Assembly (NCBI RefSeq): GCF_003130405.1
Contig: NZ_QEAS01000001.1
Location: forward strand, 331,314 to 395,313
DNA length: 64,000 bases
Source: Pararcticibacter amylolyticus
GTDB taxonomy: Bacteria > Bacteroidota > Bacteroidia > Sphingobacteriales > Sphingobacteriaceae
Reading direction: 5' to 3'
Shown: positions 1 through 64,000 of the stretch, one piece after another
Layout of the letters: the number at the start of each line of letters is the position of its first letter
Position numbering within the stretch: position 1 is the stretch's first letter
Translations under genes and position numbers: made by a program
The notes under the pieces: model-generated
Seen by the model: the letters and a program-made list of their open reading frames with translations, nothing else
What the model was told of the DNA's origin: nothing
Database searches by the model: none

Positions 1-2427
1 TATATCCTGCTGGGAAAATTTATAATACAGGGGTTGGTTCTTAGCGGCCAGAACGCTATACTCCGTTCTAAGGGAAGGGGCTCCATGACTGAAATAAAAA
101 CTGTCCCAGAATTTATTAGCAAGCTGTCCCTGTGAATAATTAAACAATTTGTAGCGCACAAAAATACAATCACCCACCTCAAGATTGGTGAATACCATCT
201 GCGTCTGGTTTACTTCAGCCGGCACTTTGCTCCCGTTTGCCTTGATCACTTCAGCATCTTCAATAATATAATTCTGCCAGTTCTTAACGCCCGCGGCATA
301 CTCCTTCCACCCTTCAATTCCGGTACTGTTCAAAATCTTCGTGAGCATGGTGTGTCTTTCTTCAGAACCTCCTCCCGGATATATGACAACCTGGGTACTT
401 TCATTCAGTACCAGGGCATTATCATCAGGATATGAAGATGCAGCAGGGGCCGCTTTTATCATCGCCTGAACATCATAAGGTTTAAAATAGTCAAATACAT
501 CTTTCTTTCCCTCAAGCTTCCTGAGCTCCCTGATAGCCAGGTAACTATTGGGATAAAGATCAAGGGCCGACTTGTACTCTGCAATCGCAGCATCCTTTTT
601 CCCCTGACTGTTGAGTAAGCGTGCAAGATCAGTGTGGTATGCGGGGATATATGGAGCTATTGCAATCGCTTTTCTCAGCATTTCCTCCGCTTTAGAGTAG
701 TTCTGCAATTGTGCGTATATATTTGATAAAGCTGTATAAATCCCAACACCTACCGGATCATTCTCTATCTCTGCAAGATATACCTTAATTCCTGCGTCCG
801 CATTTCCGGAATCAAAATACGTCTTGGCAAGAGCCTTTGCTATATCGTAATCATCGTGATCCTTCAGGTATTCTCTCAACAATGAAATTACAGCTTTATT
901 ATTCTTCCGTAAGTCGCGTTCTATTAAATATTTATATTCAATAAATGACTTATCCTGAGGATATCTACTGTAGCCATATTCTGCCAGCCGCACCAGCTCT
1001 GGTTGATTTTTATTTTTTCCGGCGAGATTAATTCTTTTTAAAAGTACCTGCCCGTCATCTTTACCGTACAATGCTTCCAGCTTATCAGTGTATTCTTCAG
1101 CCTGCTTGTAGTCGTCCTTTTCAAGTGCACTGTTATAGAAGAAATTAAGGGCCCAGGGATGTCCTGGATCAGCCATTTTAATCGCCTCGCGGGTACTTTC
1201 CAGTCCTGTTCTGTTATCGGTCTTACTAAACAGTTCCATAAAGAGAATATTCACTGCAGTACTCCCGGGATAAGAAGCTTTGAGCTTGTCGAGGACATGC
1301 CTTGCTTCAAATGTTTTATCTGCCTGCAGATAGATCTTGGCGAGGAGGATTTGATTAAGAGGATCGTCGGGACTGGCTTTCAATTTATCTTCAAAGAATT
1401 TCTCATATGCAGACTCAACTTTTTCGTTTTTATAAGGCTCTGCCGGGCTATACGCTTGAGATGAAGACTGAGATGTTAAACCAGCTACCGGATTACCCTG
1501 CTGATCTGTGAGCCTTAGCAGGAAATTAGACCTTCCTGCATAACTCTCGCCAACCTGTACCAGGATCCTGTTATACCCCTCATTCAACGTAATTTTTTGA
1601 ATATAACTATCAAGGTCATTATTTCTCTCCTCGGATTCAGATATTATCAGTTTGTCGTTTACCCAAACCTTCATAGAGCCGGAGACACCCGCCCGAAGTT
1701 CAACCTCCTGCTTTTTAGGGCTATTTACAAATGTCTGTGAGAAAACAACAGAATTCTCAAAATTAAAGTAATACGTAAAATCAAACCATTTATCCCTTCT
1801 TTGATAAGGAGGGGCGAACCACTTCACGCTGGCCCCGAACTTATTGACAAAAGAGGCATCAGGCCCGGCATTTTTAAGAGTCTGGTAGCTCTTGTCAAAA
1901 CCACAGGTTGAGATATTCTCAAATTCACCGGTAATCGCCCAGTTTTCTATAGCGCCGATCTTGCTAAACGCTTTTATCGCTTCCTCTCTTTTTTTACTGT
2001 CGGAATAAGCCTTTCCCAAACGCGACCAAGCCATTGCCCTGAGAGTACCATCAGAAGACGGATCACTGGCAAGCTGCTGGAGGAATCTGATGATTTCCTG
2101 ATTTGTTGCCGGATCATCGCTATTCAGCAGTCCCGAAAACCACAATGAAAATATATAAGGTGCAGCATTTTTCTCTTCCTGTACAAACTGCTTAAAACAG
2201 GTAAATGAATTCCCCAGGTAGGTATCGTTGGCATACAGAAGGGTGAGCCCCAGAAGAGCTTCTTTTTTTTGCTCAGGATTTTTAAGCGCCTCTGTAAACT
2301 CTGTTTTGGCCGACTGGCGGTCATTTTTCAAAAAAGCCTGCCAACCCTTGGAAACAGTAGTTTGTGCATAGCTTGTGCAGGGTAAGACTAAGAAGAAGAT
2401 ACCCAGTGATAATAAAAAAGACTTCAT
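1..2427 (-). CDS. DUF3857/transglutaminase-type TPR protein (C-terminus beyond the window)
   Basis: The frame is open from an ATG at 2427 down to base 1, giving 809 residues, and it continues past the left edge. The first 22 residues form a signal peptide ending near SYAQ, so the protein is exported, probably to the periplasm. Residues about 25-210 and 350-650 are TPR-like helical repeats; a beta-rich segment around 215-330 resembles a PA14/jelly-roll-like insert. From about residue 690 the sequence (NESTQVVIYPGGGSEERHT, then a tyrosine/phenylalanine-rich strand region) resembles the DUF3857 domain, which normally precedes a transglutaminase-like domain; that domain would lie outside the window. 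Its start is 16 bp after the alanine dehydrogenase stop, so it may be the last gene of a porX-tsaE-ald transcript. The family is common in Bacteroidota and has no established substrate. Confidence 0.72.
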   Translation of the reverse strand, partial: MKSFLLSLGIFFLVLPCTSYAQTTVSKGWQAFLKNDRQSAKTEFTEALKNPEQKKEALLGLTLLYANDTYLGNSFTCFKQFVQEEKNAAPYIFSLWFSGLLNSDDPATNQEIIRFLQQLASDPSSDGTLRAMAWSRLGKAYSDSKKREEAIKAFSKIGAIENWAITGEFENISTCGFDKSYQTLKNAGPDASFVNKFGASVKWFAPPYQRRDKWFDFTYYFNFENSVVFSQTFVNSPKKQEVELRAGVSGSMKVWVNDKLIISESEERNNDLDSYIQKITLNEGYNRILVQVGESYAGRSNFLLRLTDQQGNPVAGLTSQSSSQAYSPAEPYKNEKVESAYEKFFEDKLKASPDDPLNQILLAKIYLQADKTFEARHVLDKLKASYPGSTAVNILFMELFSKTDNRTGLESTREAIKMADPGHPWALNFFYNSALEKDDYKQAEEYTDKLEALYGKDDGQVLLKRINLAGKNKNQPELVRLAEYGYSRYPQDKSFIEYKYLIERDLRKNNKAVISLLREYLKDHDDYDIAKALAKTYFDSGNADAGIKVYLAEIENDPVGVGIYTALSNIYAQLQNYSKAEEMLRKAIAIAPYIPAYHTDLARLLNSQGKKDAAIAEYKSALDLYPNSYLAIRELRKLEGKKDVFDYFKPYDVQAMIKAAPAASSYPDDNALVLNESTQVVIYPGGGSEERHTMLTKILNSTGIEGWKEYAAGVKNWQNYIIEDAEVIKANGSKVPAEVNQTQMVFTNLEVGDCIFVRYKLFNYSQGQLANKFWDSFYFSHGAPSLRTEYSVLAAKNQPLYYKFSQQDI

Positions 2428-2443
2428 TGTGTATAAGGTCTGT

Positions 2444-3658
2444 TTAACGATGTGATATAATGAGTAATTCGAGATCTCTTGGGGGTATATTAAACCGCTC
2501 TGCCAGGTCCTTATTGGTTAAATGCCCCTGATAAAGGTATGTCGCATTACGGATGCCTGGTTTTTCCCAGATAACATTCATAATGCCGCCCATTTCTCCT
2601 ATATCCATAAGAATGGGTGTAAAAATATTAGTCAGCGCATAGGTGGCCGTACGTGCTACCCTTGAAGCAATGTTAGGCACACAGTAGTGAATAACATCAT
2701 ATTTTCTGAAAACCGGGTGAGTATGGTTGGTAATCCGGGAAGTCTCAAAACAACCTCCCTGATCAATGCTCACGTCAATGACTACTGAATTGGGCTTCAT
2801 TTTGCTTACTGTTTCTTCTGAAACAATGCATGGGCTGCGGCCGTGAGAAGAACGGATCGCACCAATCACAACATCACAGCTGGTAATGGCCTTATTCAAC
2901 ACGATAGGCTGGATCACAGAAGTAAAAACCCTGTTTCCGATATTATTCTGAAGGCGGCGCAAACGATAAATGGAACTATCAAACACCTTTACTTCAGCAC
3001 CGAGTGATATAGCCGTACGGGCTGCATATTCGCCGACCGTGCCTGCTCCCAGAATAACAATTTCTGTGGGAGGCACTCCCGTAATTCCTCCAAGCATCAA
3101 ACCTTTGCCATCGAATACATTGCTGAGGTACTCAGCAGCGATCAAGACAGACGTGGCACCAACGATCTCACTCATAGATCTTATGACCGTCAGTATCCCC
3201 CCTTCATCCCTTAAGTACTCATACGATAATGCAGTGATCTTCTTTTTCATCATGGCCTCCAGGCTTTCCGCCTTAAGAGAACCCATTTGCAAAGTAGAAA
3301 AAAGCACCTGGTAGGGCTTCATCATCGATATTTCTTCCTGTGTAGGAGGTCCGATCTTGATAATGATATCCGTCTTGAATATTTCCTTTTTATCATAAAT
3401 GATCCGGGCACCCTGCTCGCTATAGTCCTTGTCAGAAAAATTTGCTCCGGCACCTGCTCCTGTCTCTATCATTACCTGGTGTCCGTTGTTCACCAAAAGC
3501 GCAACAGAAAGAGGCGTTAAGGCAATACGGTTCTCCTGGAAAGAAGTTTCTTTGGGGATACCTATAAAAATGCTGTTTTTTCTGGTCTTGATTTCCAGCA
3601 TTGCCTCCTGCGGCTGTATCATAGCTTGCTTTGCAATGTCAGATAGTTCATTTATCAT
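2444..3658 (-). CDS. ald: Alanine dehydrogenase (AlaDH/PNT family)
   Basis: This 404-residue protein matches the NAD-dependent alanine dehydrogenase/transhydrogenase family, which interconverts L-alanine and pyruvate plus ammonia in the cytoplasm. The AlaDH/PNT N-terminal domain begins near residue 30 with GIPKE and continues with ENRIALTP and an ETGAGAGA motif. The Rossmann NAD-binding fold carries VILGAGTVGEYAA at residues about 201-213, followed by an acidic residue at the end of beta-2 (KVFD). The length is slightly above the usual 370 because of a roughly 25-residue N-terminal extension, typical of the Bacteroidota branch. That branch is more divergent than the Bacillus enzyme, so a related NAD-linked activity cannot be excluded. 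The gene lies 61 bp downstream of tsaE and 16 bp upstream of the DUF3857 gene. Confidence 0.85.
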   Translation of the reverse strand: MINELSDIAKQAMIQPQEAMLEIKTRKNSIFIGIPKETSFQENRIALTPLSVALLVNNGHQVMIETGAGAGANFSDKDYSEQGARIIYDKKEIFKTDIIIKIGPPTQEEISMMKPYQVLFSTLQMGSLKAESLEAMMKKKITALSYEYLRDEGGILTVIRSMSEIVGATSVLIAAEYLSNVFDGKGLMLGGITGVPPTEIVILGAGTVGEYAARTAISLGAEVKVFDSSIYRLRRLQNNIGNRVFTSVIQPIVLNKAITSCDVVIGAIRSSHGRSPCIVSEETVSKMKPNSVVIDVSIDQGGCFETSRITNHTHPVFRKYDVIHYCVPNIASRVARTATYALTNIFTPILMDIGEMGGIMNVIWEKPGIRNATYLYQGHLTNKDLAERFNIPPRDLELLIISHR

Positions 3659-3719
3659 CAGATCAGGTCAATTTGAACAGAATTTTAGATTCTGCGTTTA
3701 AAGTTACCAAAAAAATCGT

Positions 3720-4142
3720 TTAATGTTTACCTGCGGCGATATGTCTTGATGTCTCTCCCAGGGATGCTATATTCACTTTTACATGATGATCGGGAATAAG
3801 GCCTGGAATCTTTTCGGGCCATTCGACAAAACAATAGTTGCCCGAATAAAAATAATCCTCATATCCGAGATCAAGTGCTTCCGTTTCATTTTTGAGCCTG
3901 TAAAAGTCAAAATGAAAGATCACTCCTGCATCCGACTCATACTCATTGACAATGGAAAAGGTTGGGCTCGAAACGGTTCTCTTCACACCGAGGATGCGGC
4001 ACATCTCCTTAATTAAAGTGGTCTTGCCGGCTCCCATATCACCGAAAAAAAGAAATATGCGCTCATCTGCGGCAAATGAGATGAGTTTTTCAGCCACTCC
4101 CGGCAATTCTTCCAGACTAGAAATTCCAGATTCCATATACAA
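3720..4142 (-). CDS. tsaE: tRNA threonylcarbamoyladenosine biosynthesis ATPase TsaE
   Basis: TsaE is the small ATPase that works with TsaB/TsaD to make the t6A modification at position 37 of ANN-decoding tRNAs. The 140-residue length is typical. A Walker A P-loop, GDMGAGKTT, sits at residues 34-42. It is followed by the family signature SPTFSIVNEY and a HFDFYRL segment, with FVEWPEKI near the C-terminus. The gene is 79 bp downstream of porX on the same strand and probably cotranscribed with it. Confidence 0.92.
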   Translation of the reverse strand: MYMESGISSLEELPGVAEKLISFAADERIFLFFGDMGAGKTTLIKEMCRILGVKRTVSSPTFSIVNEYESDAGVIFHFDFYRLKNETEALDLGYEDYFYSGNYCFVEWPEKIPGLIPDHHVKVNIASLGETSRHIAAGKH

Positions 4143-4221
4143 AGATAGTTAAAGTTAAGAACCGGGAATTAAGAGCTGCTGGTTTCTTATTCCTGATTCT
4201 TATCTTCTTAGTCTTATATGC

Positions 4222-5775
4222 CTACCGCGGGCTATACGAAACATACGGAACGATCATCTCTTCTAAAGAAATTCCCCCGTGTTGAAAGGTCTCATTATAA
4301 TAATTAACAAAGTGATTGTAATTATTCGGATAAACGAAATAGCTGTCCTCTTTCGCGAAAATAAAACTTGAACTGACATGAAGTTTCGGCAATAAAGCTT
4401 CATGAGGGTTTTTAATGTGAAAGACTTCTTTAGGAGTAAAATTGAGATTCTTTCCCTGTTTATAACGAAGATTTGTATTTGTATTCCGGTCTCCAATGAC
4501 TTTGCTTGGATGCTTTACCCGGATCGTACCATGGTCGGTGGTTATGACAAGCTTTACATTCTTTTGAGCGAGCTTTTTGAGCAGCTCAAGCAGGGGAGAA
4601 TGTATAAACCAGGATAATGTCAGTGACCTGTAGGCTGCTTCATCATTCGCCAGTTCCCTGATCATGGCCATATCGGTCCTGGCGTGCGACAACATGTCAA
4701 CAAAATTATACACGATGACATTGAGTTCATTTCCCATAAGGTTGTTGAAATTGTCGACAAGCTCTTTTCCTTGTTCATAAGTCAGGATCTTGTTATAAGA
4801 ATGTTTTAACTCCCTTCGTGCAACCCTTTGTACCTGATCGGCCAGAAACTGTTCTTCAAATAAGTTCTTTCCCCCCTCATCTTCGTCATTCTGCCACATC
4901 GACGGATATCGTTTCTCCATATCAAGGGGCAATAGACCGGAAAAGATCGCATTCCTTGCATATTGTGTTGCCGTAGGCAGTATGCTGTAATAAGTATCTT
5001 CCTCGTCTGCCCTAAAATTCTCGGTTATAATCGAGTTGATCACCTTCCATTGATCATAGCGTAAGTTATCTATGAGAATAAAAAATGTAGGCTTCGACGT
5101 TTCCAGCGAAGGAAACAATTTCCGCCTGAGTAACTGATGCGACATAACCGGCCCTTCATCCGGGTTTTTTATCCAGCTGAGATAATTCTTTTCAATGAAT
5201 TTTGAGAACTGAACATTTGCCTCCGCCTTCTGCATAGTCAGAATCTCATGCATTCCTGCATCCTCAAGCTTCTCAAGCGACAATTCCCAAAAGACCAGTT
5301 TCTTATAAATTTCTACCCATTCGGTAAAATTCAGGTTGTCATTCAGCGTCATGCCCAGGTTACGGAAGTCCTGCTGATAGGCCATGGATGTTTTCTCGCT
5401 GATCAGCCTTTTATTTTCAGTCAGCTTCTTGATGGTCAACTGGATTTGCCGTGGATTTACCGGCTTGATCAGATAATCGTCAATCTTTGAACCGATTGCA
5501 TCTTCCATAAGATATTCTTCTTCGTTCTTCGTTATGAGAACTATCGGAATGTCGGGATTCAGGTTTTTGATTTCGGCAAGCGTTTCGAGGCCTGTAAGCC
5601 CAGGCATGTTTTCATCAAGAAATATGATATCAAAATATCCCTCTTTAAAAGCCTCGACAGCATCACGCCCGTTAGTTACCGTTTTTACTTCGTATCCCTT
5701 TTCTTTGAGAAACATTATATGGGGCTTTAAAAAGTCTATTTCATCATCTGCCCATAATATTGTGGTTTCCTGCAT
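4222..5775 (-). CDS. porX: PorX-type response regulator with PglZ/alkaline-phosphatase-like output domain
   Basis: The 517 residues match the size and layout of Porphyromonas gingivalis PorX, the response regulator linked to the type IX secretion system. Residues 1-120 are a CheY-like receiver with the acidic pair D10/D11, phospho-acceptor D54 in FLDENMPG, T82 and K104 in YLIKP. The remainder is a PglZ-domain phosphatase of the alkaline phosphatase superfamily; FILIDNLRYDQW and VITTDHGTIRVKHP hold likely metal-binding aspartate and histidine residues. PorX homologues hydrolyse cyclic and linear oligonucleotides in published work. No histidine kinase is adjacent. The gene is divergent from the HD hydrolase gene, and the 104 bp between them carry both promoters. 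Confidence 0.9.
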   Translation of the reverse strand: MQETTILWADDEIDFLKPHIMFLKEKGYEVKTVTNGRDAVEAFKEGYFDIIFLDENMPGLTGLETLAEIKNLNPDIPIVLITKNEEEYLMEDAIGSKIDDYLIKPVNPRQIQLTIKKLTENKRLISEKTSMAYQQDFRNLGMTLNDNLNFTEWVEIYKKLVFWELSLEKLEDAGMHEILTMQKAEANVQFSKFIEKNYLSWIKNPDEGPVMSHQLLRRKLFPSLETSKPTFFILIDNLRYDQWKVINSIITENFRADEEDTYYSILPTATQYARNAIFSGLLPLDMEKRYPSMWQNDEDEGGKNLFEEQFLADQVQRVARRELKHSYNKILTYEQGKELVDNFNNLMGNELNVIVYNFVDMLSHARTDMAMIRELANDEAAYRSLTLSWFIHSPLLELLKKLAQKNVKLVITTDHGTIRVKHPSKVIGDRNTNTNLRYKQGKNLNFTPKEVFHIKNPHEALLPKLHVSSSFIFAKEDSYFVYPNNYNHFVNYYNETFQHGGISLEEMIVPYVSYSPR

Positions 5776-5836
5776 TTCTATTTAATAATTATGTGGGTTA
5801 TTTTATTTTAACAACTTATAACAATAATACATGTTT

Positions 5837-5863
5837 TTGTATTAGGGAATTTTAACAATTTTG
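5837..5863 (+). promoter_or_regulatory. Probable promoter of the HD hydrolase gene
   Basis: A TTG (5837-5839) followed after 16 bp by CAATTTTG (5856-5863) matches 7 of 8 positions of the Bacteroidota -7 box TAnnTTTG with a -33 TTG. The predicted transcript starts about 12 nt before the TTG start codon at 5880. Confidence 0.45.
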
Positions 5864-5879
5864 CAGAGGGGACATTAAC

Positions 5880-7112
5880 TTGAACAAGAAAAAAATAATT
5901 AACGATCCGGTTTACGGTTTTATTACAATACCAGCGGGCCTCATATTTGATTTAATTGAGCATCCTTATTTCCAGCGGCTACGCAATATCAAACAGATGG
6001 GAATGGCTTACCTGGTATACCCGGGAGCGATTCATACACGTTTCCACCATGCTATTGGCGCTATGCATCTTATGGGAATGGCGATTGAAACACTGAGAGG
6101 GAAGGGACACGAGATCACCGTGGAAGAGGAAGAAGCTGCTAATGTGGCAATCCTGCTGCATGATATCGGTCATGGCCCGTTCTCTCATGCGCTGGAGCAT
6201 ACCATCGTGGAAGGAATTTCGCATGAACATATTTCTTCACTTCTGATGAATAACCTGAACCGGCAATTCGGCAATAAACTTGAACTGGCCCTTGAAGTCT
6301 TCAATAACCGGTATCATAAACCGTTCCTCCATCAGTTGGTATCAAGTCAGCTTGACTGCGACAGGATGGATTACCTGAGCAGAGACAGTTTCTTCACGGG
6401 GGTTTCGGAAGGTATAATTGGTTTTGACAGGATTATAAAAATGCTGAATGTATCTGACGGGCAGCTTGTTGTTGAGGAAAAAGCCATTTATTCAATTGAA
6501 AAATTCCTCATTGCCAGAAGGCTGATGTACTGGCAGGTATATCTTCATAAAACATCCGTATCTGCGGAACACATGTTGGTTAATATCCTGAAGAGGGCAA
6601 AGTTTCTTGCCTCTCACGGAGAAGATTTATTTGCGACACCTAATTTTCGTCATTTCCTGGTAAAGTCTGTCACGAAGAAGGATTTTGAAGAAGACCCGGT
6701 GCATCTGGAATGTTTTTCATCACTGGATGATTACGACATCTATACATCTATTAAGGTATGGGCAGGAGCGGATGATTTCGTTCTTTCCTATCTATGTAAA
6801 AGTTTACTAAGCAGATCTCTTTATAAAACAGAGATGACGAATGATCTTCCGGATGAAGGCAAGATAACAGAGTTGCGGACCATGGCAAAGAATCTTTATC
6901 CGGTTACCGAAGCGGAAACAAGTTATTTTGTTTTTGCAGACACTGTTATAAATAATGCATATAAAGTGGGTGACGGGAATATTTACATTTTAACGAAAGA
7001 CGTATCCGTTAAAGACATAACGGGGGCATCCGATAATTCTACACTGGAAGCTCTTGCACAAACGGTAAAAAAACACATTCTTTGCTATACAAAGGAATTA
7101 AAATCAGTGTGA
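5880..7112 (+). CDS. HD-domain metal-dependent phosphohydrolase (dNTPase/YdhJ-like)
   Basis: This is a 410-residue cytoplasmic HD-superfamily protein. The metal-binding residues are visible as H in FHHAIGAMHLM, the HD pair in LLHDIGHGPFSHALEH, and a later D in SQLDCDRMDYL, the arrangement of dGTPase-like and SAMHD1-like hydrolases. The N-terminal DPVYGFITIP and LIEHPYFQRLRNIKQMG segments are also typical of this family. Substrates are likely deoxynucleoside triphosphates or another nucleotide; the sequence cannot decide. The start is a TTG at 5880 because no in-frame ATG precedes the conserved N-terminus. It is separated by 77 bp from lpxD, which has its own promoter. Confidence 0.82.
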   Translation: MNKKKIINDPVYGFITIPAGLIFDLIEHPYFQRLRNIKQMGMAYLVYPGAIHTRFHHAIGAMHLMGMAIETLRGKGHEITVEEEEAANVAILLHDIGHGPFSHALEHTIVEGISHEHISSLLMNNLNRQFGNKLELALEVFNNRYHKPFLHQLVSSQLDCDRMDYLSRDSFFTGVSEGIIGFDRIIKMLNVSDGQLVVEEKAIYSIEKFLIARRLMYWQVYLHKTSVSAEHMLVNILKRAKFLASHGEDLFATPNFRHFLVKSVTKKDFEEDPVHLECFSSLDDYDIYTSIKVWAGADDFVLSYLCKSLLSRSLYKTEMTNDLPDEGKITELRTMAKNLYPVTEAETSYFVFADTVINNAYKVGDGNIYILTKDVSVKDITGASDNSTLEALAQTVKKHILCYTKELKSV

Positions 7113-7155
7113 TTTAACTGAGTTTAAGCCCGGTAAGAACTAATATTTTTCAAAT

Positions 7156-7185
7156 TTGTTCATAAACTAATAACATATAAATTTG
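7156..7185 (+). promoter_or_regulatory. lpxD promoter, -33 TTG and perfect -7 box
   Basis: TTG at 7156-7158, 19 bp of spacer, then TAAATTTG at 7178-7185, a perfect match to TAnnTTTG. The lpxD ATG at 7190 begins only 5 nt after the box, so the predicted transcription start coincides with the start codon, suggesting a leaderless lpxD-lpxC/fabZ-lpxA mRNA. Confidence 0.65.
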
Positions 7186-7189
7186 CCCG

Positions 7190-8221
7190 ATGCAATTTAC
7201 TGCCCAACAGATCGGAATTTTACTGAATGGAAATGTGGATGGAAATCCGGACGTTACAGTAAATGAGCTGGCCAAAATTGAAGAAGCCGGTACGGGTTCC
7301 CTCTCATTTCTTGCCAATCCAAAATACGAGTCGTTCTTATATCAAACTAACGCTTCGATCGTGATTGTTGGCGAGGATTTCGTCCCATCTTCAGAAGTAA
7401 ATGCTACCCTGGTAAGGGTAAAGGACCCATATAGTGCTTTTTCCATTTTACTGGAGAAATATAACACTATTAAACTGAACAAGGTTGGGATAGAGCAGCC
7501 ATCTTTTGTTCATCCTTCTGCAAGAATCGGAAAAGATGCCTATATAGGAGCATTCGCTTATATCGGAGCAGGTGCAATTGTGGGCGATAATTGTAAGATC
7601 TATCCCCAGACCTACATCGGAGACAATGCAGAAGTCGGTGATGATTGTACGTTTTTCCCGGGGGTAAAGATTTACCATGATTGCAAAATAGGATCACGCG
7701 TTGTCATTCATGCTGGTTCTGTTATCGGGAGCGACGGATTCGGCTTTGCGCCTCAGGCCGACGGCAGTTATAATAAGATCAGCCAGATTGGGAATGTAAT
7801 TATAGAAGACGATGTAGAAATTGGTGCGAACTCCTCTATCGATCGTGCCACTATGGGTTCAACCATCATACGGCAGGGAGTAAAACTGGATAATCTCATT
7901 CAGATAGCTCATAACGCTGAGATTGGAAAGAACACTGTCATTGCTGCCCAAACAGGCGTTTCCGGCAGTTCGAAGATAGGAGAACAGTGTATCATTGGCG
8001 GACAGGTAGGAATTGTCGGTCACATCTCGGTAGCTAAAGGCAGCCAGATCCAGGCCCAATCCGGTGTAAACCGATCAATTGAGGAAGAAGGAAAGAAGTG
8101 GGCAGGAACGCCATTTTCCAGCTATACCAATCAGATGCGTGCACAGGTCATCTTCAACAGGCTTCCAGACCTGGAACGAAAACTGGAACAACTTGAAAAA
8201 GCACTCAAAGACAAACTTTAA
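7190..8221 (+). CDS. lpxD: UDP-3-O-acylglucosamine N-acyltransferase LpxD
   Basis: LpxD transfers the second 3-hydroxyacyl chain onto UDP-3-O-acyl-glucosamine in lipid A synthesis. The 343 residues contain the N-terminal uridine-binding domain (residues 1-100, with GSLSFLANPKYE) and then a left-handed beta-helix of hexapeptide repeats (IGKDAYIGAFAYIGAG and onwards). The catalytic-histidine region is present as IQIAHNAEIG, and GSDGFGFAP is a family signature. The C-terminal helix (LPDLERKLEQLEKALK) completes the trimer-forming end. The start aligns with known LpxD N-termini. It is the first gene of lpxD-lpxC/fabZ-lpxA. Confidence 0.95.
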   Translation: MQFTAQQIGILLNGNVDGNPDVTVNELAKIEEAGTGSLSFLANPKYESFLYQTNASIVIVGEDFVPSSEVNATLVRVKDPYSAFSILLEKYNTIKLNKVGIEQPSFVHPSARIGKDAYIGAFAYIGAGAIVGDNCKIYPQTYIGDNAEVGDDCTFFPGVKIYHDCKIGSRVVIHAGSVIGSDGFGFAPQADGSYNKISQIGNVIIEDDVEIGANSSIDRATMGSTIIRQGVKLDNLIQIAHNAEIGKNTVIAAQTGVSGSSKIGEQCIIGGQVGIVGHISVAKGSQIQAQSGVNRSIEEEGKKWAGTPFSSYTNQMRAQVIFNRLPDLERKLEQLEKALKDKL

Positions 8222-8247
8222 AAAATAGTTGATACATGCATCAGGAC

Positions 8248-9657
8248 ATGAATGTTAAACAAAGAACTATAAGGGAAGAGATTACCATTTCAGGAACAGG
8301 TCTACATACAGGACAACCTGTAAATATGACATTTAAGCCCGCTCCCGAAAACCATGGCTACAAATTTAAACGGGTTGATATAGACGGTCAGCCTATAATT
8401 GATGCCGATGTTGACAATGTTACTGATACATCAAGGGGTACAACTATTTCACAGAACGGTGCCAGTGTAAGCACTGTTGAACACGTACTTGCCGCACTTG
8501 TCGGTTTCCAGATTGACAATGTATTAATTGAACTCGACGGCCCTGAAACACCTATCATGGACGGAAGCTCGATCCAGTTCATTGAGGCTTTTGAAAAAGC
8601 TGGTTTAGTAGAACAGGAAGCGGACCGTGAATATTATGTCATTCCGAACAATATTCATTATACAGAACCCGACAGGCGTGTGGAAATGGTAGCAATGCCT
8701 CTTGAGGATGATTACCGTTTTACCTGTATGATTGACTATAATTCGCCGGTACTGGGCAGTCAGCATGCAGCTATAACAGGTATTTCTGAATTCAAGAAAG
8801 AGGTGGCCTCCAGCCGCACCTTTTGCTTCCTTCACGAGCTTGAAATGCTTCTTGAACACAACCTGATCAAAGGCGGCGACCTGAATAATGCTATTGTTGT
8901 GGTAGACAAGGAGGTGAGTAAAGATGAACTAAAGCACCTGGCAGTACTATTTCACAGGGAAGATATTGATGTTGCAAAAGAAGGAATACTCAACAATATA
9001 GAACTACGCCATCAAAATGAACCGGCACGGCACAAGCTTCTTGATATGATCGGCGACCTGGCATTGGTAGGGACTCCTTTGAGAGGTCACATCATGGCGG
9101 CCAGACCGGGACATGCTGCTAACGTTGCTTTCGCAAAACGGATAAAAGCACAGATTAAGAGAGAAAGGAGTAAAAAAACGGTAAAGGTATACGACCCTAC
9201 CATGCCTCCTGTTTATGATACGACTCAGATCATGAATATATTGCCGCACAGGCAACCTTTTCTTCTTGTTGATAAGATCCTCGAGCTCACTAAAAACCAT
9301 GTAGTGGGATTAAAGAACGTAACTATGAATGAGGACTTCTTCAGAGGTCACTTTCCTGGTTCTCCTATTTTTCCAGGGGTACTACATATTGAAGCAATGG
9401 CACAAACAGGTGGCATCCTTGTATTAAATACGGTACCGGATCCTGAAAACTGGCTTACCTTATTCCTGAAAATTGAGAATGCACGGTTTAAAGCACAGGT
9501 TACGCCGGGCGACACCGTAATATACAGATGTGATCTCATGACACCTATCCGCCGTGGAATAGCGCAAATGAAAGGCGTTGGGATGGTTGGTGAAAAAGTT
9601 GTAGTAGAAGCCGAACTAATGGCTCAGATTGTAAAAGTGAAAAACGAAGAACAATGA
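8248..9657 (+). CDS. lpxC/fabZ: Bifunctional LpxC deacetylase / FabZ dehydratase fusion
   Basis: This 469-residue fusion joins the committed zinc deacetylase of lipid A synthesis to the 3-hydroxyacyl-ACP dehydratase of fatty acid synthesis. LpxC occupies residues about 1-310, with zinc ligands in STVEHVLAAL and in the RHKLLD motif (H and D). FabZ spans about 322-466, with LPHRQPFLLVDKI and the catalytic GHFPGSPIFPG segment and glutamate in HIEAMAQTGG. An ATG at 8236 is also in frame, but starting at 8248 puts the first zinc histidine at residue 79, as in E. coli LpxC. The fusion is known in Bacteroidota. lpxA overlaps its stop by 4 bp, implying translational coupling. Confidence 0.95.
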   Translation: MNVKQRTIREEITISGTGLHTGQPVNMTFKPAPENHGYKFKRVDIDGQPIIDADVDNVTDTSRGTTISQNGASVSTVEHVLAALVGFQIDNVLIELDGPETPIMDGSSIQFIEAFEKAGLVEQEADREYYVIPNNIHYTEPDRRVEMVAMPLEDDYRFTCMIDYNSPVLGSQHAAITGISEFKKEVASSRTFCFLHELEMLLEHNLIKGGDLNNAIVVVDKEVSKDELKHLAVLFHREDIDVAKEGILNNIELRHQNEPARHKLLDMIGDLALVGTPLRGHIMAARPGHAANVAFAKRIKAQIKRERSKKTVKVYDPTMPPVYDTTQIMNILPHRQPFLLVDKILELTKNHVVGLKNVTMNEDFFRGHFPGSPIFPGVLHIEAMAQTGGILVLNTVPDPENWLTLFLKIENARFKAQVTPGDTVIYRCDLMTPIRRGIAQMKGVGMVGEKVVVEAELMAQIVKVKNEEQ

Positions 9658-10436
9658 TCCAACCTCTAGCATATATACACCCTCAGGCGAAAATTGCCGA
9701 TAATGTAGTAATCGAGCCTTTTGTTACAATACACAAAAACGTTGAGATCGGCGAGGGAACCTGGATAGGACCGAACGTAACCATCATGGATGGAGCACGT
9801 ATCGGAAAGAACTGCCGTATTTTTCCAGGGGCAGTAATCTCTGCCATTCCGCAGGATCTGAAATTTGCCGGAGAAGATACGACAGCCGAAATAGGTGACA
9901 ATACTACTATCCGCGAGTGCGTTACCATTAACAGGGGGACGAAAGATAAGTGGAAAACAGTAGTTGGAAATAACTGCCTTATCCAGGCATACTGCCATAT
10001 CGCACATGATTGTTTCATTGGCAATAATTGCATATTCTCGAACAGCACAACCCTGGCCGGGCATATTACGATAGGCGATTATGTGGTACTCGCAGGGCTG
10101 GTAGCTATTCACCAGTTTTGTAAGGTTGGTTCTCATGCTTTTATTACAGGAGGCTCTCTTGTCAGAAAGGATGTTCCTCCTTATGTAAAAGCAGCCCGTG
10201 AACCCCTCTCCTACGTAGGCATCAACTCGGTAGGCCTTCGCCGCCGCGGCTTTACCTCTGAGCAGATAAATGAAATTCAGGATATCTACCGGACACTGTT
10301 TGTAAAGAAGTATAATATTACAACAGCTCTCGACATTATAGAAGCTGAACATCAGCCAACAGAGATAAGAGACGAAATTCTTGATTTTATCAGGAATTCT
10401 AACCGTGGTATCATGAAAGGATTTACAGGAGCTTAA
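9654..10436 (+). CDS. lpxA: UDP-N-acetylglucosamine O-acyltransferase LpxA
   Basis: LpxA catalyses the first acyl transfer of lipid A synthesis, placing a 3-hydroxyacyl chain from ACP onto UDP-GlcNAc. The 260-residue protein is a beta-helix of hexapeptide repeats starting at IHPQAKIADNVVIEPF. The catalytic histidine lies in YCHIAHDCFIG, and HQFCKVG and VPPYVKAAREPLSYVGIN follow, ending in the helical ACP-binding tail. The start overlaps the lpxC/fabZ stop in an ATGA-type junction, and the three enzymes act in one pathway. Confidence 0.96.
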   Translation: MIQPLAYIHPQAKIADNVVIEPFVTIHKNVEIGEGTWIGPNVTIMDGARIGKNCRIFPGAVISAIPQDLKFAGEDTTAEIGDNTTIRECVTINRGTKDKWKTVVGNNCLIQAYCHIAHDCFIGNNCIFSNSTTLAGHITIGDYVVLAGLVAIHQFCKVGSHAFITGGSLVRKDVPPYVKAAREPLSYVGINSVGLRRRGFTSEQINEIQDIYRTLFVKKYNITTALDIIEAEHQPTEIRDEILDFIRNSNRGIMKGFTGA

Positions 10437-10518
10437 TTAGTTTACCAGTAACTCTTTCCAGGTAAGAGAAACCGGATTTACAAAGGCCGGCGTGGATTAA
10501 TGTTTTGAAAAAATATTC

Positions 10519-10526
10519 TATCTTTG
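10519..10526 (+). promoter_or_regulatory. efp -7 promoter box
   Basis: TATCTTTG is a perfect TAnnTTTG match 24 bp before the efp ATG. No TTG lies at the usual -33 spacing; the nearest upstream TTG is only 11 bp away. Confidence 0.5.
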
Positions 10527-10550
10527 CCGCCTATAATCCTAAGAAATTGT

Positions 10551-11111
10551 ATGGCAAAAGCTTCAGACATAAAAAACGGCAATATCCTGCGCTTTAATGG
10601 GGAACTTGTAACAGTTGAAGAGTTCATCCACAGGACTCCCGGTAATCTACGGGCCTTCTACCAGGCCCGGATGAGAAACGTTAAGACGGGCAAACTGGTA
10701 GAGTACCGCTTCCGGACAGACGAAGAAGTTGAAATCTGTCGGGTTGAAACCAACGACTATCAATATCTGTACGACGATGGCGACTTCTTCGTAGTAATGG
10801 ATAACAATACATATGAACAATTTAACATTCCGAAATTCCTGTTTGGCGAAGCAGCTAGATTCATGAAGGAAGGGATGAACGTGATTGTCGCTTTTGAAAG
10901 TGACGAGCCGATCATGGCGCAGGCACCAACCAGCGTTGAGCTTGAAATTACATATACAGAACCGGCAGTAAAGGGCGATACTTCTACTAATGCTATGAAG
11001 TACGCGACTGTTGAAACCGGTGTTGAAATCCGGGTACCCTTGTTTATAAATCAGGGCGAGAAAGTAAGAGTCGATACCCGCACAGGTGATTATATCGAAC
11101 GTGTAAAATAA
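10551..11111 (+). CDS. efp: Elongation factor P
   Basis: EF-P relieves ribosome stalling at polyproline stretches. The 186-residue protein starts at MAKASDIKNGN; an in-frame TTG at 10524 is rejected because it lies inside the -7 promoter box. All three beta-barrel domains are visible, ending with the family signature region NQGEKVRVDTRTGDY. The functional loop reads HRTPGNLRAF, so the tip residue equivalent to the modified Lys34 of E. coli is Asn32 here, with Arg two residues later. A lysyl- or rhamnosyl-type modification at the usual site is therefore not possible. The gene stands alone between its own promoter and a strong terminator. Confidence 0.95.
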   Translation: MAKASDIKNGNILRFNGELVTVEEFIHRTPGNLRAFYQARMRNVKTGKLVEYRFRTDEEVEICRVETNDYQYLYDDGDFFVVMDNNTYEQFNIPKFLFGEAARFMKEGMNVIVAFESDEPIMAQAPTSVELEITYTEPAVKGDTSTNAMKYATVETGVEIRVPLFINQGEKVRVDTRTGDYIERVK

Positions 11112-11141
11112 TCCCATATCAGGGAGTTAAAAGTTCAGGTT

Positions 11142-11173
11142 AAAACGGTCTTAATAATTAAGACCGTTTTTTT
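11142..11173 (+). terminator. Rho-independent terminator of efp
   Basis: AAAACGGTCTTAA (11142-11154) pairs perfectly with TTAAGACCGTTTT (11158-11170) across a 3-nt loop, followed by a T run. It lies 30 bp after the efp stop. Confidence 0.9.
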
Positions 11174-11183
11174 ATTTTTAACA

Positions 11184-11753
11184 ATGCTAAAGCAAGGACT
11201 AAGGAAGCTATACCTGGAAAAACGAAAAAGTCTGCAACCGGAAGAAATAGACCTTCTTAGCCTTAAGATTACCGAACAGTTCTTTCACATTCCGCTTTCA
11301 AATATTCATTACCTGCACATCTTTTATCCTATAATAGGAAAGCACGAATTTAACAGCCTCCTCATCGCTGAAAAAATCAGGAAAGATTACCCTGAAAAGA
11401 ATCTGGTGTTACCTAAAAGCGATTTTCACCATCATACACTCCGCAATATTATATGGAAAGAAGACACTCCCCTTGCCATGAATGAATGGGGAATCACCGA
11501 GCCGGAATCAGGTGATGAGGTCGCTTCCGAATTAATTGACATGATTATTATTCCTCTTCTTGCATACGACAAGGTGGGTAACCGGATAGGATACGGAAAA
11601 GGATTTTACGACCGCTTTCTCCAGGACTGCCGTCCTAAGACAAAAAAAATAGGAATCTCCTTTTTCGGGCCTGAAGAGAAGATAGACGCAGAGCCGCACG
11701 ACATTCCCCTGGACTTATGTATCACTCCTGATAGAATCTGGACGTTCAATTAA
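11184..11753 (+). CDS. 5-formyltetrahydrofolate cyclo-ligase
   Basis: The 189-residue protein belongs to the 5-FCL family, which converts 5-formyl-THF to 5,10-methenyl-THF using ATP. It starts with the typical KQGLRKLYLEKRKSL helix, has HIFYPIIGKHEF in the middle, and carries the signature IIPLLAYDKVGNRIGYGKGFYDRFL near residues 120-150, which holds the phosphate-binding glycines. The start follows directly behind the efp terminator. Its 3' end overlaps the convergent exonuclease III gene by 4 bp. Confidence 0.92.
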   Translation: MLKQGLRKLYLEKRKSLQPEEIDLLSLKITEQFFHIPLSNIHYLHIFYPIIGKHEFNSLLIAEKIRKDYPEKNLVLPKSDFHHHTLRNIIWKEDTPLAMNEWGITEPESGDEVASELIDMIIIPLLAYDKVGNRIGYGKGFYDRFLQDCRPKTKKIGISFFGPEEKIDAEPHDIPLDLCITPDRIWTFN

Positions 11754-12517
11754 ACATCCAGTTCGAGCAATACAGGACAATGATCTGAATGCACTGCCTC
11801 ACAAAGGATAGCAGACCTCCTAAGACTGGACTCCAGATCCTTGCTCACCATATTGTAGTCTATACGCCATCCCAGATTCTTCTTCCTTGCGCCTGCTCTG
11901 AAACTCCACCATGTATAATGATGCGGATCATTGTTAAAATACCGGAAACTGTCAATAAATCCTTTATTAATGAAGTTTTCCATCCATTCCCGTTCCGCCG
12001 GCAAAAATCCCGAGGAGTTGGCATTTGACTTTGGATTATGGATATCTATAGGGCGATGGCAGATATTATAATCTCCCGAAATAACCAGGCGGGGCCGCTC
12101 CTGCTTCAACTTGTCAACGTACATTTGGAAGTCGTCAAGAAAGCGGTATTTAAAAAGTTGCCGTTCATCTCCGCTCGAGCCGGAAGGAAAATAGGTACTC
12201 AAGACCGATAATCCTTCAAAATCCGCTCTTATTATTCTTCCCTCAAAATCATAGTCACAATGACCACAGCCGTATTCGACATGAAGAGGTGTCTTTTTTG
12301 TTAAGATTGCCGTTCCGCTATACCCCTTTTTCTGAGCTGGATACCAATAATGTTCATATCCCATTTGCTCCAGTAAAAAAAGATCAGAAAGCTGCTCACG
12401 GCTAGCCTTGATCTCCTGGAGGCAAACTACATCAGGATCAGCTGCCTGAAGCCATCCCAACCAGTTTTTTCCGAAAGCAGAACGAATGCCGTTTACATTA
12501 TATGTTATTATTTTCAT
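11750..12517 (-). CDS. xth: Exodeoxyribonuclease III (AP endonuclease family)
   Basis: This 255-residue EEP-superfamily nuclease acts in base excision repair on abasic sites and 3' blocked ends. Motifs in order: ITYNVNGIRSA with the metal-binding N, CLQEIKA with catalytic E, SGDYNICHRPIDI with D and N, the WWSFR/GWRIDY segment, and the final SDHCPVLLEL with catalytic D-H. The length and motif order match ExoIII/ExoA closely. Its 3' end overlaps the convergent folate gene. Confidence 0.95.
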   Translation of the reverse strand: MKIITYNVNGIRSAFGKNWLGWLQAADPDVVCLQEIKASREQLSDLFLLEQMGYEHYWYPAQKKGYSGTAILTKKTPLHVEYGCGHCDYDFEGRIIRADFEGLSVLSTYFPSGSSGDERQLFKYRFLDDFQMYVDKLKQERPRLVISGDYNICHRPIDIHNPKSNANSSGFLPAEREWMENFINKGFIDSFRYFNNDPHHYTWWSFRAGARKKNLGWRIDYNMVSKDLESSLRRSAILCEAVHSDHCPVLLELDV

Positions 12518-12624
12518 TATATACTATTGCCTTACCGGTCGGCCCGCTGCAATTCCTTTACATACAAGCCACCGCCTATAAAATATCAAATCTGTTGTTT
12601 CTGAAGGAATATGGAATGCCAGAT

Positions 12625-13398
12625 TTACATAATCAGCTTTCTTCTGAAACTCTCCTGAAGAAGCTCTTTTTCCAGTTTGCGGGCTTCTCTTTTTTTCAGA
12701 AGATATATCGTCATTTTAATATCTGTAAGCGGACGATCATTTCCGTCTGTTGGAAGTGACGCTATAGAATCCACCATTTCGATTCCCCTCACTACCTCAC
12801 CAAAGACAGTATACTTCTGGTCAAGAAAAGGCGAGCCGCCTGTTGTCTGATAAACCTTTCGTTGTTCGGGAGGGATGCTCCGGCCGTCAAGCTTTTTCTT
12901 CTCTACTATGTTTAGCTCCTCATTTGTATAGGTCTTTCCCTGTACGATATAAAACTGGCAGGCGCTTGAGGACTTCGCAGGGTTATCATCCCGCGCGGCA
13001 GCTAAAGCCCCCTTTTTGTGAAACAGTGCGGGATTAAACTCTGCCGGGATCCTGTAACCCAGATCTCCTTCCCCCAATAATTGTCCCTGAGTGGCATTTT
13101 TAGAGTCTGGATCACCTCCCTGTATCATAAAAGACTTGATGACACGGTGGTAAAGAGTTCCGTCGTAAAAGCCCTTCTTAACAAGTTTTATAAAGTTATC
13201 GCGGTGAAGCGGGGTTTCGTTATATAATTTCACTATACACTCACCCTTAGCCGTAGATATCCGGACATATTGATTTTTAGGCTTTTTCAGAAAATCAAGA
13301 ATTCCTTGTGCCTGTACTGGCAATGTTACAGACATTATGATGATGAGAGCTGTAAAATACAGAGCTTTTATTGCATACTTAGAACTTTGGATCAGCAT
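12625..13398 (-). CDS. Secreted cyclophilin-type peptidyl-prolyl isomerase
   Basis: A 257-residue cyclophilin that catalyses cis-trans isomerisation of prolyl bonds, probably in the periplasm. The N-terminus is a signal peptide ending around LPVQAQG. The cyclophilin fold follows, with ETPLHRDNFIKLV, GTLYHRVIKSFMIQGGDP (catalytic Arg), SSACQFYIVQ and KYTVFGEVVRGIEMVD. An insert around residues 165-195 is common in Bacteroidota members. The ATG at 13398 is preferred over an in-frame TTG at 13413. The C-terminal tail is basic and helical. The 115-residue gene upstream (13422-13769) is 23 bp away and may be cotranscribed. Confidence 0.9.
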   Translation of the reverse strand: MLIQSSKYAIKALYFTALIIIMSVTLPVQAQGILDFLKKPKNQYVRISTAKGECIVKLYNETPLHRDNFIKLVKKGFYDGTLYHRVIKSFMIQGGDPDSKNATQGQLLGEGDLGYRIPAEFNPALFHKKGALAAARDDNPAKSSSACQFYIVQGKTYTNEELNIVEKKKLDGRSIPPEQRKVYQTTGGSPFLDQKYTVFGEVVRGIEMVDSIASLPTDGNDRPLTDIKMTIYLLKKREARKLEKELLQESFRRKLIM

Positions 13399-13421
13399 AT
13401 TGAAGACAATCAATCAAATTA

Positions 13422-13769
13422 CTAATTAACAGAATATTCATCAAAATAAGATACAATGAGAGATTTCAAAAGCATCTCCTGCTCAAGTAAAGCATATGAA
13501 GGAATAGGTTTTACCAGTTTCCAGTGTGGCCATCCATCCTGATCAAGACCTTGCAGCTCATAAAATCCCATTTCGCTCAACAGGCGGCAGGTAGCAATAT
13601 GCATCAATTCCTCCTTCTGACGTTTTGAAAATTTCCGAGGCCCTTTTCCCAACTCCTGGACTCCAATCAGAAAAAGCATCACCTTGATGTCGGGCTTCTC
13701 TGTATCAAAGTCGGCTGATATTTTTTCCTGCAACTCCTTCCATCTTGTATTTACTTCTGCGGGTGACAT
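13422..13769 (-). CDS. Conserved hypothetical protein, 115 residues
   Basis: A small soluble protein with no signal peptide or membrane segment. It is rich in charged helices (RKFSKRQKEELMHIATCRLL) and has an aromatic C-terminal part (DGWPHWKLVKPIPSY, VSYFDEYSV). It resembles short uncharacterised proteins that recur in Bacteroidota, but I do not recognise a named domain. It lies 23 bp upstream of the cyclophilin gene on the same strand, which suggests cotranscription. Function unknown. Confidence 0.75.
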   Translation of the reverse strand: MSPAEVNTRWKELQEKISADFDTEKPDIKVMLFLIGVQELGKGPRKFSKRQKEELMHIATCRLLSEMGFYELQGLDQDGWPHWKLVKPIPSYALLEQEMLLKSLIVSYFDEYSVN

Positions 13770-14103
13770 ATAAATTGTTTGTATTTTAACGTTAATTAAC
13801 AGACATAATTATCCGCCGGGCAAAAACTGCACGTTACGCAAAAGTCCGGCAAATAGCTGGTATTCGATTAATTTTTCATATATTTATTTAAAATGCACAC
13901 GTAAGAACGGATAGAAGATTAACTTATCAACAAAAACAAAATGCTATACAACTGTTATTTAGTTAATTAACCAGATCCTCACCGGATGTTGAAAATTAAG
14001 CAGCCAGGGAAAACTCTATTTTAACTAATTTAATAAAGTTAATCGATGAAATACCAGGTTCTGGCAGTCATATCCGGGGAAACCGTTCTTAAATTTATCA
14101 TTA
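13770..14103. other. Intergenic region between divergent genes
   Basis: This 334-bp stretch separates the 115-residue hypothetical gene (minus) from the TPR gene (plus), so it should contain two promoters. A TAAATTTA (about 14087) ahead of the TPR gene is a 7 of 8 match to TAnnTTTG. The rest is AT-rich with no convincing ORF, RNA or repeat. Confidence 0.4.
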
Positions 14104-15507
14104 ATGGAAGAAGATTTTGAATTTGAATTCTCTGAAGATCCAAGGTTTTCAGTAGAGAGATATGAGGAGATGATCAGGAATGAGGATCAATATTTTTTTG
14201 ATTCACAGGCATTTGAGAACATCATAGATTATTACATTGAGAAAAACGACCCCATAAAAGCGCTTCAGGTAGTTGACTATGCCGTTAGCCAGCATCCATT
14301 TGCTGCAGTCTTCTTCATAAAACAGGCTCAGCTGTTTGTAGCTACCAACCAATTGGATGATGCTTTTGAAGCCTTAAACAAAGCGGAAACACTGGAACGC
14401 TCTGAAGGCGATATTTACCTGATCAGAGGCAATATCTTTGAAGCACTCGACAGGCCCGAAGAAGCGCTGGAAAACTATAAAACAGCCCTCTCACTAGCAG
14501 AGAACAAAGATGAGATATACCTGATGATCGCGTTGGTTTATCAAAACACAGGTGACTACGAAAGCGCTGTAAAGAATCTTAAAAGGTGTCTTGAGCATAA
14601 TATGGAGCATCAGGATGCTTTATATGAACTGGCATTCTGCTATGATGTGCTCGACAAGCAGGAAGAAAGCATCCAGTTCTATAAGCAGTATATCGATAAC
14701 GAGCCTTATTCTTATGCTGCCTGGTATAATCTCGGCAATGCATATCACAAGCTGAACCTTTATGAAAAGGCTATAGACGCCTATGATTATGCCATACTGA
14801 TCAAAGAAAACTTTGCCTCTGCATATTTTAATAAAGGGAACTCCCTGATCCATCTGGATAAGTTCAGCGATGCCATAGATGTATACAAACAAACATTTGA
14901 ATATGAACCGCCAAATGCTGATACTTATTGCGCTATAGGTGAGTGTTATGAAAAGCTTGAACAGATGGAAGAAGCCCGTTCTTTCTACAAAAAAGCAGTT
15001 AAGCTTGACACCAAGCTTTCTGATGCCTGGTTTGGTATCGGGGTGACACTGGATTTCGAAGACCGTTACTTTGAGTCTCTGCACTTCTACAAAAAGGCAC
15101 TCGCGCTTGACGATAGCAATCCGGACTATTGGTTTGCCATGGCTGATGCCTATTATAAGCTGGGAAAACTGGAAGATTCAGAAAAAGCCTACACGAAGGT
15201 TATTGAACTTAATCCTGTGGATATAGAAGCGTGGCTTGACTATTCTTCTATCCTCTATGAGCAAAGTAAGTTAGAAAACGCCATTGAGACCATAGCTGAA
15301 GCAATTAAACATAATACAGACGCTGCAGAGCTCTACTATAGAATGGTTGCATACCTCTTTGCGTCCGGCCAATATAATGAAGCTCTCAACTTTCTTGAAC
15401 TTGCTTTAAAAATTGATCCGGCCAAGCATGAAATACTATTTGAATATCTCCCTCAACTTCAGGACAATAAGATAATTATTGATATTATAAACAAGTACCT
15501 TATCTAG
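14104..15507 (+). CDS. TPR-repeat protein
   Basis: The 467-residue protein is an almost continuous array of tetratricopeptide repeats (about eleven) from residue 40 to 455. Typical units are EALENYKTALSLAENKDEIYLMIA and AWYNLGNAYHKLNLYEKAIDAYD. There is no signal peptide, so it is probably cytoplasmic and mediates protein-protein contacts. The acidic N-terminus (MEEDFEFEFSEDP) is distinctive for a conserved Bacteroidota subgroup. No enzymatic domain is visible. It precedes the comA-aroE-gldD run by 77 bp on the same strand. Confidence 0.88.
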   Translation: MEEDFEFEFSEDPRFSVERYEEMIRNEDQYFFDSQAFENIIDYYIEKNDPIKALQVVDYAVSQHPFAAVFFIKQAQLFVATNQLDDAFEALNKAETLERSEGDIYLIRGNIFEALDRPEEALENYKTALSLAENKDEIYLMIALVYQNTGDYESAVKNLKRCLEHNMEHQDALYELAFCYDVLDKQEESIQFYKQYIDNEPYSYAAWYNLGNAYHKLNLYEKAIDAYDYAILIKENFASAYFNKGNSLIHLDKFSDAIDVYKQTFEYEPPNADTYCAIGECYEKLEQMEEARSFYKKAVKLDTKLSDAWFGIGVTLDFEDRYFESLHFYKKALALDDSNPDYWFAMADAYYKLGKLEDSEKAYTKVIELNPVDIEAWLDYSSILYEQSKLENAIETIAEAIKHNTDAAELYYRMVAYLFASGQYNEALNFLELALKIDPAKHEILFEYLPQLQDNKIIIDIINKYLI

Positions 15508-15584
15508 GAAATTTCCGTCAAAAAGAAGAAATAAAATCCGGTACTTTAAGAATGTATTGGATTTTTTTCTAAGATTTGCAGCGT

Positions 15585-16352
15585 ATGATGAATTTCGATT
15601 TAGAGAAAATTCCTTTCCGTACGTCAAAACCCCGGCAAAACGGATTGACGATGGTGATGGACAAAGGGTTAAGTGTCCGTGAAATTGAGAACTTAATAGA
15701 AGTAGCTGGTCCGCACATCGACATTGTAAAGTTAGGATGGGCAACTTCTTACGTTACCCCCAACCTCAGCGAGAAACTCAAAGTGTACAAAAATGCAGGA
15801 ATACCGGTCTATTTCGGAGGAACGCTGTTTGAAGCTTTTGTAATAAGAAACCAGTTTGACGATTACCGCCGTGTACTGGATAAATACGGCCTGCAATTTG
15901 CCGAAGTATCCGATGGCTCCATTGAAATTCCTCACGATGAGAAGTGTGAGTATATTTCAAAGCTGAGTTCGCAGGTCACGGTCATTTCGGAAGTGGGTTC
16001 AAAAGATGCTCAAAAGATCTTTGCACCCTATAAATGGATCAAAATGATGACTGCTGAACTCGAAGCAGGCTCATGGAAGCTAATAGCCGAATCCCGGGAA
16101 AGCGGCAACGTTGGTATTTACCGGGATTCAGGAGAAGTGAGGGAAGGGCTAGTGGACGAAATCCTCACCCAGATACCAGAAGAGAAAATAATATGGGAAG
16201 CCCCCCAGAAAGGTCAGCAGGTTTGGTTTATTAAATTACTGGGAGCGAACGTCAACCTTGGTAATATTGCACCAGCCGAAGTGATTCCACTCGAAACGAT
16301 ACGCCTTGGGCTGCGTGGAGACACTTTTAATCATTTCATTAACACAATTTAG
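15585..16352 (+). CDS. Phosphosulfolactate synthase (ComA family)
   Basis: ComA joins sulfite to phosphoenolpyruvate to give phosphosulfolactate, the first step of coenzyme M synthesis in methanogens and of sulfolactate synthesis in some bacteria. The 255-residue protein keeps the family's blocks in order: LTMVMDKGL, VKLGWATS, YFGGTLFEA, AEVSDGS, VISEVGSK, IAESRESG, WEAPQKGQQVWFI and the C-terminal ETIRLGLRGDTF. Two adjacent ATGs (15585, 15588) are possible starts; an upstream TTG at 15576 is less likely. aroE follows by 23 bp. Bacteroidota make no coenzyme M, so the product may feed a sulfonate such as a sulfonolipid head group; that role is inference. Confidence 0.85.
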   Translation: MMNFDLEKIPFRTSKPRQNGLTMVMDKGLSVREIENLIEVAGPHIDIVKLGWATSYVTPNLSEKLKVYKNAGIPVYFGGTLFEAFVIRNQFDDYRRVLDKYGLQFAEVSDGSIEIPHDEKCEYISKLSSQVTVISEVGSKDAQKIFAPYKWIKMMTAELEAGSWKLIAESRESGNVGIYRDSGEVREGLVDEILTQIPEEKIIWEAPQKGQQVWFIKLLGANVNLGNIAPAEVIPLETIRLGLRGDTFNHFINTI

Positions 16353-16375
16353 CCTCTCTCTCGTTACAAAGAAAT

Positions 16376-17158
16376 ATGAAGAAGTTCGGGCTGATAGGCT
16401 ATCCATTAAGCCATTCGTTTTCGAAAAAGTACTTTTCTGAAAAATTTGAAAAAGAGGGATTAACAGACTATTCATACGAATTATTCCCGCTTGAAAACCT
16501 CAGTGACTTTGAAAAGCTGATTTCATCAAACCCCGATCTTTGTGGTCTGAACGTGACCATCCCCCATAAAATCGGAGTCATGTTCTATCTTGATAAGATT
16601 GATCCGGCCGCAAAAGCGATAGACGCTGTAAACTGTATAAAAATAATAAAGCAAAAGCCCGTAGAATCATTCTTCACAGGCGAACTTTCGTCAAATAAAG
16701 TGCGGCTGGAGGGATTTAATACAGATAGTTATGGCTTTGAGCAATCGCTGAAACCTCTGCTCAAAAAGCATCATAATAAGGCTCTTGTACTTGGAAGCGG
16801 AGGTTCGTCCCGCGCTGTTACCTATGTACTTTCTAAACTCGGGATCGATTACAAGGTTGTTTCGAGACGTAAAGCGAGGAAACAGATCACCTACTCAGAC
16901 ATAAAAAAAAGCACTATGTCTGACCATCATCTGATCATCAATACTACTCCTCTTGGATTGTCTCCTGCTGTTGAAACATATCCGGATATCCCTTATGAGC
17001 ATATTACGAGTAATCACCTGTTATACGATCTCATTTACAATCCCCCTCTGACAGAATTTCTAAAAAGGGGTCAGGAGCAAGGCGCCACAATTAAAAACGG
17101 AGAAGAGATGCTTCACCTTCAGGCGGAAAGATCATGGGAAATCTGGAACAAAGGCTGA
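16376..17158 (+). CDS. aroE: Shikimate dehydrogenase
   Basis: AroE reduces 3-dehydroshikimate to shikimate with NADPH in aromatic amino acid synthesis. The 260-residue protein has the substrate-binding motif GYPLSHSFSKKYF near the N-terminus, NVTIPHK with the catalytic lysine around residue 66, and GFNTDSYGF with the conserved aspartate. The Rossmann LVLGSGGSSRAV follows, with SRR contacting the NADP phosphate and a C-terminal NGEEMLHLQAERSWEIW. gldD starts 25 bp inside its 3' end. Confidence 0.94.
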   Translation: MKKFGLIGYPLSHSFSKKYFSEKFEKEGLTDYSYELFPLENLSDFEKLISSNPDLCGLNVTIPHKIGVMFYLDKIDPAAKAIDAVNCIKIIKQKPVESFFTGELSSNKVRLEGFNTDSYGFEQSLKPLLKKHHNKALVLGSGGSSRAVTYVLSKLGIDYKVVSRRKARKQITYSDIKKSTMSDHHLIINTTPLGLSPAVETYPDIPYEHITSNHLLYDLIYNPPLTEFLKRGQEQGATIKNGEEMLHLQAERSWEIWNKG

Positions 17159-17736
17159 GTTTTACAACTCTGATTTTACTGGTATGCTTAACAGTATCCT
17201 GCAATTCATGCGGAAATAAGGATTATTCGCCAAAACCCAGAGGTTATTACAGGATAACCTTCCCGGCAAAATCATACCAGGAATATCAGGGCTCCTGCCC
17301 ATACACTTTCCAGTACCCCGTTTACTCGCAGATTACGAGAGATAGCTCACGGGACGCACAGCCCTGCTGGCTCAACATTAATTTCCCTGACTTCAATGGA
17401 AAAATACATTTAAGCTACCATTCCGTAGATTCGCGCAAAATCTTTAATGAGCTGGTTGAAGACTCCCGTACATTTGTTTTTAAGCACACAGTAAAGGCAA
17501 CTGCCATAGACGAAGCACGTATTGCCTATCCGGATAAAAAGGTTTATGGCATTTATTACACTATTGAAGGGAACACGGCATCTGCTATACAATTCTTTCT
17601 GACCGACAGTACCCGACATTATCTGAGGGGTGCGCTTTATTTCAACGAAGTGCCCAGGGTAGATTCAATAAAACCCGTCCTGGACTTTGTGAAAAAAGAC
17701 ATAGATGTAATGATCCGGTCCTTTAAATGGAAGTGA
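17134..17736 (+). CDS. gldD: Gliding motility lipoprotein GldD
   Basis: The 200-residue protein resembles GldD, a lipoprotein needed for gliding in Flavobacterium and conserved even in non-gliding Bacteroidota. A signal peptide with a lipobox-like cysteine (LTVSCNSC) lies at about residues 19-26. The family core PKPRGYYRITFPAKSY, CWLNINFPDFNGKIHLSY and ALYFNEVPRVDSIKPVLDF is clear. The start lies inside aroE (25-bp overlap), suggesting coupled translation. Presence of gldD alone does not show that the organism glides; no gldJ, K, L, M or N is in the window. Confidence 0.88.
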   Translation: MGNLEQRLSFTTLILLVCLTVSCNSCGNKDYSPKPRGYYRITFPAKSYQEYQGSCPYTFQYPVYSQITRDSSRDAQPCWLNINFPDFNGKIHLSYHSVDSRKIFNELVEDSRTFVFKHTVKATAIDEARIAYPDKKVYGIYYTIEGNTASAIQFFLTDSTRHYLRGALYFNEVPRVDSIKPVLDFVKKDIDVMIRSFKWK

Positions 17737-17800
17737 ATATTGCTGATTGTTCAGCAACGTTCGAAATTGTAACTTGCACAGCTAAAATCAGAGATCGGGA

Positions 17801-18439
17801 ATGATTAAAGTTAAAGCGTTTGTATGTAATCCTTTCGGGGAAAATACCTATATACTTTCAGATGAAACAGGTGAATGTGTGATCATTGACCCCGGAATGT
17901 ATACCGGAGAAGAGCAGAACGAAATAGTTTCATACATAAAAGAGGAAAAACTCAGCCCTGTACTTCTTCTCAACACCCATTGCCACATAGACCATGTACT
18001 GGGTAATAAGTTTGTTAATGAAATGTTTGACCTGTTGCCCCAAACGCATGAACAAGAACTTCCCATGCTTGAGTCGGTGAGCGCATTTGCTGCGCCCATG
18101 GGGATCCGGTATGAGCTCTCCCCCCGCCCTGAACATTACCTGGAGGAAGGCGGGAAGGTTAACTTCGGAAACTCCGGACTTGAAATCATTCTTGCTCCGG
18201 GACATTCACCCGGACACACCTGCTTTTATAGTGCTGCCAGTAACTTCCTCATAGGAGGAGATGTCCTCTTCTACAGGAGCATCGGAAGAACAGATCTCCC
18301 CGGAGGAAATTATCAACAACTGATAACCAGTATCCGCGAAAAGCTATTCAAGCTTCCTGAAAACTGCGTAGTCTATCCTGGTCACGGCCAAGCCACCTCC
18401 ATCGGCTATGAAAAACAATACAATCCTTTTTTAAATTAA
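17801..18439 (+). CDS. Metallo-beta-lactamase-fold hydrolase (glyoxalase II-like)
   Basis: This 212-residue cytoplasmic MBL-fold protein has the metal signature THCHIDHVLG at about residues 58-67, a second ligand in LAPGHSPGHTCFY, an Asp in IGGDVLFY, and a final histidine in VVYPGHGQATSIG. This is the pattern of hydroxyacylglutathione hydrolase-like thioester hydrolases. It is shorter than glyoxalase II and lacks that family's C-terminal helical domain. Substrate unknown. It lies 64 bp after gldD on the same strand. Confidence 0.85.
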   Translation: MIKVKAFVCNPFGENTYILSDETGECVIIDPGMYTGEEQNEIVSYIKEEKLSPVLLLNTHCHIDHVLGNKFVNEMFDLLPQTHEQELPMLESVSAFAAPMGIRYELSPRPEHYLEEGGKVNFGNSGLEIILAPGHSPGHTCFYSAASNFLIGGDVLFYRSIGRTDLPGGNYQQLITSIREKLFKLPENCVVYPGHGQATSIGYEKQYNPFLN

Positions 18440-18494
18440 GAGTATACAAAAACAGGTATCGGGGAATGCTGTAATTAAAGAAAGATAACGGGAA

Positions 18495-19721
18495 ATGTAC
18501 ACGTCATTCTATATAGCCAAAAGGTATCTGTTCTCAAAGAAGTCTCTGAATGCGATAAATTTTATCTCAGGAATTTCCGTATTGGGAGTCTTTGTGGGGA
18601 GTGCAGCGCTCGTCATCATTTTGTCTGTATTCAACGGGTTTGAAAATGTAGTGCTTTCTATGTACAATACATTCACGCCTGAGATTAGAATTGAGCCATC
18701 TTCCGGAAAAGCGTTCGACCCAGGGTCTGCACTCTTTACAGCACTAAGAAAAGACAAGCGAATAGAGAATTATACCGAGGTACTTCAGGAAAAGGCTCTC
18801 CTCAGATATAAAGGAGGTCAATATATCGGGATGGTTAAAGGGGTGAGCAACGACTTTCTGAAAAGACAGCGGCTCGACAGTACATTGATAGAGGGCAGCT
18901 TTACACTGAACAAAAATGGCGTCGACTTCGCTGTGGCCGGATCACTTGTTCAGGGATACCTTAATCTCAACCTAAAAGACGACTTTACTGATCTTGAGAT
19001 ATATTCTCCGCGTAAAGGAGCAGGCAACTCTATCAATCCGGCCGATGAGTTTATTGTCAAAACAATCCACCCGTCAGGCGTTTTTCAAATCCAGCAACAA
19101 TTTGATGAATCACTGATAGTTCCGTTACATTTCGCCAGGCAGTTGCTTGAAGAAGAAAAGAAAGTCTCCTTCATAGAAATATATCTGAAAGACGACTCAC
19201 AAATAGATCGTTTCCAGGACGAGATTTCTCAAAAACTGGGGAAACAGTTCATAGTAAAGAACAGGGTTCAACAAAATGCACTTCTCTATAAAATTTTGAA
19301 TTCCGAAAAATGGGCTATCTTCGTCATACTGACGTTCGTACTGATCATTGCTGTATTTAACCTCGTTGGCTCTTTAACCATGCTGGTTATGGACAAGAAA
19401 AAAGATATAGCTATCCTGAGCAGTATAGGTGCAGGCAGGGGACTAATCAGGAAAATATTCTTTCTGGAAGGGATGATCATTACAGTTGCAGGATGTATTG
19501 CAGGAATGTTTACAGGCCTTATCTTCTGCCTTGTTCAGCAACACTTTGGCCTGATCAAAATGGCGGAGGCGAACCTGATAACAGAATCTTATCCCGTAGG
19601 CATCAATCCTCTGGATTTTGTACTGGTATTCTTTACCGTTACCGGAATTTCGCTAATTACTTCCGGCATTGCCTCCAGGCTCAGTGTAAAAAACCTGGGA
19701 AATATGAAAGACGAGTTATAA
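18495..19721 (+). CDS. ABC transporter permease, LolC/LolE/FtsX type
   Basis: The 408-residue inner-membrane protein has one N-terminal membrane segment (about 20-45), a large periplasmic domain (about 50-265), and three more membrane segments near 270-300, 320-350 and 365-395. This is the four-helix MacB/LolC-E/FtsX layout. The N-terminal FYIAKRYLFSKKSLNAINFISGISVLGVFVGSAALVI stretch and the cytoplasmic MDKKKDIAILSSIGA segment are characteristic of LolE-like lipoprotein-release permeases. No ATPase gene is beside it; a LolD elsewhere is expected. Its stop overlaps the convergent hldD stop by 6 bp. Confidence 0.85.
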   Translation: MYTSFYIAKRYLFSKKSLNAINFISGISVLGVFVGSAALVIILSVFNGFENVVLSMYNTFTPEIRIEPSSGKAFDPGSALFTALRKDKRIENYTEVLQEKALLRYKGGQYIGMVKGVSNDFLKRQRLDSTLIEGSFTLNKNGVDFAVAGSLVQGYLNLNLKDDFTDLEIYSPRKGAGNSINPADEFIVKTIHPSGVFQIQQQFDESLIVPLHFARQLLEEEKKVSFIEIYLKDDSQIDRFQDEISQKLGKQFIVKNRVQQNALLYKILNSEKWAIFVILTFVLIIAVFNLVGSLTMLVMDKKKDIAILSSIGAGRGLIRKIFFLEGMIITVAGCIAGMFTGLIFCLVQQHFGLIKMAEANLITESYPVGINPLDFVLVFFTVTGISLITSGIASRLSVKNLGNMKDEL

Positions 19722-20681
19722 ATACTTTCCCGGAATAAGATAATTTCTGACATAATCATCAACGCCTTCTTCCAGAGTGTGGAAAGGCTTATGATACCCA
19801 ATCGACCAGAGCTTATCCATCTTCGCTTCAGTAAAATACTGATATTTTTCTCTTATATCTTCCGGTGTAGGAATGAAGGTAATATCAGGTTGTAATTCTG
19901 CCGATCTGAATGTGGCGGAGGCCAGGTCATAAAATGTACGTGCTTTACCCGATCCAAGATTATAGATACCAGAATCTTTTCTGTGATGCATAAAGAAGTA
20001 AAGTACCTCTGTTACATCTTTTACATATACAAAATCACGCATCTGTTCGCCGTCTTTAAAGTCGGGCCGGTGAGATTGAAAAAGCTTCATCTTCCCGGTT
20101 TCTTTTATATTGCGATAGGTGTGAAATATCACGGAAGCCATCCTGTCTTTGTGATATTCATTAGGTCCGTAAACGTTAAAAAATTTCAGTCCAACCCAGA
20201 AATACGGCTTTCTCTCCTGAGTCAAAGCCCATTTGTCAAACTCATTCTTAGACTCACCATAAGGATTTAGCGGTTTTAACCTGTCCAGCTTATTCTCATC
20301 GTCCTCATATCCTTCTTCACCCAATCCGTAAGTTGCAGCAGAAGATGCATAAACAAGAGGAAGGCCAAATTCAACACACGCGTTCCACACCTGTTTAGTA
20401 TACTCCAGATTAAGCCGGTTAAGCACCTCGTAATCAAACTCTGTAGTATCTGTCCGTGCTCCCAGATGAAAGATAAACTGGATGTGCAGATGATTGGACC
20501 GTATCCATTCAATGAAATCCTCTCTGTCTACCAGTTTCGAATAACGCTTTCCTTCGAAATTCTTATTCTGCCCGGGATCCGAAAAATCGTCCACTAATAT
20601 CAGGTCGAAATATCCTTCATCGTTTAGCTTACTTACTAAACAACTTCCAATAAAACCAGCAGCTCCGGTAACTATGATCAT
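19716..20681 (-). CDS. hldD: ADP-L-glycero-D-manno-heptose-6-epimerase
   Basis: This 321-residue short-chain dehydrogenase-like epimerase makes the heptose donor for lipopolysaccharide inner core. It starts with the NAD(P)-binding IIVTGAAGFIGSCLV. The family-specific VDDFS and FHLGARTDTTE segments follow, the catalytic Y-x3-K appears in NPYGESKNEFD, and LKFFNVYGPNEYHK is typical of HldD. Its substrate links it to the lipid A operon earlier in the window. It is convergent with the LolE-like gene and lies 51 bp downstream of where mqnD begins reading in the same direction. Confidence 0.9.
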   Translation of the reverse strand: MIIVTGAAGFIGSCLVSKLNDEGYFDLILVDDFSDPGQNKNFEGKRYSKLVDREDFIEWIRSNHLHIQFIFHLGARTDTTEFDYEVLNRLNLEYTKQVWNACVEFGLPLVYASSAATYGLGEEGYEDDENKLDRLKPLNPYGESKNEFDKWALTQERKPYFWVGLKFFNVYGPNEYHKDRMASVIFHTYRNIKETGKMKLFQSHRPDFKDGEQMRDFVYVKDVTEVLYFFMHHRKDSGIYNLGSGKARTFYDLASATFRSAELQPDITFIPTPEDIREKYQYFTEAKMDKLWSIGYHKPFHTLEEGVDDYVRNYLIPGKYL

Positions 20682-20731
20682 GTGTTATATGTTAATCTGT
20701 GAAGAATAATAAGCACTGAACTTCAGGCCCA

Positions 20732-21598
20732 TTATTCATTTAAAAAAATATCCTCTTTCAGATCAGGAATAATCTCTTTCGACAATGCCGTATCAAAAAG
20801 AAGTTTTATCGCCTTACGCCCTTCTGCGCCCAAATCTACAGAATATTTGTTTACATATAGCTCGATATGCTTATACATCACTTCCTCATCCATCGCCTGC
20901 GCATGCTGTCTGATAAATTCTATCCCCGACTTAGGGTTTTCAAACGCGTATTCAACACTTTTCTTTAAAACCCTGTTCACTTTCTGCTTTATCTCGCCGG
21001 GCAGTTCTCTCCTGATTACAATTCCCCCAAGAGGTATTGCGCACCCGGTCTGTTCCTCCCAAAAGCTACCAAGATCGATTACTTTTTTCAGTCCTTTATC
21101 CTGGTAAGTAAACCTGTTTTCATGAATAATAAGGCCAAGATCAATGTCGCCCTTTAGCAGGCTATCCTCAATTTCAGAGAATACCATCTCCACCTTATTC
21201 GTCAAAAGAGGAAATGCCAGGCTAAAAAGAAAATTTGCTGTTGTAAACCTGCCGGGTATACCAATCTTCAGAGGCCGTCCACCTTCTGTATAGCCGGCGG
21301 GATCCTGCCTTAAAAGATCCGGGGTAATTTTATCCCTGGAAATCAGAAGCGGGCCGACCCCAAAGCCGAGGGCACTTCCCGAATCGAGAAGAGCATAATC
21401 CTCCACGGCAAAAGCGAAAGCATGAAAGCTAAGTTTCGTGATATCAAGGTTCACATCAAACGCCTTATGATTAAGTGTCTCCACATCATCATAGAATACT
21501 TCAAATTCAAGACCTTCTGTATCAATTTTATGATGGATCATAGCATCGAAGATAAATGTATCATTCGGGCAGGGGGAAAAACCAAGTGTGAGTTTCAT
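20732..21598 (-). CDS. mqnD: 1,4-dihydroxy-6-naphthoate synthase MqnD
   Basis: MqnD converts cyclic dehypoxanthine futalosine into 1,4-dihydroxy-6-naphthoate in the futalosine route to menaquinone. The 288-residue protein has the signature TLGFSPCPNDTFIFDAM at its N-terminus, the DVETLNHKAF segment, and a periplasmic-binding-protein-like two-lobed fold without a signal peptide. Its ATG overlaps the mqnB stop region by 4 bp, so the two are translated together. Confidence 0.93.
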   Translation of the reverse strand: MKLTLGFSPCPNDTFIFDAMIHHKIDTEGLEFEVFYDDVETLNHKAFDVNLDITKLSFHAFAFAVEDYALLDSGSALGFGVGPLLISRDKITPDLLRQDPAGYTEGGRPLKIGIPGRFTTANFLFSLAFPLLTNKVEMVFSEIEDSLLKGDIDLGLIIHENRFTYQDKGLKKVIDLGSFWEEQTGCAIPLGGIVIRRELPGEIKQKVNRVLKKSVEYAFENPKSGIEFIRQHAQAMDEEVMYKHIELYVNKYSVDLGAEGRKAIKLLFDTALSKEIIPDLKEDIFLNE

Positions 21599-22239
21599 AC
21601 TAATTTATTAAGCAGATATATAAGTTCCTTATTGAGATTAGCAATAGCGAGGGGTATATTCCAGGCCAGTCTGTTTCGTCTCTCCACATAATTTGAGACA
21701 GCACGAACCTGTAGCCCGGGGAGTGATTTCATCCTGCAGCAATAAAAAAAGGCAGCGCCTTCCATTGTCTCTATATCCGGATTGAGCCTTGCTACTGTTT
21801 GTTCAATGCTTTCTTCATTGCCATGCACGGTATTTACTGTGATAGCAGAAACTTTTGGCAGGTGATCAGAAAGAGCATCAGAAAGGTGTCCCGAAACAGG
21901 ATACTCAGTGCCCCGTCCGAATCCTAAGTGATCGATGGATAAAAAGGCATCATGGTCTTGCGCCCCTAACTCAGAAAAACAGTCTTTTTCAACGTTGACA
22001 ACATCACCAGGGTTCAAGGTCCGGCTAAAGCTTCCTGCTATACCCGCATTAAACGCAAAATCGAACGTGTCCGAAGCAAGAGCCTGCCCCATTGACCACG
22101 CAGTAGCCACCATTCCAACCCCTGTCACCAAAATAAAAATCTCATTGCCATTCACTATATTCGGGCCTTCCCTGAAATCAAAATGCGAGGAAAGGGGTTG
22201 TATTTCTTCAGGGGTAGCAGTTACCAGAAGCAATTTCAT
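21595..22239 (-). CDS. mqnB: Futalosine hydrolase MqnB
   Basis: A 214-residue nucleoside phosphorylase-superfamily protein that removes hypoxanthine from futalosine. It starts MKLLLVTATPEEIQPL; an in-frame ATG 45 bp upstream would add a tail without family support. FNAGIAGSFSRTLNPGDVV is the phosphorylase-like signature, and TMEGAAFFYCC with RAVSNYVERRN supplies the ribose- and base-contacting residues. Overlap with mqnD supports the futalosine assignment over MTA/SAH nucleosidase. Confidence 0.9.
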   Translation of the reverse strand: MKLLLVTATPEEIQPLSSHFDFREGPNIVNGNEIFILVTGVGMVATAWSMGQALASDTFDFAFNAGIAGSFSRTLNPGDVVNVEKDCFSELGAQDHDAFLSIDHLGFGRGTEYPVSGHLSDALSDHLPKVSAITVNTVHGNEESIEQTVARLNPDIETMEGAAFFYCCRMKSLPGLQVRAVSNYVERRNRLAWNIPLAIANLNKELIYLLNKLV

Positions 22240-22243
22240 ATCG

Positions 22244-22251
22244 CGAAGATA
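22244..22251 (-). promoter_or_regulatory. Possible mqnB -7 box
   Basis: On the minus strand the sequence reads TATCTTCG, 7 of 8 positions of TAnnTTTG, ending 5 nt before the mqnB ATG. As with lpxD, this would give an almost leaderless transcript. Confidence 0.3.
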
Positions 22252-22295
22252 CAGATTGCAACACGTAGCGGGTAAGTCGTGCACTCAGTTTTAAG

Positions 22296-22303
22296 TATAT
22301 TTG
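22296..22303 (+). promoter_or_regulatory. queD -7 promoter box
   Basis: TATATTTG is a perfect TAnnTTTG match 18 bp before the queD ATG. It would drive queD and probably folE and fabD behind it. Confidence 0.5.
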
Positions 22304-22320
22304 TACTTTATTATATTTAA

Positions 22321-22746
22321 ATGATATACATTACCAGAAGAGAACAATTCAATGCCGCACATAAGTTATACAGGGAGGAATGGAGCGATGAGCGAAACAT
22401 GCAGGTATTCGGAAAATGCTCAAATCCTAACTGGCATGGCCATAATTACGAGCTTTTCGTCACCGTGAAAGGAGAGATCAATCCCGATACCGGATATCTT
22501 ATAGACCTCAAGACGCTCAAAGAAATCATCCGGCTGCACGTAACGGACAAACTCGACCACAAAAATGTCAATCTTGATGTCGACTTTATGAAAGATAAGA
22601 TGGCTTCCACAGAAGTGCTGGCAACGGAGATCTTTAATCAACTAAAGTTGCCGCTTGAACAACGCGGAGTAACCCTCTACAAAGTAAAACTCGTTGAAAC
22701 AGAAAATAATTATGCAGAATACTATGGCCAAGATCAGCCATTATAA
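22321..22746 (+). CDS. queD: 6-carboxytetrahydropterin synthase (QueD/PTPS family)
   Basis: The 141-residue T-fold enzyme converts dihydroneopterin triphosphate into 6-carboxytetrahydropterin for queuosine, or makes a related pterin. The zinc ligands are H in FNAAHKLY and two H in NWHGHNYEL, and the catalytic Cys is in [20 protein letters not shown] and the C-terminal ETENNYAEY carry the substrate-binding glutamate. The next gene, folE, makes its substrate and starts 9 bp downstream. Confidence 0.92.
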
Positions 22747-22754
22747 AATATAAC

Positions 22755-23396
22755 ATGAAAGAGAACGAAGTTAATCACATGGCAGAAGAAAATGAGCTTG
22801 ACGGTTATGTTAAAATTGATCGTTATAATCCTGTTAAAATTGAACGGATAGCCTCACACTATAGCGAAATCCTTTCCGATATAGGGGAAGACCCCTCAAG
22901 AGAAGGACTTTTAAAAACGCCCGAACGCGTGGCTAAGGCACTGCAATATCTGACACATGGCTACGACCTGAAACCACATGAAATTCTAAGGAGCGCCATG
23001 TTCAAAGAAGAATACAGCCAGATGGTAGTAGTAAAGGATATTGAAGTTTATTCTATGTGCGAACATCACCTGCTCCCTTTCTTCGGAAAAGCACATGTAG
23101 CTTATATCCCCAACGGACATATAGTTGGTCTTAGTAAAATTCCCAGAGTAGTAGAAGCGTATTCCAGAAGACTCCAGGTACAGGAACGCCTTACCAATGA
23201 AATCAGGGATTGCATCCAGGAAACACTCAATCCTCTTGGGGTAGCTGTTGTCATCGAATGCAAGCATTTATGTATGTCTATGCGGGGGATACAAAAACAA
23301 AATTCTGTAACCACTACATCCGCATTTACAGGCGCATTTGCAAATGAGAGAACCAGAGCCGAATTCTTACGGCTTATTACAGCAAGTCTTGATTAG
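22755..23396 (+). CDS. folE: GTP cyclohydrolase I FolE
   Basis: FolE opens GTP to dihydroneopterin triphosphate, the precursor for folate and for the QueD product. The 213-residue type I enzyme has [19 protein letters not shown], the zinc/catalytic [19 protein letters not shown] (Cys and His ligands), [23 protein letters not shown], and the second zinc cysteine in [12 protein letters not shown]. The start at 22755 fits the queD junction, though a Met nine codons in (MAEENELDG) is also possible. Confidence 0.96.
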
Positions 23397-23432
23397 ATTT
23401 TTTTATTATTAACAGCCTATAGATAAAAGTAT

Positions 23433-24317
23433 ATGAAGGCATATATATTTCCGGGACAAGGATCCCAGTTTCCCGGTATGGGAAAAGAGCTCTACCAGGA
23501 TGCTAAAGCAAAAGAGCTTTTTGAAAAAGCGAATGAAATATTAGGATTCAGGATCACCGACATTATGTTTGATGGCACCGAAGAAGAGCTCAGACAAACA
23601 AAAGTAACACAACCAGCAATCTTTCTTCACTCTGTCATACTAGCTGATTCACTTGGCGGATATTTCCAGCCCGATATGGTAGCGGGTCATTCACTGGGAG
23701 AGTTCTCCGCTCTGGTTGCAACAGGCGCGTTAACTTTTGAAGACGGACTAAGGCTCGTTTCTGCCCGGGCGAATGCCATGCAAAAGGCATGTGAAATCCA
23801 GCCGTCAACCATGGCTGCGATACTTGGACTGGATGATTATACGGTTGAAGAAGTCTGTCAAATGGTAAGCGAAATAGTGGTTCCGGCTAATTACAATTGC
23901 CCCGGCCAGCTTGTCATTTCGGGCAGTATCGAAGGCGTAGAAAAGGCATGCGCTTTACTGACAGAACGCGGAGCCAGGAGAGCACTGAAATTAAATGTCA
24001 GCGGTGCGTTTCACTCACCTTTAATGGAAGCTGCCCGTGCCGAACTTGAAAGCGCGATTGAAGCAACTCAGGTTAAATCGCCGGTATGCCCGGTTTATCA
24101 GAATATCGATGCAAAACCGCATACCGATCCGCACACGATAAAGGCCAATCTTATAGCTCAGCTTACCGGCCCGGTAAGATGGACGCAAACTGTCAAAAAA
24201 ATGCTGGAAGACGGAGCTACATCATTTACAGAAGTAGGACCAGGAAATGTATTACAGGGCCTGGTGAAAAAAGTAGACCGGTCTGTGGAAACCGCAAGCG
24301 CCCAGACCACAGCATAA
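23433..24317 (+). CDS. fabD: Malonyl-CoA:ACP transacylase
   Basis: FabD loads malonate onto acyl carrier protein for fatty acid synthesis. The 294-residue protein starts AYIFPGQGSQFPGMG, the oxyanion-hole motif. The nucleophile elbow GHSLGEFSAL holds the catalytic serine near residue 88. Arg in VSARANAMQ and His in SGAFHSPLM complete the active site, and QLTGPVRWTQTV is characteristic. It follows folE by 36 bp and is closed by a hairpin. Confidence 0.95.
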   Translation: MKAYIFPGQGSQFPGMGKELYQDAKAKELFEKANEILGFRITDIMFDGTEEELRQTKVTQPAIFLHSVILADSLGGYFQPDMVAGHSLGEFSALVATGALTFEDGLRLVSARANAMQKACEIQPSTMAAILGLDDYTVEEVCQMVSEIVVPANYNCPGQLVISGSIEGVEKACALLTERGARRALKLNVSGAFHSPLMEAARAELESAIEATQVKSPVCPVYQNIDAKPHTDPHTIKANLIAQLTGPVRWTQTVKKMLEDGATSFTEVGPGNVLQGLVKKVDRSVETASAQTTA

Positions 24318-24323
24318 AAATAT

Positions 24324-24361
24324 AAAGGATACCGGTTGTCAAACACAGCCTGTATCCTTTT
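24324..24361 (+). terminator. Terminator after fabD
   Basis: AAAGGATAC (24324-24332) pairs with GTATCCTTT (24352-24360), followed by T bases, 7 bp after the fabD stop. Confidence 0.65.
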
Positions 24362-24397
24362 GTTATCTGCTAGAGTTTCATCCTAATCATCCTCTCT

Positions 24398-27300
24398 GTG
24401 ACTTCAGCCTTTAAAATACGTTTACTCCTCTTTATTCTCACAATAGGGTTTGCTGCAACCGCTATATCTGTGCATTTCAACTTCGATAAAGGCCAGATAC
24501 TGGAATCGGATGCGCGCACCATTGAGCAAAACCTTCAGAAAAAAGAAAGGTTCGTGAAGAGCTTTTTAAACAACAAAGCAAATTTTAAGGCCTTGCAGTC
24601 CATTCACAAAAATCCGGCACGAGCAGCAGAGTTAATTAAGGACTTCAGGGATAAGCGATCTATCTATCTCCATACCTATTACAACGAGCAACTCGTTTTC
24701 TGGGGAGCAAACAGAATCGTTCCTACTACGGATGCGGGACTGAAAGAAGGAAGTAACAGGCTTAAAACAAGAAATGGATGGTATGAAGCCATCAGGAAAT
24801 CTGAAGGACCATTCTCTGTAGTGTGTATCATTCCGATTAAGGCAGAGTACCCATTTCAGAACCGGTACCTGAAAAACTCTTTTGCTCCTGATCTCATAGA
24901 AGAAAACAATCTTGATATCGCAGGATTGAACGATAAAAAAGTATATAATATAAAAAACAGCGAGGGGCATTTTATTCTGTCTGTTAAGCTCAAATCATCT
25001 GTCATAAATAGTTTTTATTCGAAGCTTGAGCTATGGATGATCGCTCTGACCGTCTTGTTTATGACGATCTTTGTCAACCAGGTCAGTACATTCATGGCAT
25101 CGAGGGGACATATTAAATCTGCTATCGGATTATTTGCTCTGTATTTCCTGATCCTGAAGATTGCTTCAGTCGAGTTTCCGGTATTTTCCTCCTATTTTAA
25201 TCTCAGTCTTTTTGATCCCAGGCATTATTCAGGGGGCTATTTTTTCAGATCACTGGGTGACTTCCTCCTGACTACTATTGCCATGAGCTGGTTATTATGC
25301 TTTTTTTACAGCTATCGTAAGAAGATCACGCTTGCCAGTCACCCTATACCTGACAAAGCAGGAGCTGTCATATTTATCGCTTTAGGCGTGGTTATTTACG
25401 CAATAGCTAATCAGCAAAGTGATATTTTTTACCAACTTATCGTAAACTCGAATATTAATTTCAACCTAACAAATATCCTTTATCTCGACATCTACAGCTG
25501 GATCGGTATCCTGCTGATGTGTATCGGCGCATTTAATCTGTATCTGCTCCTTGAGATTTTCCTGGCACTAGGAGCCGGGTTACCACTTTCCAACAACCAA
25601 AAACTAAAGATATTCCTCATTTCAATAGGGGTTATTTTGCTGGCGCAGGCCATAAGCGGAACTTTTGCTGTTTACACACTCCTCTTCAGCATAATCGTTT
25701 TCATAAAGGGCTGGGCATTTTACACTGACAACAAAGCTTACAATTACCTTATTTTCGTTTTAGTTGTACTGCTTTTCTCCATTATAGCATCTATAAAACT
25801 ATCATCATTTCAGTACATCAAAGAAAGAGATCACCGGCAGGTGATAGCATACCGGCTCGAGTCGGCAGATGATCCCAATGCCGTTCTCCTGTTTTTTTCC
25901 CTAGAACAGGAAATCCTGAAAGACAATTTCGTTAAAGAATATTTTAAAGCAGGCAGCAAAGACAGATCTTCACTTAAAGACAAACTACGCAAGCTATATT
26001 TTGACGGCTACCTTTCACGTTACGAATTTGACGTACATACTTATTTCCCGGGACAGGAAAGTACATCTCCCGATAGTGCAGAAATCAGAATATTCAGAAA
26101 TTTCGTGCTCGCTGGTTCTATAAAAGTATCTGAGAACTTCTACAGAATCAACAACACGTTTGGATATCAGCACTATTTCGCCATTATTCCAGTAAGAGAA
26201 GGAGAACAGGTTCTCGGAACCCTCTTGCTTACCCTGAAGTCGGCAACTGTGAAGAACCCAAGGGAAGTACCGGAAGTCCTGGTAGACAATAAAATGTATG
26301 TGGATAAGGACCTTCAGAACTATTCATTCGCATTTTACCTTAACGGATTACTGCTCAATCAAAATGGCACCTACATATACAACCTGGTAAACAATGACTT
26401 TAAAGGGAAGGACAACAGTTTTGTCTTTATGGAAAAAAATGGATACAACCATCTTATCTATAAGCCTAACTCCAAAAAAGTTATTGTAGTGAGTCAGCCT
26501 GTAACTACCTGGATTATGAAACTTGGCTCTGTTTCATTCCTCTTCCTGGTGATGATCGTGTTGTCTGTCGTAATATTGGGAATTCATCAGGTGTGGCTGG
26601 TAATACACGACGAAAACTTCAAGTTAACAGCTCACAAACTTGCTCATATCTTTTCAAGAAAAAGGATACTCTATAGCACAAGAATACAGGCGTCCCTGGT
26701 CTCTGCAATTATTCTTACGCTTCTCATTGTCGGAGTTATCACCTATATCAGCATTAGCAGGCAATTCAGACAACAGCTCCAGGAAGATGCTGTAAAGCAG
26801 ATTGACCAGATTACCACCGGGATTGAGAAAAATCAGATCTTTAAGGAAGGCTCTTTAGCCGATAATGAAGATGCCCTGCATTCCTTTGCGGATATAAATG
26901 CAACCGACCTCAACCTCTTCGACCTCCAGGGAAAACTGATTTATACCACTCAGAACAAGATCTATGAGAACGGCTTCGTGGAACCCAAAATGAACGCTTT
27001 TGCCTATATCTTTCTTAACAAATTCCAGAGGTCAGAATTTATCAATACCGAACAGGTTGGCAGAATGAAATTTATTTCAGCTTATAAACCTCTTCGCAAC
27101 AGCAGAAATGAAACGATCGCTTACCTGTCTCTTCCCTACTTCTCGAATGAAACGGATTACGACCAGCGCATCGGTCAATACCTGAATACTATTATCAATG
27201 TTTACGCTCTTGTATTGGTTGCCATAACATTATTTGCGATTTTCCTGGCAAACCAGATTACATATCCCCTTATCCTGGTAAGCAAGAGTCTGAGTGAAAT

Positions 27301-28093
27301 CCGGATCGGCAGCAGAAATGAGCCAATACGATGGAACAGTAACGATGAGATTGGAACATTAATTAAAGAGTATAATAACATGATCACTGCACTCGAAGAA
27401 AGTGCACGCAAGCTGGCAAGATCGGAAAGAGAATCCGCCTGGCGCGAAATGGCTAAACAGGTGGCACATGAAATCAAAAACCCACTTACACCATTAAAAC
27501 TCGGCGTTCAGTTGCTTGAAAAATCATGGAGAGAAAAAGATCCTAACTTTGATAAGAAATTTGCAAAATTCAGCAGATCCTTTATCGAGCAGATAGAAAG
27601 CCTGGCGCTCATTGCTTCCGAATTCTCCAATTTCGCCAAGCTGCCCGATGCCCCCCTTGAGAATATAGATCTGATAGAAGTAATCGAAAAATCTGTAGAT
27701 TCATTCAGGTTAAACGGCCATACCATCCCATTCGAATTTACAGAGAAGCCTCTGATAGTAAACGGAAGCAAGGATCATCTTCTTAGAATATTTAACAACC
27801 TGGTACAAAACGCAATAGAAGCGATACCTGAAGAACGTGAAAAGAAAATCGTGATCCGTCTTTACCCGCAAAACAGGCAGGTACACATCGAAGTGGAAGA
27901 CAATGGCAACGGCATTAGTGAAGAACTCAGGGAGAAAATCTTCAATGCTAACTTTACAACCAAAACATCAGGAACGGGGCTAGGCCTGGCGTTTGTGAAA
28001 CAGGCTGTCGAAAACATGCTGGGAAGTATTCATTTTACGACAGAACCGGGAAAAGGGACTATATTTCACATTGATTTGCCCCTAACCTCCTGA
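24398..28093 (+). CDS. Very large multi-pass sensor histidine kinase, NtrY-like
   Basis: The 1231-residue membrane kinase begins with a GTG at 24398. An N-terminal membrane helix (8-25) and an extracytoplasmic region (to about 205) precede a block of hydrophobic helices (about 210-475). A second extracytoplasmic segment follows (about 480-705), with further helices near 710-735 and 765-785, a third sensory segment, and a helix near 930-950. The cytoplasmic part has a HAMP-like linker, a HisKA domain with phospho-acceptor H1024 in VAHEIKNPLTPLK, and a HATPase domain with FNNLVQNAIEAIPE (N box), VEDNGNGI and TTKTSGTGLGLAFVK. The ENPL-type H box is the NtrY/DctB style. No response regulator gene is adjacent, so its partner and signal are unknown. 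Confidence 0.88.
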   Translation: MTSAFKIRLLLFILTIGFAATAISVHFNFDKGQILESDARTIEQNLQKKERFVKSFLNNKANFKALQSIHKNPARAAELIKDFRDKRSIYLHTYYNEQLVFWGANRIVPTTDAGLKEGSNRLKTRNGWYEAIRKSEGPFSVVCIIPIKAEYPFQNRYLKNSFAPDLIEENNLDIAGLNDKKVYNIKNSEGHFILSVKLKSSVINSFYSKLELWMIALTVLFMTIFVNQVSTFMASRGHIKSAIGLFALYFLILKIASVEFPVFSSYFNLSLFDPRHYSGGYFFRSLGDFLLTTIAMSWLLCFFYSYRKKITLASHPIPDKAGAVIFIALGVVIYAIANQQSDIFYQLIVNSNINFNLTNILYLDIYSWIGILLMCIGAFNLYLLLEIFLALGAGLPLSNNQKLKIFLISIGVILLAQAISGTFAVYTLLFSIIVFIKGWAFYTDNKAYNYLIFVLVVLLFSIIASIKLSSFQYIKERDHRQVIAYRLESADDPNAVLLFFSLEQEILKDNFVKEYFKAGSKDRSSLKDKLRKLYFDGYLSRYEFDVHTYFPGQESTSPDSAEIRIFRNFVLAGSIKVSENFYRINNTFGYQHYFAIIPVREGEQVLGTLLLTLKSATVKNPREVPEVLVDNKMYVDKDLQNYSFAFYLNGLLLNQNGTYIYNLVNNDFKGKDNSFVFMEKNGYNHLIYKPNSKKVIVVSQPVTTWIMKLGSVSFLFLVMIVLSVVILGIHQVWLVIHDENFKLTAHKLAHIFSRKRILYSTRIQASLVSAIILTLLIVGVITYISISRQFRQQLQEDAVKQIDQITTGIEKNQIFKEGSLADNEDALHSFADINATDLNLFDLQGKLIYTTQNKIYENGFVEPKMNAFAYIFLNKFQRSEFINTEQVGRMKFISAYKPLRNSRNETIAYLSLPYFSNETDYDQRIGQYLNTIINVYALVLVAITLFAIFLANQITYPLILVSKSLSEIRIGSRNEPIRWNSNDEIGTLIKEYNNMITALEESARKLARSERESAWREMAKQVAHEIKNPLTPLKLGVQLLEKSWREKDPNFDKKFAKFSRSFIEQIESLALIASEFSNFAKLPDAPLENIDLIEVIEKSVDSFRLNGHTIPFEFTEKPLIVNGSKDHLLRIFNNLVQNAIEAIPEEREKKIVIRLYPQNRQVHIEVEDNGNGISEELREKIFNANFTTKTSGTGLGLAFVKQAVENMLGSIHFTTEPGKGTIFHIDLPLTS

Positions 28094-28097
28094 CGGT

Positions 28098-29015
28098 TTA
28101 TTTCAAGCTCACAGTTCCCGTACCCATAGTGTAACCATCAGAATAGAGGATCACCGTGTAAGATCCTTTTTGAAAAGATACTGGATTAGTCCAGTCTATA
28201 TTAAACACCTTTCCGCGTGAATTGTCAAACTCAATAGAGGTTTTGTAAGTATATTGAAGGTCATCGCCGTCAGACGTAAACAAGCTGCCATTGTCCGTAA
28301 CGATGAGATTTCCATTCGGATCGACAATTCTGACATAAATATCATGCATTCCCTTTACAGCAATAGCATTATCAGCCACAGTAAAGCTTATCTTCAGCTT
28401 CTTTGCTGCTCCTGCCCTGCTCACATCTGTTTCCTTACCATTTCCACGGACTTTAAGGGGGATAACGTTCAGGCTCCCGGTTTTTAAAGCAGCAGCAACT
28501 TTCATCTTATCATTAAGCTCTGTGTTTTGCTGCTCCAGCTTTGAAGCCTGCTCACTCACGTTTGCAATAGTAGTCTTCAAACTATCTCTTTCAACTGTAA
28601 GCTCCCTGTTCTTTTTCTGCAGCCCTTCAATGTCAGCAGTATATCGGGTAACAAAAGACTGAAGCTCCTTTATCTCTTTCTGAGCCTTTGCCAGTTCAGT
28701 TTGTGTAAGCTTCCCCCTGTTCAGCTGCTCCCGGAGTTCATTGATCTTCTGCCGGGCAAGCTCCTGATCGCTTTGCATTTGGGTTGATAACTTCACATTT
28801 GAATTATTTGCTTTATCCAGTTCAGCCTCAATCTTATCTATCTCAATTTCCATCCTGGATTTCTCATCAGTTAATGTAATAATCTTGTTATTAGACTTCT
28901 TATCCTTAACGAGGAGATACGCATTGGTTCCTAAAAGAGCAACAATAACAAGTATTAAAAAATACACCTTATTTGAGTCTCTTCGGGGAGTCGGCTCTGA
29001 ATTAACAACATCCAT
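28098..29015 (-). CDS. Single-pass membrane protein with long coiled coil
   Basis: The 305-residue protein has a short polar N-terminus, one membrane helix (about 18-37, VYFLILVIVALLGTNAYLLV), and a heptad-rich coiled coil from about 40 to 185. The C-terminal part is a beta-rich domain of about 115 residues (VRIVDPNGNLIVTDNG, YTVILYSDGYTMGTGTVSL). It probably sits in the inner membrane with its C-terminal domain in the periplasm. I recognise no named family. It is convergent with the large kinase gene, only 4 bp away, so a shared function cannot be inferred. Confidence 0.75.
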   Translation of the reverse strand: MDVVNSEPTPRRDSNKVYFLILVIVALLGTNAYLLVKDKKSNNKIITLTDEKSRMEIEIDKIEAELDKANNSNVKLSTQMQSDQELARQKINELREQLNRGKLTQTELAKAQKEIKELQSFVTRYTADIEGLQKKNRELTVERDSLKTTIANVSEQASKLEQQNTELNDKMKVAAALKTGSLNVIPLKVRGNGKETDVSRAGAAKKLKISFTVADNAIAVKGMHDIYVRIVDPNGNLIVTDNGSLFTSDGDDLQYTYKTSIEFDNSRGKVFNIDWTNPVSFQKGSYTVILYSDGYTMGTGTVSLK

Positions 29016-29234
29016 AATATTCTTATTTTGAGCTTTTTAAATACCAAGAGTTTAGATCAAACAGCTTGCCCTGCAAACTATGCGCTCTCTCAGTATAACT
29101 AAATTTGGAAATAAATATTGCGTCAATCTATACTGAAGACAAATATAATATTTAAAAGCACTTTTACAGTCCTTCCGAAGGCTACACCCTATCATATCAG
29201 CGGAAGCTCCGTCAGCATATTTACTTTTTTACCT

Positions 29235-29242
29235 TATCTTTG
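29235..29242 (+). promoter_or_regulatory. -7 promoter box of the GHL10 gene
   Basis: TATCTTTG is a perfect TAnnTTTG match 53 bp before the first possible ATG of the GHL10-family gene. No clear -33 TTG. Confidence 0.45.
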
Positions 29243-29295
29243 CCTCCCAAACAATTAACATCCTGTGCTAAAGGTCAATATCGGGATAAGCATCT

Positions 29296-30861
29296 ATGGT
29301 TTTAAATAAAAAGAGAGAAGGAATGTTTAGATTTTGGTTGATGACGGCTATCTTTTTTGCTTCCTGTTATAAAGCAACCGGGCAAAGCGATCTTAGTCCG
29401 GCCCCCCCTAAAAGGGAATTTCGCGGCGTATGGGTGGCAACCGTAGCAAATATTGACTGGCCCTCACGGCCCGGATTGTCTGCAAACAAACAAAAGGAAG
29501 AGCTTTTAAGAATTCTTGACGAACATCAGAAGAACGGGATAAATGCTATCATGTTCCAGGTCAGGCCTGCATCAGACGCTTTTTACGCAAAAGGCAGGGA
29601 GCCGTGGAGCAGGTTTATTACGGGGAGACAAGGGGAACCGCCAGCACCCTATTATGATCCTCTCGAATTTGCCATCGAGGAAGCCCATAAAAGGGGAATG
29701 GAACTGCATGCCTGGTTTAACCCGTACAGAGCTTCCACGACCCTCTCTCCCTCAGATATCAGTGCCGATCATATCACCAAAAAGCATCCGGAATGGTTTT
29801 TCAATTATGCGGGCCGTAAACTCTTCAACCCCGGCATCCCCGAAGTAAGAAGTTATATTATACAGGTAGTAACAGATGTTGTAAAAAATTACAATATTGA
29901 TGGGGTTCATTTTGATGACTACTTCTACCCTTATCCCGAAAAGAACCAGGTCATTCAGGACAGGGAAACATTTAAAACATACGGAAACAACTTCCAGAAT
30001 ATAGGCGACTGGCGTCGTCATAATGTCGACACCCTTATCCATGAACTATCCGTTCAAATCCATTCCATCAAAAAATATGTAAAATTCGGGATCAGCCCAT
30101 TTGGCATATGGAGAAACAAAGGACAGGATCCCGAGGGTTCTGAAAGCGCCGGGCTTGACAGCTACGGAACGATTTATGCAGACGCAAGGAAATGGATGCG
30201 GGAACAATGGCTCGACTACATTAATCCTCAGATATACTTCCCTTTTTATTACAGGGCCGCACCGTACGAAAAGCTGGTGGATTGGTGGAGTAACCATACA
30301 AATGGAAGACATCTTTATATTGGCCACGCTGCCTACCGTGCGATAGAACGCAGGCCAGGATGGAATGACTGGAAGCAAATTCCGGATCAGATCCGTTATG
30401 CCCGTCAGAATACCCGTGTTCAGGGGAGTGTCTTTTTCAGTTCCCGCTCCGTCACCTTAAACTATGCGGGAGTTCAGGACTCCTTAAGGAACGATTTTTA
30501 TAAATATCCGGCATTACCGCCTCAGATGCTATGGCTGGATGATGTTCCTCCGCTGGCTCCGATGAACCTTCAGGCAACAGTTGTGGATAATGCTGTTTCT
30601 CTAAAATGGGAAGAACCGATGAAAGGAAGGGATGGAGAAAGCGCTTCCGGTTACGTTGTATATCGTTTTCCTTCTACAGGGGTTATAAATCTTCAGGATG
30701 CCTCGAAGATCCTGAAGATAAGTTTTAACAATAACACGAGTTATAAGGATGAGACAGCAGGGAATGGCTCTTACTTTTATGTAGTTACCGCATTGGATCA
30801 TTTGAAAAATGAAAGCCCTGCGTCTAACCACGTCCTGATATCACTTCCACATGCAAATTAA
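29296..30861 (+). CDS. GHL10-family glycosyl hydrolase-like lipoprotein (DigH-like)
   Basis: The 521-residue protein matches the GHL10 (formerly DUF187) family, to which E. coli DigH, a divisome-associated peptidoglycan glycosidase acting on denuded glycans, belongs. The N-terminus has a signal with lipobox-like FFASC, so it is probably an outer-membrane lipoprotein; a second ATG (29323) would give a tighter signal peptide. The TIM-barrel region is clear: REFRGVWVATVANIDWPSR, NAIMFQVRPASDAFY, ELHAWFNPYRAS, DGVHFDDYFYPYP and the acidic residues within it. The C-terminal 110 residues look like a fibronectin-III-type module (PPLAPMNLQATVVDNAVSLKW). AnmK, encoded 3 kb downstream, also belongs to cell-wall recycling. 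Confidence 0.88.
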   Translation: MVLNKKREGMFRFWLMTAIFFASCYKATGQSDLSPAPPKREFRGVWVATVANIDWPSRPGLSANKQKEELLRILDEHQKNGINAIMFQVRPASDAFYAKGREPWSRFITGRQGEPPAPYYDPLEFAIEEAHKRGMELHAWFNPYRASTTLSPSDISADHITKKHPEWFFNYAGRKLFNPGIPEVRSYIIQVVTDVVKNYNIDGVHFDDYFYPYPEKNQVIQDRETFKTYGNNFQNIGDWRRHNVDTLIHELSVQIHSIKKYVKFGISPFGIWRNKGQDPEGSESAGLDSYGTIYADARKWMREQWLDYINPQIYFPFYYRAAPYEKLVDWWSNHTNGRHLYIGHAAYRAIERRPGWNDWKQIPDQIRYARQNTRVQGSVFFSSRSVTLNYAGVQDSLRNDFYKYPALPPQMLWLDDVPPLAPMNLQATVVDNAVSLKWEEPMKGRDGESASGYVVYRFPSTGVINLQDASKILKISFNNNTSYKDETAGNGSYFYVVTALDHLKNESPASNHVLISLPHAN

Positions 30862-30862
30862 T

Positions 30863-30910
30863 CTATAAACGGGAAAGGGCCGGATTAATCCAGCCCTTTC
30901 CCGTTTATAG
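30863..30910. terminator. Bidirectional terminator between convergent genes
   Basis: An 18-bp perfect stem, 30863-30880 with 30893-30910 (CTATAAACGGGAAAGGGC and its complement), is extended by the inner palindrome GGATTAATCC. It sits just after the GHL10 stop and 9 bp before the end of the convergent M16 gene, and can serve both. Confidence 0.85.
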
Positions 30911-30918
30911 AAATATCC

Positions 30919-33759
30919 TTATTTCTTCTCAGGCAACAAAACGAACTTAATCATATTGTCCCCGCTTAAGTAAGTATTAGCAGCAGATTTCAGGCTTTCA
31001 GGTGTAATTTTCTTTAAAGAGTCGAGGTATGTAAGAACTCTTAAAGGGTTTTCATTCAACTGATAGCTTGAAGCAAGATATCCAGACCAAAAACGATTCT
31101 GTTTCAACTGGGTCTCTGTTGTCCTTCTTTCTTCTGCCAGGTATTTTTCAATGTCTACTGCCTGTGCCCCGTTTTTCCTGATCTTTCCGATTTCTTCCAG
31201 TGTAGCGTTCACCAGCTTATCTACATTAGAAGGTGCACAACCGAAACTTACAGTCACAGCATACCTGTTACTTGGAAATTTACTATAACTTGCTCCTGCG
31301 CCAGGACTGTACACTCCACTTTCCTCTTCTCTCAAACGTTCTATCAGCTTTATCTGAAGTACTTCAGCCAGCGCATCTAACTGGTGATTATTCTCTTCAT
31401 TATACGTGTAACTTCCCGGAAAGACCAGCCTTACCGTCGCCTTGTCTTCCTGTCCTTTGTAAACGGCCTTGGTTAATTTCCCCGACGGAGGACGGATCCC
31501 GAGATCTTTTGCTTCTTCATTCCGGCCTGAAGAAGGAAGCGCTCCCAGATATTGTTCGAGCAAGGGCCGGATCTCATTTTCCTTAAAGCTTCCTACAATT
31601 GTAAACGTAAAATCGCCTGCATCGGCAAAACGATCTTTATAAATCGAATAGGCTTTATCAAGATCAATCTGCTCAATTTTCGCAATGCTCGGGCCTGTAC
31701 GGCGAACATTATACCCCCCAAGAACCGCAGAAACCGTATCCGAAAACACACTTGCAGGATCACTTTCCCTGTTTGCAAGAGAGCCTTTCTGCTGCTGGAT
31801 GAGCGACTTAAATATCTCTTCATCTTTCCTTGGCTTTGTAAAATACAAGTACACCAGTTGAAGCGCGGTTTCAAGATCTTTTGGCGCAGAAAAAGCAGAA
31901 ATCCCTTCAGAACGTTCTGAAATGTACGGACTTACCGATATCCTTTTTCCTGTGAGCATTTTTGGAAGCTGAATCGGGTTAAATTCTCCAATGCCGCTTG
32001 CATCCACGAGAGCAGAAGCAGCCGATGCCGACTGATAATCAGCGTCAGAATAAAGAGAAGTACCGCCGGGACTAAATGCATTAATAAGTATCTCATCGTT
32101 CTTAAAATCCGTGGGCTTTAAAACGACCTTTACGCCATTGCTGAGCTTAAGTTCGGTAACACCAATCTCACTTATCTTTTTTTCGCTAACTACCTTTCCG
32201 GGGGCAGGTTTCGTTTCAAGAAGAGGTTTATCTGATACCTGATCAACATAAGCAGTTATCGTACTGTTTTTAACAGCCTGGATCCAGCTGTTTACCGTCG
32301 CCTCTACAGGAAGAGTAGCTGTCTCCTTTTCAGGAGCCATAATCACAACATCCCTGTTCTGGTCTGTCAGATACCTGGTGGTAATAGAATTTACCTCTTC
32401 AAGGGAAATGCCCGGCATAACCTCTTTTGAAAAATTGTATTCATATGCAATACCAGGACTGGCTTCGCCTTTCAAAAAGTACTGAAGATACTCCTGCACG
32501 TATTGTTCTGAAGAGGTTTTATCCCTTTCCTTGTAGGCTGCTTCCATACCTGTCAGATAAGATTGTTTCGCACGATCCAGCTCAGTAGAAGTAAATCCAA
32601 ATTTGCGGGCTCTTTCAATCTCCGTAAATACAGCTTTGAAACCACTTTCGAGCTCACCCGGTTTAGCCACCACAACAGCAGCAGCCACATCAAGACCGGC
32701 CATAAAATCTCCGATACTGCTTTCTCCCTGAAGAAACGGAGGATTTGCCTGCTTCATTAACTCAGAGAACCGGGCACCCATCATTTGATTGTAAAGAGAT
32801 CTGATGATACTATTCCTCATATCATTTTTTGTTTTCAAATCGGCAGCAGGATGCTTCACGAGAACCTGCGCAACAGTGTAAGGCATTTCCTTATCTGTAA
32901 CCGCGATAAATTGATTCTTATTAAGGAGAGGAATAGAATACTTCGTACGCTCCGCAGGCTTTGCCGGATTTTTCAGGTCAGAAAACATCTCTTTGATCAT
33001 TTGCTCCACCTGCTTCACATTAATGTCGCCCACTACAATTAAAGCCTGTAAGTTCGGCCGGTACCAGGTATTATAGAAGCCTTTTAAGGTTTCTGGCTTA
33101 AAGTTCTTCAAAATATCATCCGTTCCGATCGGAAGACGATTAGCATAACGCGAACCATTAAAAAGCACAGGAAGATATTTGTTCTGCATCCTTTGCTGAG
33201 CACCTTTCCCTAATCTCTTTTCTTCAAGGATCACACCTCTCTCCTTTTCTATTTCTGCGGGATCTAAAAGTGCGCTCTGAGCCCAGTCACGCATTATCTG
33301 CATCCCGTTTTTAAACAGAACCGGATCATCTGTAGGCAATGGCAACTGATACACCGTCTCATCAAAACTTGTATAGGCATTTAAATCTGCACCGAACCGT
33401 ACGCCCGACTTCTGAAGATAGTTTACGAGATCATTTTTAGGAAAGTTCTTCGTTCCATTAAAGCTCATATGTTCAATAAAGTGGGCAAGTCCAAGTTGCT
33501 GCTCGTTTTCCAGGATAGATCCCGCTTTTAACGCAAGATAGAGCTGGACACGTTCTTTAGGCTCAGTATTCCTGCGAATATAATACGTAAATCCATTGGC
33601 CAGCTTTCCCGTTTTAACGGCAGTATCCAGAGGGATCACTTCAGAAGAGGCGGATACCGTACTGCCTTTTAAGTTTTTCTTTGTTTGGGCCTGTGTATAC
33701 CCACCCGTAAATAAGGATAAGGCCACCAGGTAAACCCAGAGTTTATTGGATCTTTTCAT
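30919..33759 (-). CDS. M16-family zinc metallopeptidase, two-repeat form
   Basis: A 946-residue pitrilysin-type peptidase with a signal peptide (to about TQAQ, residue 25). The active first repeat carries the inverted zinc motif H93-F-I-E-H97 and a downstream glutamate in ERGVILEEKR. The second repeat, from about residue 540, is the catalytically inactive partner that completes the chamber (VKVVLKPTDFKNDEILINAFSPGG). The length matches the single-chain periplasmic or surface M16B enzymes of Bacteroidota. It probably degrades peptides in the envelope. It is convergent with the GHL10 gene and divergent from anmK across 133-175 bp, depending on the anmK start. Confidence 0.92.
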   Translation of the reverse strand: MKRSNKLWVYLVALSLFTGGYTQAQTKKNLKGSTVSASSEVIPLDTAVKTGKLANGFTYYIRRNTEPKERVQLYLALKAGSILENEQQLGLAHFIEHMSFNGTKNFPKNDLVNYLQKSGVRFGADLNAYTSFDETVYQLPLPTDDPVLFKNGMQIMRDWAQSALLDPAEIEKERGVILEEKRLGKGAQQRMQNKYLPVLFNGSRYANRLPIGTDDILKNFKPETLKGFYNTWYRPNLQALIVVGDINVKQVEQMIKEMFSDLKNPAKPAERTKYSIPLLNKNQFIAVTDKEMPYTVAQVLVKHPAADLKTKNDMRNSIIRSLYNQMMGARFSELMKQANPPFLQGESSIGDFMAGLDVAAAVVVAKPGELESGFKAVFTEIERARKFGFTSTELDRAKQSYLTGMEAAYKERDKTSSEQYVQEYLQYFLKGEASPGIAYEYNFSKEVMPGISLEEVNSITTRYLTDQNRDVVIMAPEKETATLPVEATVNSWIQAVKNSTITAYVDQVSDKPLLETKPAPGKVVSEKKISEIGVTELKLSNGVKVVLKPTDFKNDEILINAFSPGGTSLYSDADYQSASAASALVDASGIGEFNPIQLPKMLTGKRISVSPYISERSEGISAFSAPKDLETALQLVYLYFTKPRKDEEIFKSLIQQQKGSLANRESDPASVFSDTVSAVLGGYNVRRTGPSIAKIEQIDLDKAYSIYKDRFADAGDFTFTIVGSFKENEIRPLLEQYLGALPSSGRNEEAKDLGIRPPSGKLTKAVYKGQEDKATVRLVFPGSYTYNEENNHQLDALAEVLQIKLIERLREEESGVYSPGAGASYSKFPSNRYAVTVSFGCAPSNVDKLVNATLEEIGKIRKNGAQAVDIEKYLAEERRTTETQLKQNRFWSGYLASSYQLNENPLRVLTYLDSLKKITPESLKSAANTYLSGDNMIKFVLLPEKK

Positions 33760-33934
33760 ATTGTTTTAGAAGAATTAAATTTCTGTTTGTTACGGCGCCA
33801 TCAAACCCCGGCTCCGTTTTTTGCATTGCTCTACAAGAGCGTAAATGTAATAAGCTTTTCCTTTAATTCTTATGTACTAAATCGCATATTTTATGTACTT
33901 TCCTCCCTTAAGTGCGGTATATAACCTAATTAGA

Positions 33935-35113
33935 ATGAATCAGAAAATTCAAAAGTTACTGGAGTTATCGGAAAAAGAAAGCCGGCGAATTATCGGCCTG
34001 ATGTCGGGAACGTCCCTTGACGGACTCGATATTGCCCTATGCAAGATCAGCGGAAGCGGATTGAATACACAGCTTACTATTGAAAAGTTCGAAACCGTAT
34101 CTTATACCGAAGAAGTTAAAAATGATATTCGCGGGATCTTTTCCAGACAACAGATCGACCTGCAAAAGCTCACTCTCTTAAACGCAAAAATAGGACAACT
34201 TCATGCCGGCTTAGTACTGTCTGCAATGAAACAATGGGGAGTCCATCCGGAGGATATCGACTGCATCGCAAGTCACGGACAGACAATTTATCATGCTCCC
34301 AAACGCCTGCATAAATTAGAAAACTACCCTGACGCCACCTTGCAAATCGGAGATGGAGACCACATTGCTGTAAACACCGGGATTATCACCCTGAGCGATT
34401 TCCGGCAAAAGAATATAGCGGGAGGAGGAGAAGGAGCCCCCCTGGCAATTTATGGAGATTATATCCTGTTCTCCTGTAAGGATGAAAACCGTATCCTGCT
34501 TAACATAGGTGGAATAGCAAACTTCACTAAATTACTGGCAACAGGAGTGGATGTCATCTGCTCGGATCTTGGTCCCGGCAATACACTCACCGACGCCTTG
34601 TGCATGCAGTATTTTAATAAACCCTTCGATCCCGAAGGTTCCATTGCCCGGTCAGGCAAGGTCAGCGGGCAATTGCTGGAAACGATGCTGGCACATCCCT
34701 TCTTCCTGGAGGAATTTCCCAAAACGACAGGCCCGGAATTATTCAATACAGGCTTTATTGAAGCCGCCCTGGCTGCTTCCGGACTTGATCTGCCTGATCC
34801 CAGGGATTTAATCGCTACAGCCACAGCACTTACAGCAAAAACGATCACCCTGGGAATAAAGAAAACAATTCTTAATATGCCCTTTACTTTATACGTAAGC
34901 GGAGGAGGATGCCATAATTCTTATCTCATGGAACAAATCCAAAACGAACTTCCTTCTGTGGCGGTCAGGCTAACGGAAGAACTGGGGATAAATCCGGATG
35001 CAAAAGAAGCTGCTTTATTCGCTCTTCTCGCAAACGAAACATTGTGTGGTTCGAAGGTCTGTGCTGGCATAGAGCCAAGTTTAACAATGGGTAAGATATC
35101 ACTTCCCGACTAA
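33935..35113 (+). CDS. anmK: Anhydro-N-acetylmuramic acid kinase
   Basis: AnmK phosphorylates and opens 1,6-anhydro-MurNAc during recycling of cell-wall fragments. The 392-residue protein has the phosphate-binding IIGLMSGTSLDGLDIAL, the substrate aspartate in CSDLGPGNTLTDALC, GGIANFTKL, and a C-terminal SGGGCHNSYLM. The family is usually 370-390 residues. An in-frame ATG at 33893 would add 14 residues with no family support, so 33935 was chosen. Confidence 0.93.
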   Translation: MNQKIQKLLELSEKESRRIIGLMSGTSLDGLDIALCKISGSGLNTQLTIEKFETVSYTEEVKNDIRGIFSRQQIDLQKLTLLNAKIGQLHAGLVLSAMKQWGVHPEDIDCIASHGQTIYHAPKRLHKLENYPDATLQIGDGDHIAVNTGIITLSDFRQKNIAGGGEGAPLAIYGDYILFSCKDENRILLNIGGIANFTKLLATGVDVICSDLGPGNTLTDALCMQYFNKPFDPEGSIARSGKVSGQLLETMLAHPFFLEEFPKTTGPELFNTGFIEAALAASGLDLPDPRDLIATATALTAKTITLGIKKTILNMPFTLYVSGGGCHNSYLMEQIQNELPSVAVRLTEELGINPDAKEAALFALLANETLCGSKVCAGIEPSLTMGKISLPD

Positions 35114-35129
35114 AGGAAGATTAAAACGG

Positions 35130-35177
35130 ATAAGCATCAGCCGACAGTCTTCACTCCCTGCTGATGCTTATATATTT
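35130..35177. terminator. Terminator between anmK and the barrel gene
   Basis: ATAAGCATCAGC (35130-35141) pairs perfectly with GCTGATGCTTAT (35160-35171) across an 18-nt loop, followed by a T-rich run on the plus strand. It lies between two convergent stop codons. Confidence 0.7.
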
Positions 35178-35777
35178 TTAGAAGATCCTGTAAGCTAAAC
35201 TTACAATCCAAAGATTCTGCTTCTGATCGTATTTGCTGCTCTTACTAACATTCGAGAACCCAACTTCATATCTCAGATCAGCCGAAAAACTGGCGATGTC
35301 TACCCCGGCTCCAATCTGACCACCCCATGCCTGATTCTTGTAATCAGAGATATTCGTTACATCATCGTAAGCAGTATCAAAGTCAGCATCGTTGCTTAAC
35401 ATGAACGATATGACAGGGCCTGCCATCACACGTACACCAAGCAGATCCGGGCCAAACCTTTTTCCTATCAGTACCGGTACATCCAGGGTGGTAAATTTAA
35501 CTTCACCTTTCGCAATACGGTCGGCACTTATTTCATTTTCAAATTCGCTCCCTTTTGTTCCGAGATACAGCTCTGGTTGTACAAAGAAAGCCGGTGTACT
35601 TACCCTGGCCCAGAAGCCGGCGTTATAGCCAAGCCTGTTCTGCTGATCTGCAAAATCGTTCTTCAGCTTCGCAATATTAAGTCCTCCCTTAATACCAAAT
35701 CCCAGCTTTGGAAGCTGGGCATAAGTTGTTGCGCCCAGGGCAACAAAAAAGCAGCTTAGTAAAATGATCTTTTTCAT
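35178..35777 (-). CDS. PorT-like outer membrane beta-barrel protein
   Basis: A 199-residue secreted protein with a signal peptide (cleavage near TTYAQ) followed by alternating hydrophobic beta strands: GFGIKGGLNIAKL, YNAGFWARVST, FFVQPELYLGTKG, and a final aromatic strand ending SLAYRIF. This is the PorT/OMP_b-brl_2 type small barrel, very common and functionally diverse in Bacteroidota. It is not close enough to PorT itself to claim a role in type IX secretion. Monocistronic by context. Confidence 0.82.
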   Translation of the reverse strand: MKKIILLSCFFVALGATTYAQLPKLGFGIKGGLNIAKLKNDFADQQNRLGYNAGFWARVSTPAFFVQPELYLGTKGSEFENEISADRIAKGEVKFTTLDVPVLIGKRFGPDLLGVRVMAGPVISFMLSNDADFDTAYDDVTNISDYKNQAWGGQIGAGVDIASFSADLRYEVGFSNVSKSSKYDQKQNLWIVSLAYRIF

Positions 35778-35893
35778 AATTTCATAATCTTAAATTTCTA
35801 TCCCGGGGGGACATAACCATTACAACATTCAAACGAAAAAAAAGTTGCCGGTACATCTCCCCGCATTAACTTTTAACAAGACGACAAAATTTA

Positions 35894-35901
35894 TAAATTT
35901 G
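35894..35901 (+). promoter_or_regulatory. -7 promoter box of the CsbD-like gene
   Basis: TAAATTTG is a perfect TAnnTTTG match 97 bp before the ATG at 35991. No -33 TTG is seen at the expected distance. Confidence 0.45.
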
Positions 35902-35990
35902 TAACAAAGAAACTATCATGGGTATTAAATATATATTTATGACGCTCGTGACAGGTTACAGCTCAAAAAGCAATTTACATAAAGAACATT

Positions 35991-36206
35991 ATGGCTGAGA
36001 TCACTATTAATAATTCCGATTGGGAAAGACTTAAGCTCAAGATAAAAAGAAAATACAGGGAGCTGTCAAACGAAGAACTGGCATACACACCAGGCGAAGA
36101 AGAACAGCTTATCCAGTTCCTGATGAACCGGTTGAAACGAAGCAGGGAATATGTGGTGTTTACATTAAAAAAAGGACTCGTCAACATAGACAACAACCGA
36201 CTATAG
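35991..36206 (+). CDS. CsbD-like small protein, 71 residues
   Basis: A charged, helical 71-residue protein. The pattern W-x2-LK-x-KIK-x-KY-x-ELSNEEL-x-YTPGEEEQL resembles CsbD-family stress proteins, which share W/K-x-K and D/E-D/E-L signatures and a bundle fold. The second half (MNRLKRSREYVVFTLKKGL) diverges. CsbD is induced by sigma-B in Bacillus, but the family's biochemical role is unclear and the assignment is by eye. It has its own promoter and a terminator hairpin immediately downstream. Confidence 0.6.
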   Translation: MAEITINNSDWERLKLKIKRKYRELSNEELAYTPGEEEQLIQFLMNRLKRSREYVVFTLKKGLVNIDNNRL

Positions 36207-36210
36207 TACA

Positions 36211-36238
36211 AAAAGCTCCCATTCGGAGCTTTTCTTTT
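36211..36238 (+). terminator. Terminator after the CsbD-like gene
   Basis: AAAAGCTCC (36211-36219) pairs with GGAGCTTTT (36225-36233) over a 5-nt loop, followed by a T-rich tract, 4 bp after the stop codon. Confidence 0.85.
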
Positions 36239-36364
36239 CTTATCCCTTCCCACCCGGCTTACTGAAAAAGTAAATTAATATTGTAATATTCTCATACCCA
36301 ACAGTTATATTTATATTTAGTACTTTTAACATGCGTTTTCCGTTTACTATTATAGAAAAACATT

Positions 36365-38083
36365 ATGCTTAAACTGAAAAAACTGATTACCAAAAGAAAG
36401 CTGATGGCTTTTTCTGTAGTAGCATTACTTTTAGCGGGGTTCAAAGATGACTATTTTCAGGCGTCTAAAAACCTTGACATTTTCTCCTCGCTATATAAAG
36501 AACTGAATATAAACTATGTAGACGAGGTCAATTCTTCTAAGCTGATGCAGACAGGTATTGATGCAATGCTCCAGAGTCTTGATCCCTATACCGAATTCGT
36601 TCCGGAGTCGGAGATGGAAGATTACAAGATGAAGTATGTAAGCACCCAGTATGGCGGAATTGGAACGAGCATTCAAAACCGGGACGGACGATTCATGGTC
36701 GCGGAAGCATTCGAAGGCTTCCCGGCTCAGAAGGCAGATATCCGGGCAGGTGATGAAATTATCAAAATAAACAATGTGTCTTTGAGAGGACGGCCCTACG
36801 AACAGGTAAGTTCTATGCTAAAAGGTCCCAAAAACACCCCACTGAAGCTCGTCATCATGCGCCCCGGCGAAACAACCCCTCTTGAGAAAAGCCTCGAAAG
36901 AGCGGAGATTTTTCAACCGAACGTCGCTTATTCAGGCATGCTGGATAACAACATTGGTTATATCAAGTTAGATAAGTTCCTGGAAAATTCCGGAAACGAG
37001 GTACGGGATGCCCTTGTCACAATTCAGAAGAATAAGCCTGCCGGCCTTATTCTCGATCTTCGTTCAAACGGCGGGGGCATTCTGCAGGAAGCCGTAAAGA
37101 TTGTTAATCTTTTCGTTCCGTCTAATACGAAGGTGGTTACCCAAAAAGCCAGAAGCCCTGAAAAAAACTACACCTATCTCACTTACAATAATCCAATTGC
37201 CCTTCATCTTCCTTTGGTAGTATTGGTAAATAACCGCTCGGCTTCAGCATCAGAAATTGTAGCTGGTTCCCTTCAGGATATGGACAGAGCCGTTGTGATC
37301 GGGCAAAGGAGCTTTGGAAAGGGCCTCGTTCAGCAAACATTTAATCTTCCTTATAACAGCCTGGTAAAAGTAACCGTAGCGAAATATTATACACCTTCGG
37401 GTCGCTGCATACAGTCACTCGACTATACCCACCGTACAGCAGAAGGAAATGTTGAAAAAGTGGCCGATTCATTAATTTCTGCTTATAAAACGCCCGGAGG
37501 CAGAACGGTGTATGATGGCAGCGGAATTTATCCCGACATTTTCATAAAACCTGTAAAATACAGTCCCATCTCGCAGACTCTTGCAAGCCGGTACTATTTC
37601 TTTGACTATGCAACCAATTACCGCAGGCAAAAGAATAATATACCCGATGCCAAAATCTTTAGGTTAAGTGATAATGAATACAACGATTTTGTCAACTATC
37701 TTTCAGATAAAGACTACAATTACGATACCCGGACTGAAAAGATCCTGAGCGACCTGAAAACCGAGGCAGAAAAGGAAAGTAAGCTTGCTGAGATCAAAAC
37801 AGAGTTTGAAGCACTGAAGAATAAAGTTTCAGTTAGTAAGAAGAACGATCTTATTCAGTTTAAGGACGAGATTTCCCGTATTCTGGAGAATGAAATCGCC
37901 TCAAGGTACTATTTCCAGAGAGGAAGAATAGAACAAGCGTTCAAGCACGATGAAGATCTAAAAAGTGCGGTTTCAGTCCTGACGAACAAATCAGCTCTTG
38001 CCGCCATATTGCATGGGGAAGGCATCTATAAATCAATTGGAAAACCTAGTACCGGGTTTTCAGCAAATACCGGCAAAAATTAA
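36365..38083 (+). CDS. S41 C-terminal processing peptidase
   Basis: A 572-residue CtpA/Prc-family serine peptidase. It has an N-terminal membrane or signal helix (about 14-26), a PDZ domain (about 85-175, with YGGIGTSIQNRDGRF and ADIRAGDEIIKINNVSL), and the S41 catalytic core. The nucleophile is predicted as S294 in NNRSASASEIVAG and the general base as K319 in GQRSFGKGLVQ, the 25-residue spacing typical of the family. A helical tail of about 180 residues follows. It acts in the periplasm on C-termini of substrates; which ones is unknown. Confidence 0.92.
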   Translation: MLKLKKLITKRKLMAFSVVALLLAGFKDDYFQASKNLDIFSSLYKELNINYVDEVNSSKLMQTGIDAMLQSLDPYTEFVPESEMEDYKMKYVSTQYGGIGTSIQNRDGRFMVAEAFEGFPAQKADIRAGDEIIKINNVSLRGRPYEQVSSMLKGPKNTPLKLVIMRPGETTPLEKSLERAEIFQPNVAYSGMLDNNIGYIKLDKFLENSGNEVRDALVTIQKNKPAGLILDLRSNGGGILQEAVKIVNLFVPSNTKVVTQKARSPEKNYTYLTYNNPIALHLPLVVLVNNRSASASEIVAGSLQDMDRAVVIGQRSFGKGLVQQTFNLPYNSLVKVTVAKYYTPSGRCIQSLDYTHRTAEGNVEKVADSLISAYKTPGGRTVYDGSGIYPDIFIKPVKYSPISQTLASRYYFFDYATNYRRQKNNIPDAKIFRLSDNEYNDFVNYLSDKDYNYDTRTEKILSDLKTEAEKESKLAEIKTEFEALKNKVSVSKKNDLIQFKDEISRILENEIASRYYFQRGRIEQAFKHDEDLKSAVSVLTNKSALAAILHGEGIYKSIGKPSTGFSANTGKN

Positions 38084-38114
38084 GATACTATCTTAGATAC
38101 AGAATTGTTCTTTT

Positions 38115-38459
38115 ATGAATATTGAGGAATACAGGTATTATTGTCTTTCACTTGCGGGGGTTACAGAAAGCTTTCCCTTCGGAGAAGACACCCTGGTTAT
38201 GAAAGTAAAAGGAAAGATATTTGCACTGGCATCTCTTCAGGATTTCACATTCAATGTCAAATGCGACCCGGAAAAGGCGGTTGAACTGAGGGAAAAGTAT
38301 TCCGAAGTACTCCCGGGCTACCACATGAATAAAAAACACTGGAATACCATCATCCCAAACGGATCAGTCAGCGATGCCCTCCTGCGCCAGTGGATACTCG
38401 ACTCATATCTTCTCGTAGTAAAAGGACTGCCATTGAAAGAACGGTCTGACCTGTCTTAA
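38115..38459 (+). CDS. MmcQ/YjbR family protein
   Basis: This 114-residue protein has the MmcQ/YjbR (CyaY-like fold) pattern: short N-terminal helix, the ESFPFGEDTLVMKVKGKIFAL strand pair, VKCDPEKAVELRE, and MNKKHWNTII before a terminal helix with SYLLVVKGLP. Members are often described as DNA-binding-like, but no biochemical role is established. It lies 31 bp behind the S41 peptidase gene and may be cotranscribed. Confidence 0.9.
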   Translation: MNIEEYRYYCLSLAGVTESFPFGEDTLVMKVKGKIFALASLQDFTFNVKCDPEKAVELREKYSEVLPGYHMNKKHWNTIIPNGSVSDALLRQWILDSYLLVVKGLPLKERSDLS

Positions 38460-38559
38460 CATCCTGCCCAGCGGGAAACTATCCGGATATCTTTTTGTTA
38501 TCGGATGATGAATACCATCAATAACAAATTTTCTTAAAACAGGTTAGTGCTTAAAACGA

Positions 38560-39093
38560 ATGAAGAAAAGTGTTCCCGTAGTTGCAGCTGGATTAGTGTT
38601 GACGGCTGCAGCATTAGTAATTAAAAAGCTTCTTGATGAACCTCTTGAAACTGTGCCAAAAGTTGATTTAAACAAATATCTGGGAAGGTGGTATGAAATT
38701 GCAGCTATCCCCAAACGATTCGAAAAAGGATGTACTTACACAACTGCACAATATTCACTAAACGAAGACGGTACTATTGAAGTTAAAAATTCCTGTATCT
38801 CCAAAGGGGAAGAAAGGGTGGCAACAGGAAAGGCATTTGTTTCCGATCCTGTCAGCAATGCCAAACTCGACGTAGAATTCTTCTGGCCGTTCAAGGGCAA
38901 ATACTGGATCATTGCCCTGGCGCCGGATTACAGTTATGCAATGGTGGGGAATCCTGACAGGAAGAGCCTCTGGATCCTGAGCAGAAAACCCTGGATGGAA
39001 AAGGAAACCTATAAAGAGCTTCTCATAATTGCACTAAGCAAAGGGTTTGATATTTCTAAACTCAGAATAACACCCCAAAAGTCAGGGGATTGA
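38560..39093 (+). CDS. Bacterial lipocalin (Blc-like)
   Basis: A 177-residue lipocalin with the family signature LGRWYEIAAIPKRFEKGC near residues 41-58 and the closing FWPFKGKYWIIAL and RKSLWILSRKPWM strands. The N-terminus (VPVVAAGLVLTAAALVI) is a hydrophobic anchor without a lipobox cysteine, unlike E. coli Blc. Blc binds lysophospholipids at the outer membrane; the same role is only inferred here. Confidence 0.9.
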   Translation: MKKSVPVVAAGLVLTAAALVIKKLLDEPLETVPKVDLNKYLGRWYEIAAIPKRFEKGCTYTTAQYSLNEDGTIEVKNSCISKGEERVATGKAFVSDPVSNAKLDVEFFWPFKGKYWIIALAPDYSYAMVGNPDRKSLWILSRKPWMEKETYKELLIIALSKGFDISKLRITPQKSGD

Positions 39094-39162
39094 TCACTAT
39101 CCCCTGCCGGTAATCCGCAGGACATTCTCTGCGATTTGCAGAATTGACTATTTTAGCTGCCT

Positions 39163-40095
39163 ATGCAAAGAAGAACTCCAATTCCGGTTGCCGGCTATAC
39201 TCTGTTTGTACTGCTTTTCCTTGTAATGAGTTCTTGCAATCAGGAGAAGCAGGGCAAGGTGAAGCCCACCTTCAAAAATGTTCTCGGGATGCAATATATC
39301 GAGACTGACCGGTATTTTACAAACGGGCTGTCTTTTAATGAGCAGGGTTACGAGCTTGAACCATCCTGGAAGATGTATCTTCTATCAGATGATTCTTTGA
39401 TGATCTACCATCCTCAGGCAAAAGTGTTCTACCATTACCCCATCTATCACGATCATGATTCGGTTTTCAATATCGCGAGACATTGGATGAGAATCAGGCA
39501 CATAAGCAAGGATAGCCTTATCTTTCAGTTACTTTCTGTCGAAGAAAAAAAAGTGTCTAAAGAATTTTCCAACGCCTTTATGAAGTTTTACTCCTATGAA
39601 TACCTCAAGAAAAGGCAATGGGATCCTGAACTCATGAAGCGTCCTTCAGCAAGAGATACCGCATTCATACGCGCTAAGTCGGAAAGAGCTAACCGAAACC
39701 CGGCAAACAAAGACAGTGCGTTCGCCGCGCGTATTCCGGTTGTCCTCACAAGCAAGATAAAAGAAATCACCGTTAATAAGCTGAAAGTAAAACTTGATCC
39801 TCACGATCTCCTTCATAAAAGTCCGTCCGACGAATATCTTTATCCCGAATATTCCATATCCATTGATAAGGCTTATAAGGATTTCTCCTATAACTTTTCT
39901 GTCCTCGTCGATGATAAAGGAGATATGCACCTTTCAAAATTCATCGTTAGTCCTGAATTCGAGGAATCAAGGAGGAGGGTTCTGGAAGGTATTATTGATG
40001 TATATCTGAAACGTTTTCTTGTGATCAAGCCAGGAACTACACTTGGAATGGCTCATACCAGTGAGATTAGCCTGAGCGTAAAAGGCCGGAAATAA
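39163..40095 (+). CDS. Unrecognised lipoprotein, 310 residues
   Basis: The N-terminus is a clear lipoprotein signal with LVMSSCNQ as lipobox (Cys around residue 25). The mature part mixes strands and helices, with a lysine/arginine-rich helical stretch in the middle (LKKRQWDPELMKRPSARDTAFIR) and a C-terminal half reading EYSISIDKAYKDFSYNFSVLVDDKGDMHLSKF. I recognise no named domain. A degenerate -7 box (TATTTTAG, 39149-39156) sits 6 bp before the ATG. It is convergent with the YoaP-like gene. Confidence 0.75.
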   Translation: MQRRTPIPVAGYTLFVLLFLVMSSCNQEKQGKVKPTFKNVLGMQYIETDRYFTNGLSFNEQGYELEPSWKMYLLSDDSLMIYHPQAKVFYHYPIYHDHDSVFNIARHWMRIRHISKDSLIFQLLSVEEKKVSKEFSNAFMKFYSYEYLKKRQWDPELMKRPSARDTAFIRAKSERANRNPANKDSAFAARIPVVLTSKIKEITVNKLKVKLDPHDLLHKSPSDEYLYPEYSISIDKAYKDFSYNFSVLVDDKGDMHLSKFIVSPEFEESRRRVLEGIIDVYLKRFLVIKPGTTLGMAHTSEISLSVKGRK

Positions 40096-40118
40096 AAAAA
40101 GAAATATCCGGTGCAGTT

Positions 40119-40889
40119 TCAACCTCCCCCCAAAAGCTTCTCAAAAGACTTTTCATTCAAAATTTGATGGGTCAGGAACTTTCCGTCCTGAAACAAGCTG
40201 TAAATGGTATGCGGACTAAAATGGTTTTGAGCCATTTCCCTGCTCTCAAGCTTTATTTTGCTGATCTTGTACCCTTTCTCACAGGCCATCCTTTCCAACT
40301 CCTCTGTGTAATACCCTGTAAACGGACAGGCATCTGTATAATAAACGGCAAGGCCTTCTTTAACGTCGCATTCGCCCGTTTTACAACAGTCCCTGAATTC
40401 GGGTTTCCATATATTCTCATTCAAGGACTTATACCACAGCTCAAAATATGGCTGAGCCGTATCACACAATTCAAAGCCCTGATTTTGAAAAAACCTCCGG
40501 TCTGACATATAAGCTTGTTTTGAATTTCCCGTAACTACCACTATTCCATTCTTTCCCTCCATCTTTGCTTCATTCTCACATTCAAGGTAGAGAGCCTTTC
40601 CGTATCCCTTTCCTTTATGCTGCCCGGAAACCCAAAAGCAATTGATAAGGAGATAACCCGGGGCAACAAGAGGAACCCATGCATTTTCAGCAGGCACATA
40701 TTCAATAAACGCTTTACCTCTTACTTCCACTTTCTTAAACTTATAGCCATCCCGAAACTGATCCTGAAGCCATCTTTTTTTCGCATTATATCCGGCTCTG
40801 CATTTAACATCACTGATGGCACAGCAAATATGCTCCTTCTCTATATTTGTGTCAGTCAGAGTTGTAATAGAAATACTCATAGGGATCAT
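40119..40889 (-). CDS. GNAT acetyltransferase with YoaP-like C-terminal domain
   Basis: The 256-residue protein resembles Bacillus subtilis YoaP (about 250 residues). The N-terminal half is a GNAT fold with the acetyl-CoA-binding loop SGQHKGKGYGKALY. The second half contains CKTGECDVKEGLAVYYTDACPFTGYY, the YoaP domain with several conserved cysteines. The substrate is not known. The upstream NIEKEHICCAISD segment is also shared with YoaP. Two start codons three residues apart are possible. Confidence 0.85.
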   Translation of the reverse strand: MIPMSISITTLTDTNIEKEHICCAISDVKCRAGYNAKKRWLQDQFRDGYKFKKVEVRGKAFIEYVPAENAWVPLVAPGYLLINCFWVSGQHKGKGYGKALYLECENEAKMEGKNGIVVVTGNSKQAYMSDRRFFQNQGFELCDTAQPYFELWYKSLNENIWKPEFRDCCKTGECDVKEGLAVYYTDACPFTGYYTEELERMACEKGYKISKIKLESREMAQNHFSPHTIYSLFQDGKFLTHQILNEKSFEKLLGGG

Positions 40890-40963
40890 CTCTTTTATCA
40901 GAAAACAAAGCTAAATTATGATAGCATGATGTCAACCCTATGTCAGTACAAAAATTACCTGTG

Positions 40964-43402
40964 TTACTTTTTCAACCTCCCCGCTTCCTCTTCGAGGGCG
41001 GTTCGGTGGCTTCTGCCAGCCTTAACCTCATTATTTCCAAACTTATAAGATAAGGTTAAACGTGCCGTTCTGCTATCCCCCCTTTGAAACAGTTTGTAAT
41101 CCAATCCCGGATAAGCACTGCTTATTTTGGAATACCTGGTTTTGAACAGGTCATTTACGGTAAGCTTAAGGTTCACTCTCTTGTTTGAAAAGCTCTTGCT
41201 CATTCCAAAATCGACCGTATAACGAGGCCTTAAACTAAACGTCCCATAAACCACCTTCGACTGATAGTTTCCACTTAACTCAAATGATAGAGCCTTGCCC
41301 GCTACAAAATTTTGACTATTGTAAATTTGGACGGCAGTTTGTTCGTTATCAAGCACCTGGCCATTCAGGTCGGGAGATTTAAACTGATTTTTGAATAGAT
41401 TAATATTCGTATTGCTGTTCCACCACTTTGCGAAAGCAAAGGGAACACTTAGATTAAGAGAGTAAGTTAACTGCTCAGAGAGATTTGCATTGGTTTGATA
41501 AAGTGCGCTTTTCTCAGGATCGGGCAACAATACCTGGGTAATCCCATCTGTAGTCCGGGTGTAACCTGCAGATACGGTATACTTCTTTTGAAAAGTGTAC
41601 GACAGATCAAATGTATTTGTATACTCTGGCTTCAGAAAAGGGTTTCCCTTATTGAAGGTATACCGGTCAAGAAAATACTCAAATGGGTTCAGGGCTTCAT
41701 ATTCAGGCCGGGTGATCCTCCGGCTATAGGTTAACCCCACGCTGTTGTTTTCATTTGCGGCAAAATTAACAGCGGCACTCGGAAAAAAATCAAGGTAATG
41801 CCGCCTGGATACTTCTCCCGTAGTAACCAGGTCGCCCTTTGAATTAGTTTGTTCAGCCCTCACTCCAGCCTGCAAGTTCCACTTCCTGGTTTCCTTCCTC
41901 AAATTGACGTAAGCTGCGTTTATATTTTCAGTGTAGAGAAAGTGATTACTCCTTCGCGGATCGTTGTTCCACCCGTTGCCTTCAAACCGGTTGAAACGAA
42001 AGTCATTATCCGCTTCGACCCAGCTGGATTTATAACCAGCTTCCATTTTCAGAGACTTTGATAATGGATGAGTATAGTCGACTTTAAAAGCATATATATC
42101 GATATACGAAGGACTGTAGTTCTTCAGCAGTTCCTGCACCTCGTTTTTGTTTGTATTGTAAAGATACAGATTATCATATTGCATCCTGTCGTCACTATGG
42201 TTATTAGAATAATCAGCATCAATGCTAAGTTCTCTTCCATTCGAATCAAGGATCCCCTTATAATTCAGATTATAACTTACATTCCGATAGCTTGAATTTC
42301 CGGTATTCGTGGCTTTGACAGCAGAATCCACAACTCCGGAAAGAGAACTGATCATGGTAGAGTTACCATAGTTTTCATTCCATCTGTTAAAATACCCGTT
42401 CACAATAACTCCTACAGTATGGTTTTTATTAATAAACAAGTCTGCTCCTGCCTTAAAATTGTGATTAGACCAGTGACGCACCCCGGAACCTGTTTGGGCA
42501 AACCTGCTGCGTAAACCCATATTATCATTGATCCGGTCGATATCAGTACTTTGCTCGCCTCTGTTATTACTGTAATTATAGTTGCCGAAGAAATTAAGGT
42601 GTTCACTCCGGTTATTAATGGAGATCCCTCCGTTCGTTTTCCTGTATCCAGAGTAACCAGCTCCAGCAGTAACCGTTCCGTTAGTACCGAAATTTTTGCT
42701 CTTTTTAAGCCGGATATTTATGATTCCCGACTTCCCCTCAGCCTCATATCGGGCAGATGGATTAGTTATAATCTCCAGGGATTCTATTTCATTGCTTTGC
42801 ATGTTGCGCAGCATGCTGGTGAGATCAGCGGAACTCAGATAAGTCGGCTTTCCATCTATAAGTACCAAAACGCCCTGCTTCCCCCTGAGAGAAATATTAT
42901 CATCTTTATCCAGACTTACACCCGGAGCCTTTTGAAGCACTTCAAGTGCTGATGACCCCGCAGAAACGCTGCTGACCGACACATTAACAATCAACTTATC
43001 TCCTTTACGTTCAACAAGAGGTTTCTGAGCAGTAATCATCACTTCGTCAAGCTTCTTATTATCGGGCTCCATTACCATGGTTCCAAGATCAATGTCCTCC
43101 TTCCCGGCTATTACAGTAATAGGCTGACTATAGTACTTTTTTAAGCCAACCTGAGTTAATACAACTCTGTAAGTTCCCTGCGGGATATCTTTAAAAGTAA
43201 ATCCGCCCTTATCGTCAGTTATCTCCGTTTTCACAAGTGTTGAATCTTTTGAGCGAATAAGAGATACTGTAACATAATCAAGCGCTTTATTTTGAAAGTC
43301 CGCCACTTTACCGCCTACATCGTTCCCTTTCGAAAAACAATAGCCTGCTGAAAGAATTAGGGTAAATGTTGATGTCAGAATAGTATTTGTAAAAATGTTC
43401 AT
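40964..43402 (-). CDS. TonB-dependent receptor-like outer membrane protein
   Basis: An 812-residue outer-membrane barrel of the CarboxypepD_reg/OMP_b-brl_3 type. A signal peptide (about 1-24) leads into a carboxypeptidase-regulatory beta-sandwich (about 28-105). A plug domain follows (about 130-220, with LEVLQKAPGVSLDKDDNISLRGKQGVLVLIDGKPTY). The rest is a long C-terminal barrel ending in an aromatic strand region (TARLTLSYKFG) and a short polar tail. It lacks a partner SusD-like gene, so it is more like a siderophore- or peptide-type receptor than a glycan transporter. Substrate unknown. Confidence 0.85.
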   Translation of the reverse strand: MNIFTNTILTSTFTLILSAGYCFSKGNDVGGKVADFQNKALDYVTVSLIRSKDSTLVKTEITDDKGGFTFKDIPQGTYRVVLTQVGLKKYYSQPITVIAGKEDIDLGTMVMEPDNKKLDEVMITAQKPLVERKGDKLIVNVSVSSVSAGSSALEVLQKAPGVSLDKDDNISLRGKQGVLVLIDGKPTYLSSADLTSMLRNMQSNEIESLEIITNPSARYEAEGKSGIINIRLKKSKNFGTNGTVTAGAGYSGYRKTNGGISINNRSEHLNFFGNYNYSNNRGEQSTDIDRINDNMGLRSRFAQTGSGVRHWSNHNFKAGADLFINKNHTVGVIVNGYFNRWNENYGNSTMISSLSGVVDSAVKATNTGNSSYRNVSYNLNYKGILDSNGRELSIDADYSNNHSDDRMQYDNLYLYNTNKNEVQELLKNYSPSYIDIYAFKVDYTHPLSKSLKMEAGYKSSWVEADNDFRFNRFEGNGWNNDPRRSNHFLYTENINAAYVNLRKETRKWNLQAGVRAEQTNSKGDLVTTGEVSRRHYLDFFPSAAVNFAANENNSVGLTYSRRITRPEYEALNPFEYFLDRYTFNKGNPFLKPEYTNTFDLSYTFQKKYTVSAGYTRTTDGITQVLLPDPEKSALYQTNANLSEQLTYSLNLSVPFAFAKWWNSNTNINLFKNQFKSPDLNGQVLDNEQTAVQIYNSQNFVAGKALSFELSGNYQSKVVYGTFSLRPRYTVDFGMSKSFSNKRVNLKLTVNDLFKTRYSKISSAYPGLDYKLFQRGDSRTARLTLSYKFGNNEVKAGRSHRTALEEEAGRLKK

Positions 43403-43425
43403 GTTCTTTTTCGTATGATCCGGAT

Positions 43426-43433
43426 CAAAACTA
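43426..43433 (-). promoter_or_regulatory. -7 box of the receptor gene
   Basis: On the minus strand TAGTTTTG is a perfect TAnnTTTG match, 24 bp upstream of the TonB-dependent receptor-like start. Confidence 0.4.
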
Positions 43434-43563
43434 TAAAGCCATGATAAGCCTTCATACCAGAATTAGGTGTACAGGCAAGACACCTCGGTAAAAACAGGAT
43501 TTAAACCGGTAAAATATTTCTGATATAAAATCCGTTCTTTTGCCTTAAACTGAAAAAGTCAAA

Positions 43564-44259
43564 ATGGACAAGAATGAAGAACATCTGCTCGACAATCCGA
43601 TATGGAACGCCCTCGCAAGCGGGAACAAAGATCTATCAAGGGGAACGGGCAATGCGAAATATTTTAGACGAGATATAGCGTTCTTTGCCGGGTTGAAAAA
43701 CAATTCCGAACAGGACTTCCGGGAGCTTCATCTACTTTTCCGCGAAAAGGAGCCCGCTGTTCTTTTTTTGCCCGAAACGATAAAAATCCCGGCTGAATGG
43801 ACCATCAGTGTAGAAAAGAAACTCCTGCAATTGACGGGTGAGAATTGCAAAATCCCATCTTATAAAGAGGATGATATCCTTCCATTGGGAGAACAGAATA
43901 TCGGTGAGATGCTCCGGCTCACCTCCTTAACCAATCCTGGCCCCTTTCTCGACAGAACTATTGAATTCGGAAATTACGAAGGTATATTCGACGGAGAAAA
44001 TCTTGTAGCAATGGCGGGGCAGCGGCTACAGCCCGGAAAATATACCGAGATCAGCGCAGTATGCAGTCATCCCGATCATGTGGGAAAAGGATATGCATCC
44101 AGGATCATCCGCAGTCAGATCAGAAAAATAAAGGAAGAGGGCAGGATTCCATTTCTCCATGTTCTGCCGGACAACAGCCCGGCGTACAAGCTTTACGAGA
44201 AGTTAGGATTTACTGTAAGGAAAGAGCTTTGGGTATATGTAATTGAAAAGAGTCAATAG
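43564..44259 (+). CDS. GNAT family N-acetyltransferase (FR47-like)
   Basis: A 231-residue protein whose last 100 residues form a GNAT domain: FLDRTIEFGNYEGIFDGENLVAMAGQRL, the acetyl-CoA loop VCSHPDHVGKGYASRII, and LHVLPDNSPAYKLYEKLGFTVRKELWVY. The N-terminal half (NPIWNALASGNKDLS) is the divergent pseudo-GNAT part seen in FR47-like enzymes. The acceptor substrate is unknown. It is transcribed divergently from the receptor gene. Confidence 0.87.
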   Translation: MDKNEEHLLDNPIWNALASGNKDLSRGTGNAKYFRRDIAFFAGLKNNSEQDFRELHLLFREKEPAVLFLPETIKIPAEWTISVEKKLLQLTGENCKIPSYKEDDILPLGEQNIGEMLRLTSLTNPGPFLDRTIEFGNYEGIFDGENLVAMAGQRLQPGKYTEISAVCSHPDHVGKGYASRIIRSQIRKIKEEGRIPFLHVLPDNSPAYKLYEKLGFTVRKELWVYVIEKSQ

Positions 44260-44378
44260 CAGTTCTGTAAGCCATACTTTCCACTGACAAACATGTCGGC
44301 AAAAAAGTTGTTGGGTAGGTAAAATATAATCAGCAGACGCGATTGCCAAGCAAGCTCTGCCAATTTATACATTCGCCT

Positions 44379-46196
44379 ATGAATCTGCTATTTAAACTAA
44401 AAAGCATACATTCAAAAACTCTTTTACCCGCAGCTTTTTTCACTCTTTGCTACTGCATCCTGGTTCAATCCGGTTTTGCACAAATACCGTCACTACACCC
44501 TGATACATCTGAAAAAAACAGCTCTCAGGCAGGCTATCCCCCCGACTCCCTGGGTCGAAGGGACCCGAGAGGAACAGTTGAAGGCTTCATTGCAGCAGTG
44601 GCAAAAGGCGACTATAGCAAAGCATCTCTCTACCTGCGGATCGATAAAGAACTAAAAAAAGATCAGGACTCTGTAAAACTGGCGCGCAATCTTCAGCTCC
44701 TGCTCGACCAGCAGGGCAGCATCCTTCCTTATTCGATGATCAGTGATAAACCCGAAGGAACGCAAAACGACAATCTCGGGCCGAACCTGGAAAGAGTAGG
44801 CACAGCAACGGTAAACAAAGAACCGTTTGATTTAATACTCGAAAGTGTAGAAAGCGAGAACGGTCCTGTCTGGTTGTTCTCCTCTCAAACAATCGAACGC
44901 ATTCCGCCTAAAATAGAAGATGCAGGAGAAAAAGCACTCGTCAACAAAGTCGCACCTGAAATACTCGAAGAAAACCAATGGGGAGGTGTTCCTATATCAC
45001 ATTGGCTTGCGTTCGTAACCATACTCATCCTCGCATATCTGGGAGCCACCGGGCTTACCTACGTAGTACTATTATTGATTCCACTCATCTGGCGTAAAGC
45101 CCGAAGCGAATCCGCGGAAGGAATTATAAAAGCATTCGTACTTCCCGTAAGGTTATACTTAACTATCTGGCTGCTCATATTTGGCAGCCAGGCTGCCGGG
45201 ATTTCAATAATTGTCAGGCAGCGATTTAACAGCCTCACCCTGATTGCATTTGTAATAGCCGTTTTCCTGCTGCTTTGGCAGCTGGTAGATTTCATTACAC
45301 GTCTTATTGAAAAACGGCTTGCCCGTCACCGCAACCAGGCCGGGATCTCTGCACTGCTATTCCTGCGAAGGGCTGCCAAAATTGCGCTTGTTGGAATTGC
45401 GCTGATTATCGTCCTCGACACATTTGGCTTCGACGTTACCACGGGGATTGCCGCTTTGGGAATAGGAGGTATCGCCCTTGCCCTCGGCGCTCAGAAAACC
45501 ATGGAGAATTTTGTTGGAAGCGTTACCTTAATTGCAGATCAGCCAATCCGTGTAGGCGATTTCTGCAAAGTTGGAGACATTGTCGGGACTGTAGAACAAA
45601 TCGGGATGAGGTCAACACAGATCAGAACGCTCGATCGCACGATAGTTACCATACCAAACGGGGAATTTTCCTCCCTTAAAATCGAGAACTTTTCACCTCG
45701 CGAACGCTTTTGGTTCCATCCTGTCTTCCGCATCCGGTTAGATTCAACCCCTGACCAAATCCGCTTCCTCCTGGCAGAACTAAGGACAGTTCTTTATGCC
45801 CATCCAAAAGTCAACCCGGATCCCGCCAGGATCCGTTTTATAGAAATATCAACGGATTGCCTCAAACTGGAAGTATTCGCCTATGTTGATGCAATTGACT
45901 TTGACAGATTTCTCGAGATTCAGGAAGATATTTATCTGCGGATGATGGACGTCATAGAAAAAAGCGGGACAAGCCTGGCAATGCCCTCACAAACTGTATA
46001 CCTTAGCAGAGATAAAGGTATATCAGAAGAGAAGGCCTCAGAAGCCGCAGAGCAGGTGCGCAAATGGAAGGAAGCAGGTGAAATGCCTATCCCCTATTTT
46101 AGTCCCGAAAGGATTGGAGAACTCAAAAATTCCATCCCCTATCCGCCGGAAGGCTCAGTAGCGGCAAAAAATGCTAAACAGGCAGGGAAGTCCTGA
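44379..46196 (+). CDS. MscS-type mechanosensitive channel
   Basis: The 605-residue protein has a signal peptide, a periplasmic N-terminal domain of about 180 residues, and membrane helices near 205-235, 255-280, 290-315, 335-355 and 365-395. The pore-lining helix is GIAALGIGGIALALGAQKTMENFVGS, the MscS TM3 signature. The beta domain follows (ADQPIRVGDFCKVGDIVGTVEQIGMRSTQIRTLD) and a C-terminal alpha/beta domain closes the cytoplasmic chamber. It protects cells against osmotic down-shock. The ATG at 44379 is preferred over a TTG at 44343 because it directly precedes the signal peptide. Confidence 0.9.
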   Translation: MNLLFKLKSIHSKTLLPAAFFTLCYCILVQSGFAQIPSLHPDTSEKNSSQAGYPPDSLGRRDPRGTVEGFIAAVAKGDYSKASLYLRIDKELKKDQDSVKLARNLQLLLDQQGSILPYSMISDKPEGTQNDNLGPNLERVGTATVNKEPFDLILESVESENGPVWLFSSQTIERIPPKIEDAGEKALVNKVAPEILEENQWGGVPISHWLAFVTILILAYLGATGLTYVVLLLIPLIWRKARSESAEGIIKAFVLPVRLYLTIWLLIFGSQAAGISIIVRQRFNSLTLIAFVIAVFLLLWQLVDFITRLIEKRLARHRNQAGISALLFLRRAAKIALVGIALIIVLDTFGFDVTTGIAALGIGGIALALGAQKTMENFVGSVTLIADQPIRVGDFCKVGDIVGTVEQIGMRSTQIRTLDRTIVTIPNGEFSSLKIENFSPRERFWFHPVFRIRLDSTPDQIRFLLAELRTVLYAHPKVNPDPARIRFIEISTDCLKLEVFAYVDAIDFDRFLEIQEDIYLRMMDVIEKSGTSLAMPSQTVYLSRDKGISEEKASEAAEQVRKWKEAGEMPIPYFSPERIGELKNSIPYPPEGSVAAKNAKQAGKS

Positions 46197-46307
46197 AATG
46201 AGCCTGATAAGTACAAACTATCTAGCTATTAGATCTTGCATAATTTTTCAGAAATACTAGATTTGGCAGATCGAGCATCTGACCGGTTTCTTTAATATAC
46301 GACGGCA

Positions 46308-47579
46308 ATGGAAAACTACACCGCCATTTTGACCCTGCTTGGGATTATGATAATCCTTCACGTGATCTCAGACAGAGTAAAGATCTCCTCCCCGATCTTC
46401 CTTGTTCTGGGAGGAGTAGGGCTCGGATTTATACCGGACATTCCCCCTCTTTCAATCAATCCTGAAATCATTTTCTTACTATTCCTGCCGCCGTTACTCT
46501 ATGACGCCTCATTTAATATCTCTTTTAAAGCCTTTAAGGAGCACCTCGGTACAATAAGTTCCCTGGCTATCGGACTCGTCTTCCTGACAACTGCCGGTAT
46601 AGCGGTATTCGCACGGTTCCTCATTCCCGGTATAGACTGGCCGCTTGCGTTCGTTCTTGGGGCAATCCTGGCATCAACAGACGCTGTAGCGGCGATAGGC
46701 ATTACGAAGGGATTAAAGCTTTCACATACCACGACAACCATTCTGGAAGGAGAAAGCCTGATTAACGATGCCTCTGCCCTGGTTGCTTACCGCTTCGCCG
46801 TAGCTGCGGTGACCGGCACCGCATTTGTTTTATGGAAAGCGTCCTTAACATTCCTGATATTAATGGCAGGCGGTTTTCTGGTAGGAGTAGTGATGGCTAA
46901 AACACTTCAGTTTCTCTTAAGATTTGTCAGAGGCCACACCATGGCAGTACTTAGCTTTACTCTTCTGGCCCCTTTCATAACGTATCTTATAGCAGAAGAG
47001 CTCCATTGTTCCGGGGTAATTGCGGTTGTAGTCCTTGGCTTTGGGATCTCCCGTTTAAGTAGCCTAAAGTTTCCGGAATCGCTTCGTCAGCAATCCAGGA
47101 CAATATGGGAAATAGTCGTTTTTTTACTTAATGGACTAATCTTCATTCTAATCGGCCTCGAGCTCCCGGCTGTAATAAAAAGCATTCCCGCAAGCCCCCT
47201 TCTTCAATATAGCGCTTATGCCTTCCTGATCACCCTTGTGGCGGTTTTAATCCGAACCCTCCGTGTATTCCTAAAGAAAAATTCTCTGCAACGGGCCTTT
47301 AATCATCCGAAATTTAAAAATACAAGAAGAGAAATTCCAGCCTCCGTTCTCTTTACAACCAGAGAAAGCCTGATCATAAGTCTGTCAGGAATGCGTGGGA
47401 TTGTATCCCTGGCTGTGGCAATAGGACTTCCCCACGTTCTGGAAGACGGAACCCCATTTCCCATGCGCAGTGAAATAATCTATATTACAACGGTAGCTGT
47501 GCTGGTGTCTATTGTGGGACAAGGCTTATTGTTGCCGTTTTTGATAAAGAAGCTGAATAAGAGCAGTGGAGATTTGTAG
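46308..47579 (+). CDS. Sodium/proton antiporter (CPA1/NhaP type)
   Basis: The 423-residue inner-membrane protein has about twelve hydrophobic helices. The CPA1 ion-binding region is visible as ILASTDAVAAIGITKGL and GESLINDASALVAYR, with the paired N-D residues in the fifth-helix position. TRESLIISLSGMRGIVSLAVA is a conserved late segment. It exchanges Na+ (or K+) for protons. There is no extended cytoplasmic regulatory tail. It follows the MscS gene by 111 bp, so a common osmotic or ionic role is plausible. Confidence 0.9.
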   Translation: MENYTAILTLLGIMIILHVISDRVKISSPIFLVLGGVGLGFIPDIPPLSINPEIIFLLFLPPLLYDASFNISFKAFKEHLGTISSLAIGLVFLTTAGIAVFARFLIPGIDWPLAFVLGAILASTDAVAAIGITKGLKLSHTTTTILEGESLINDASALVAYRFAVAAVTGTAFVLWKASLTFLILMAGGFLVGVVMAKTLQFLLRFVRGHTMAVLSFTLLAPFITYLIAEELHCSGVIAVVVLGFGISRLSSLKFPESLRQQSRTIWEIVVFLLNGLIFILIGLELPAVIKSIPASPLLQYSAYAFLITLVAVLIRTLRVFLKKNSLQRAFNHPKFKNTRREIPASVLFTTRESLIISLSGMRGIVSLAVAIGLPHVLEDGTPFPMRSEIIYITTVAVLVSIVGQGLLLPFLIKKLNKSSGDL

Positions 47580-47632
47580 AAAATTAGGAAAAAATGGTAT
47601 AGCAGCGAAAGAGCTTTAAGGAAAAATATGTG

Positions 47633-47685
47633 ATAGCAAAGCTCATAATATCAGGAATACCCCCTTCTATTATGAGCTTTGCTAT
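47633..47685. terminator. Bidirectional terminator hairpin
   Basis: An 18-bp perfect stem, ATAGCAAAGCTCATAATA (47633-47650) and its complement (47668-47685), with a 17-nt loop. It lies between the convergent antiporter and DUF1735-like genes. Confidence 0.75.
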
Positions 47686-47692
47686 TTGAAGA

Positions 47693-48676
47693 TTACCATT
47701 CTATAGCCTGATCCTCGTCTGGAATCTGAGTATTTAGTTTCCGTTCAAGGATGAGGGAACCGGCAACATGGAATTCAATAGGAACGCCGGCAATCCTTGT
47801 ATAATCAGTATAATTGTAATCAATATTATTGATCGTTATGTAGCGATGCTTCAGATAGGGGCGCACTGCATCCATCTGTTCAGATATAGTATAACTGGCA
47901 TCCTTATTAATTTTAAACTTAATGGCAGGATTATCTGCCCGCAGAGATACCGTTCCGGTAGGACTAAAAGTAAAAAAGATCTTATAGTTGTGGCGATCCT
48001 GCCGTTCCTCGTCTATATTTCCGGCATAAAGGAAAATGGTATTTTCATCGGCAACATAGGTGCGGATCTCATTTTTAACAAGTGCTGTTTCGTTCTCATG
48101 ACCAACCATAGCAGTTTTCAAAGCTGTTCCACTGTAAGATCCCGAATAGTCATTGAATGGATTAACACGCAAAAGTGCTTTACGGTAATTTTTCCTGGGA
48201 TGCGCCGTATAGCCATAAGAGCGATCATCCTGAATTGTTAAGGGAAGCACCCACTTATCTACGAGATCAATATCTTTAAATGTAAAATCTATCGGCAGTA
48301 ACGCCGTATTCTCTCCAGCCTTAATATCTACCGTCTGAGGCATAGAGAAATAGTTACTATTCAGTTCCTTGTAGTAAAAGTCTGTCCGGCTTTGAAAACG
48401 TTCAAAGTTTAGTACTTTCAGGGTATCCGGATCTAATCCAATATGCACTGTGATGTCTTTATCATTCACAGTTGATCCACTGACTATCAAGGGCTGCAAA
48501 AAAGTGGTCTTCTCATCGTCTTTGTATCGTACAAAAATATTAGTCACCCCCTCATTTGACAACGGAGCTTTAAAACCAATATATCTTCTGTACTGCTCAT
48601 CCTTCCATTCGTCGTTGCAGGAGCCGCAGATTATTAGCAACGAAAGTAGAAAGATCTGTATATATGACTTTTTCAT
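47693..48676 (-). CDS. DUF1735/DUF4361-type surface lipoprotein of the SusCD operon
   Basis: A 327-residue lipoprotein (lipobox LIICGSC, Cys at about 20). The N-terminal part carries strands like DUF1735 (VTNIFVRYKDDEKTTFLQPLIVSGS, then SQTVDIKAGENTALLPIDFTF-like strands), and the C-terminal 170 residues resemble DUF4361 (YSGSYSGTALKTA and ERQDRHNYKIFFTF). Proteins of this type are the variable surface glycan-binding components of polysaccharide utilisation loci. It is the last gene of the operon, 11 bp after susD-like. Ligand unknown. Confidence 0.8.
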   Translation of the reverse strand: MKKSYIQIFLLSLLIICGSCNDEWKDEQYRRYIGFKAPLSNEGVTNIFVRYKDDEKTTFLQPLIVSGSTVNDKDITVHIGLDPDTLKVLNFERFQSRTDFYYKELNSNYFSMPQTVDIKAGENTALLPIDFTFKDIDLVDKWVLPLTIQDDRSYGYTAHPRKNYRKALLRVNPFNDYSGSYSGTALKTAMVGHENETALVKNEIRTYVADENTIFLYAGNIDEERQDRHNYKIFFTFSPTGTVSLRADNPAIKFKINKDASYTISEQMDAVRPYLKHRYITINNIDYNYTDYTRIAGVPIEFHVAGSLILERKLNTQIPDEDQAIEW

Positions 48677-48687
48677 ATTTTCTTTTT

Positions 48688-50739
48688 TTAATCGTTATAG
48701 TTCCATCCTGGGTTTTGTGTGAGCCGGTTGTTACGCTTAAGTTCACTAAGACTGATAGGCCAGAACCACATCTTGTCGGCAAAAGTGGTCTTCAACGTCC
48801 ATACGGCTACAGGCTTGTGAAAAAGATCTCTCTCCTGGCTGCCCATCATAACATTACATCCATAGATCGGTAAAGATTCTTCTGCCGGTGCATCCATCCA
48901 CCGCCGCAAATCGTAATAGCGCTGCCCTTCACCCATGAGTTCTATGAAACGTTCCCGTTTCAATGCTTTTCGCATTTCATTCTTATTATTGTACACACTA
49001 AGCGGATAGTCAGGTACACCAGCGCGAATGCGTACAGGGTGAATGCCTCTTTGCATTTGCATGATGTCGCGGCGGATGGTATAGGTTTCACCACGCCAGG
49101 ATGGTATATTATAAGAACCGTCAATTTCATTCAAGGCCTCTGCATATGCAAGTAAAATATCTGCATAGCGGATAGCGGGTTCGGTTTTCGGCACGACGCG
49201 GCTGTTATTTCCGCCCTCATAGGTATCATTCGGATGAACAAATTTCTTAACTCCAAAACCTGTACGCAGCCAATACGCATTGGCCGAGTTCATTCCGTTT
49301 CCCTTGTTATCATCAACATAATAGAATACTTGCTGATTTCGGTTCTCCGGTCGCGTCTCGTTAAGCAGGGTCCAGAAGCTGCCGTTGTATGCTACAGAGG
49401 CATAGAATCGGGGTTCACGGTTGGCATATTGTAAAGAAACACCCGGCCTCAAAGGTTTGTACCTGCCCTGATCGTAATCCTGCTGAGTAACATACCCACT
49501 GACACGTTCTGAGCCATTGCCACGTCCGATTTCCTTATCCTTTCCAGGAGCGTCCGTTCCATCATTCATCGAATAGGCATCAATCAACTTCTGCGTTAAG
49601 CCATGTGTGTTCCACCCCGTAGCAGAACGGGGCAACTGATGGATAACCATAGCAGCAACACTTTCTCCACCCTGATTATTTCCTCTGGTAAATATGAGTT
49701 CAGGGTTTCCTGAAGCCTGAAGCGTACCATCAAATACCTGGGCATAAGACTTTGCAGGATCAATATTGGCCCAACCTTCCGGCCAGTTTTTTTCAGAAAA
49801 ATTATTGTCTTTCGGGGGTACTACGGTAGCATCTGTTCCCGTCGTTTGAAAGGGAGCCGTATAAAGGCTATATACTCCCAATTCGATCACATCCCTTGCC
49901 GCTGCAGCTGCTTTTGCCCATTTTTCTTCGTTGTATTCCTCAGAAAGCAGGCGTTTGCCAGTATCATTAGTCAGCCTGGCAGCAAAACCTGATTTATTTC
50001 CATTTGCGAGAGGACTTGCTGCATAAAGTAAAACTTTGGCGCGGGTAGCCAGGGCAGCTCCGCATGTAGGACGGGCCGACCCATCCTGACCGCGTTTCAT
50101 GCCCAAAGTCTGCATTTCTTTCGCAGCCTGCAACATTTCGTTGGCTATATATTCCGCACATTCCTCATACGTACTGCGGGGTGTGGCTATCTCATCATAA
50201 CTGTCCGTATAGTCAATTCCTTCGTCAGGCAACAAAGGAATAGGACCGTATTTACGCAACAGCAGCCAATACAGATAAGCTCTTGCAAAACGGGCCTGCC
50301 CCCTGTAATCTTCTATTTCAGCCGGCTTCATTTCCGTGTTCATATACACATTTTGAATGAAAGTAGAGGCGTTACGTATCCCGCGGTAGCACTGCGTCCA
50401 GGTACCTTGTTTGTCGCCTTCAGTATATTGCCCCATTTTAAACATGTTATACGAAATTTCATTCTTTGAAGGATCAAAATCCTTGTCCCTGTCGCCGTAA
50501 AACATATCGTCGGCAAAACAATGCGGCGTGAAGCCCTTACTCGCCACATCGGCATTGATGTCTCTGAACTCGTTGAATACATGGGCAAGCCACTCTTCCG
50601 TATACACCTTGCTTTTAAACACTTTATCTGTGGTAAGCCGGTCTTTGAAATATTGATCGGATTTCAATGCGTCTTTACAGGAAAAAAGCACGCAGGTTCC
50701 GATCACAAGCAATAGCACAAAATATATCTTCTTTTGCAT
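48688..50739 (-). CDS. SusD/RagB-family nutrient-binding lipoprotein
   Basis: A 683-residue SusD-like protein that would sit as a lid on the SusC partner at the cell surface. A lipoprotein signal ends at LFSCK. The SusD pattern is present: YRGIRNASTFIQN, DYRGQARFARAYLYWLLLRKYGPIPLL, and at the C-terminus DILLAYAEALNEI, ALKRERFIELMGEGQRYYDLRRW and LTQNPGWNYND. It is longer than the usual 500-600 residues and belongs to the larger SusD group. Ligand specificity cannot be read from the sequence. Confidence 0.94.
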   Translation of the reverse strand: MQKKIYFVLLLVIGTCVLFSCKDALKSDQYFKDRLTTDKVFKSKVYTEEWLAHVFNEFRDINADVASKGFTPHCFADDMFYGDRDKDFDPSKNEISYNMFKMGQYTEGDKQGTWTQCYRGIRNASTFIQNVYMNTEMKPAEIEDYRGQARFARAYLYWLLLRKYGPIPLLPDEGIDYTDSYDEIATPRSTYEECAEYIANEMLQAAKEMQTLGMKRGQDGSARPTCGAALATRAKVLLYAASPLANGNKSGFAARLTNDTGKRLLSEEYNEEKWAKAAAAARDVIELGVYSLYTAPFQTTGTDATVVPPKDNNFSEKNWPEGWANIDPAKSYAQVFDGTLQASGNPELIFTRGNNQGGESVAAMVIHQLPRSATGWNTHGLTQKLIDAYSMNDGTDAPGKDKEIGRGNGSERVSGYVTQQDYDQGRYKPLRPGVSLQYANREPRFYASVAYNGSFWTLLNETRPENRNQQVFYYVDDNKGNGMNSANAYWLRTGFGVKKFVHPNDTYEGGNNSRVVPKTEPAIRYADILLAYAEALNEIDGSYNIPSWRGETYTIRRDIMQMQRGIHPVRIRAGVPDYPLSVYNNKNEMRKALKRERFIELMGEGQRYYDLRRWMDAPAEESLPIYGCNVMMGSQERDLFHKPVAVWTLKTTFADKMWFWPISLSELKRNNRLTQNPGWNYND

Positions 50740-50750
50740 CTCTTCTCTAT

Positions 50751-53700
50751 TTACAAATTAACACTTAGGCCTAAAGTAATGGATTTAGGTAAGGGATAGT
50801 CTTCTCCTCTCGGGCTGGCAAGTTCCGGATCCCAAAGTTTGAATTTGGACCAGGTAACCAGGTTGGTACCCACCATGAAAATACGAATGTTATTGGTTTT
50901 TATTCTGTTCGCCAATTGCTTAGGAAGCGTATAACCAATATCTACAGTTTTCAAACGCAGATACTGACCGTTCCGCAGCCAGAAAGTCGACTCCCTGTAG
51001 TTGTTTGCGTTCCCGCCGAAACTCAGACGCGGATAGGATGCATTCGGATTTTCTGTAGAAGGATCTCCGGAAATATCGGCAGAAATCCAGCGGTTATCAC
51101 CCATCACACCCTTCATTACCTGGCCCCACTCGCCTTCACTGAAGGCATAAACGGTTTTTCCATAGGTAAAAAATGTAGATTTGCCAGCCCCCTGGAAGTG
51201 AACGTTAACATCCAGCCCCTTCCAACTGACAGAAGCACCCAATCCGTAAATGAGATTCGGTCTTCTCGTAGCTCCAATGGCCACGCGATCAAGATCGTCA
51301 ACCACACCATCGGCATTCACGTCCTTGTATTTAAGATCCCCCGGCTGGTAGTCTCCAAATGTTTGTCTCGGACTATTCCGGATGTCATCGTAGTCCTTAA
51401 ACATTCCTAATGCAATCAATCCCCTCGCCTGATCTACGCGGTAGTTCTCCTGATTCAAATAGGAATAAACGTTATTCTCTTCATCTCTTTCAAGAATCTC
51501 ATTCTTGCTGTATGTTATATTGCCTCTTGCAACTACATTGAACTCTCCCAGTTTCTGTTTGTATTCGAATCGGCCATCAAACCCTCGTGACTTTACGGCT
51601 CCAACATTCGCACTGGGAGTGCTCTCTAATCCAACTATTTCCGGCAGAAAATACCGAGGCATGTAAATACCTGTTCTTCTCTCATCAAAGAAATCAAGGT
51701 TGGCACCGATCTTGTCTCTGAAAAGAGAAAGGTCAAAGCCCAGATTCTTCTTCACTGCAACTTCCCATGTAACATAGGGAGAAGCCACCTGAGAATACCT
51801 CAAGCCTCCATAGTACCTGTTTAAACCGAAATCAGCCCACTGATATCCGCCATCCGGTATCCTGTTTCCATTATCAAGTACTAAATTTCCGTTTCCGTCC
51901 CTTCGGAAGATCTCTTCCGTTGTATATAAGTATGGGAAACGCTGTCCGTTTAATTGATCATTCCCTACCCTACCATGAGAGTAGCGAATTTTGAACAGAT
52001 TCATCCATTGCAGGTTATTTTTAATAAAAGGCTCTTCAGAAAGATTCCAAGCAAAAGAGACAGCAGGGAAAAATCCGTATTGTTCTCCCAGAGCAAAGTT
52101 CTCAGAGCCCGTGTAGCCGAAAGTAAAATCAGCAAAATAACGGGACTTCCAGTTATAGGTGGCGCGTCCAGCCAAAGCAAGATTTCTTCTGGCTATTCCA
52201 TTCTTAATGTCGTCGCCAAGAGAAACAGTTTGTACAAGCGCATCACGGGTGAACTTAACTACTGCTCCAAAATTATGATTCCCGAAACCGCGATCATAAT
52301 TAAACATCCCATCGAAGAACTCTCTTCTCACACCACCGGCACTGCTCGACTGGTATAATTCTCGGGGATCGGAAACATGGTCCCATACAATTTCCCCTGT
52401 CTCAGTACGGGAACGCTGGGCATGCCATTGTTCAGGCCATTTACGACGCAATATATCATTGTAGTTATTTATGTCGAAGCCGATAATCCCTCTGAAACGC
52501 AAACCTTTTGTAATAAAGTCAAAATTCTGCTCAAGGGTAATGTCAGTCTGTACCTGATTAGTCCAGTTTTCATTATATCCGGTTTGGGTGGCCACAACCC
52601 AAGGGTTTGTCTGACCTCCGGCTCCAAATGCAGGTACACGACCATTAGAATACAGAATAGGCATACTCACAGGGGAATATCCGAAAAGAGCACCCCAGAA
52701 ATCATTGTCACCAAGCCCCGGGCTGTTTCGTTTCCCGAGAGAACCAGCTACACTCGCTTTCGCTACCGTTGTTTTTGTGATATCAATATCAGTGTTCAAA
52801 CGATAGTTCCAGCGCTTGTAATTTGCATTGGTATTGTAATCGTTCTTTAGCGTTTCATCAATTTTGTACATTCCCCCTTCATCCACATAACTACCCGAAA
52901 CAAAGTAGCGGGCCGTGGCTCCTCCTCCGTTCAAATTCAAGTTGGCCCGGTAAGTCATTGCCCCATCCCTTAGCAACAGACTTTTCCAGTCCACATTGGG
53001 GTATAAATCCGGGTCCAAACCCAAACGCAGAATCTCCAATTCTTCCGGCTTGTAAACTGGCGCCTGATTTCGGGTGATACGTGATTCATTTAACAAGCTG
53101 GCATAAGTAGGGCCATCTTCGAATTCCGGTGTAATAGTGCGCGTATTGTAGATATTCTCATCTTTGAAAGTAATACTGATCTTACCTTGCTTGCCACGTT
53201 TGGTAGTGATCAGAATAACGCCGTTTGCTCCTCTTGATCCATAAATCGCTGTAACAGCTGCATCTTTCAATACAGAAAAAGACTCTATATCCTCGATATT
53301 AATTTCATTGATACTCCGCTCGATATTGTCTACCAGAACTAAAGCACCCGACCCGCCTCCGAATGTTGAAATACCCCGAATCCAGAACTCTGAGATATTT
53401 TTTCCCGGCTGACCGGACTGCATCATTGCCATTACTCCGGGCACATTTCCTGCAAGTGCGTTTGAAATACTTGACGTCGGGTTTGATTTAAGATCGTTCA
53501 CGTTAACGGTAGTAACAGCAGCAGTAAGCGATGCTTTTTTCTGAACACCAGTACCTGTCACCACAACTTCATTCAGCACACTCGATTCCGATTCCTTCAT
53601 TGTCACATTAATGACGAAAGCATCTTTTACCAGTATTTCCTGACTATCGAAGCCAATATAAGAGAACTTTAACTTCTTATATCGTTCCGTTTTAATTTTA

Positions 53701-53882
53701 TACCTACCCTTCACATCTGTAGTTGTACCTAAACCAGGAGCATCTAATACTGAAATACTTACACCAATTAACGGTTCTTTTTTCGTATCGGTCACCATAC
53801 CGGTTACTTCAACAACCTCCTGTGCCAGTGCTCCAGCACTGATACAGAAAAGCAACATACATATTAGTACGAATCTGTTCAT
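50751..53882 (-). CDS. SusC/RagA-family TonB-linked outer membrane transporter
   Basis: A 1043-residue SusC-like transporter. The signal peptide begins MNRFVLICMLLFC; an in-frame GTG at 53894 would add four residues and was not chosen. A carboxypeptidase-regulatory domain (VTGMVTDTKKEPLIGVSISV) lies at about 26-105. The plug follows, with the SusC signature (GTGVQKKASLTAAVTTVN, and SFSVLKDAAVTAIYGSRGANGVILITTKRG). The rest is the 22-strand barrel ending SITLGLSVNL. It imports oligomers captured by SusD using TonB energy. Confidence 0.95.
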   Translation of the reverse strand: MNRFVLICMLLFCISAGALAQEVVEVTGMVTDTKKEPLIGVSISVLDAPGLGTTTDVKGRYKIKTERYKKLKFSYIGFDSQEILVKDAFVINVTMKESESSVLNEVVVTGTGVQKKASLTAAVTTVNVNDLKSNPTSSISNALAGNVPGVMAMMQSGQPGKNISEFWIRGISTFGGGSGALVLVDNIERSINEINIEDIESFSVLKDAAVTAIYGSRGANGVILITTKRGKQGKISITFKDENIYNTRTITPEFEDGPTYASLLNESRITRNQAPVYKPEELEILRLGLDPDLYPNVDWKSLLLRDGAMTYRANLNLNGGGATARYFVSGSYVDEGGMYKIDETLKNDYNTNANYKRWNYRLNTDIDITKTTVAKASVAGSLGKRNSPGLGDNDFWGALFGYSPVSMPILYSNGRVPAFGAGGQTNPWVVATQTGYNENWTNQVQTDITLEQNFDFITKGLRFRGIIGFDINNYNDILRRKWPEQWHAQRSRTETGEIVWDHVSDPRELYQSSSAGGVRREFFDGMFNYDRGFGNHNFGAVVKFTRDALVQTVSLGDDIKNGIARRNLALAGRATYNWKSRYFADFTFGYTGSENFALGEQYGFFPAVSFAWNLSEEPFIKNNLQWMNLFKIRYSHGRVGNDQLNGQRFPYLYTTEEIFRRDGNGNLVLDNGNRIPDGGYQWADFGLNRYYGGLRYSQVASPYVTWEVAVKKNLGFDLSLFRDKIGANLDFFDERRTGIYMPRYFLPEIVGLESTPSANVGAVKSRGFDGRFEYKQKLGEFNVVARGNITYSKNEILERDEENNVYSYLNQENYRVDQARGLIALGMFKDYDDIRNSPRQTFGDYQPGDLKYKDVNADGVVDDLDRVAIGATRRPNLIYGLGASVSWKGLDVNVHFQGAGKSTFFTYGKTVYAFSEGEWGQVMKGVMGDNRWISADISGDPSTENPNASYPRLSFGGNANNYRESTFWLRNGQYLRLKTVDIGYTLPKQLANRIKTNNIRIFMVGTNLVTWSKFKLWDPELASPRGEDYPLPKSITLGLSVNL

Positions 53883-53908
53883 AATTCCATTCACTAATTA
53901 TTCTTTAA

Positions 53909-55366
53909 TTACTTTACGGGCATTTCTTCCAGGGCTATCTTTCGGATGCGGCGGTTCTCTCTGTCTCCAATGTAAAACGCACCCTCCTCCTCGTTGTAAG
54001 CAAGCCCGGTTGGCCTGTCGAATCTTGCGTCCTGTCGCAAATCCCCGTCAACATATCCCCAGGGATTAGGATTGATGCTCGAACTTCCTCTCCCGGCAAA
54101 TGTTGTCACACTTCCTTCAGGTGTCAGAATACGGATGGCATGGTTCATTTTGTCGGTAAAATAAAAATCATATTGATCCTGCTTTCCCTCCGCAACGTAA
54201 GCCGGATTTTTCACAAACGCGCCCTGATAGGGAGTATTAAGACGGACAGATGTACCTACCCCATCCGTATAACCCGAACTACTGAGCTTACCACATACAA
54301 GATAGGGCTGATTAAACCGCTTCTTTTCCCAGTTATAATCAATCCGAAGAATATAATGCTGGTTGATAACCACGATGTAAGCGTAGTTTCCTGTTGGATG
54401 AATGAATATTTTATATTCCCATCCTGGATCCTGAACAACAAACAATTTCTCAAAATCCTTGTCCCCAACTCCTCCTTCATTGAAATACTTATTCAAGTCA
54501 AACCGGAAGAACTCTCCTTTTGAATAACTATTAAAATACATCTCACCATTGACTGGATGGATAGATGCGCCATTACACTGTTTGTATTTTGTAAGGATCT
54601 CCCTGTCCTGCCAGTCTTTCTCACGTGATAAACGATAAGTTGCCCGGTCATCTTCATTACCCCTGTCTTCGGCAATGATCATATATTTACCATCAAGCGT
54701 AAAATCCACACTACGGGGACGATCGAAATCTGACCGCTTTTTAGTTATGGTGCTGTCTTGAAAGTTGATGAGGTAGAGTCCGTTATTACCATCAAAAGTT
54801 ACCCAAAGATGCTTCGGATTTTTAGGGTCAAACCTCATAAAGGAATCATTCCAGAATCCGCTCGCCATTTTATTTTGGTCTGGATCTTTGAATTTCCCGT
54901 CTTTCCAGGGTTCGTCCCCCCTGTCATTTCTGTATCCGGCAAGGGTTGATACTACCATCTTGCGCTGATACGCAAAATGCTCCTGTGCCTTACCAACAGC
55001 ATTTCCGTCACTTCCTACGCGCACTTCAATTTCGCCGCTGTATGCCTGCCTGGGCACAAAACAATAGATAGACTCGCCCTGCACGCCAATTACCACGGCC
55101 TTCTTTCCTCCAATAAATACAGACACGTCAGCCGGGTTATCTCCAAAATTTTGCCCGTAAATGACGAGACGTTGTCCCATTCCTCCTGTTTTAGGAAGAA
55201 AATCCGATACCACGACAGGCTTGGACGGGTCGAATGGCGCTGCTTCTTTAACGACAGTACCCTTGTCGTCTTTACAGCCCCCCATTCCTAAAATAAGTGC
55301 AATAAAAGCCGATAGTATCCAGCATACGAGCCGGCTATCGCTTCTTCTGATTTGTGTAGCGCTCAT
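53909..55366 (-). CDS. IPT/TIG and NHL-repeat lipoprotein, first gene of the SusCD operon
   Basis: The 485-residue protein has a lipoprotein signal (GMGGCK, Cys near residue 31). An IPT/TIG immunoglobulin-like domain follows at about 55-135 (FLPKTGGMGQRLVIYGQNFGDNPADVSVFIGG). A beta-propeller of NHL-type repeats fills the rest: VSTLAGYRNDRGD, VDFTLDGKYMIIAEDRGN, TFAGRGSSS and GLAYNEEEGAFYIGDRENRRIRKIAL. Such proteins occur beside SusCD pairs and are thought to bind ligand at the cell surface; enzymatic activity is not evident. It is the promoter-proximal gene, and gaps to the following genes are 11-26 bp. Confidence 0.87.
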   Translation of the reverse strand: MSATQIRRSDSRLVCWILSAFIALILGMGGCKDDKGTVVKEAAPFDPSKPVVVSDFLPKTGGMGQRLVIYGQNFGDNPADVSVFIGGKKAVVIGVQGESIYCFVPRQAYSGEIEVRVGSDGNAVGKAQEHFAYQRKMVVSTLAGYRNDRGDEPWKDGKFKDPDQNKMASGFWNDSFMRFDPKNPKHLWVTFDGNNGLYLINFQDSTITKKRSDFDRPRSVDFTLDGKYMIIAEDRGNEDDRATYRLSREKDWQDREILTKYKQCNGASIHPVNGEMYFNSYSKGEFFRFDLNKYFNEGGVGDKDFEKLFVVQDPGWEYKIFIHPTGNYAYIVVINQHYILRIDYNWEKKRFNQPYLVCGKLSSSGYTDGVGTSVRLNTPYQGAFVKNPAYVAEGKQDQYDFYFTDKMNHAIRILTPEGSVTTFAGRGSSSINPNPWGYVDGDLRQDARFDRPTGLAYNEEEGAFYIGDRENRRIRKIALEEMPVK

Positions 55367-56065
55367 AAAATTTTATGGTTAAAAATGTTCTCGAATGTTA
55401 TAATACTGCTGAAAGCTGAAGAGTAATCCTCCAGTCACAAGCAGCCTGGCAGGGAAGAGCTACGCAGGAGAGAGCCGGAGCCAACCCATAACATTTTGTT
55501 TCATAAAGGGAGAAGAAGGTAATCTGCGGAAAAGAGCAGAAACAGCCAAAACGACCTGATTAGTAAGTAAATTTTCCTTCATATAAAGACTATTTAGATT
55601 TCAAAATTCACTTCTTAAAAGTGAAAATCAGTTAGTTATTTAAAGATTCAAATAAAACGATTTAGTAAATGCGTGATAGTATCATTTTATCTCAATAGTT
55701 CAACAAATTGTCTCAGAGGCACTTTTTAATCGCCGGTTCGAATCCCATTAGACCGCCCTGCTCCTTCAAGATCCGCGATTATCCAGTACCGCTTTCCTGA
55801 TGAGGATAATACCATTCTCTAACACAATAGAGTCTGGTCTAGCCCTTTGCCCGTTTCAACATCACCGGGGATCGCATTTTTAATATAAACTCACGAACAT
55901 TAATCACACATTATTTACTACATTTACCACAACGAACATCAATAAATTACTACGTAATCACCTTGTACGCCGGCAATAAACACAACTAGGCAACCCTCAG
56001 GAAAGCTGACAGCACTTAAGGTTTTAAATAGGCAGTGAAAGTAAACACCGAATTGATCAAAATAT
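55367..56065. other. Long non-coding stretch at the start of the accessory region
   Basis: A 699-bp stretch with no convincing gene. The left part is the 5' leader of the SusCD operon (no clear TAnnTTTG box). At 55607-55625 a 7-bp stem TTCACTT/AAGTGAA with a 5-nt loop is visible. A tRNA-like fragment lies at about 55690-55760. The right part leads to the aldo/keto reductase and is AT-rich. Confidence 0.5.
55690..55760 (+). other. Degenerate tRNA-like fragment
   Basis: GGTTCGAATCC at 55735-55745 is a textbook T-arm core. It is preceded by ACTTTTTAATCGCC, which resembles a lysine anticodon loop region, and by CTCAATAGTTCAAC, which resembles a D-arm. The stems do not pair well (T-stem 2 of 5, anticodon stem 3 of 5), no acceptor stem closes, and no CCA follows, so it is not a functional tRNA. 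It could be a decayed tRNA or an integration-site remnant. Confidence 0.3.
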
Positions 56066-57013
56066 ATGGATACCAAGAATCAAGAAAACCAAATTAAACG
56101 CCGAGATTTTTTACAAAAAAGCGCAGTACTTGCAACTTCTGCAATGTTTCTCCCCTTTTTGGGTAATAAAGCATACAGTGCTTCAAATTCTATAAAAACC
56201 AATAGCTCAATTCCAACCGTTAAACTAAACAACGGTTTACTTATGCCAATTCTTGGCTTTGGCACGTATTCATTGAGAGATGATGTATGTCAACGGTCTG
56301 TGGCTGAAGCTATTTCTGTAGGGTATCGTCTTTTCGATACAGCAACCAGATACGGAAACGAAGCATTCGTTGGGGCAGGGATTAAACAAAGCGGTATAAA
56401 AAGAGAAGAGCTTTTTATAACTTCAAAAATTTGGGTAGATGATTCTGGGTATGAAAAGGCAAAAATGGCTTTTGAAACCTCTTTAAAAAAACTGGGCACA
56501 GATTATTTAGATTTATACCTGATTCATCGGCCAAGAGGAGATTTCAAAGGTTCGTGGAGAATGATGGAAGAGCTTTACAAAGAAGGCAGAATAAAAGCTA
56601 TCGGAATAAGTAATTTTACCCCAGCTCAATATGACGACTTAATGTCAGTGGCTAAAATTAAACCCGCAGTAAATCAAATTGAGACTCATGCCTTCTTTCA
56701 TGAGATGGACTCATATAATGATCTGAAGAAAAACGGAGTACAAATGGAAGCTTGGGCACCATTTGCAGAAGGTAGAAACGGACTTTTTACTAATCAAACT
56801 TTGGCTGATATTGGGAAAAGACACAATAAAAGCAATGCTCAGGTAAGTTTAAGGTGGCATTACCAACGTGGTGTAGTTGCTATACCCAGAACTGTTCAAA
56901 GAGCACACATGATTGAGAATTTAAACATTTTCGACTTTAAGCTTAGTAATTCTGAAATGAAAGCAATTTCAGCTTTGGATCTAAATATCTCACAATTTCC
57001 AGAGTGGACATAA
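56066..57013 (+). CDS. Tat-exported aldo/keto reductase
   Basis: A 315-residue protein with a twin-arginine signal (KRRDFLQKS then a hydrophobic stretch to about residue 40) and an AKR TIM barrel. The catalytic tetrad is visible: D in RLFDTATRYGNE, Y in the same block, K in FITSKIWV, and H in YLIHRPRG. The C-terminal NADPH loop is AIPRTVQRAHMIENL, and the pattern fits the 2,5-diketo-gluconate reductase-like AKR group. Export of an NADPH-dependent enzyme in folded form would explain the Tat signal. The gene is visibly more AT-rich than the core genes to its left and stands alone. Confidence 0.9.
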   Translation: MDTKNQENQIKRRDFLQKSAVLATSAMFLPFLGNKAYSASNSIKTNSSIPTVKLNNGLLMPILGFGTYSLRDDVCQRSVAEAISVGYRLFDTATRYGNEAFVGAGIKQSGIKREELFITSKIWVDDSGYEKAKMAFETSLKKLGTDYLDLYLIHRPRGDFKGSWRMMEELYKEGRIKAIGISNFTPAQYDDLMSVAKIKPAVNQIETHAFFHEMDSYNDLKKNGVQMEAWAPFAEGRNGLFTNQTLADIGKRHNKSNAQVSLRWHYQRGVVAIPRTVQRAHMIENLNIFDFKLSNSEMKAISALDLNISQFPEWT

Positions 57014-57508
57014 CACGGGCGCTGTTCTTTTACTTGCCTTATCTTTCTTAAGAAAGAACTGAAACTGAATTATCTTGATATGAAAATAAAATAGCCTCTA
57101 AATTATTCATTTAGAGGCTATTTTATTTTTGTTACCCTTAATGTCGGGATGGCAGGATGCATCTCCGACGCTCTAAATCATTGATTTACAATGCCGTTCT
57201 TCTTGACTCAGGAATGAGGGTGTGAATTAGGGCATTTTTTGAAAAACTTCTGAATGAACTATTGACGCACTCGCAGCTCTTAATTTGCGTTCGGCGCTTA
57301 TCAAAAATAAGGATTAAAAAACATAGTAACAAACAGCTATTCTGTAAAATATCTCCCCCTTTGTAACAGAAAACGCGGTTCAGTGGTCACAATAGTAACC
57401 AGCGTTCAAGCGGTATTGTAAAAATTCGTAATTTTCACTTTCCTAACTAAGACCCTGTCCTTTAAATGAGTTTGAATATATGTATAACCCGCACTGGCAA
57501 GAACGGAG
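57014..57508. other. Non-coding stretch between aldo/keto reductase and pseudogene
   Basis: A 495-bp stretch with the terminator described separately and a 15-bp inverted repeat TAAATCA-T-TGATTTA (57174-57188). No ORF of substance, no clear RNA and no recognisable insertion-sequence end. It looks like rearranged or decayed sequence. Confidence 0.45.
57083..57129 (+). terminator. Terminator after the aldo/keto reductase
   Basis: A 21-bp perfect stem (57083-57103 with 57109-57129, centred on ATAGCCTCTAAAT) with a 5-nt loop TATTC and a T-rich end. It lies about 70 bp after the stop codon. Confidence 0.85.
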
Positions 57509-57823
57509 ATGAAAAGAAGCACAGATATAGAAGCGAAGCTTCACGAAGTTCTTTCTCTAAGCTATTAAACAGAAGTCGTAGAATTTAAAGAAGCAAAAAA
57601 CACCTACGACTTTGATAGACTGGGCAAATACTTCTCAACTCTTTGTAACGAGGCTAATCTAAAAAGACAGACTGCAGGCTGGCTTGTGTTGGGCGTTAAG
57701 GACAAGAGTATAGTTGGTACTACTTTCAGAAGTAATCCTGTGGGAATGCATAGTCTTAAAGCAGAAATCGCGGATCATACAACTGGACGCTTAAAATCTT
57801 ACCAATTGGTAAGATTTGCTTAA
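57509..57823 (+). pseudogene. AlbA_2-domain protein, N-terminal remnant with nonsense mutation
   Basis: Read from ATG 57509, the frame gives KLHEVLSLSY, then TAA (57566-57568), then TEVVEFKEAKNTYDFDRLGKY, NEANLKRQTAGWLVLGVKD and IVGTTFR, ending at TAA 57821. The blocks VEFKEAK, YFSTLCNEANL and GWLVLGV are the AlbA_2 (schlafen-type AAA_4-associated DNA-binding) N-terminal domain. The internal TAA stands where the family usually has a glutamate codon, so a single GAA-to-TAA change is enough to explain it. Similarity stops after TTGRLKS, exactly where the 24-bp palindrome begins, and the rest of the gene is missing. Such proteins often accompany restriction and mobile loci. Confidence 0.7.
57794..57817. 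promoter_or_regulatory. Perfect 24-bp palindrome, candidate operator
   Basis: AAATCTTACCAATTGGTAAGATTT is perfectly self-complementary over 24 bp (core TTACCAATTGGTAA). A second half-site TTACCAAT lies at 57843-57850, between it and the first gene of the restriction-like module (57865). No repressor gene is adjacent in the window. Confidence 0.5.
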
Positions 57824-57864
57824 AACCTTTTTAATACGTACTTTACCAATCCCTCCTAATTCAC

Positions 57865-58548
57865 ATGATGAGTCAAAAATTACCACCTGAGGCAGGCAAA
57901 ATGACTTCGTTTCAGGTATTTCGCGATCAATTAGTTATCGATAAAGCTATTCAGTTAGATATCGAAGGAAAGTACAGTACGCCAGAACAGATTCGGGCGG
58001 TGAAGAACGATATTTTCCAGGAGTTGATCAGTAATGAAAAGTTCCACTTTCACTCCAGCAAGTCGGAAATTACTTCTGAGCTGATGTATTCAGATGCCAA
58101 CCTCTCTTACTTCAAAGTAGGGGTAAAAAGGAACCTGAAAAACATTAGCAAAGGTTTTTCGGAAGACGCAAAAGAAAGCTCCCCCAACATCATTGTCGTT
58201 ATTAATAACGAGCCGAACGTCCAGAAAATAGCAATACAGACGAATACGAATGCATTCAAGAGCAGTAATATCGTAAGCCATTTCAATGAGGAAACGATTG
58301 ATCGCAAGCTGAAATCTAAGAAACTGTCCTTTTTCGTTGAACCGATGTTCGACAAGCAGGAGTTCTGGAACATGGTGGAGAAATATCAGAAGCGCATTAA
58401 AAAAGTCACTTTCGATTTGATTTCTCCTAATCGGCCTGAAGTTTCTAAGAATCTTACTGTAGATTTGAACCTTAAACAGCTTTACGAAGACACCGGTACG
58501 CTAAAAACCGAGTTGGAGTTGGGTACTAATGAAGGCAAGGGAATTTAG
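57865..58548 (+). CDS. Unrecognised 227-residue protein of the restriction-like module
   Basis: No signal peptide or membrane helix, so the protein is probably cytoplasmic. It has a mixed alpha/beta composition with blocks such as FQVFRDQLVIDKAIQLDIEG, PNIIVVINNEPNVQKIAIQTN, FFVEPMFDKQEFWNMVEKYQKRI and KKVTFDLISPN. I recognise no named domain, and it is not an obvious nuclease, methylase or helicase. It precedes the PLD-helicase by 77 bp in the same direction, so it is likely part of the same transcript. A reading-frame change near its end would fuse it to the 30-codon frame at 58529-58621; this cannot be settled from the sequence alone. Confidence 0.75.
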   Translation: MMSQKLPPEAGKMTSFQVFRDQLVIDKAIQLDIEGKYSTPEQIRAVKNDIFQELISNEKFHFHSSKSEITSELMYSDANLSYFKVGVKRNLKNISKGFSEDAKESSPNIIVVINNEPNVQKIAIQTNTNAFKSSNIVSHFNEETIDRKLKSKKLSFFVEPMFDKQEFWNMVEKYQKRIKKVTFDLISPNRPEVSKNLTVDLNLKQLYEDTGTLKTELELGTNEGKGI

Positions 58549-58621
58549 CGTAGGGGAACAGTTATTAAAGTCTAATGATTGGGATACTCTGAATGAAGCG
58601 TTTAAAGATATTTTGATATAG
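58529..58621 (+). CDS. Possible 30-codon ORF overlapping the preceding gene
   Basis: In the +1 frame an ATG at 58529 opens MKAREFSVGEQLLKSNDW and continues to a TAG at 58619-58621, 4 bp before the helicase start. It overlaps the end of the 227-residue gene by 20 bp. The composition is protein-like, but it could instead be the displaced C-terminus of the 227-residue protein after a frameshift, or chance. Confidence 0.3.
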   Translation: MKAREFSVGEQLLKSNDWDTLNEAFKDILI

Positions 58622-58625
58622 ATAA

Positions 58626-61600
58626 ATGCCCAAAATCTACGATAATATAGAGCAACATCTCTCAAAAGGCCTAAATGAAACACTTGGTGTATCAACTAGA
58701 ACAGATTTATGTGTTGGATACTTTAACCTGAGAGGATGGACTCAAATTGGCGCTAACATAGATAATCTTTGTGGAGAACCGGTATTGGAGTCATCGGTAG
58801 AAGTTCACCGATGCTGCCGACTCTTAGTTGGAATGCAGAAAATGCCCTTAGATATTCTAAAGGAAAGCTTTAATCACGACGAGGATATCATTGACCAGGC
58901 TGCAGCTGTAAAACTGAAGCGAAAATTAGCTCTAGAGTTCAAAGAACAGTTAACAATTGGTACTCCTACTTCGGATGACGAAAGAGCCCTTCGGTTATTG
59001 AGTAAGCAGATGAAGGAAAAGAAGGTAGTTGTTAAGCTTCATTTGCGGTATCCACTACACGCAAAACTCTATCTATGCTACTTAAAAGATAGAGGCCGGA
59101 TCGAAGGATATGTAGGTAGCAGTAATTTAACTCTGGCCGGCCTCTCAAAACAAGGAGAGTTAAACGTAGACGTCGAGGAGCAAGATGCGGGAAAAAAACT
59201 TGTCAAATGGTTTGAAGACAGATGGCAAGACAGATGGTGTTTTGATATCACCGACGACTTAATAGATATAATAGATAATAGCTGGGCAGCAGATAAATTA
59301 TACAGCCCTTATCATATCTATCTAAAAATGGCATATCATTTAGCTAGGGAGGCGCGGGCAGGTATAAATGAGTTTAAACTACCTAAGATCTTCGAGAGGG
59401 ACCTACTAGAATTTCAGCAAAAAGCTGTGTTAGTTGCAGCGCATCATTTACATAAACGAAATGGTGTTATGATTGGCGATGTTGTGGGATTAGGAAAAAC
59501 CATCACAGCTACAGCCCTGGCTAAAATATTCAATGACGATTTCTTTTTGGAGATTCTCATTATATGCCCGAAGAACTTAGTCGAGATGTGGGAAGACTAT
59601 GCCCATAGGTATCAATTATCTGCGTTCAAAATAATTCCTCAGAGTCAAGTTCAAACAAAGCTGCCAATTTTGCGGCGTTATAGGCTGGTAATTATTGATG
59701 AAAGCCATAATTTAAGAAACGACCAGGGCAGCCGATACAGGGCAATCAAATCATATCTGGAGGAAAATGAAAGTAAGGTCATCTTACTTTCCGCAACACC
59801 TTATAACAAATCATACATAGACCTTTCAAGTCAACTGAGGTTATTTATTCCTGACGAACAAGATTTAGGTATTAGTCCAGAGAGATATTTAGAGTCAATT
59901 GGTGGCAAGGTTCAGTTCGAAGTGAAGCATTCGAGCTTTGTTCGGAGCATTAAAGCCTTTGAACATAGTCACTTCGCTGATGATTGGCGTGAATTGATGA
60001 GGTTGTTTTTGGTAAGAAGAACGCGCAGTTTCATTAAACAAAACTATGCGCAACTGGATGAGGATAAAGGAAGGCGTTACCTAACCTTTTCCGATGGAAG
60101 CCGCTCTTACTTCCCGGACAGGATACCCAGAAAAGTTGAATACAAGTTCGACCCGGAAGATCCTAAAGACCAATACGCAAAGCTGTATTCCCAGCAGGTA
60201 GTTGCAATAATCAATCAATTGAACGTTCCTCGCTATGGCCTGGGCAACTACTTAGAGGATAAGCCGATTGTTAAAGCAACAAAAGAAGAAGAGAATATTA
60301 TTACTAATCTAAGCAGAGCCGGCAAGCGGTTAATGGGTTTCTGCCGCACTAATCTCTTCAAAAGATTAGAAAGTAGCGGTTATTCGTTTTTACTATCTCT
60401 AAGTAGGCATATTCTTAGGAACTACATCTTTATTTATGCAATTGAAAATAGACTCCCCCTGCCTATTGGCAAAAACGTTTCACATAATCTGGATGAATTT
60501 TTAGATGATGAAGATTTTGACAAGATAGACGGGGATGTATTTCTAAATCTAATTTTAAGCGAGGAAGTCTATTTATCCCAAGCGAAAAGAGTTTATAACT
60601 TATACTGTTCAGATAAATATAAAAAGAAGTTTGAATGGATTAAATCAGAGTTGTTCACTAAAGCTCTTCAAAAAAAATTAATTGAAGATAGTCGGGCAAT
60701 TATTGAAATATTAGAACTCGGCAAAGATTGGAATCCCGATGAGGATAAGCAATTGAATGCGCTTTATCATTTGGTGAATCATACCCACAAAGGCGAAAAG
60801 GTTCTGATTTTTACCCAATTCGCAGACACAGCACTTTATCTATTCCAGCAATTAAAAAATAGAAATATTGAGCAGATAGATTATGTTACTGGTGATGTAG
60901 AAAGCCCTACTGCTGTTGCCCACAGATTTAGCCCGGTAAGCAATAAAAAATCTTTAAAGCCTGGCGAAGAAATCAGAATATTGATTACTACTGACGTTTT
61001 AAGTGAGGGGCAAAACCTACAAGATTCACACATAATACTCAACTATGATCTGCCCTGGGCAATTATACGTCTAATACAGCGGGCAGGTAGGGTTGACCGG
61101 ATTGGGCAAAAAGCGGATAAAATATTCTGTTATTCCTTTCTGCCAGAAGATGGTATTGAACGAATTATTAACTTACGAAGAACCCTAACTAATCGAATTA
61201 GAGAGAATGCCGAAGTAGTGGGCTCTGACGAGACTTTTTTCGAAGGCGACCCGGTGAGTATGCACGACTTGTACAATGAAAGCTCGGGCATTTTAGAAGA
61301 AAGTGATGACGATACCGAAGTTGACTTGGCCTCATATGCTTACCAGATCTGGAAAAATGCCACTGATGCCGACCCCTCTTTAACTAAAATAATCCCCGAC
61401 TTACCAAATGTAGTGTATGCAACAAAAGAGAACGGAGAAGCGCCAGAAAAAGAAGGTGTAATAGTTTACAGTCGCACAGTAGAAGATAACGACGTTCTAG
61501 CTTGGCTTAACCCCAGAGGGGCTGTAATAACAAATTCTCAATTAGCAATCTTAAAAGCCAGCCAATGTAACGCTCATACTCAACCTCTGTATAAAATTGA

Positions 61601-61982
61601 TAGCCATCATGAATTAGTGGCCAGGGCTATAGAAGTTATACGTGAAGAAGAGAAAACCTCGGGCGGTACACTAGGTAAAAAGGCGGGTGTGAAATACAGG
61701 GTTTATATGAGGTTAGATAGATATGTCAAAGAATTTGAGGGCACAATATTCGTGACTGATGGATTGAAAAAAGCAATCGATGATATCTACAAATTTCCAC
61801 TAAAAGAATTTGCAAAAGACACTTTGAATAGGCAAATGAAATCTGGTATTGATGATAACGAATTAGCATCATTAGTAATATCATTAAGGGAAGATGATAA
61901 GCTTTGCCATGTAAATTATGAAGACCAGCCGCTCCGCGAACCTCAAATTATCTGTTCTCTGGGCTTAAAAACATTATCATAA
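58626..61982 (+). CDS. PLD-nuclease/SNF2-helicase fusion protein
   Basis: The 1118-residue protein joins two enzymatic modules. Residues about 15-215 are a phospholipase D-like domain with the H-x-K motif at H145-A-K147 and the partner block YVGSSNLTLAGL. A superfamily-2 SNF2/DEAD helicase follows: the Q-like FQQKAVLVAAHHL, Walker A GDVVGLGKT (K291), Walker B DESH (358-361), SATPYN, and later VLIFTQFADTALYLF, ITTDVLSEGQNLQ and QRAGRVDRIGQ (Q818-R822). A helical C-terminal domain of about 290 residues has no motif I know. Only one PLD motif is present, so a dimer may form the active site. The next gene, a DNA methyltransferase, starts directly after its stop. A role in DNA restriction is inferred. 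Confidence 0.9.
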   Translation: MPKIYDNIEQHLSKGLNETLGVSTRTDLCVGYFNLRGWTQIGANIDNLCGEPVLESSVEVHRCCRLLVGMQKMPLDILKESFNHDEDIIDQAAAVKLKRKLALEFKEQLTIGTPTSDDERALRLLSKQMKEKKVVVKLHLRYPLHAKLYLCYLKDRGRIEGYVGSSNLTLAGLSKQGELNVDVEEQDAGKKLVKWFEDRWQDRWCFDITDDLIDIIDNSWAADKLYSPYHIYLKMAYHLAREARAGINEFKLPKIFERDLLEFQQKAVLVAAHHLHKRNGVMIGDVVGLGKTITATALAKIFNDDFFLEILIICPKNLVEMWEDYAHRYQLSAFKIIPQSQVQTKLPILRRYRLVIIDESHNLRNDQGSRYRAIKSYLEENESKVILLSATPYNKSYIDLSSQLRLFIPDEQDLGISPERYLESIGGKVQFEVKHSSFVRSIKAFEHSHFADDWRELMRLFLVRRTRSFIKQNYAQLDEDKGRRYLTFSDGSRSYFPDRIPRKVEYKFDPEDPKDQYAKLYSQQVVAIINQLNVPRYGLGNYLEDKPIVKATKEEENIITNLSRAGKRLMGFCRTNLFKRLESSGYSFLLSLSRHILRNYIFIYAIENRLPLPIGKNVSHNLDEFLDDEDFDKIDGDVFLNLILSEEVYLSQAKRVYNLYCSDKYKKKFEWIKSELFTKALQKKLIEDSRAIIEILELGKDWNPDEDKQLNALYHLVNHTHKGEKVLIFTQFADTALYLFQQLKNRNIEQIDYVTGDVESPTAVAHRFSPVSNKKSLKPGEEIRILITTDVLSEGQNLQDSHIILNYDLPWAIIRLIQRAGRVDRIGQKADKIFCYSFLPEDGIERIINLRRTLTNRIRENAEVVGSDETFFEGDPVSMHDLYNESSGILEESDDDTEVDLASYAYQIWKNATDADPSLTKIIPDLPNVVYATKENGEAPEKEGVIVYSRTVEDNDVLAWLNPRGAVITNSQLAILKASQCNAHTQPLYKIDSHHELVARAIEVIREEEKTSGGTLGKKAGVKYRVYMRLDRYVKEFEGTIFVTDGLKKAIDDIYKFPLKEFAKDTLNRQMKSGIDDNELASLVISLREDDKLCHVNYEDQPLREPQIICSLGLKTLS

Positions 61983-64000
61983 ATGAAACTGAATATTGAT
62001 GCCGCTCGAAACCTGCTGCAGGCCTTCGATTTCAAAACATTATTTAGGGAAGAATTAGGTTGGAATAATCCTGCGTCAAAAGCTAAGCAACCTTTCCAAA
62101 CTAAACATGGCCTATTTTTTAGAGAAGCTATCGCAGATTTATCCGGTGCAACAGTTTACGAAATCACTAATGACGAAGGCACTATTCCTGATTCATCTAT
62201 AAGGGCGTTAATTTCCGCTGAAATCCAAAAAATAAGCTTTCACCATATTTTAATCTTTGTTGATAAAAGCAGAAGTCAATCATTCTGGAGATGGTTAAAA
62301 AGACAAGATAAAAAAAGCCTGCCTAGGGAACATACTTTCTTTGCGGGGCAAACGGGCGATGCGTTCATTTCAAAAATATCCAGCTTAATGGTGGATTTAA
62401 GCGAGATAGAAAACGACATTACCATCACCGATGCGGCGAAAAAGATTCAGGACGCCTTAGACGTAGAGAGAGTAACAAAACAGTTTTTCACCGATTATCA
62501 GCAGCAGTTTATTGATTTTTTACCGCTGATAGAAGGGATACCGGATGAAAACGACAAGCGTTGGTATGCATCGGTAATTCTTAACCGGCTAATGTTTATC
62601 TATTTCTTGCAGAAAAAAGGGTTCATTGATAACGGTAACCTGGATTACTTATACAAGAAGCTGCTTGAAACTCAGGACAAATACGGTGACGATAAATATT
62701 ACGATGTTTTCTTAAAAACCTTGTTTTTTGAAGGCTTTGCCAAACCGGATGCCGAACGAAGCCAGTTCGCAAACGAGCTTCTAGGGAAAATCAAATACTT
62801 AAACGGCGGTCTTTTCCTCAAACACAAGATAGAAGAAAAATATCCCGGAATAAATATCCCGGATATCGCTTTTATAAACTTGCTAAAAGTCGACGAGCCA
62901 AAAGGATTATTTGAACAGTTCAGTTGGAGTTTAGATGATACACCAGGAGGTAAAGACGATGAAATCAATCCGGACGTTTTAGGTTATATTTTCGAAAAAT
63001 ATATTAATCAGAAAGCATTCGGCGCTTACTACACCCGAACCGAAATAACCGAATACCTCTGCGAGCAAACAGTTTATAAGCTGATATTAGATGCGGTAAA
63101 CGGACCTGAAATCGACGTAGAAACCTTAAAAAAGGCAGGATTAGACAAAGGGGAAAAGGAAAGACGTTTTAACTCCATAGAAGAACTTTTTTTAGGACTT
63201 GATGCAAAAATCTGTGCCAAGTTGGTTATGGGCGAAAACGCTGTTTTACCTAGCTTGAGTTTGCTTGACCCTGCCTGCGGTTCGGGTGCCTTTTTGGTTG
63301 CGGCTATGAAAACGCTGATAAACGTTTATGCTGCCATAATAGGCCGTATCAGTTTTTTAAACGACCGGAAATTATTAGACTGGCAAAATACTATACAGGA
63401 AGATCACCCAAGTATCAACTACTACATTAAGAAACAGATCATCACTAATAATCTGTACGGTGTAGATATTATGGAAGAAGCTACTGAAATAGCCAAACTC
63501 CGCTTATTTCTTGCCCTCGTTTCCAGTGCAAACAACGTAGATGATTTAGAACCGCTGCCTAATATTGATTTCAACATCATGAACGGCAATTCACTAATTG
63601 GGATGATGCGGGTAGACCCGGATAAATTTAATACGCATTACAACAACCCATCAAAGGCGCCAGCTGGAAAAGTAGTTCGAAAAGGGAATTTGTTTGAACC
63701 TGCACTTATACAGGGCAATATGTTTTCCGAAACCTATGCAAAAAGCTACCAGCAATTGATAAACGAAAAGGAAGCAGCCATTACAGCGTATAAAAAAGCA
63801 CAAGGGCTTGGCTATGAAGGTTTGCAAAGTTTAAGGAACAGCATACAGGAAAGTGAAAAGAAGGCGGCTAAGATTTTAAATAAATTATTGGTTGATGAGT
63901 TTCAGAATTTAAGCATCCCCTACAGCGAATGCACTTGGGATGCGGAGAACAAAAAAGAGGGTAAATTAAAAAAACGTCCTATCAAAATAGAAGACATCGA
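61983..64000 (+). CDS. Eco57I/PglX-like adenine DNA methyltransferase (C-terminus beyond the window)
   Basis: The frame opens with an ATG directly after the helicase stop and stays open for 672 codons to the right edge. Residues 1-200 form a variable domain with TLFREELGWN and HILIFVDKSRSQSFW, seen in long restriction-methylase proteins. The middle helical region (RWYASVILNRLMFIYFLQKKGFI, INPDVLGYIFEKYINQK, FGAYYTRTEITEYLC) is typical of Eco57I-type enzymes. The AdoMet motif I is DPACGSGAFL at residues 429-438, and YGVDIMEEATEIAKLRLFLAL matches motif III-like sequence. The NPPY catalytic motif and any fused nuclease or specificity domain would lie past the edge. Likely product: N6-adenine methylase, possibly type IIG or DISARM/BREX-like. 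Confidence 0.9.
   Translation, partial: MKLNIDAARNLLQAFDFKTLFREELGWNNPASKAKQPFQTKHGLFFREAIADLSGATVYEITNDEGTIPDSSIRALISAEIQKISFHHILIFVDKSRSQSFWRWLKRQDKKSLPREHTFFAGQTGDAFISKISSLMVDLSEIENDITITDAAKKIQDALDVERVTKQFFTDYQQQFIDFLPLIEGIPDENDKRWYASVILNRLMFIYFLQKKGFIDNGNLDYLYKKLLETQDKYGDDKYYDVFLKTLFFEGFAKPDAERSQFANELLGKIKYLNGGLFLKHKIEEKYPGINIPDIAFINLLKVDEPKGLFEQFSWSLDDTPGGKDDEINPDVLGYIFEKYINQKAFGAYYTRTEITEYLCEQTVYKLILDAVNGPEIDVETLKKAGLDKGEKERRFNSIEELFLGLDAKICAKLVMGENAVLPSLSLLDPACGSGAFLVAAMKTLINVYAAIIGRISFLNDRKLLDWQNTIQEDHPSINYYIKKQIITNNLYGVDIMEEATEIAKLRLFLALVSSANNVDDLEPLPNIDFNIMNGNSLIGMMRVDPDKFNTHYNNPSKAPAGKVVRKGNLFEPALIQGNMFSETYAKSYQQLINEKEAAITAYKKAQGLGYEGLQSLRNSIQESEKKAAKILNKLLVDEFQNLSIPYSECTWDAENKKEGKLKKRPIKIEDI

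Follow-up and report, generated by a model that had tools for sequence, protein, structure and literature searches.

A predicted minimal two-gene ATP-dependent restriction-modification system, formed by a PLD-SNF2 helicase and an Eco57I-like methylase, carried with Septu and GmrSD-type genes on a tRNA-Pro element

The right end of the window (the whole 64,000-nt stretch analysed here, C1:331314-395313 of a Bacteroidota chromosome) raises the question of which of its genes belong to a restriction or anti-phage system, and to which one. Three + strand ORFs are present there, of 227 aa (57865-58548), of 1118 aa (58626-61982) and a third that is open-ended from 61983. The initial annotation had described them as same-strand genes combining a PLD-SNF2 fusion with an Eco57I-like methylase; the ORFs were confirmed, the corresponding domains were found with Pfam, and the suggestion of a restriction or anti-phage module is well supported. 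The region to the right of the window was read on the same contig (locus L005, in which a position equals the window position minus 56686). The reading that we favour, with a probability of about 0.68, is that the helicase and the methylase form the core as a minimal two-gene ATP-dependent restriction-modification system, and that Septu and a GmrSD-type gene found further downstream are independent cargo on an element inserted in tRNA-Pro.

The 1118-aa protein (58626-61982, + strand) is the predicted restriction and translocation subunit, as judged by its Pfam, PADLOC and NCBIfam domains. In Pfam it matches RE_NgoFVII (E=8e-9), PLDc_2 (E=2e-6), and SNF2-rel and Helicase_C (E=2e-16). The PLD active-site stretch, H145-x-K147 followed by G164-S-S-N167, is encoded at 59058-59126 (+), and H145, K147, G164, S165, S166 and N167 are invariant in 38/38 rows of the helicase alignment. 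The SF2/SNF2 motor extends over 59475-61109 (+) and carries motifs that are invariant, or almost so, among 38 relatives: motif I GDVVGLGKT (residues 284-292), motif II DESH (358-361), motif III ATP (390-392) and motifs V/VI TDVLSEGQNLQ (789-799) and QRAGRVDRIGQ (818-828). Identity reaches at least 95% at 363 of the 1118 helicase columns, PLD and motor residues among them. A fold model of moderate confidence (pLDDT 73, pTM 0.60, residues 165-185 of the PLD region falling below 50) matches the SNF2 motors CSB, RapA and Sulfolobus SWI2/SNF2. Searches of the 1118- and 227-residue proteins against family models had been proposed initially as a check: for the helicase, the best PADLOC match was the 'HKD+Snf2' model C3a139 (164 bits, residues 127-956), alongside DrmD matches that are considered further down, and gene 1 had no match in Pfam or PADLOC, its single NCBIfam match lying far under the cut-off.

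The window holds the first 672 of the 1353 codons of the third gene (61983-64000, +), whose end lies near 66044 in extended coordinates. Once the contig is extended, the full protein of 1353 aa is an Eco57I/MmeI-type N6-adenine methylase, composed of an N-terminal alpha/beta and helical region, the methylase core, a putative target-recognition region, placed by position and variability, and a C-terminal Schlafen AlbA_2 domain (1201-1337). It matches Eco57I (E=9e-27), MmeI_Mtase and SLFN_AlbA_2 (E=2e-18), and motif I (DPACGSGAF, 429-437) and the NPP motif (700-702) are conserved. One could read this protein as a self-contained Type IIG restriction enzyme, with the helicase as an auxiliary and not as the nuclease, since PADLOC assigns it to REase_MTase_IIG (379 bits) and a nuclease domain at the N-terminus is a feature of Type IIG enzymes. 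However, no conserved acidic-lysine (D/E...K) nuclease pattern was found in residues 1-135 across 41 relatives, which makes the PLD domain, whose residues are invariant in the partner protein, the only conserved nuclease candidate. A fold search with a model of residues 1-420 (pLDDT 83) returned neither a nuclease nor any confident structural match, so that the N-terminus may hide a nuclease; searched against PDB sequences, neither the methylase nor a profile of its N-terminus gave a match. A Type IIG enzyme with an auxiliary helicase thus appears unlikely, and we retain the PLD-SNF2 protein as the predicted nuclease of a two-gene system.

How constant is this partnership? Helicase relatives numbered 285 when one genome per species was scanned, and the best 80 (53-73% identity over full length) were kept. 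Of these best 80 of 285, 73 carry a same-strand methylase gene downstream of the helicase gene, and in 54 of those 73 no more than 38 bp separate the two. Six of the seven relatives lacking a methylase run into contig ends, and only L081 offers room, about 1.2 kb, without one. The linkage of helicase and methylase is far beyond chance. Judged by record titles and tree labels, hosts of the best 80 span more than 20 bacterial phyla, including Bacteroidota, Thermodesulfobacteriota, Nitrospirota, Planctomycetota, Chloroflexota, Acidobacteriota, Pseudomonadota, Bacillota and Verrucomicrobiota. Helicase relatives were also found in 36 plasmid records, and the pair was together in the three plasmid regions examined (3/3: Synechocystis pSYSX, Pelobacter pPRO1 and Rhodococcus pR1CP2); the helicase search of 50,697 phage records gave no match. 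On pSYSX, a ThiF adenylyltransferase, E2-like and multiubiquitin cluster, which resembles a ubiquitin-like conjugation operon, adjoins the pair (L129 16924-19545).

The first gene was initially counted as part of the system, and here the evidence points the other way. Gene 1 (57865-58548, +) is a C-terminally truncated copy of a family of about 290 aa: in the alignment its homologues are longer, with 291 aa in L036, where the gene lies directly upstream of the same helicase-methylase pair, and 285 aa in L119. Part of the missing C-terminus persists out of frame at 58538-58621 (+), where reading frame 2 (REFSVGEQLLKSNDWDTLNEAFKDILI, followed by a stop) corresponds to the C-terminal end of the homologue in L036 (EFSIEDKLLKDNNWEELDKQFKDILI). 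Gene 1 adjoins the pair in 1/80 of the relatives' loci (best 80 of 285) and is matched in 3 of 395 Bacteroidota genomes, the source genome included. Since it is a truncated accessory beside the pair in so few relatives, its candidacy as a conserved component was rejected; it is probably decayed and inactive. Absence of linkage in related genomes, named at the outset as an observation that would count against a module, is thus found for gene 1 but not for the helicase and the methylase. Pfam gave nothing significant for the full-length gene 1 homologues. In L119 (8289-9571), the 285-aa homologue is unlinked to the pair and overlaps the gene of a 143-aa probable membrane protein, with which it may form a separate two-gene unit.

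It had also been anticipated that drmA and drmB could follow past the right edge. The extension shows other genes instead. After the methylase, the + strand encodes a 391-aa ATPase, PtuA (E=1e-108), a 220-aa HNH-type protein, PtuB (E=3e-65), whose ORF overlaps that of PtuA, and a 565-aa GmrSD_N/GmrSD_C protein. PtuA and PtuB are adjacent and matched the Septu models of PADLOC, which identifies them as Septu. Beyond the GmrSD-like gene, the opposite strand carries a 289-aa unknown protein, a HigB/HigA-like pair, a relaxase and a tyrosine integrase. The HigB-HigA-like pair (L005 14588-15378) gave PADLOC matches to PD-Lambda-2 A and B (E=2e-23 and 2e-20). Directly 3' of the GmrSD gene, at L005 12914-13210 (window ~69600-69896), frame fragments resembling a decayed Fic-family protein (ALAELNGVAETIPN motif) were noticed by eye.

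Helicase, methylase, PtuA, PtuB and GmrSD-type protein could be thought to form a single multi-protein system, with Septu and GmrSD as its obligate effectors. The intergenic gaps along this run (0, 11, -20 and 20 bp) suggest co-transcription, and no terminator-like site was found on the + strand between these five genes. Nevertheless, no close PtuA-PtuB pair occurs at this position in 80 loci (best 80 of 285), where the place is filled by unrelated cargo, and PtuA and PtuB match the models of a system known in its own right. We regard a single five-gene system as quite unlikely, and read Septu (PtuA-PtuB) and the GmrSD-type protein as probable independent cargo in an accessory slot beside the two-gene core.

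The relatives give this slot its outline. A short DprA-like gene (PF02481, weak to moderate scores) lies downstream of the methylase in 33 loci (best 80 of 285), for example at L047 14153-14647 and L096 16593-17207, and in 23/33 of them cargo stands between the methylase and the DprA-like gene, a cargo locus being one with at least one same-strand ORF of at least 90 aa (L043, with a single 96-aa ORF, was left out of the count). This cargo includes DarT-DarG, AAA+DUF4276, OLD, SIR2+HerA, a YhcG nuclease and HNH proteins, as well as a PLD protein, putAbiC, PIN proteins, RhuM and RhuM-Fic. When complete methylases were sorted by BLAST score, two classes were obtained, M1 with 10 members, the methylase of the window among them, and M0 with 42. 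The DprA-like gene accompanies 32/42 M0 against 1/9 M1 methylases in the classified loci, and in M1 loci without DprA such cargo genes are likewise found directly 3' of the methylase. In the window locus, Septu and the GmrSD-type protein sit at the cargo position and the DprA-like gene is absent. As 33 relatives have this gene and the window locus does not, a third component may be required in some lineages.

The whole locus appears to be mobile. An 18-bp direct repeat (ATGTCGGGATGGCAGGAT) at 57141-57158 marks the left boundary (attL) of an integrated element, the repeat being exact at L005 455 and 18910; its right copy (extended coordinates ~75596-75613) overlaps a tRNA-Pro(ggg) gene at the 3' end (L005 18912-18986, minus strand), and this tRNA gene adjoins the integrase. 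Because the integrase adjoins tRNA-Pro and an exact 18-bp copy of the tRNA 3' end lies at the left boundary, the sequence indicates that the locus is carried by a mobilisable element, about 18.5 kb long, that has inserted in tRNA-Pro. Between attL and gene 1, at L005 ~800-1100 (window ~57486-57786), an apparent broken Schlafen AlbA_2 gene (VVEFKEAKNTYDFDRLGKYFSTLCNEAN...) was seen by eye.

Does the helicase keep to one kind of methylase? On the helicase tree, methylase class changes at least 7 times, compared with 9-10 for most of 300 label shuffles, and class is therefore close to randomly scattered over the tree. Within one helicase lineage, carriers of different methylase classes share 66% helicase identity, against 66-67% within a class, whereas the identity of the methylase core falls from 62-69% within a class to 34% between classes. 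For the same methylase class across helicase lineages, core identity stays at 54-55%. Conservation is lowest in the putative target-recognition region, with 12-14% identity between classes and 24-32% within M0. These comparisons indicate that the methylase is an exchangeable module on a conserved helicase. In L103 (9283-11484) and L113 (18512-19546), helicase and class M1 methylase are followed by fragments of a second, M0-like methylase gene, a possible exchange intermediate.

A mode of action can be proposed for the pair. The methylase would mark one strand of the host DNA at an asymmetric site; at unmethylated sites it would recruit or load the PLD-SNF2 protein, which would move along DNA using ATP, and a PLD dimer would cut, most likely where two motors meet, by analogy with Type III and Type ISP enzymes. 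An indirect link to one-strand methylation comes from Synechocystis, where the pSYSX methylase belongs to the family of the window methylase. When genes are counted back from slr6095, the type I M gene at 88 kb, their numbering puts this homologue at the likely position of slr6050. M.Ssp6803IV was reportedly assigned to slr6050 by Hagemann et al. in 2018. No mention of slr6050 was found in the open-licence papers searched. In Synechocystis 6803, a one-strand GA(m6A)GGC mark has been attributed to M.Ssp6803IV (PMC7296061). Via this link, and by analogy, the pair would also methylate one strand. Replication of a site marked on one strand only produces one unmethylated daughter. Type III and Type ISP enzymes cope with this because they need two sites in inverted orientation; by the same analogy, a requirement for two inverted sites would be expected of the window pair.

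If the two-gene reading is true, the pair would be among the simplest ATP-dependent restriction systems, with one conserved cutting motor and one swappable methylase, and would offer a direct way to test how one motor responds to different methylases and whether PLD nucleases cut by motor collision. The variable slot would make a compact restriction-modification operon the carrier of other defence units. With annotation as it stands, the pair would be recorded as a generic helicase next to an orphan Type IIG methylase. A broader proposal, for which we see even odds, is that a near-invariant PLD-SNF2 'engine' accepting interchangeable methylase/specificity modules constitutes an unnamed two-component ATP-dependent restriction-modification class in more than 20 phyla, its operon serving as a docking slot for defence and toxin-antitoxin modules and the DprA-like gene being a frequent third part.

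It remains to place the pair among known systems. DISARM class 1 has a comparable set of parts, a SNF2 helicase (DrmD-like), an Eco57I-type adenine methylase (DrmMI-like) and a PLD nuclease, and the locus was initially thought to be a possible variant of it; it could be a fragment in which the PLD protein DrmC became fused to DrmD beside DrmMI. The helicase does match DrmD models, at 127 bits in PADLOC and 132.7 bits in NCBIfam, and there is a weak DrmMI match for the methylase. However, the NCBIfam score is far under the DrmD cut-off of 610, PLD is fused to the helicase here, no DrmA or DrmB gene lies within 25 kb to the right of the locus, and the whole source genome gave no MZB/DUF1998 (DrmB-type) match while control genomes were positive. 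This origin is highly improbable and has already been largely refuted. As for BREX itself, no PglZ was found at the locus; the sole match in the genome is a 519-aa frame (window 4510-5088, minus strand) about 53 kb away, which by its length is likely PorX.

With Type IIG enzymes, the methylase shares an adenine methylase and a probable target-recognition region in one chain, together with its Eco57I/MmeI_Mtase and REase_MTase_IIG matches. In Type ISP (LlaGI/LlaBIII) and Type III systems, a target-recognising methylase works together with a nuclease and a DNA motor driven by ATP. The pair would resemble them in having a methylase with target recognition, an ATP motor, a nuclease and probably one-strand methylation, but it consists of two polypeptides, with a PLD instead of a PD-(D/E)XK nuclease and a SNF2-family motor. 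A PLD-type nuclease acting with an SF2 motor in an ATP-dependent manner is also described for SauUSI (Type IV, PMC7913695) and CglI/NgoAVII (PMC4267653, PMC5737866). SauUSI differs in attacking modified DNA and is not known to have a methylase, and CglI/NgoAVII differ in having nuclease and DEAD-family protein as separate chains. The PADLOC 'HKD+Snf2' model, although the best match of the helicase, covers the helicase alone, and the PADLOC results define no pair system on it.

The same two-part logic is described for BREX-related Type-2 (Hma-like) systems, which pair an N6-methylase with a Swi2/Snf2 helicase bearing a fused HKD nuclease at its N-terminus (PMC12839542). An HKD/PLD domain fused N-terminally to a Swi2/Snf2 helicase, next to an N6-adenine methylase in a restriction-modification-like arrangement, is what was found here as well, and the helicase matches HmaA weakly in PADLOC. 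The pair could accordingly be such a system that has lost its ATPase. Those systems are, however, built around a DUF499 AAA+ ATPase, nearly always with DUF3780 (PMC12839542). DUF499 is absent from the source genome and from 30 of 35 genomes with the pair, being elsewhere in the genome in the other 5, and DUF3780 gave no match among the neighbourhood genes scanned with Pfam. Moreover, no large third gene recurs beside the relatives (best 80 of 285), which speaks against this origin and against DISARM alike; a Type-2 system deprived of its ATPase is, in our estimate, improbable. Membership in DISARM, BREX and Hma was rejected by whole-genome family searches, and because the genome is without DUF499 and DrmB, the two-gene system is neither Hma/BREX-related Type 2 nor DISARM. 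No open-licence paper describing the pair was found in a literature search for the DprA, SNF2 and methylase combination, and an earlier description, for example in REBASE, is possible. Taken together, the pair is apparently an unnamed system, which would work like BREX-related Type 2/Hma systems but is not a member of them.
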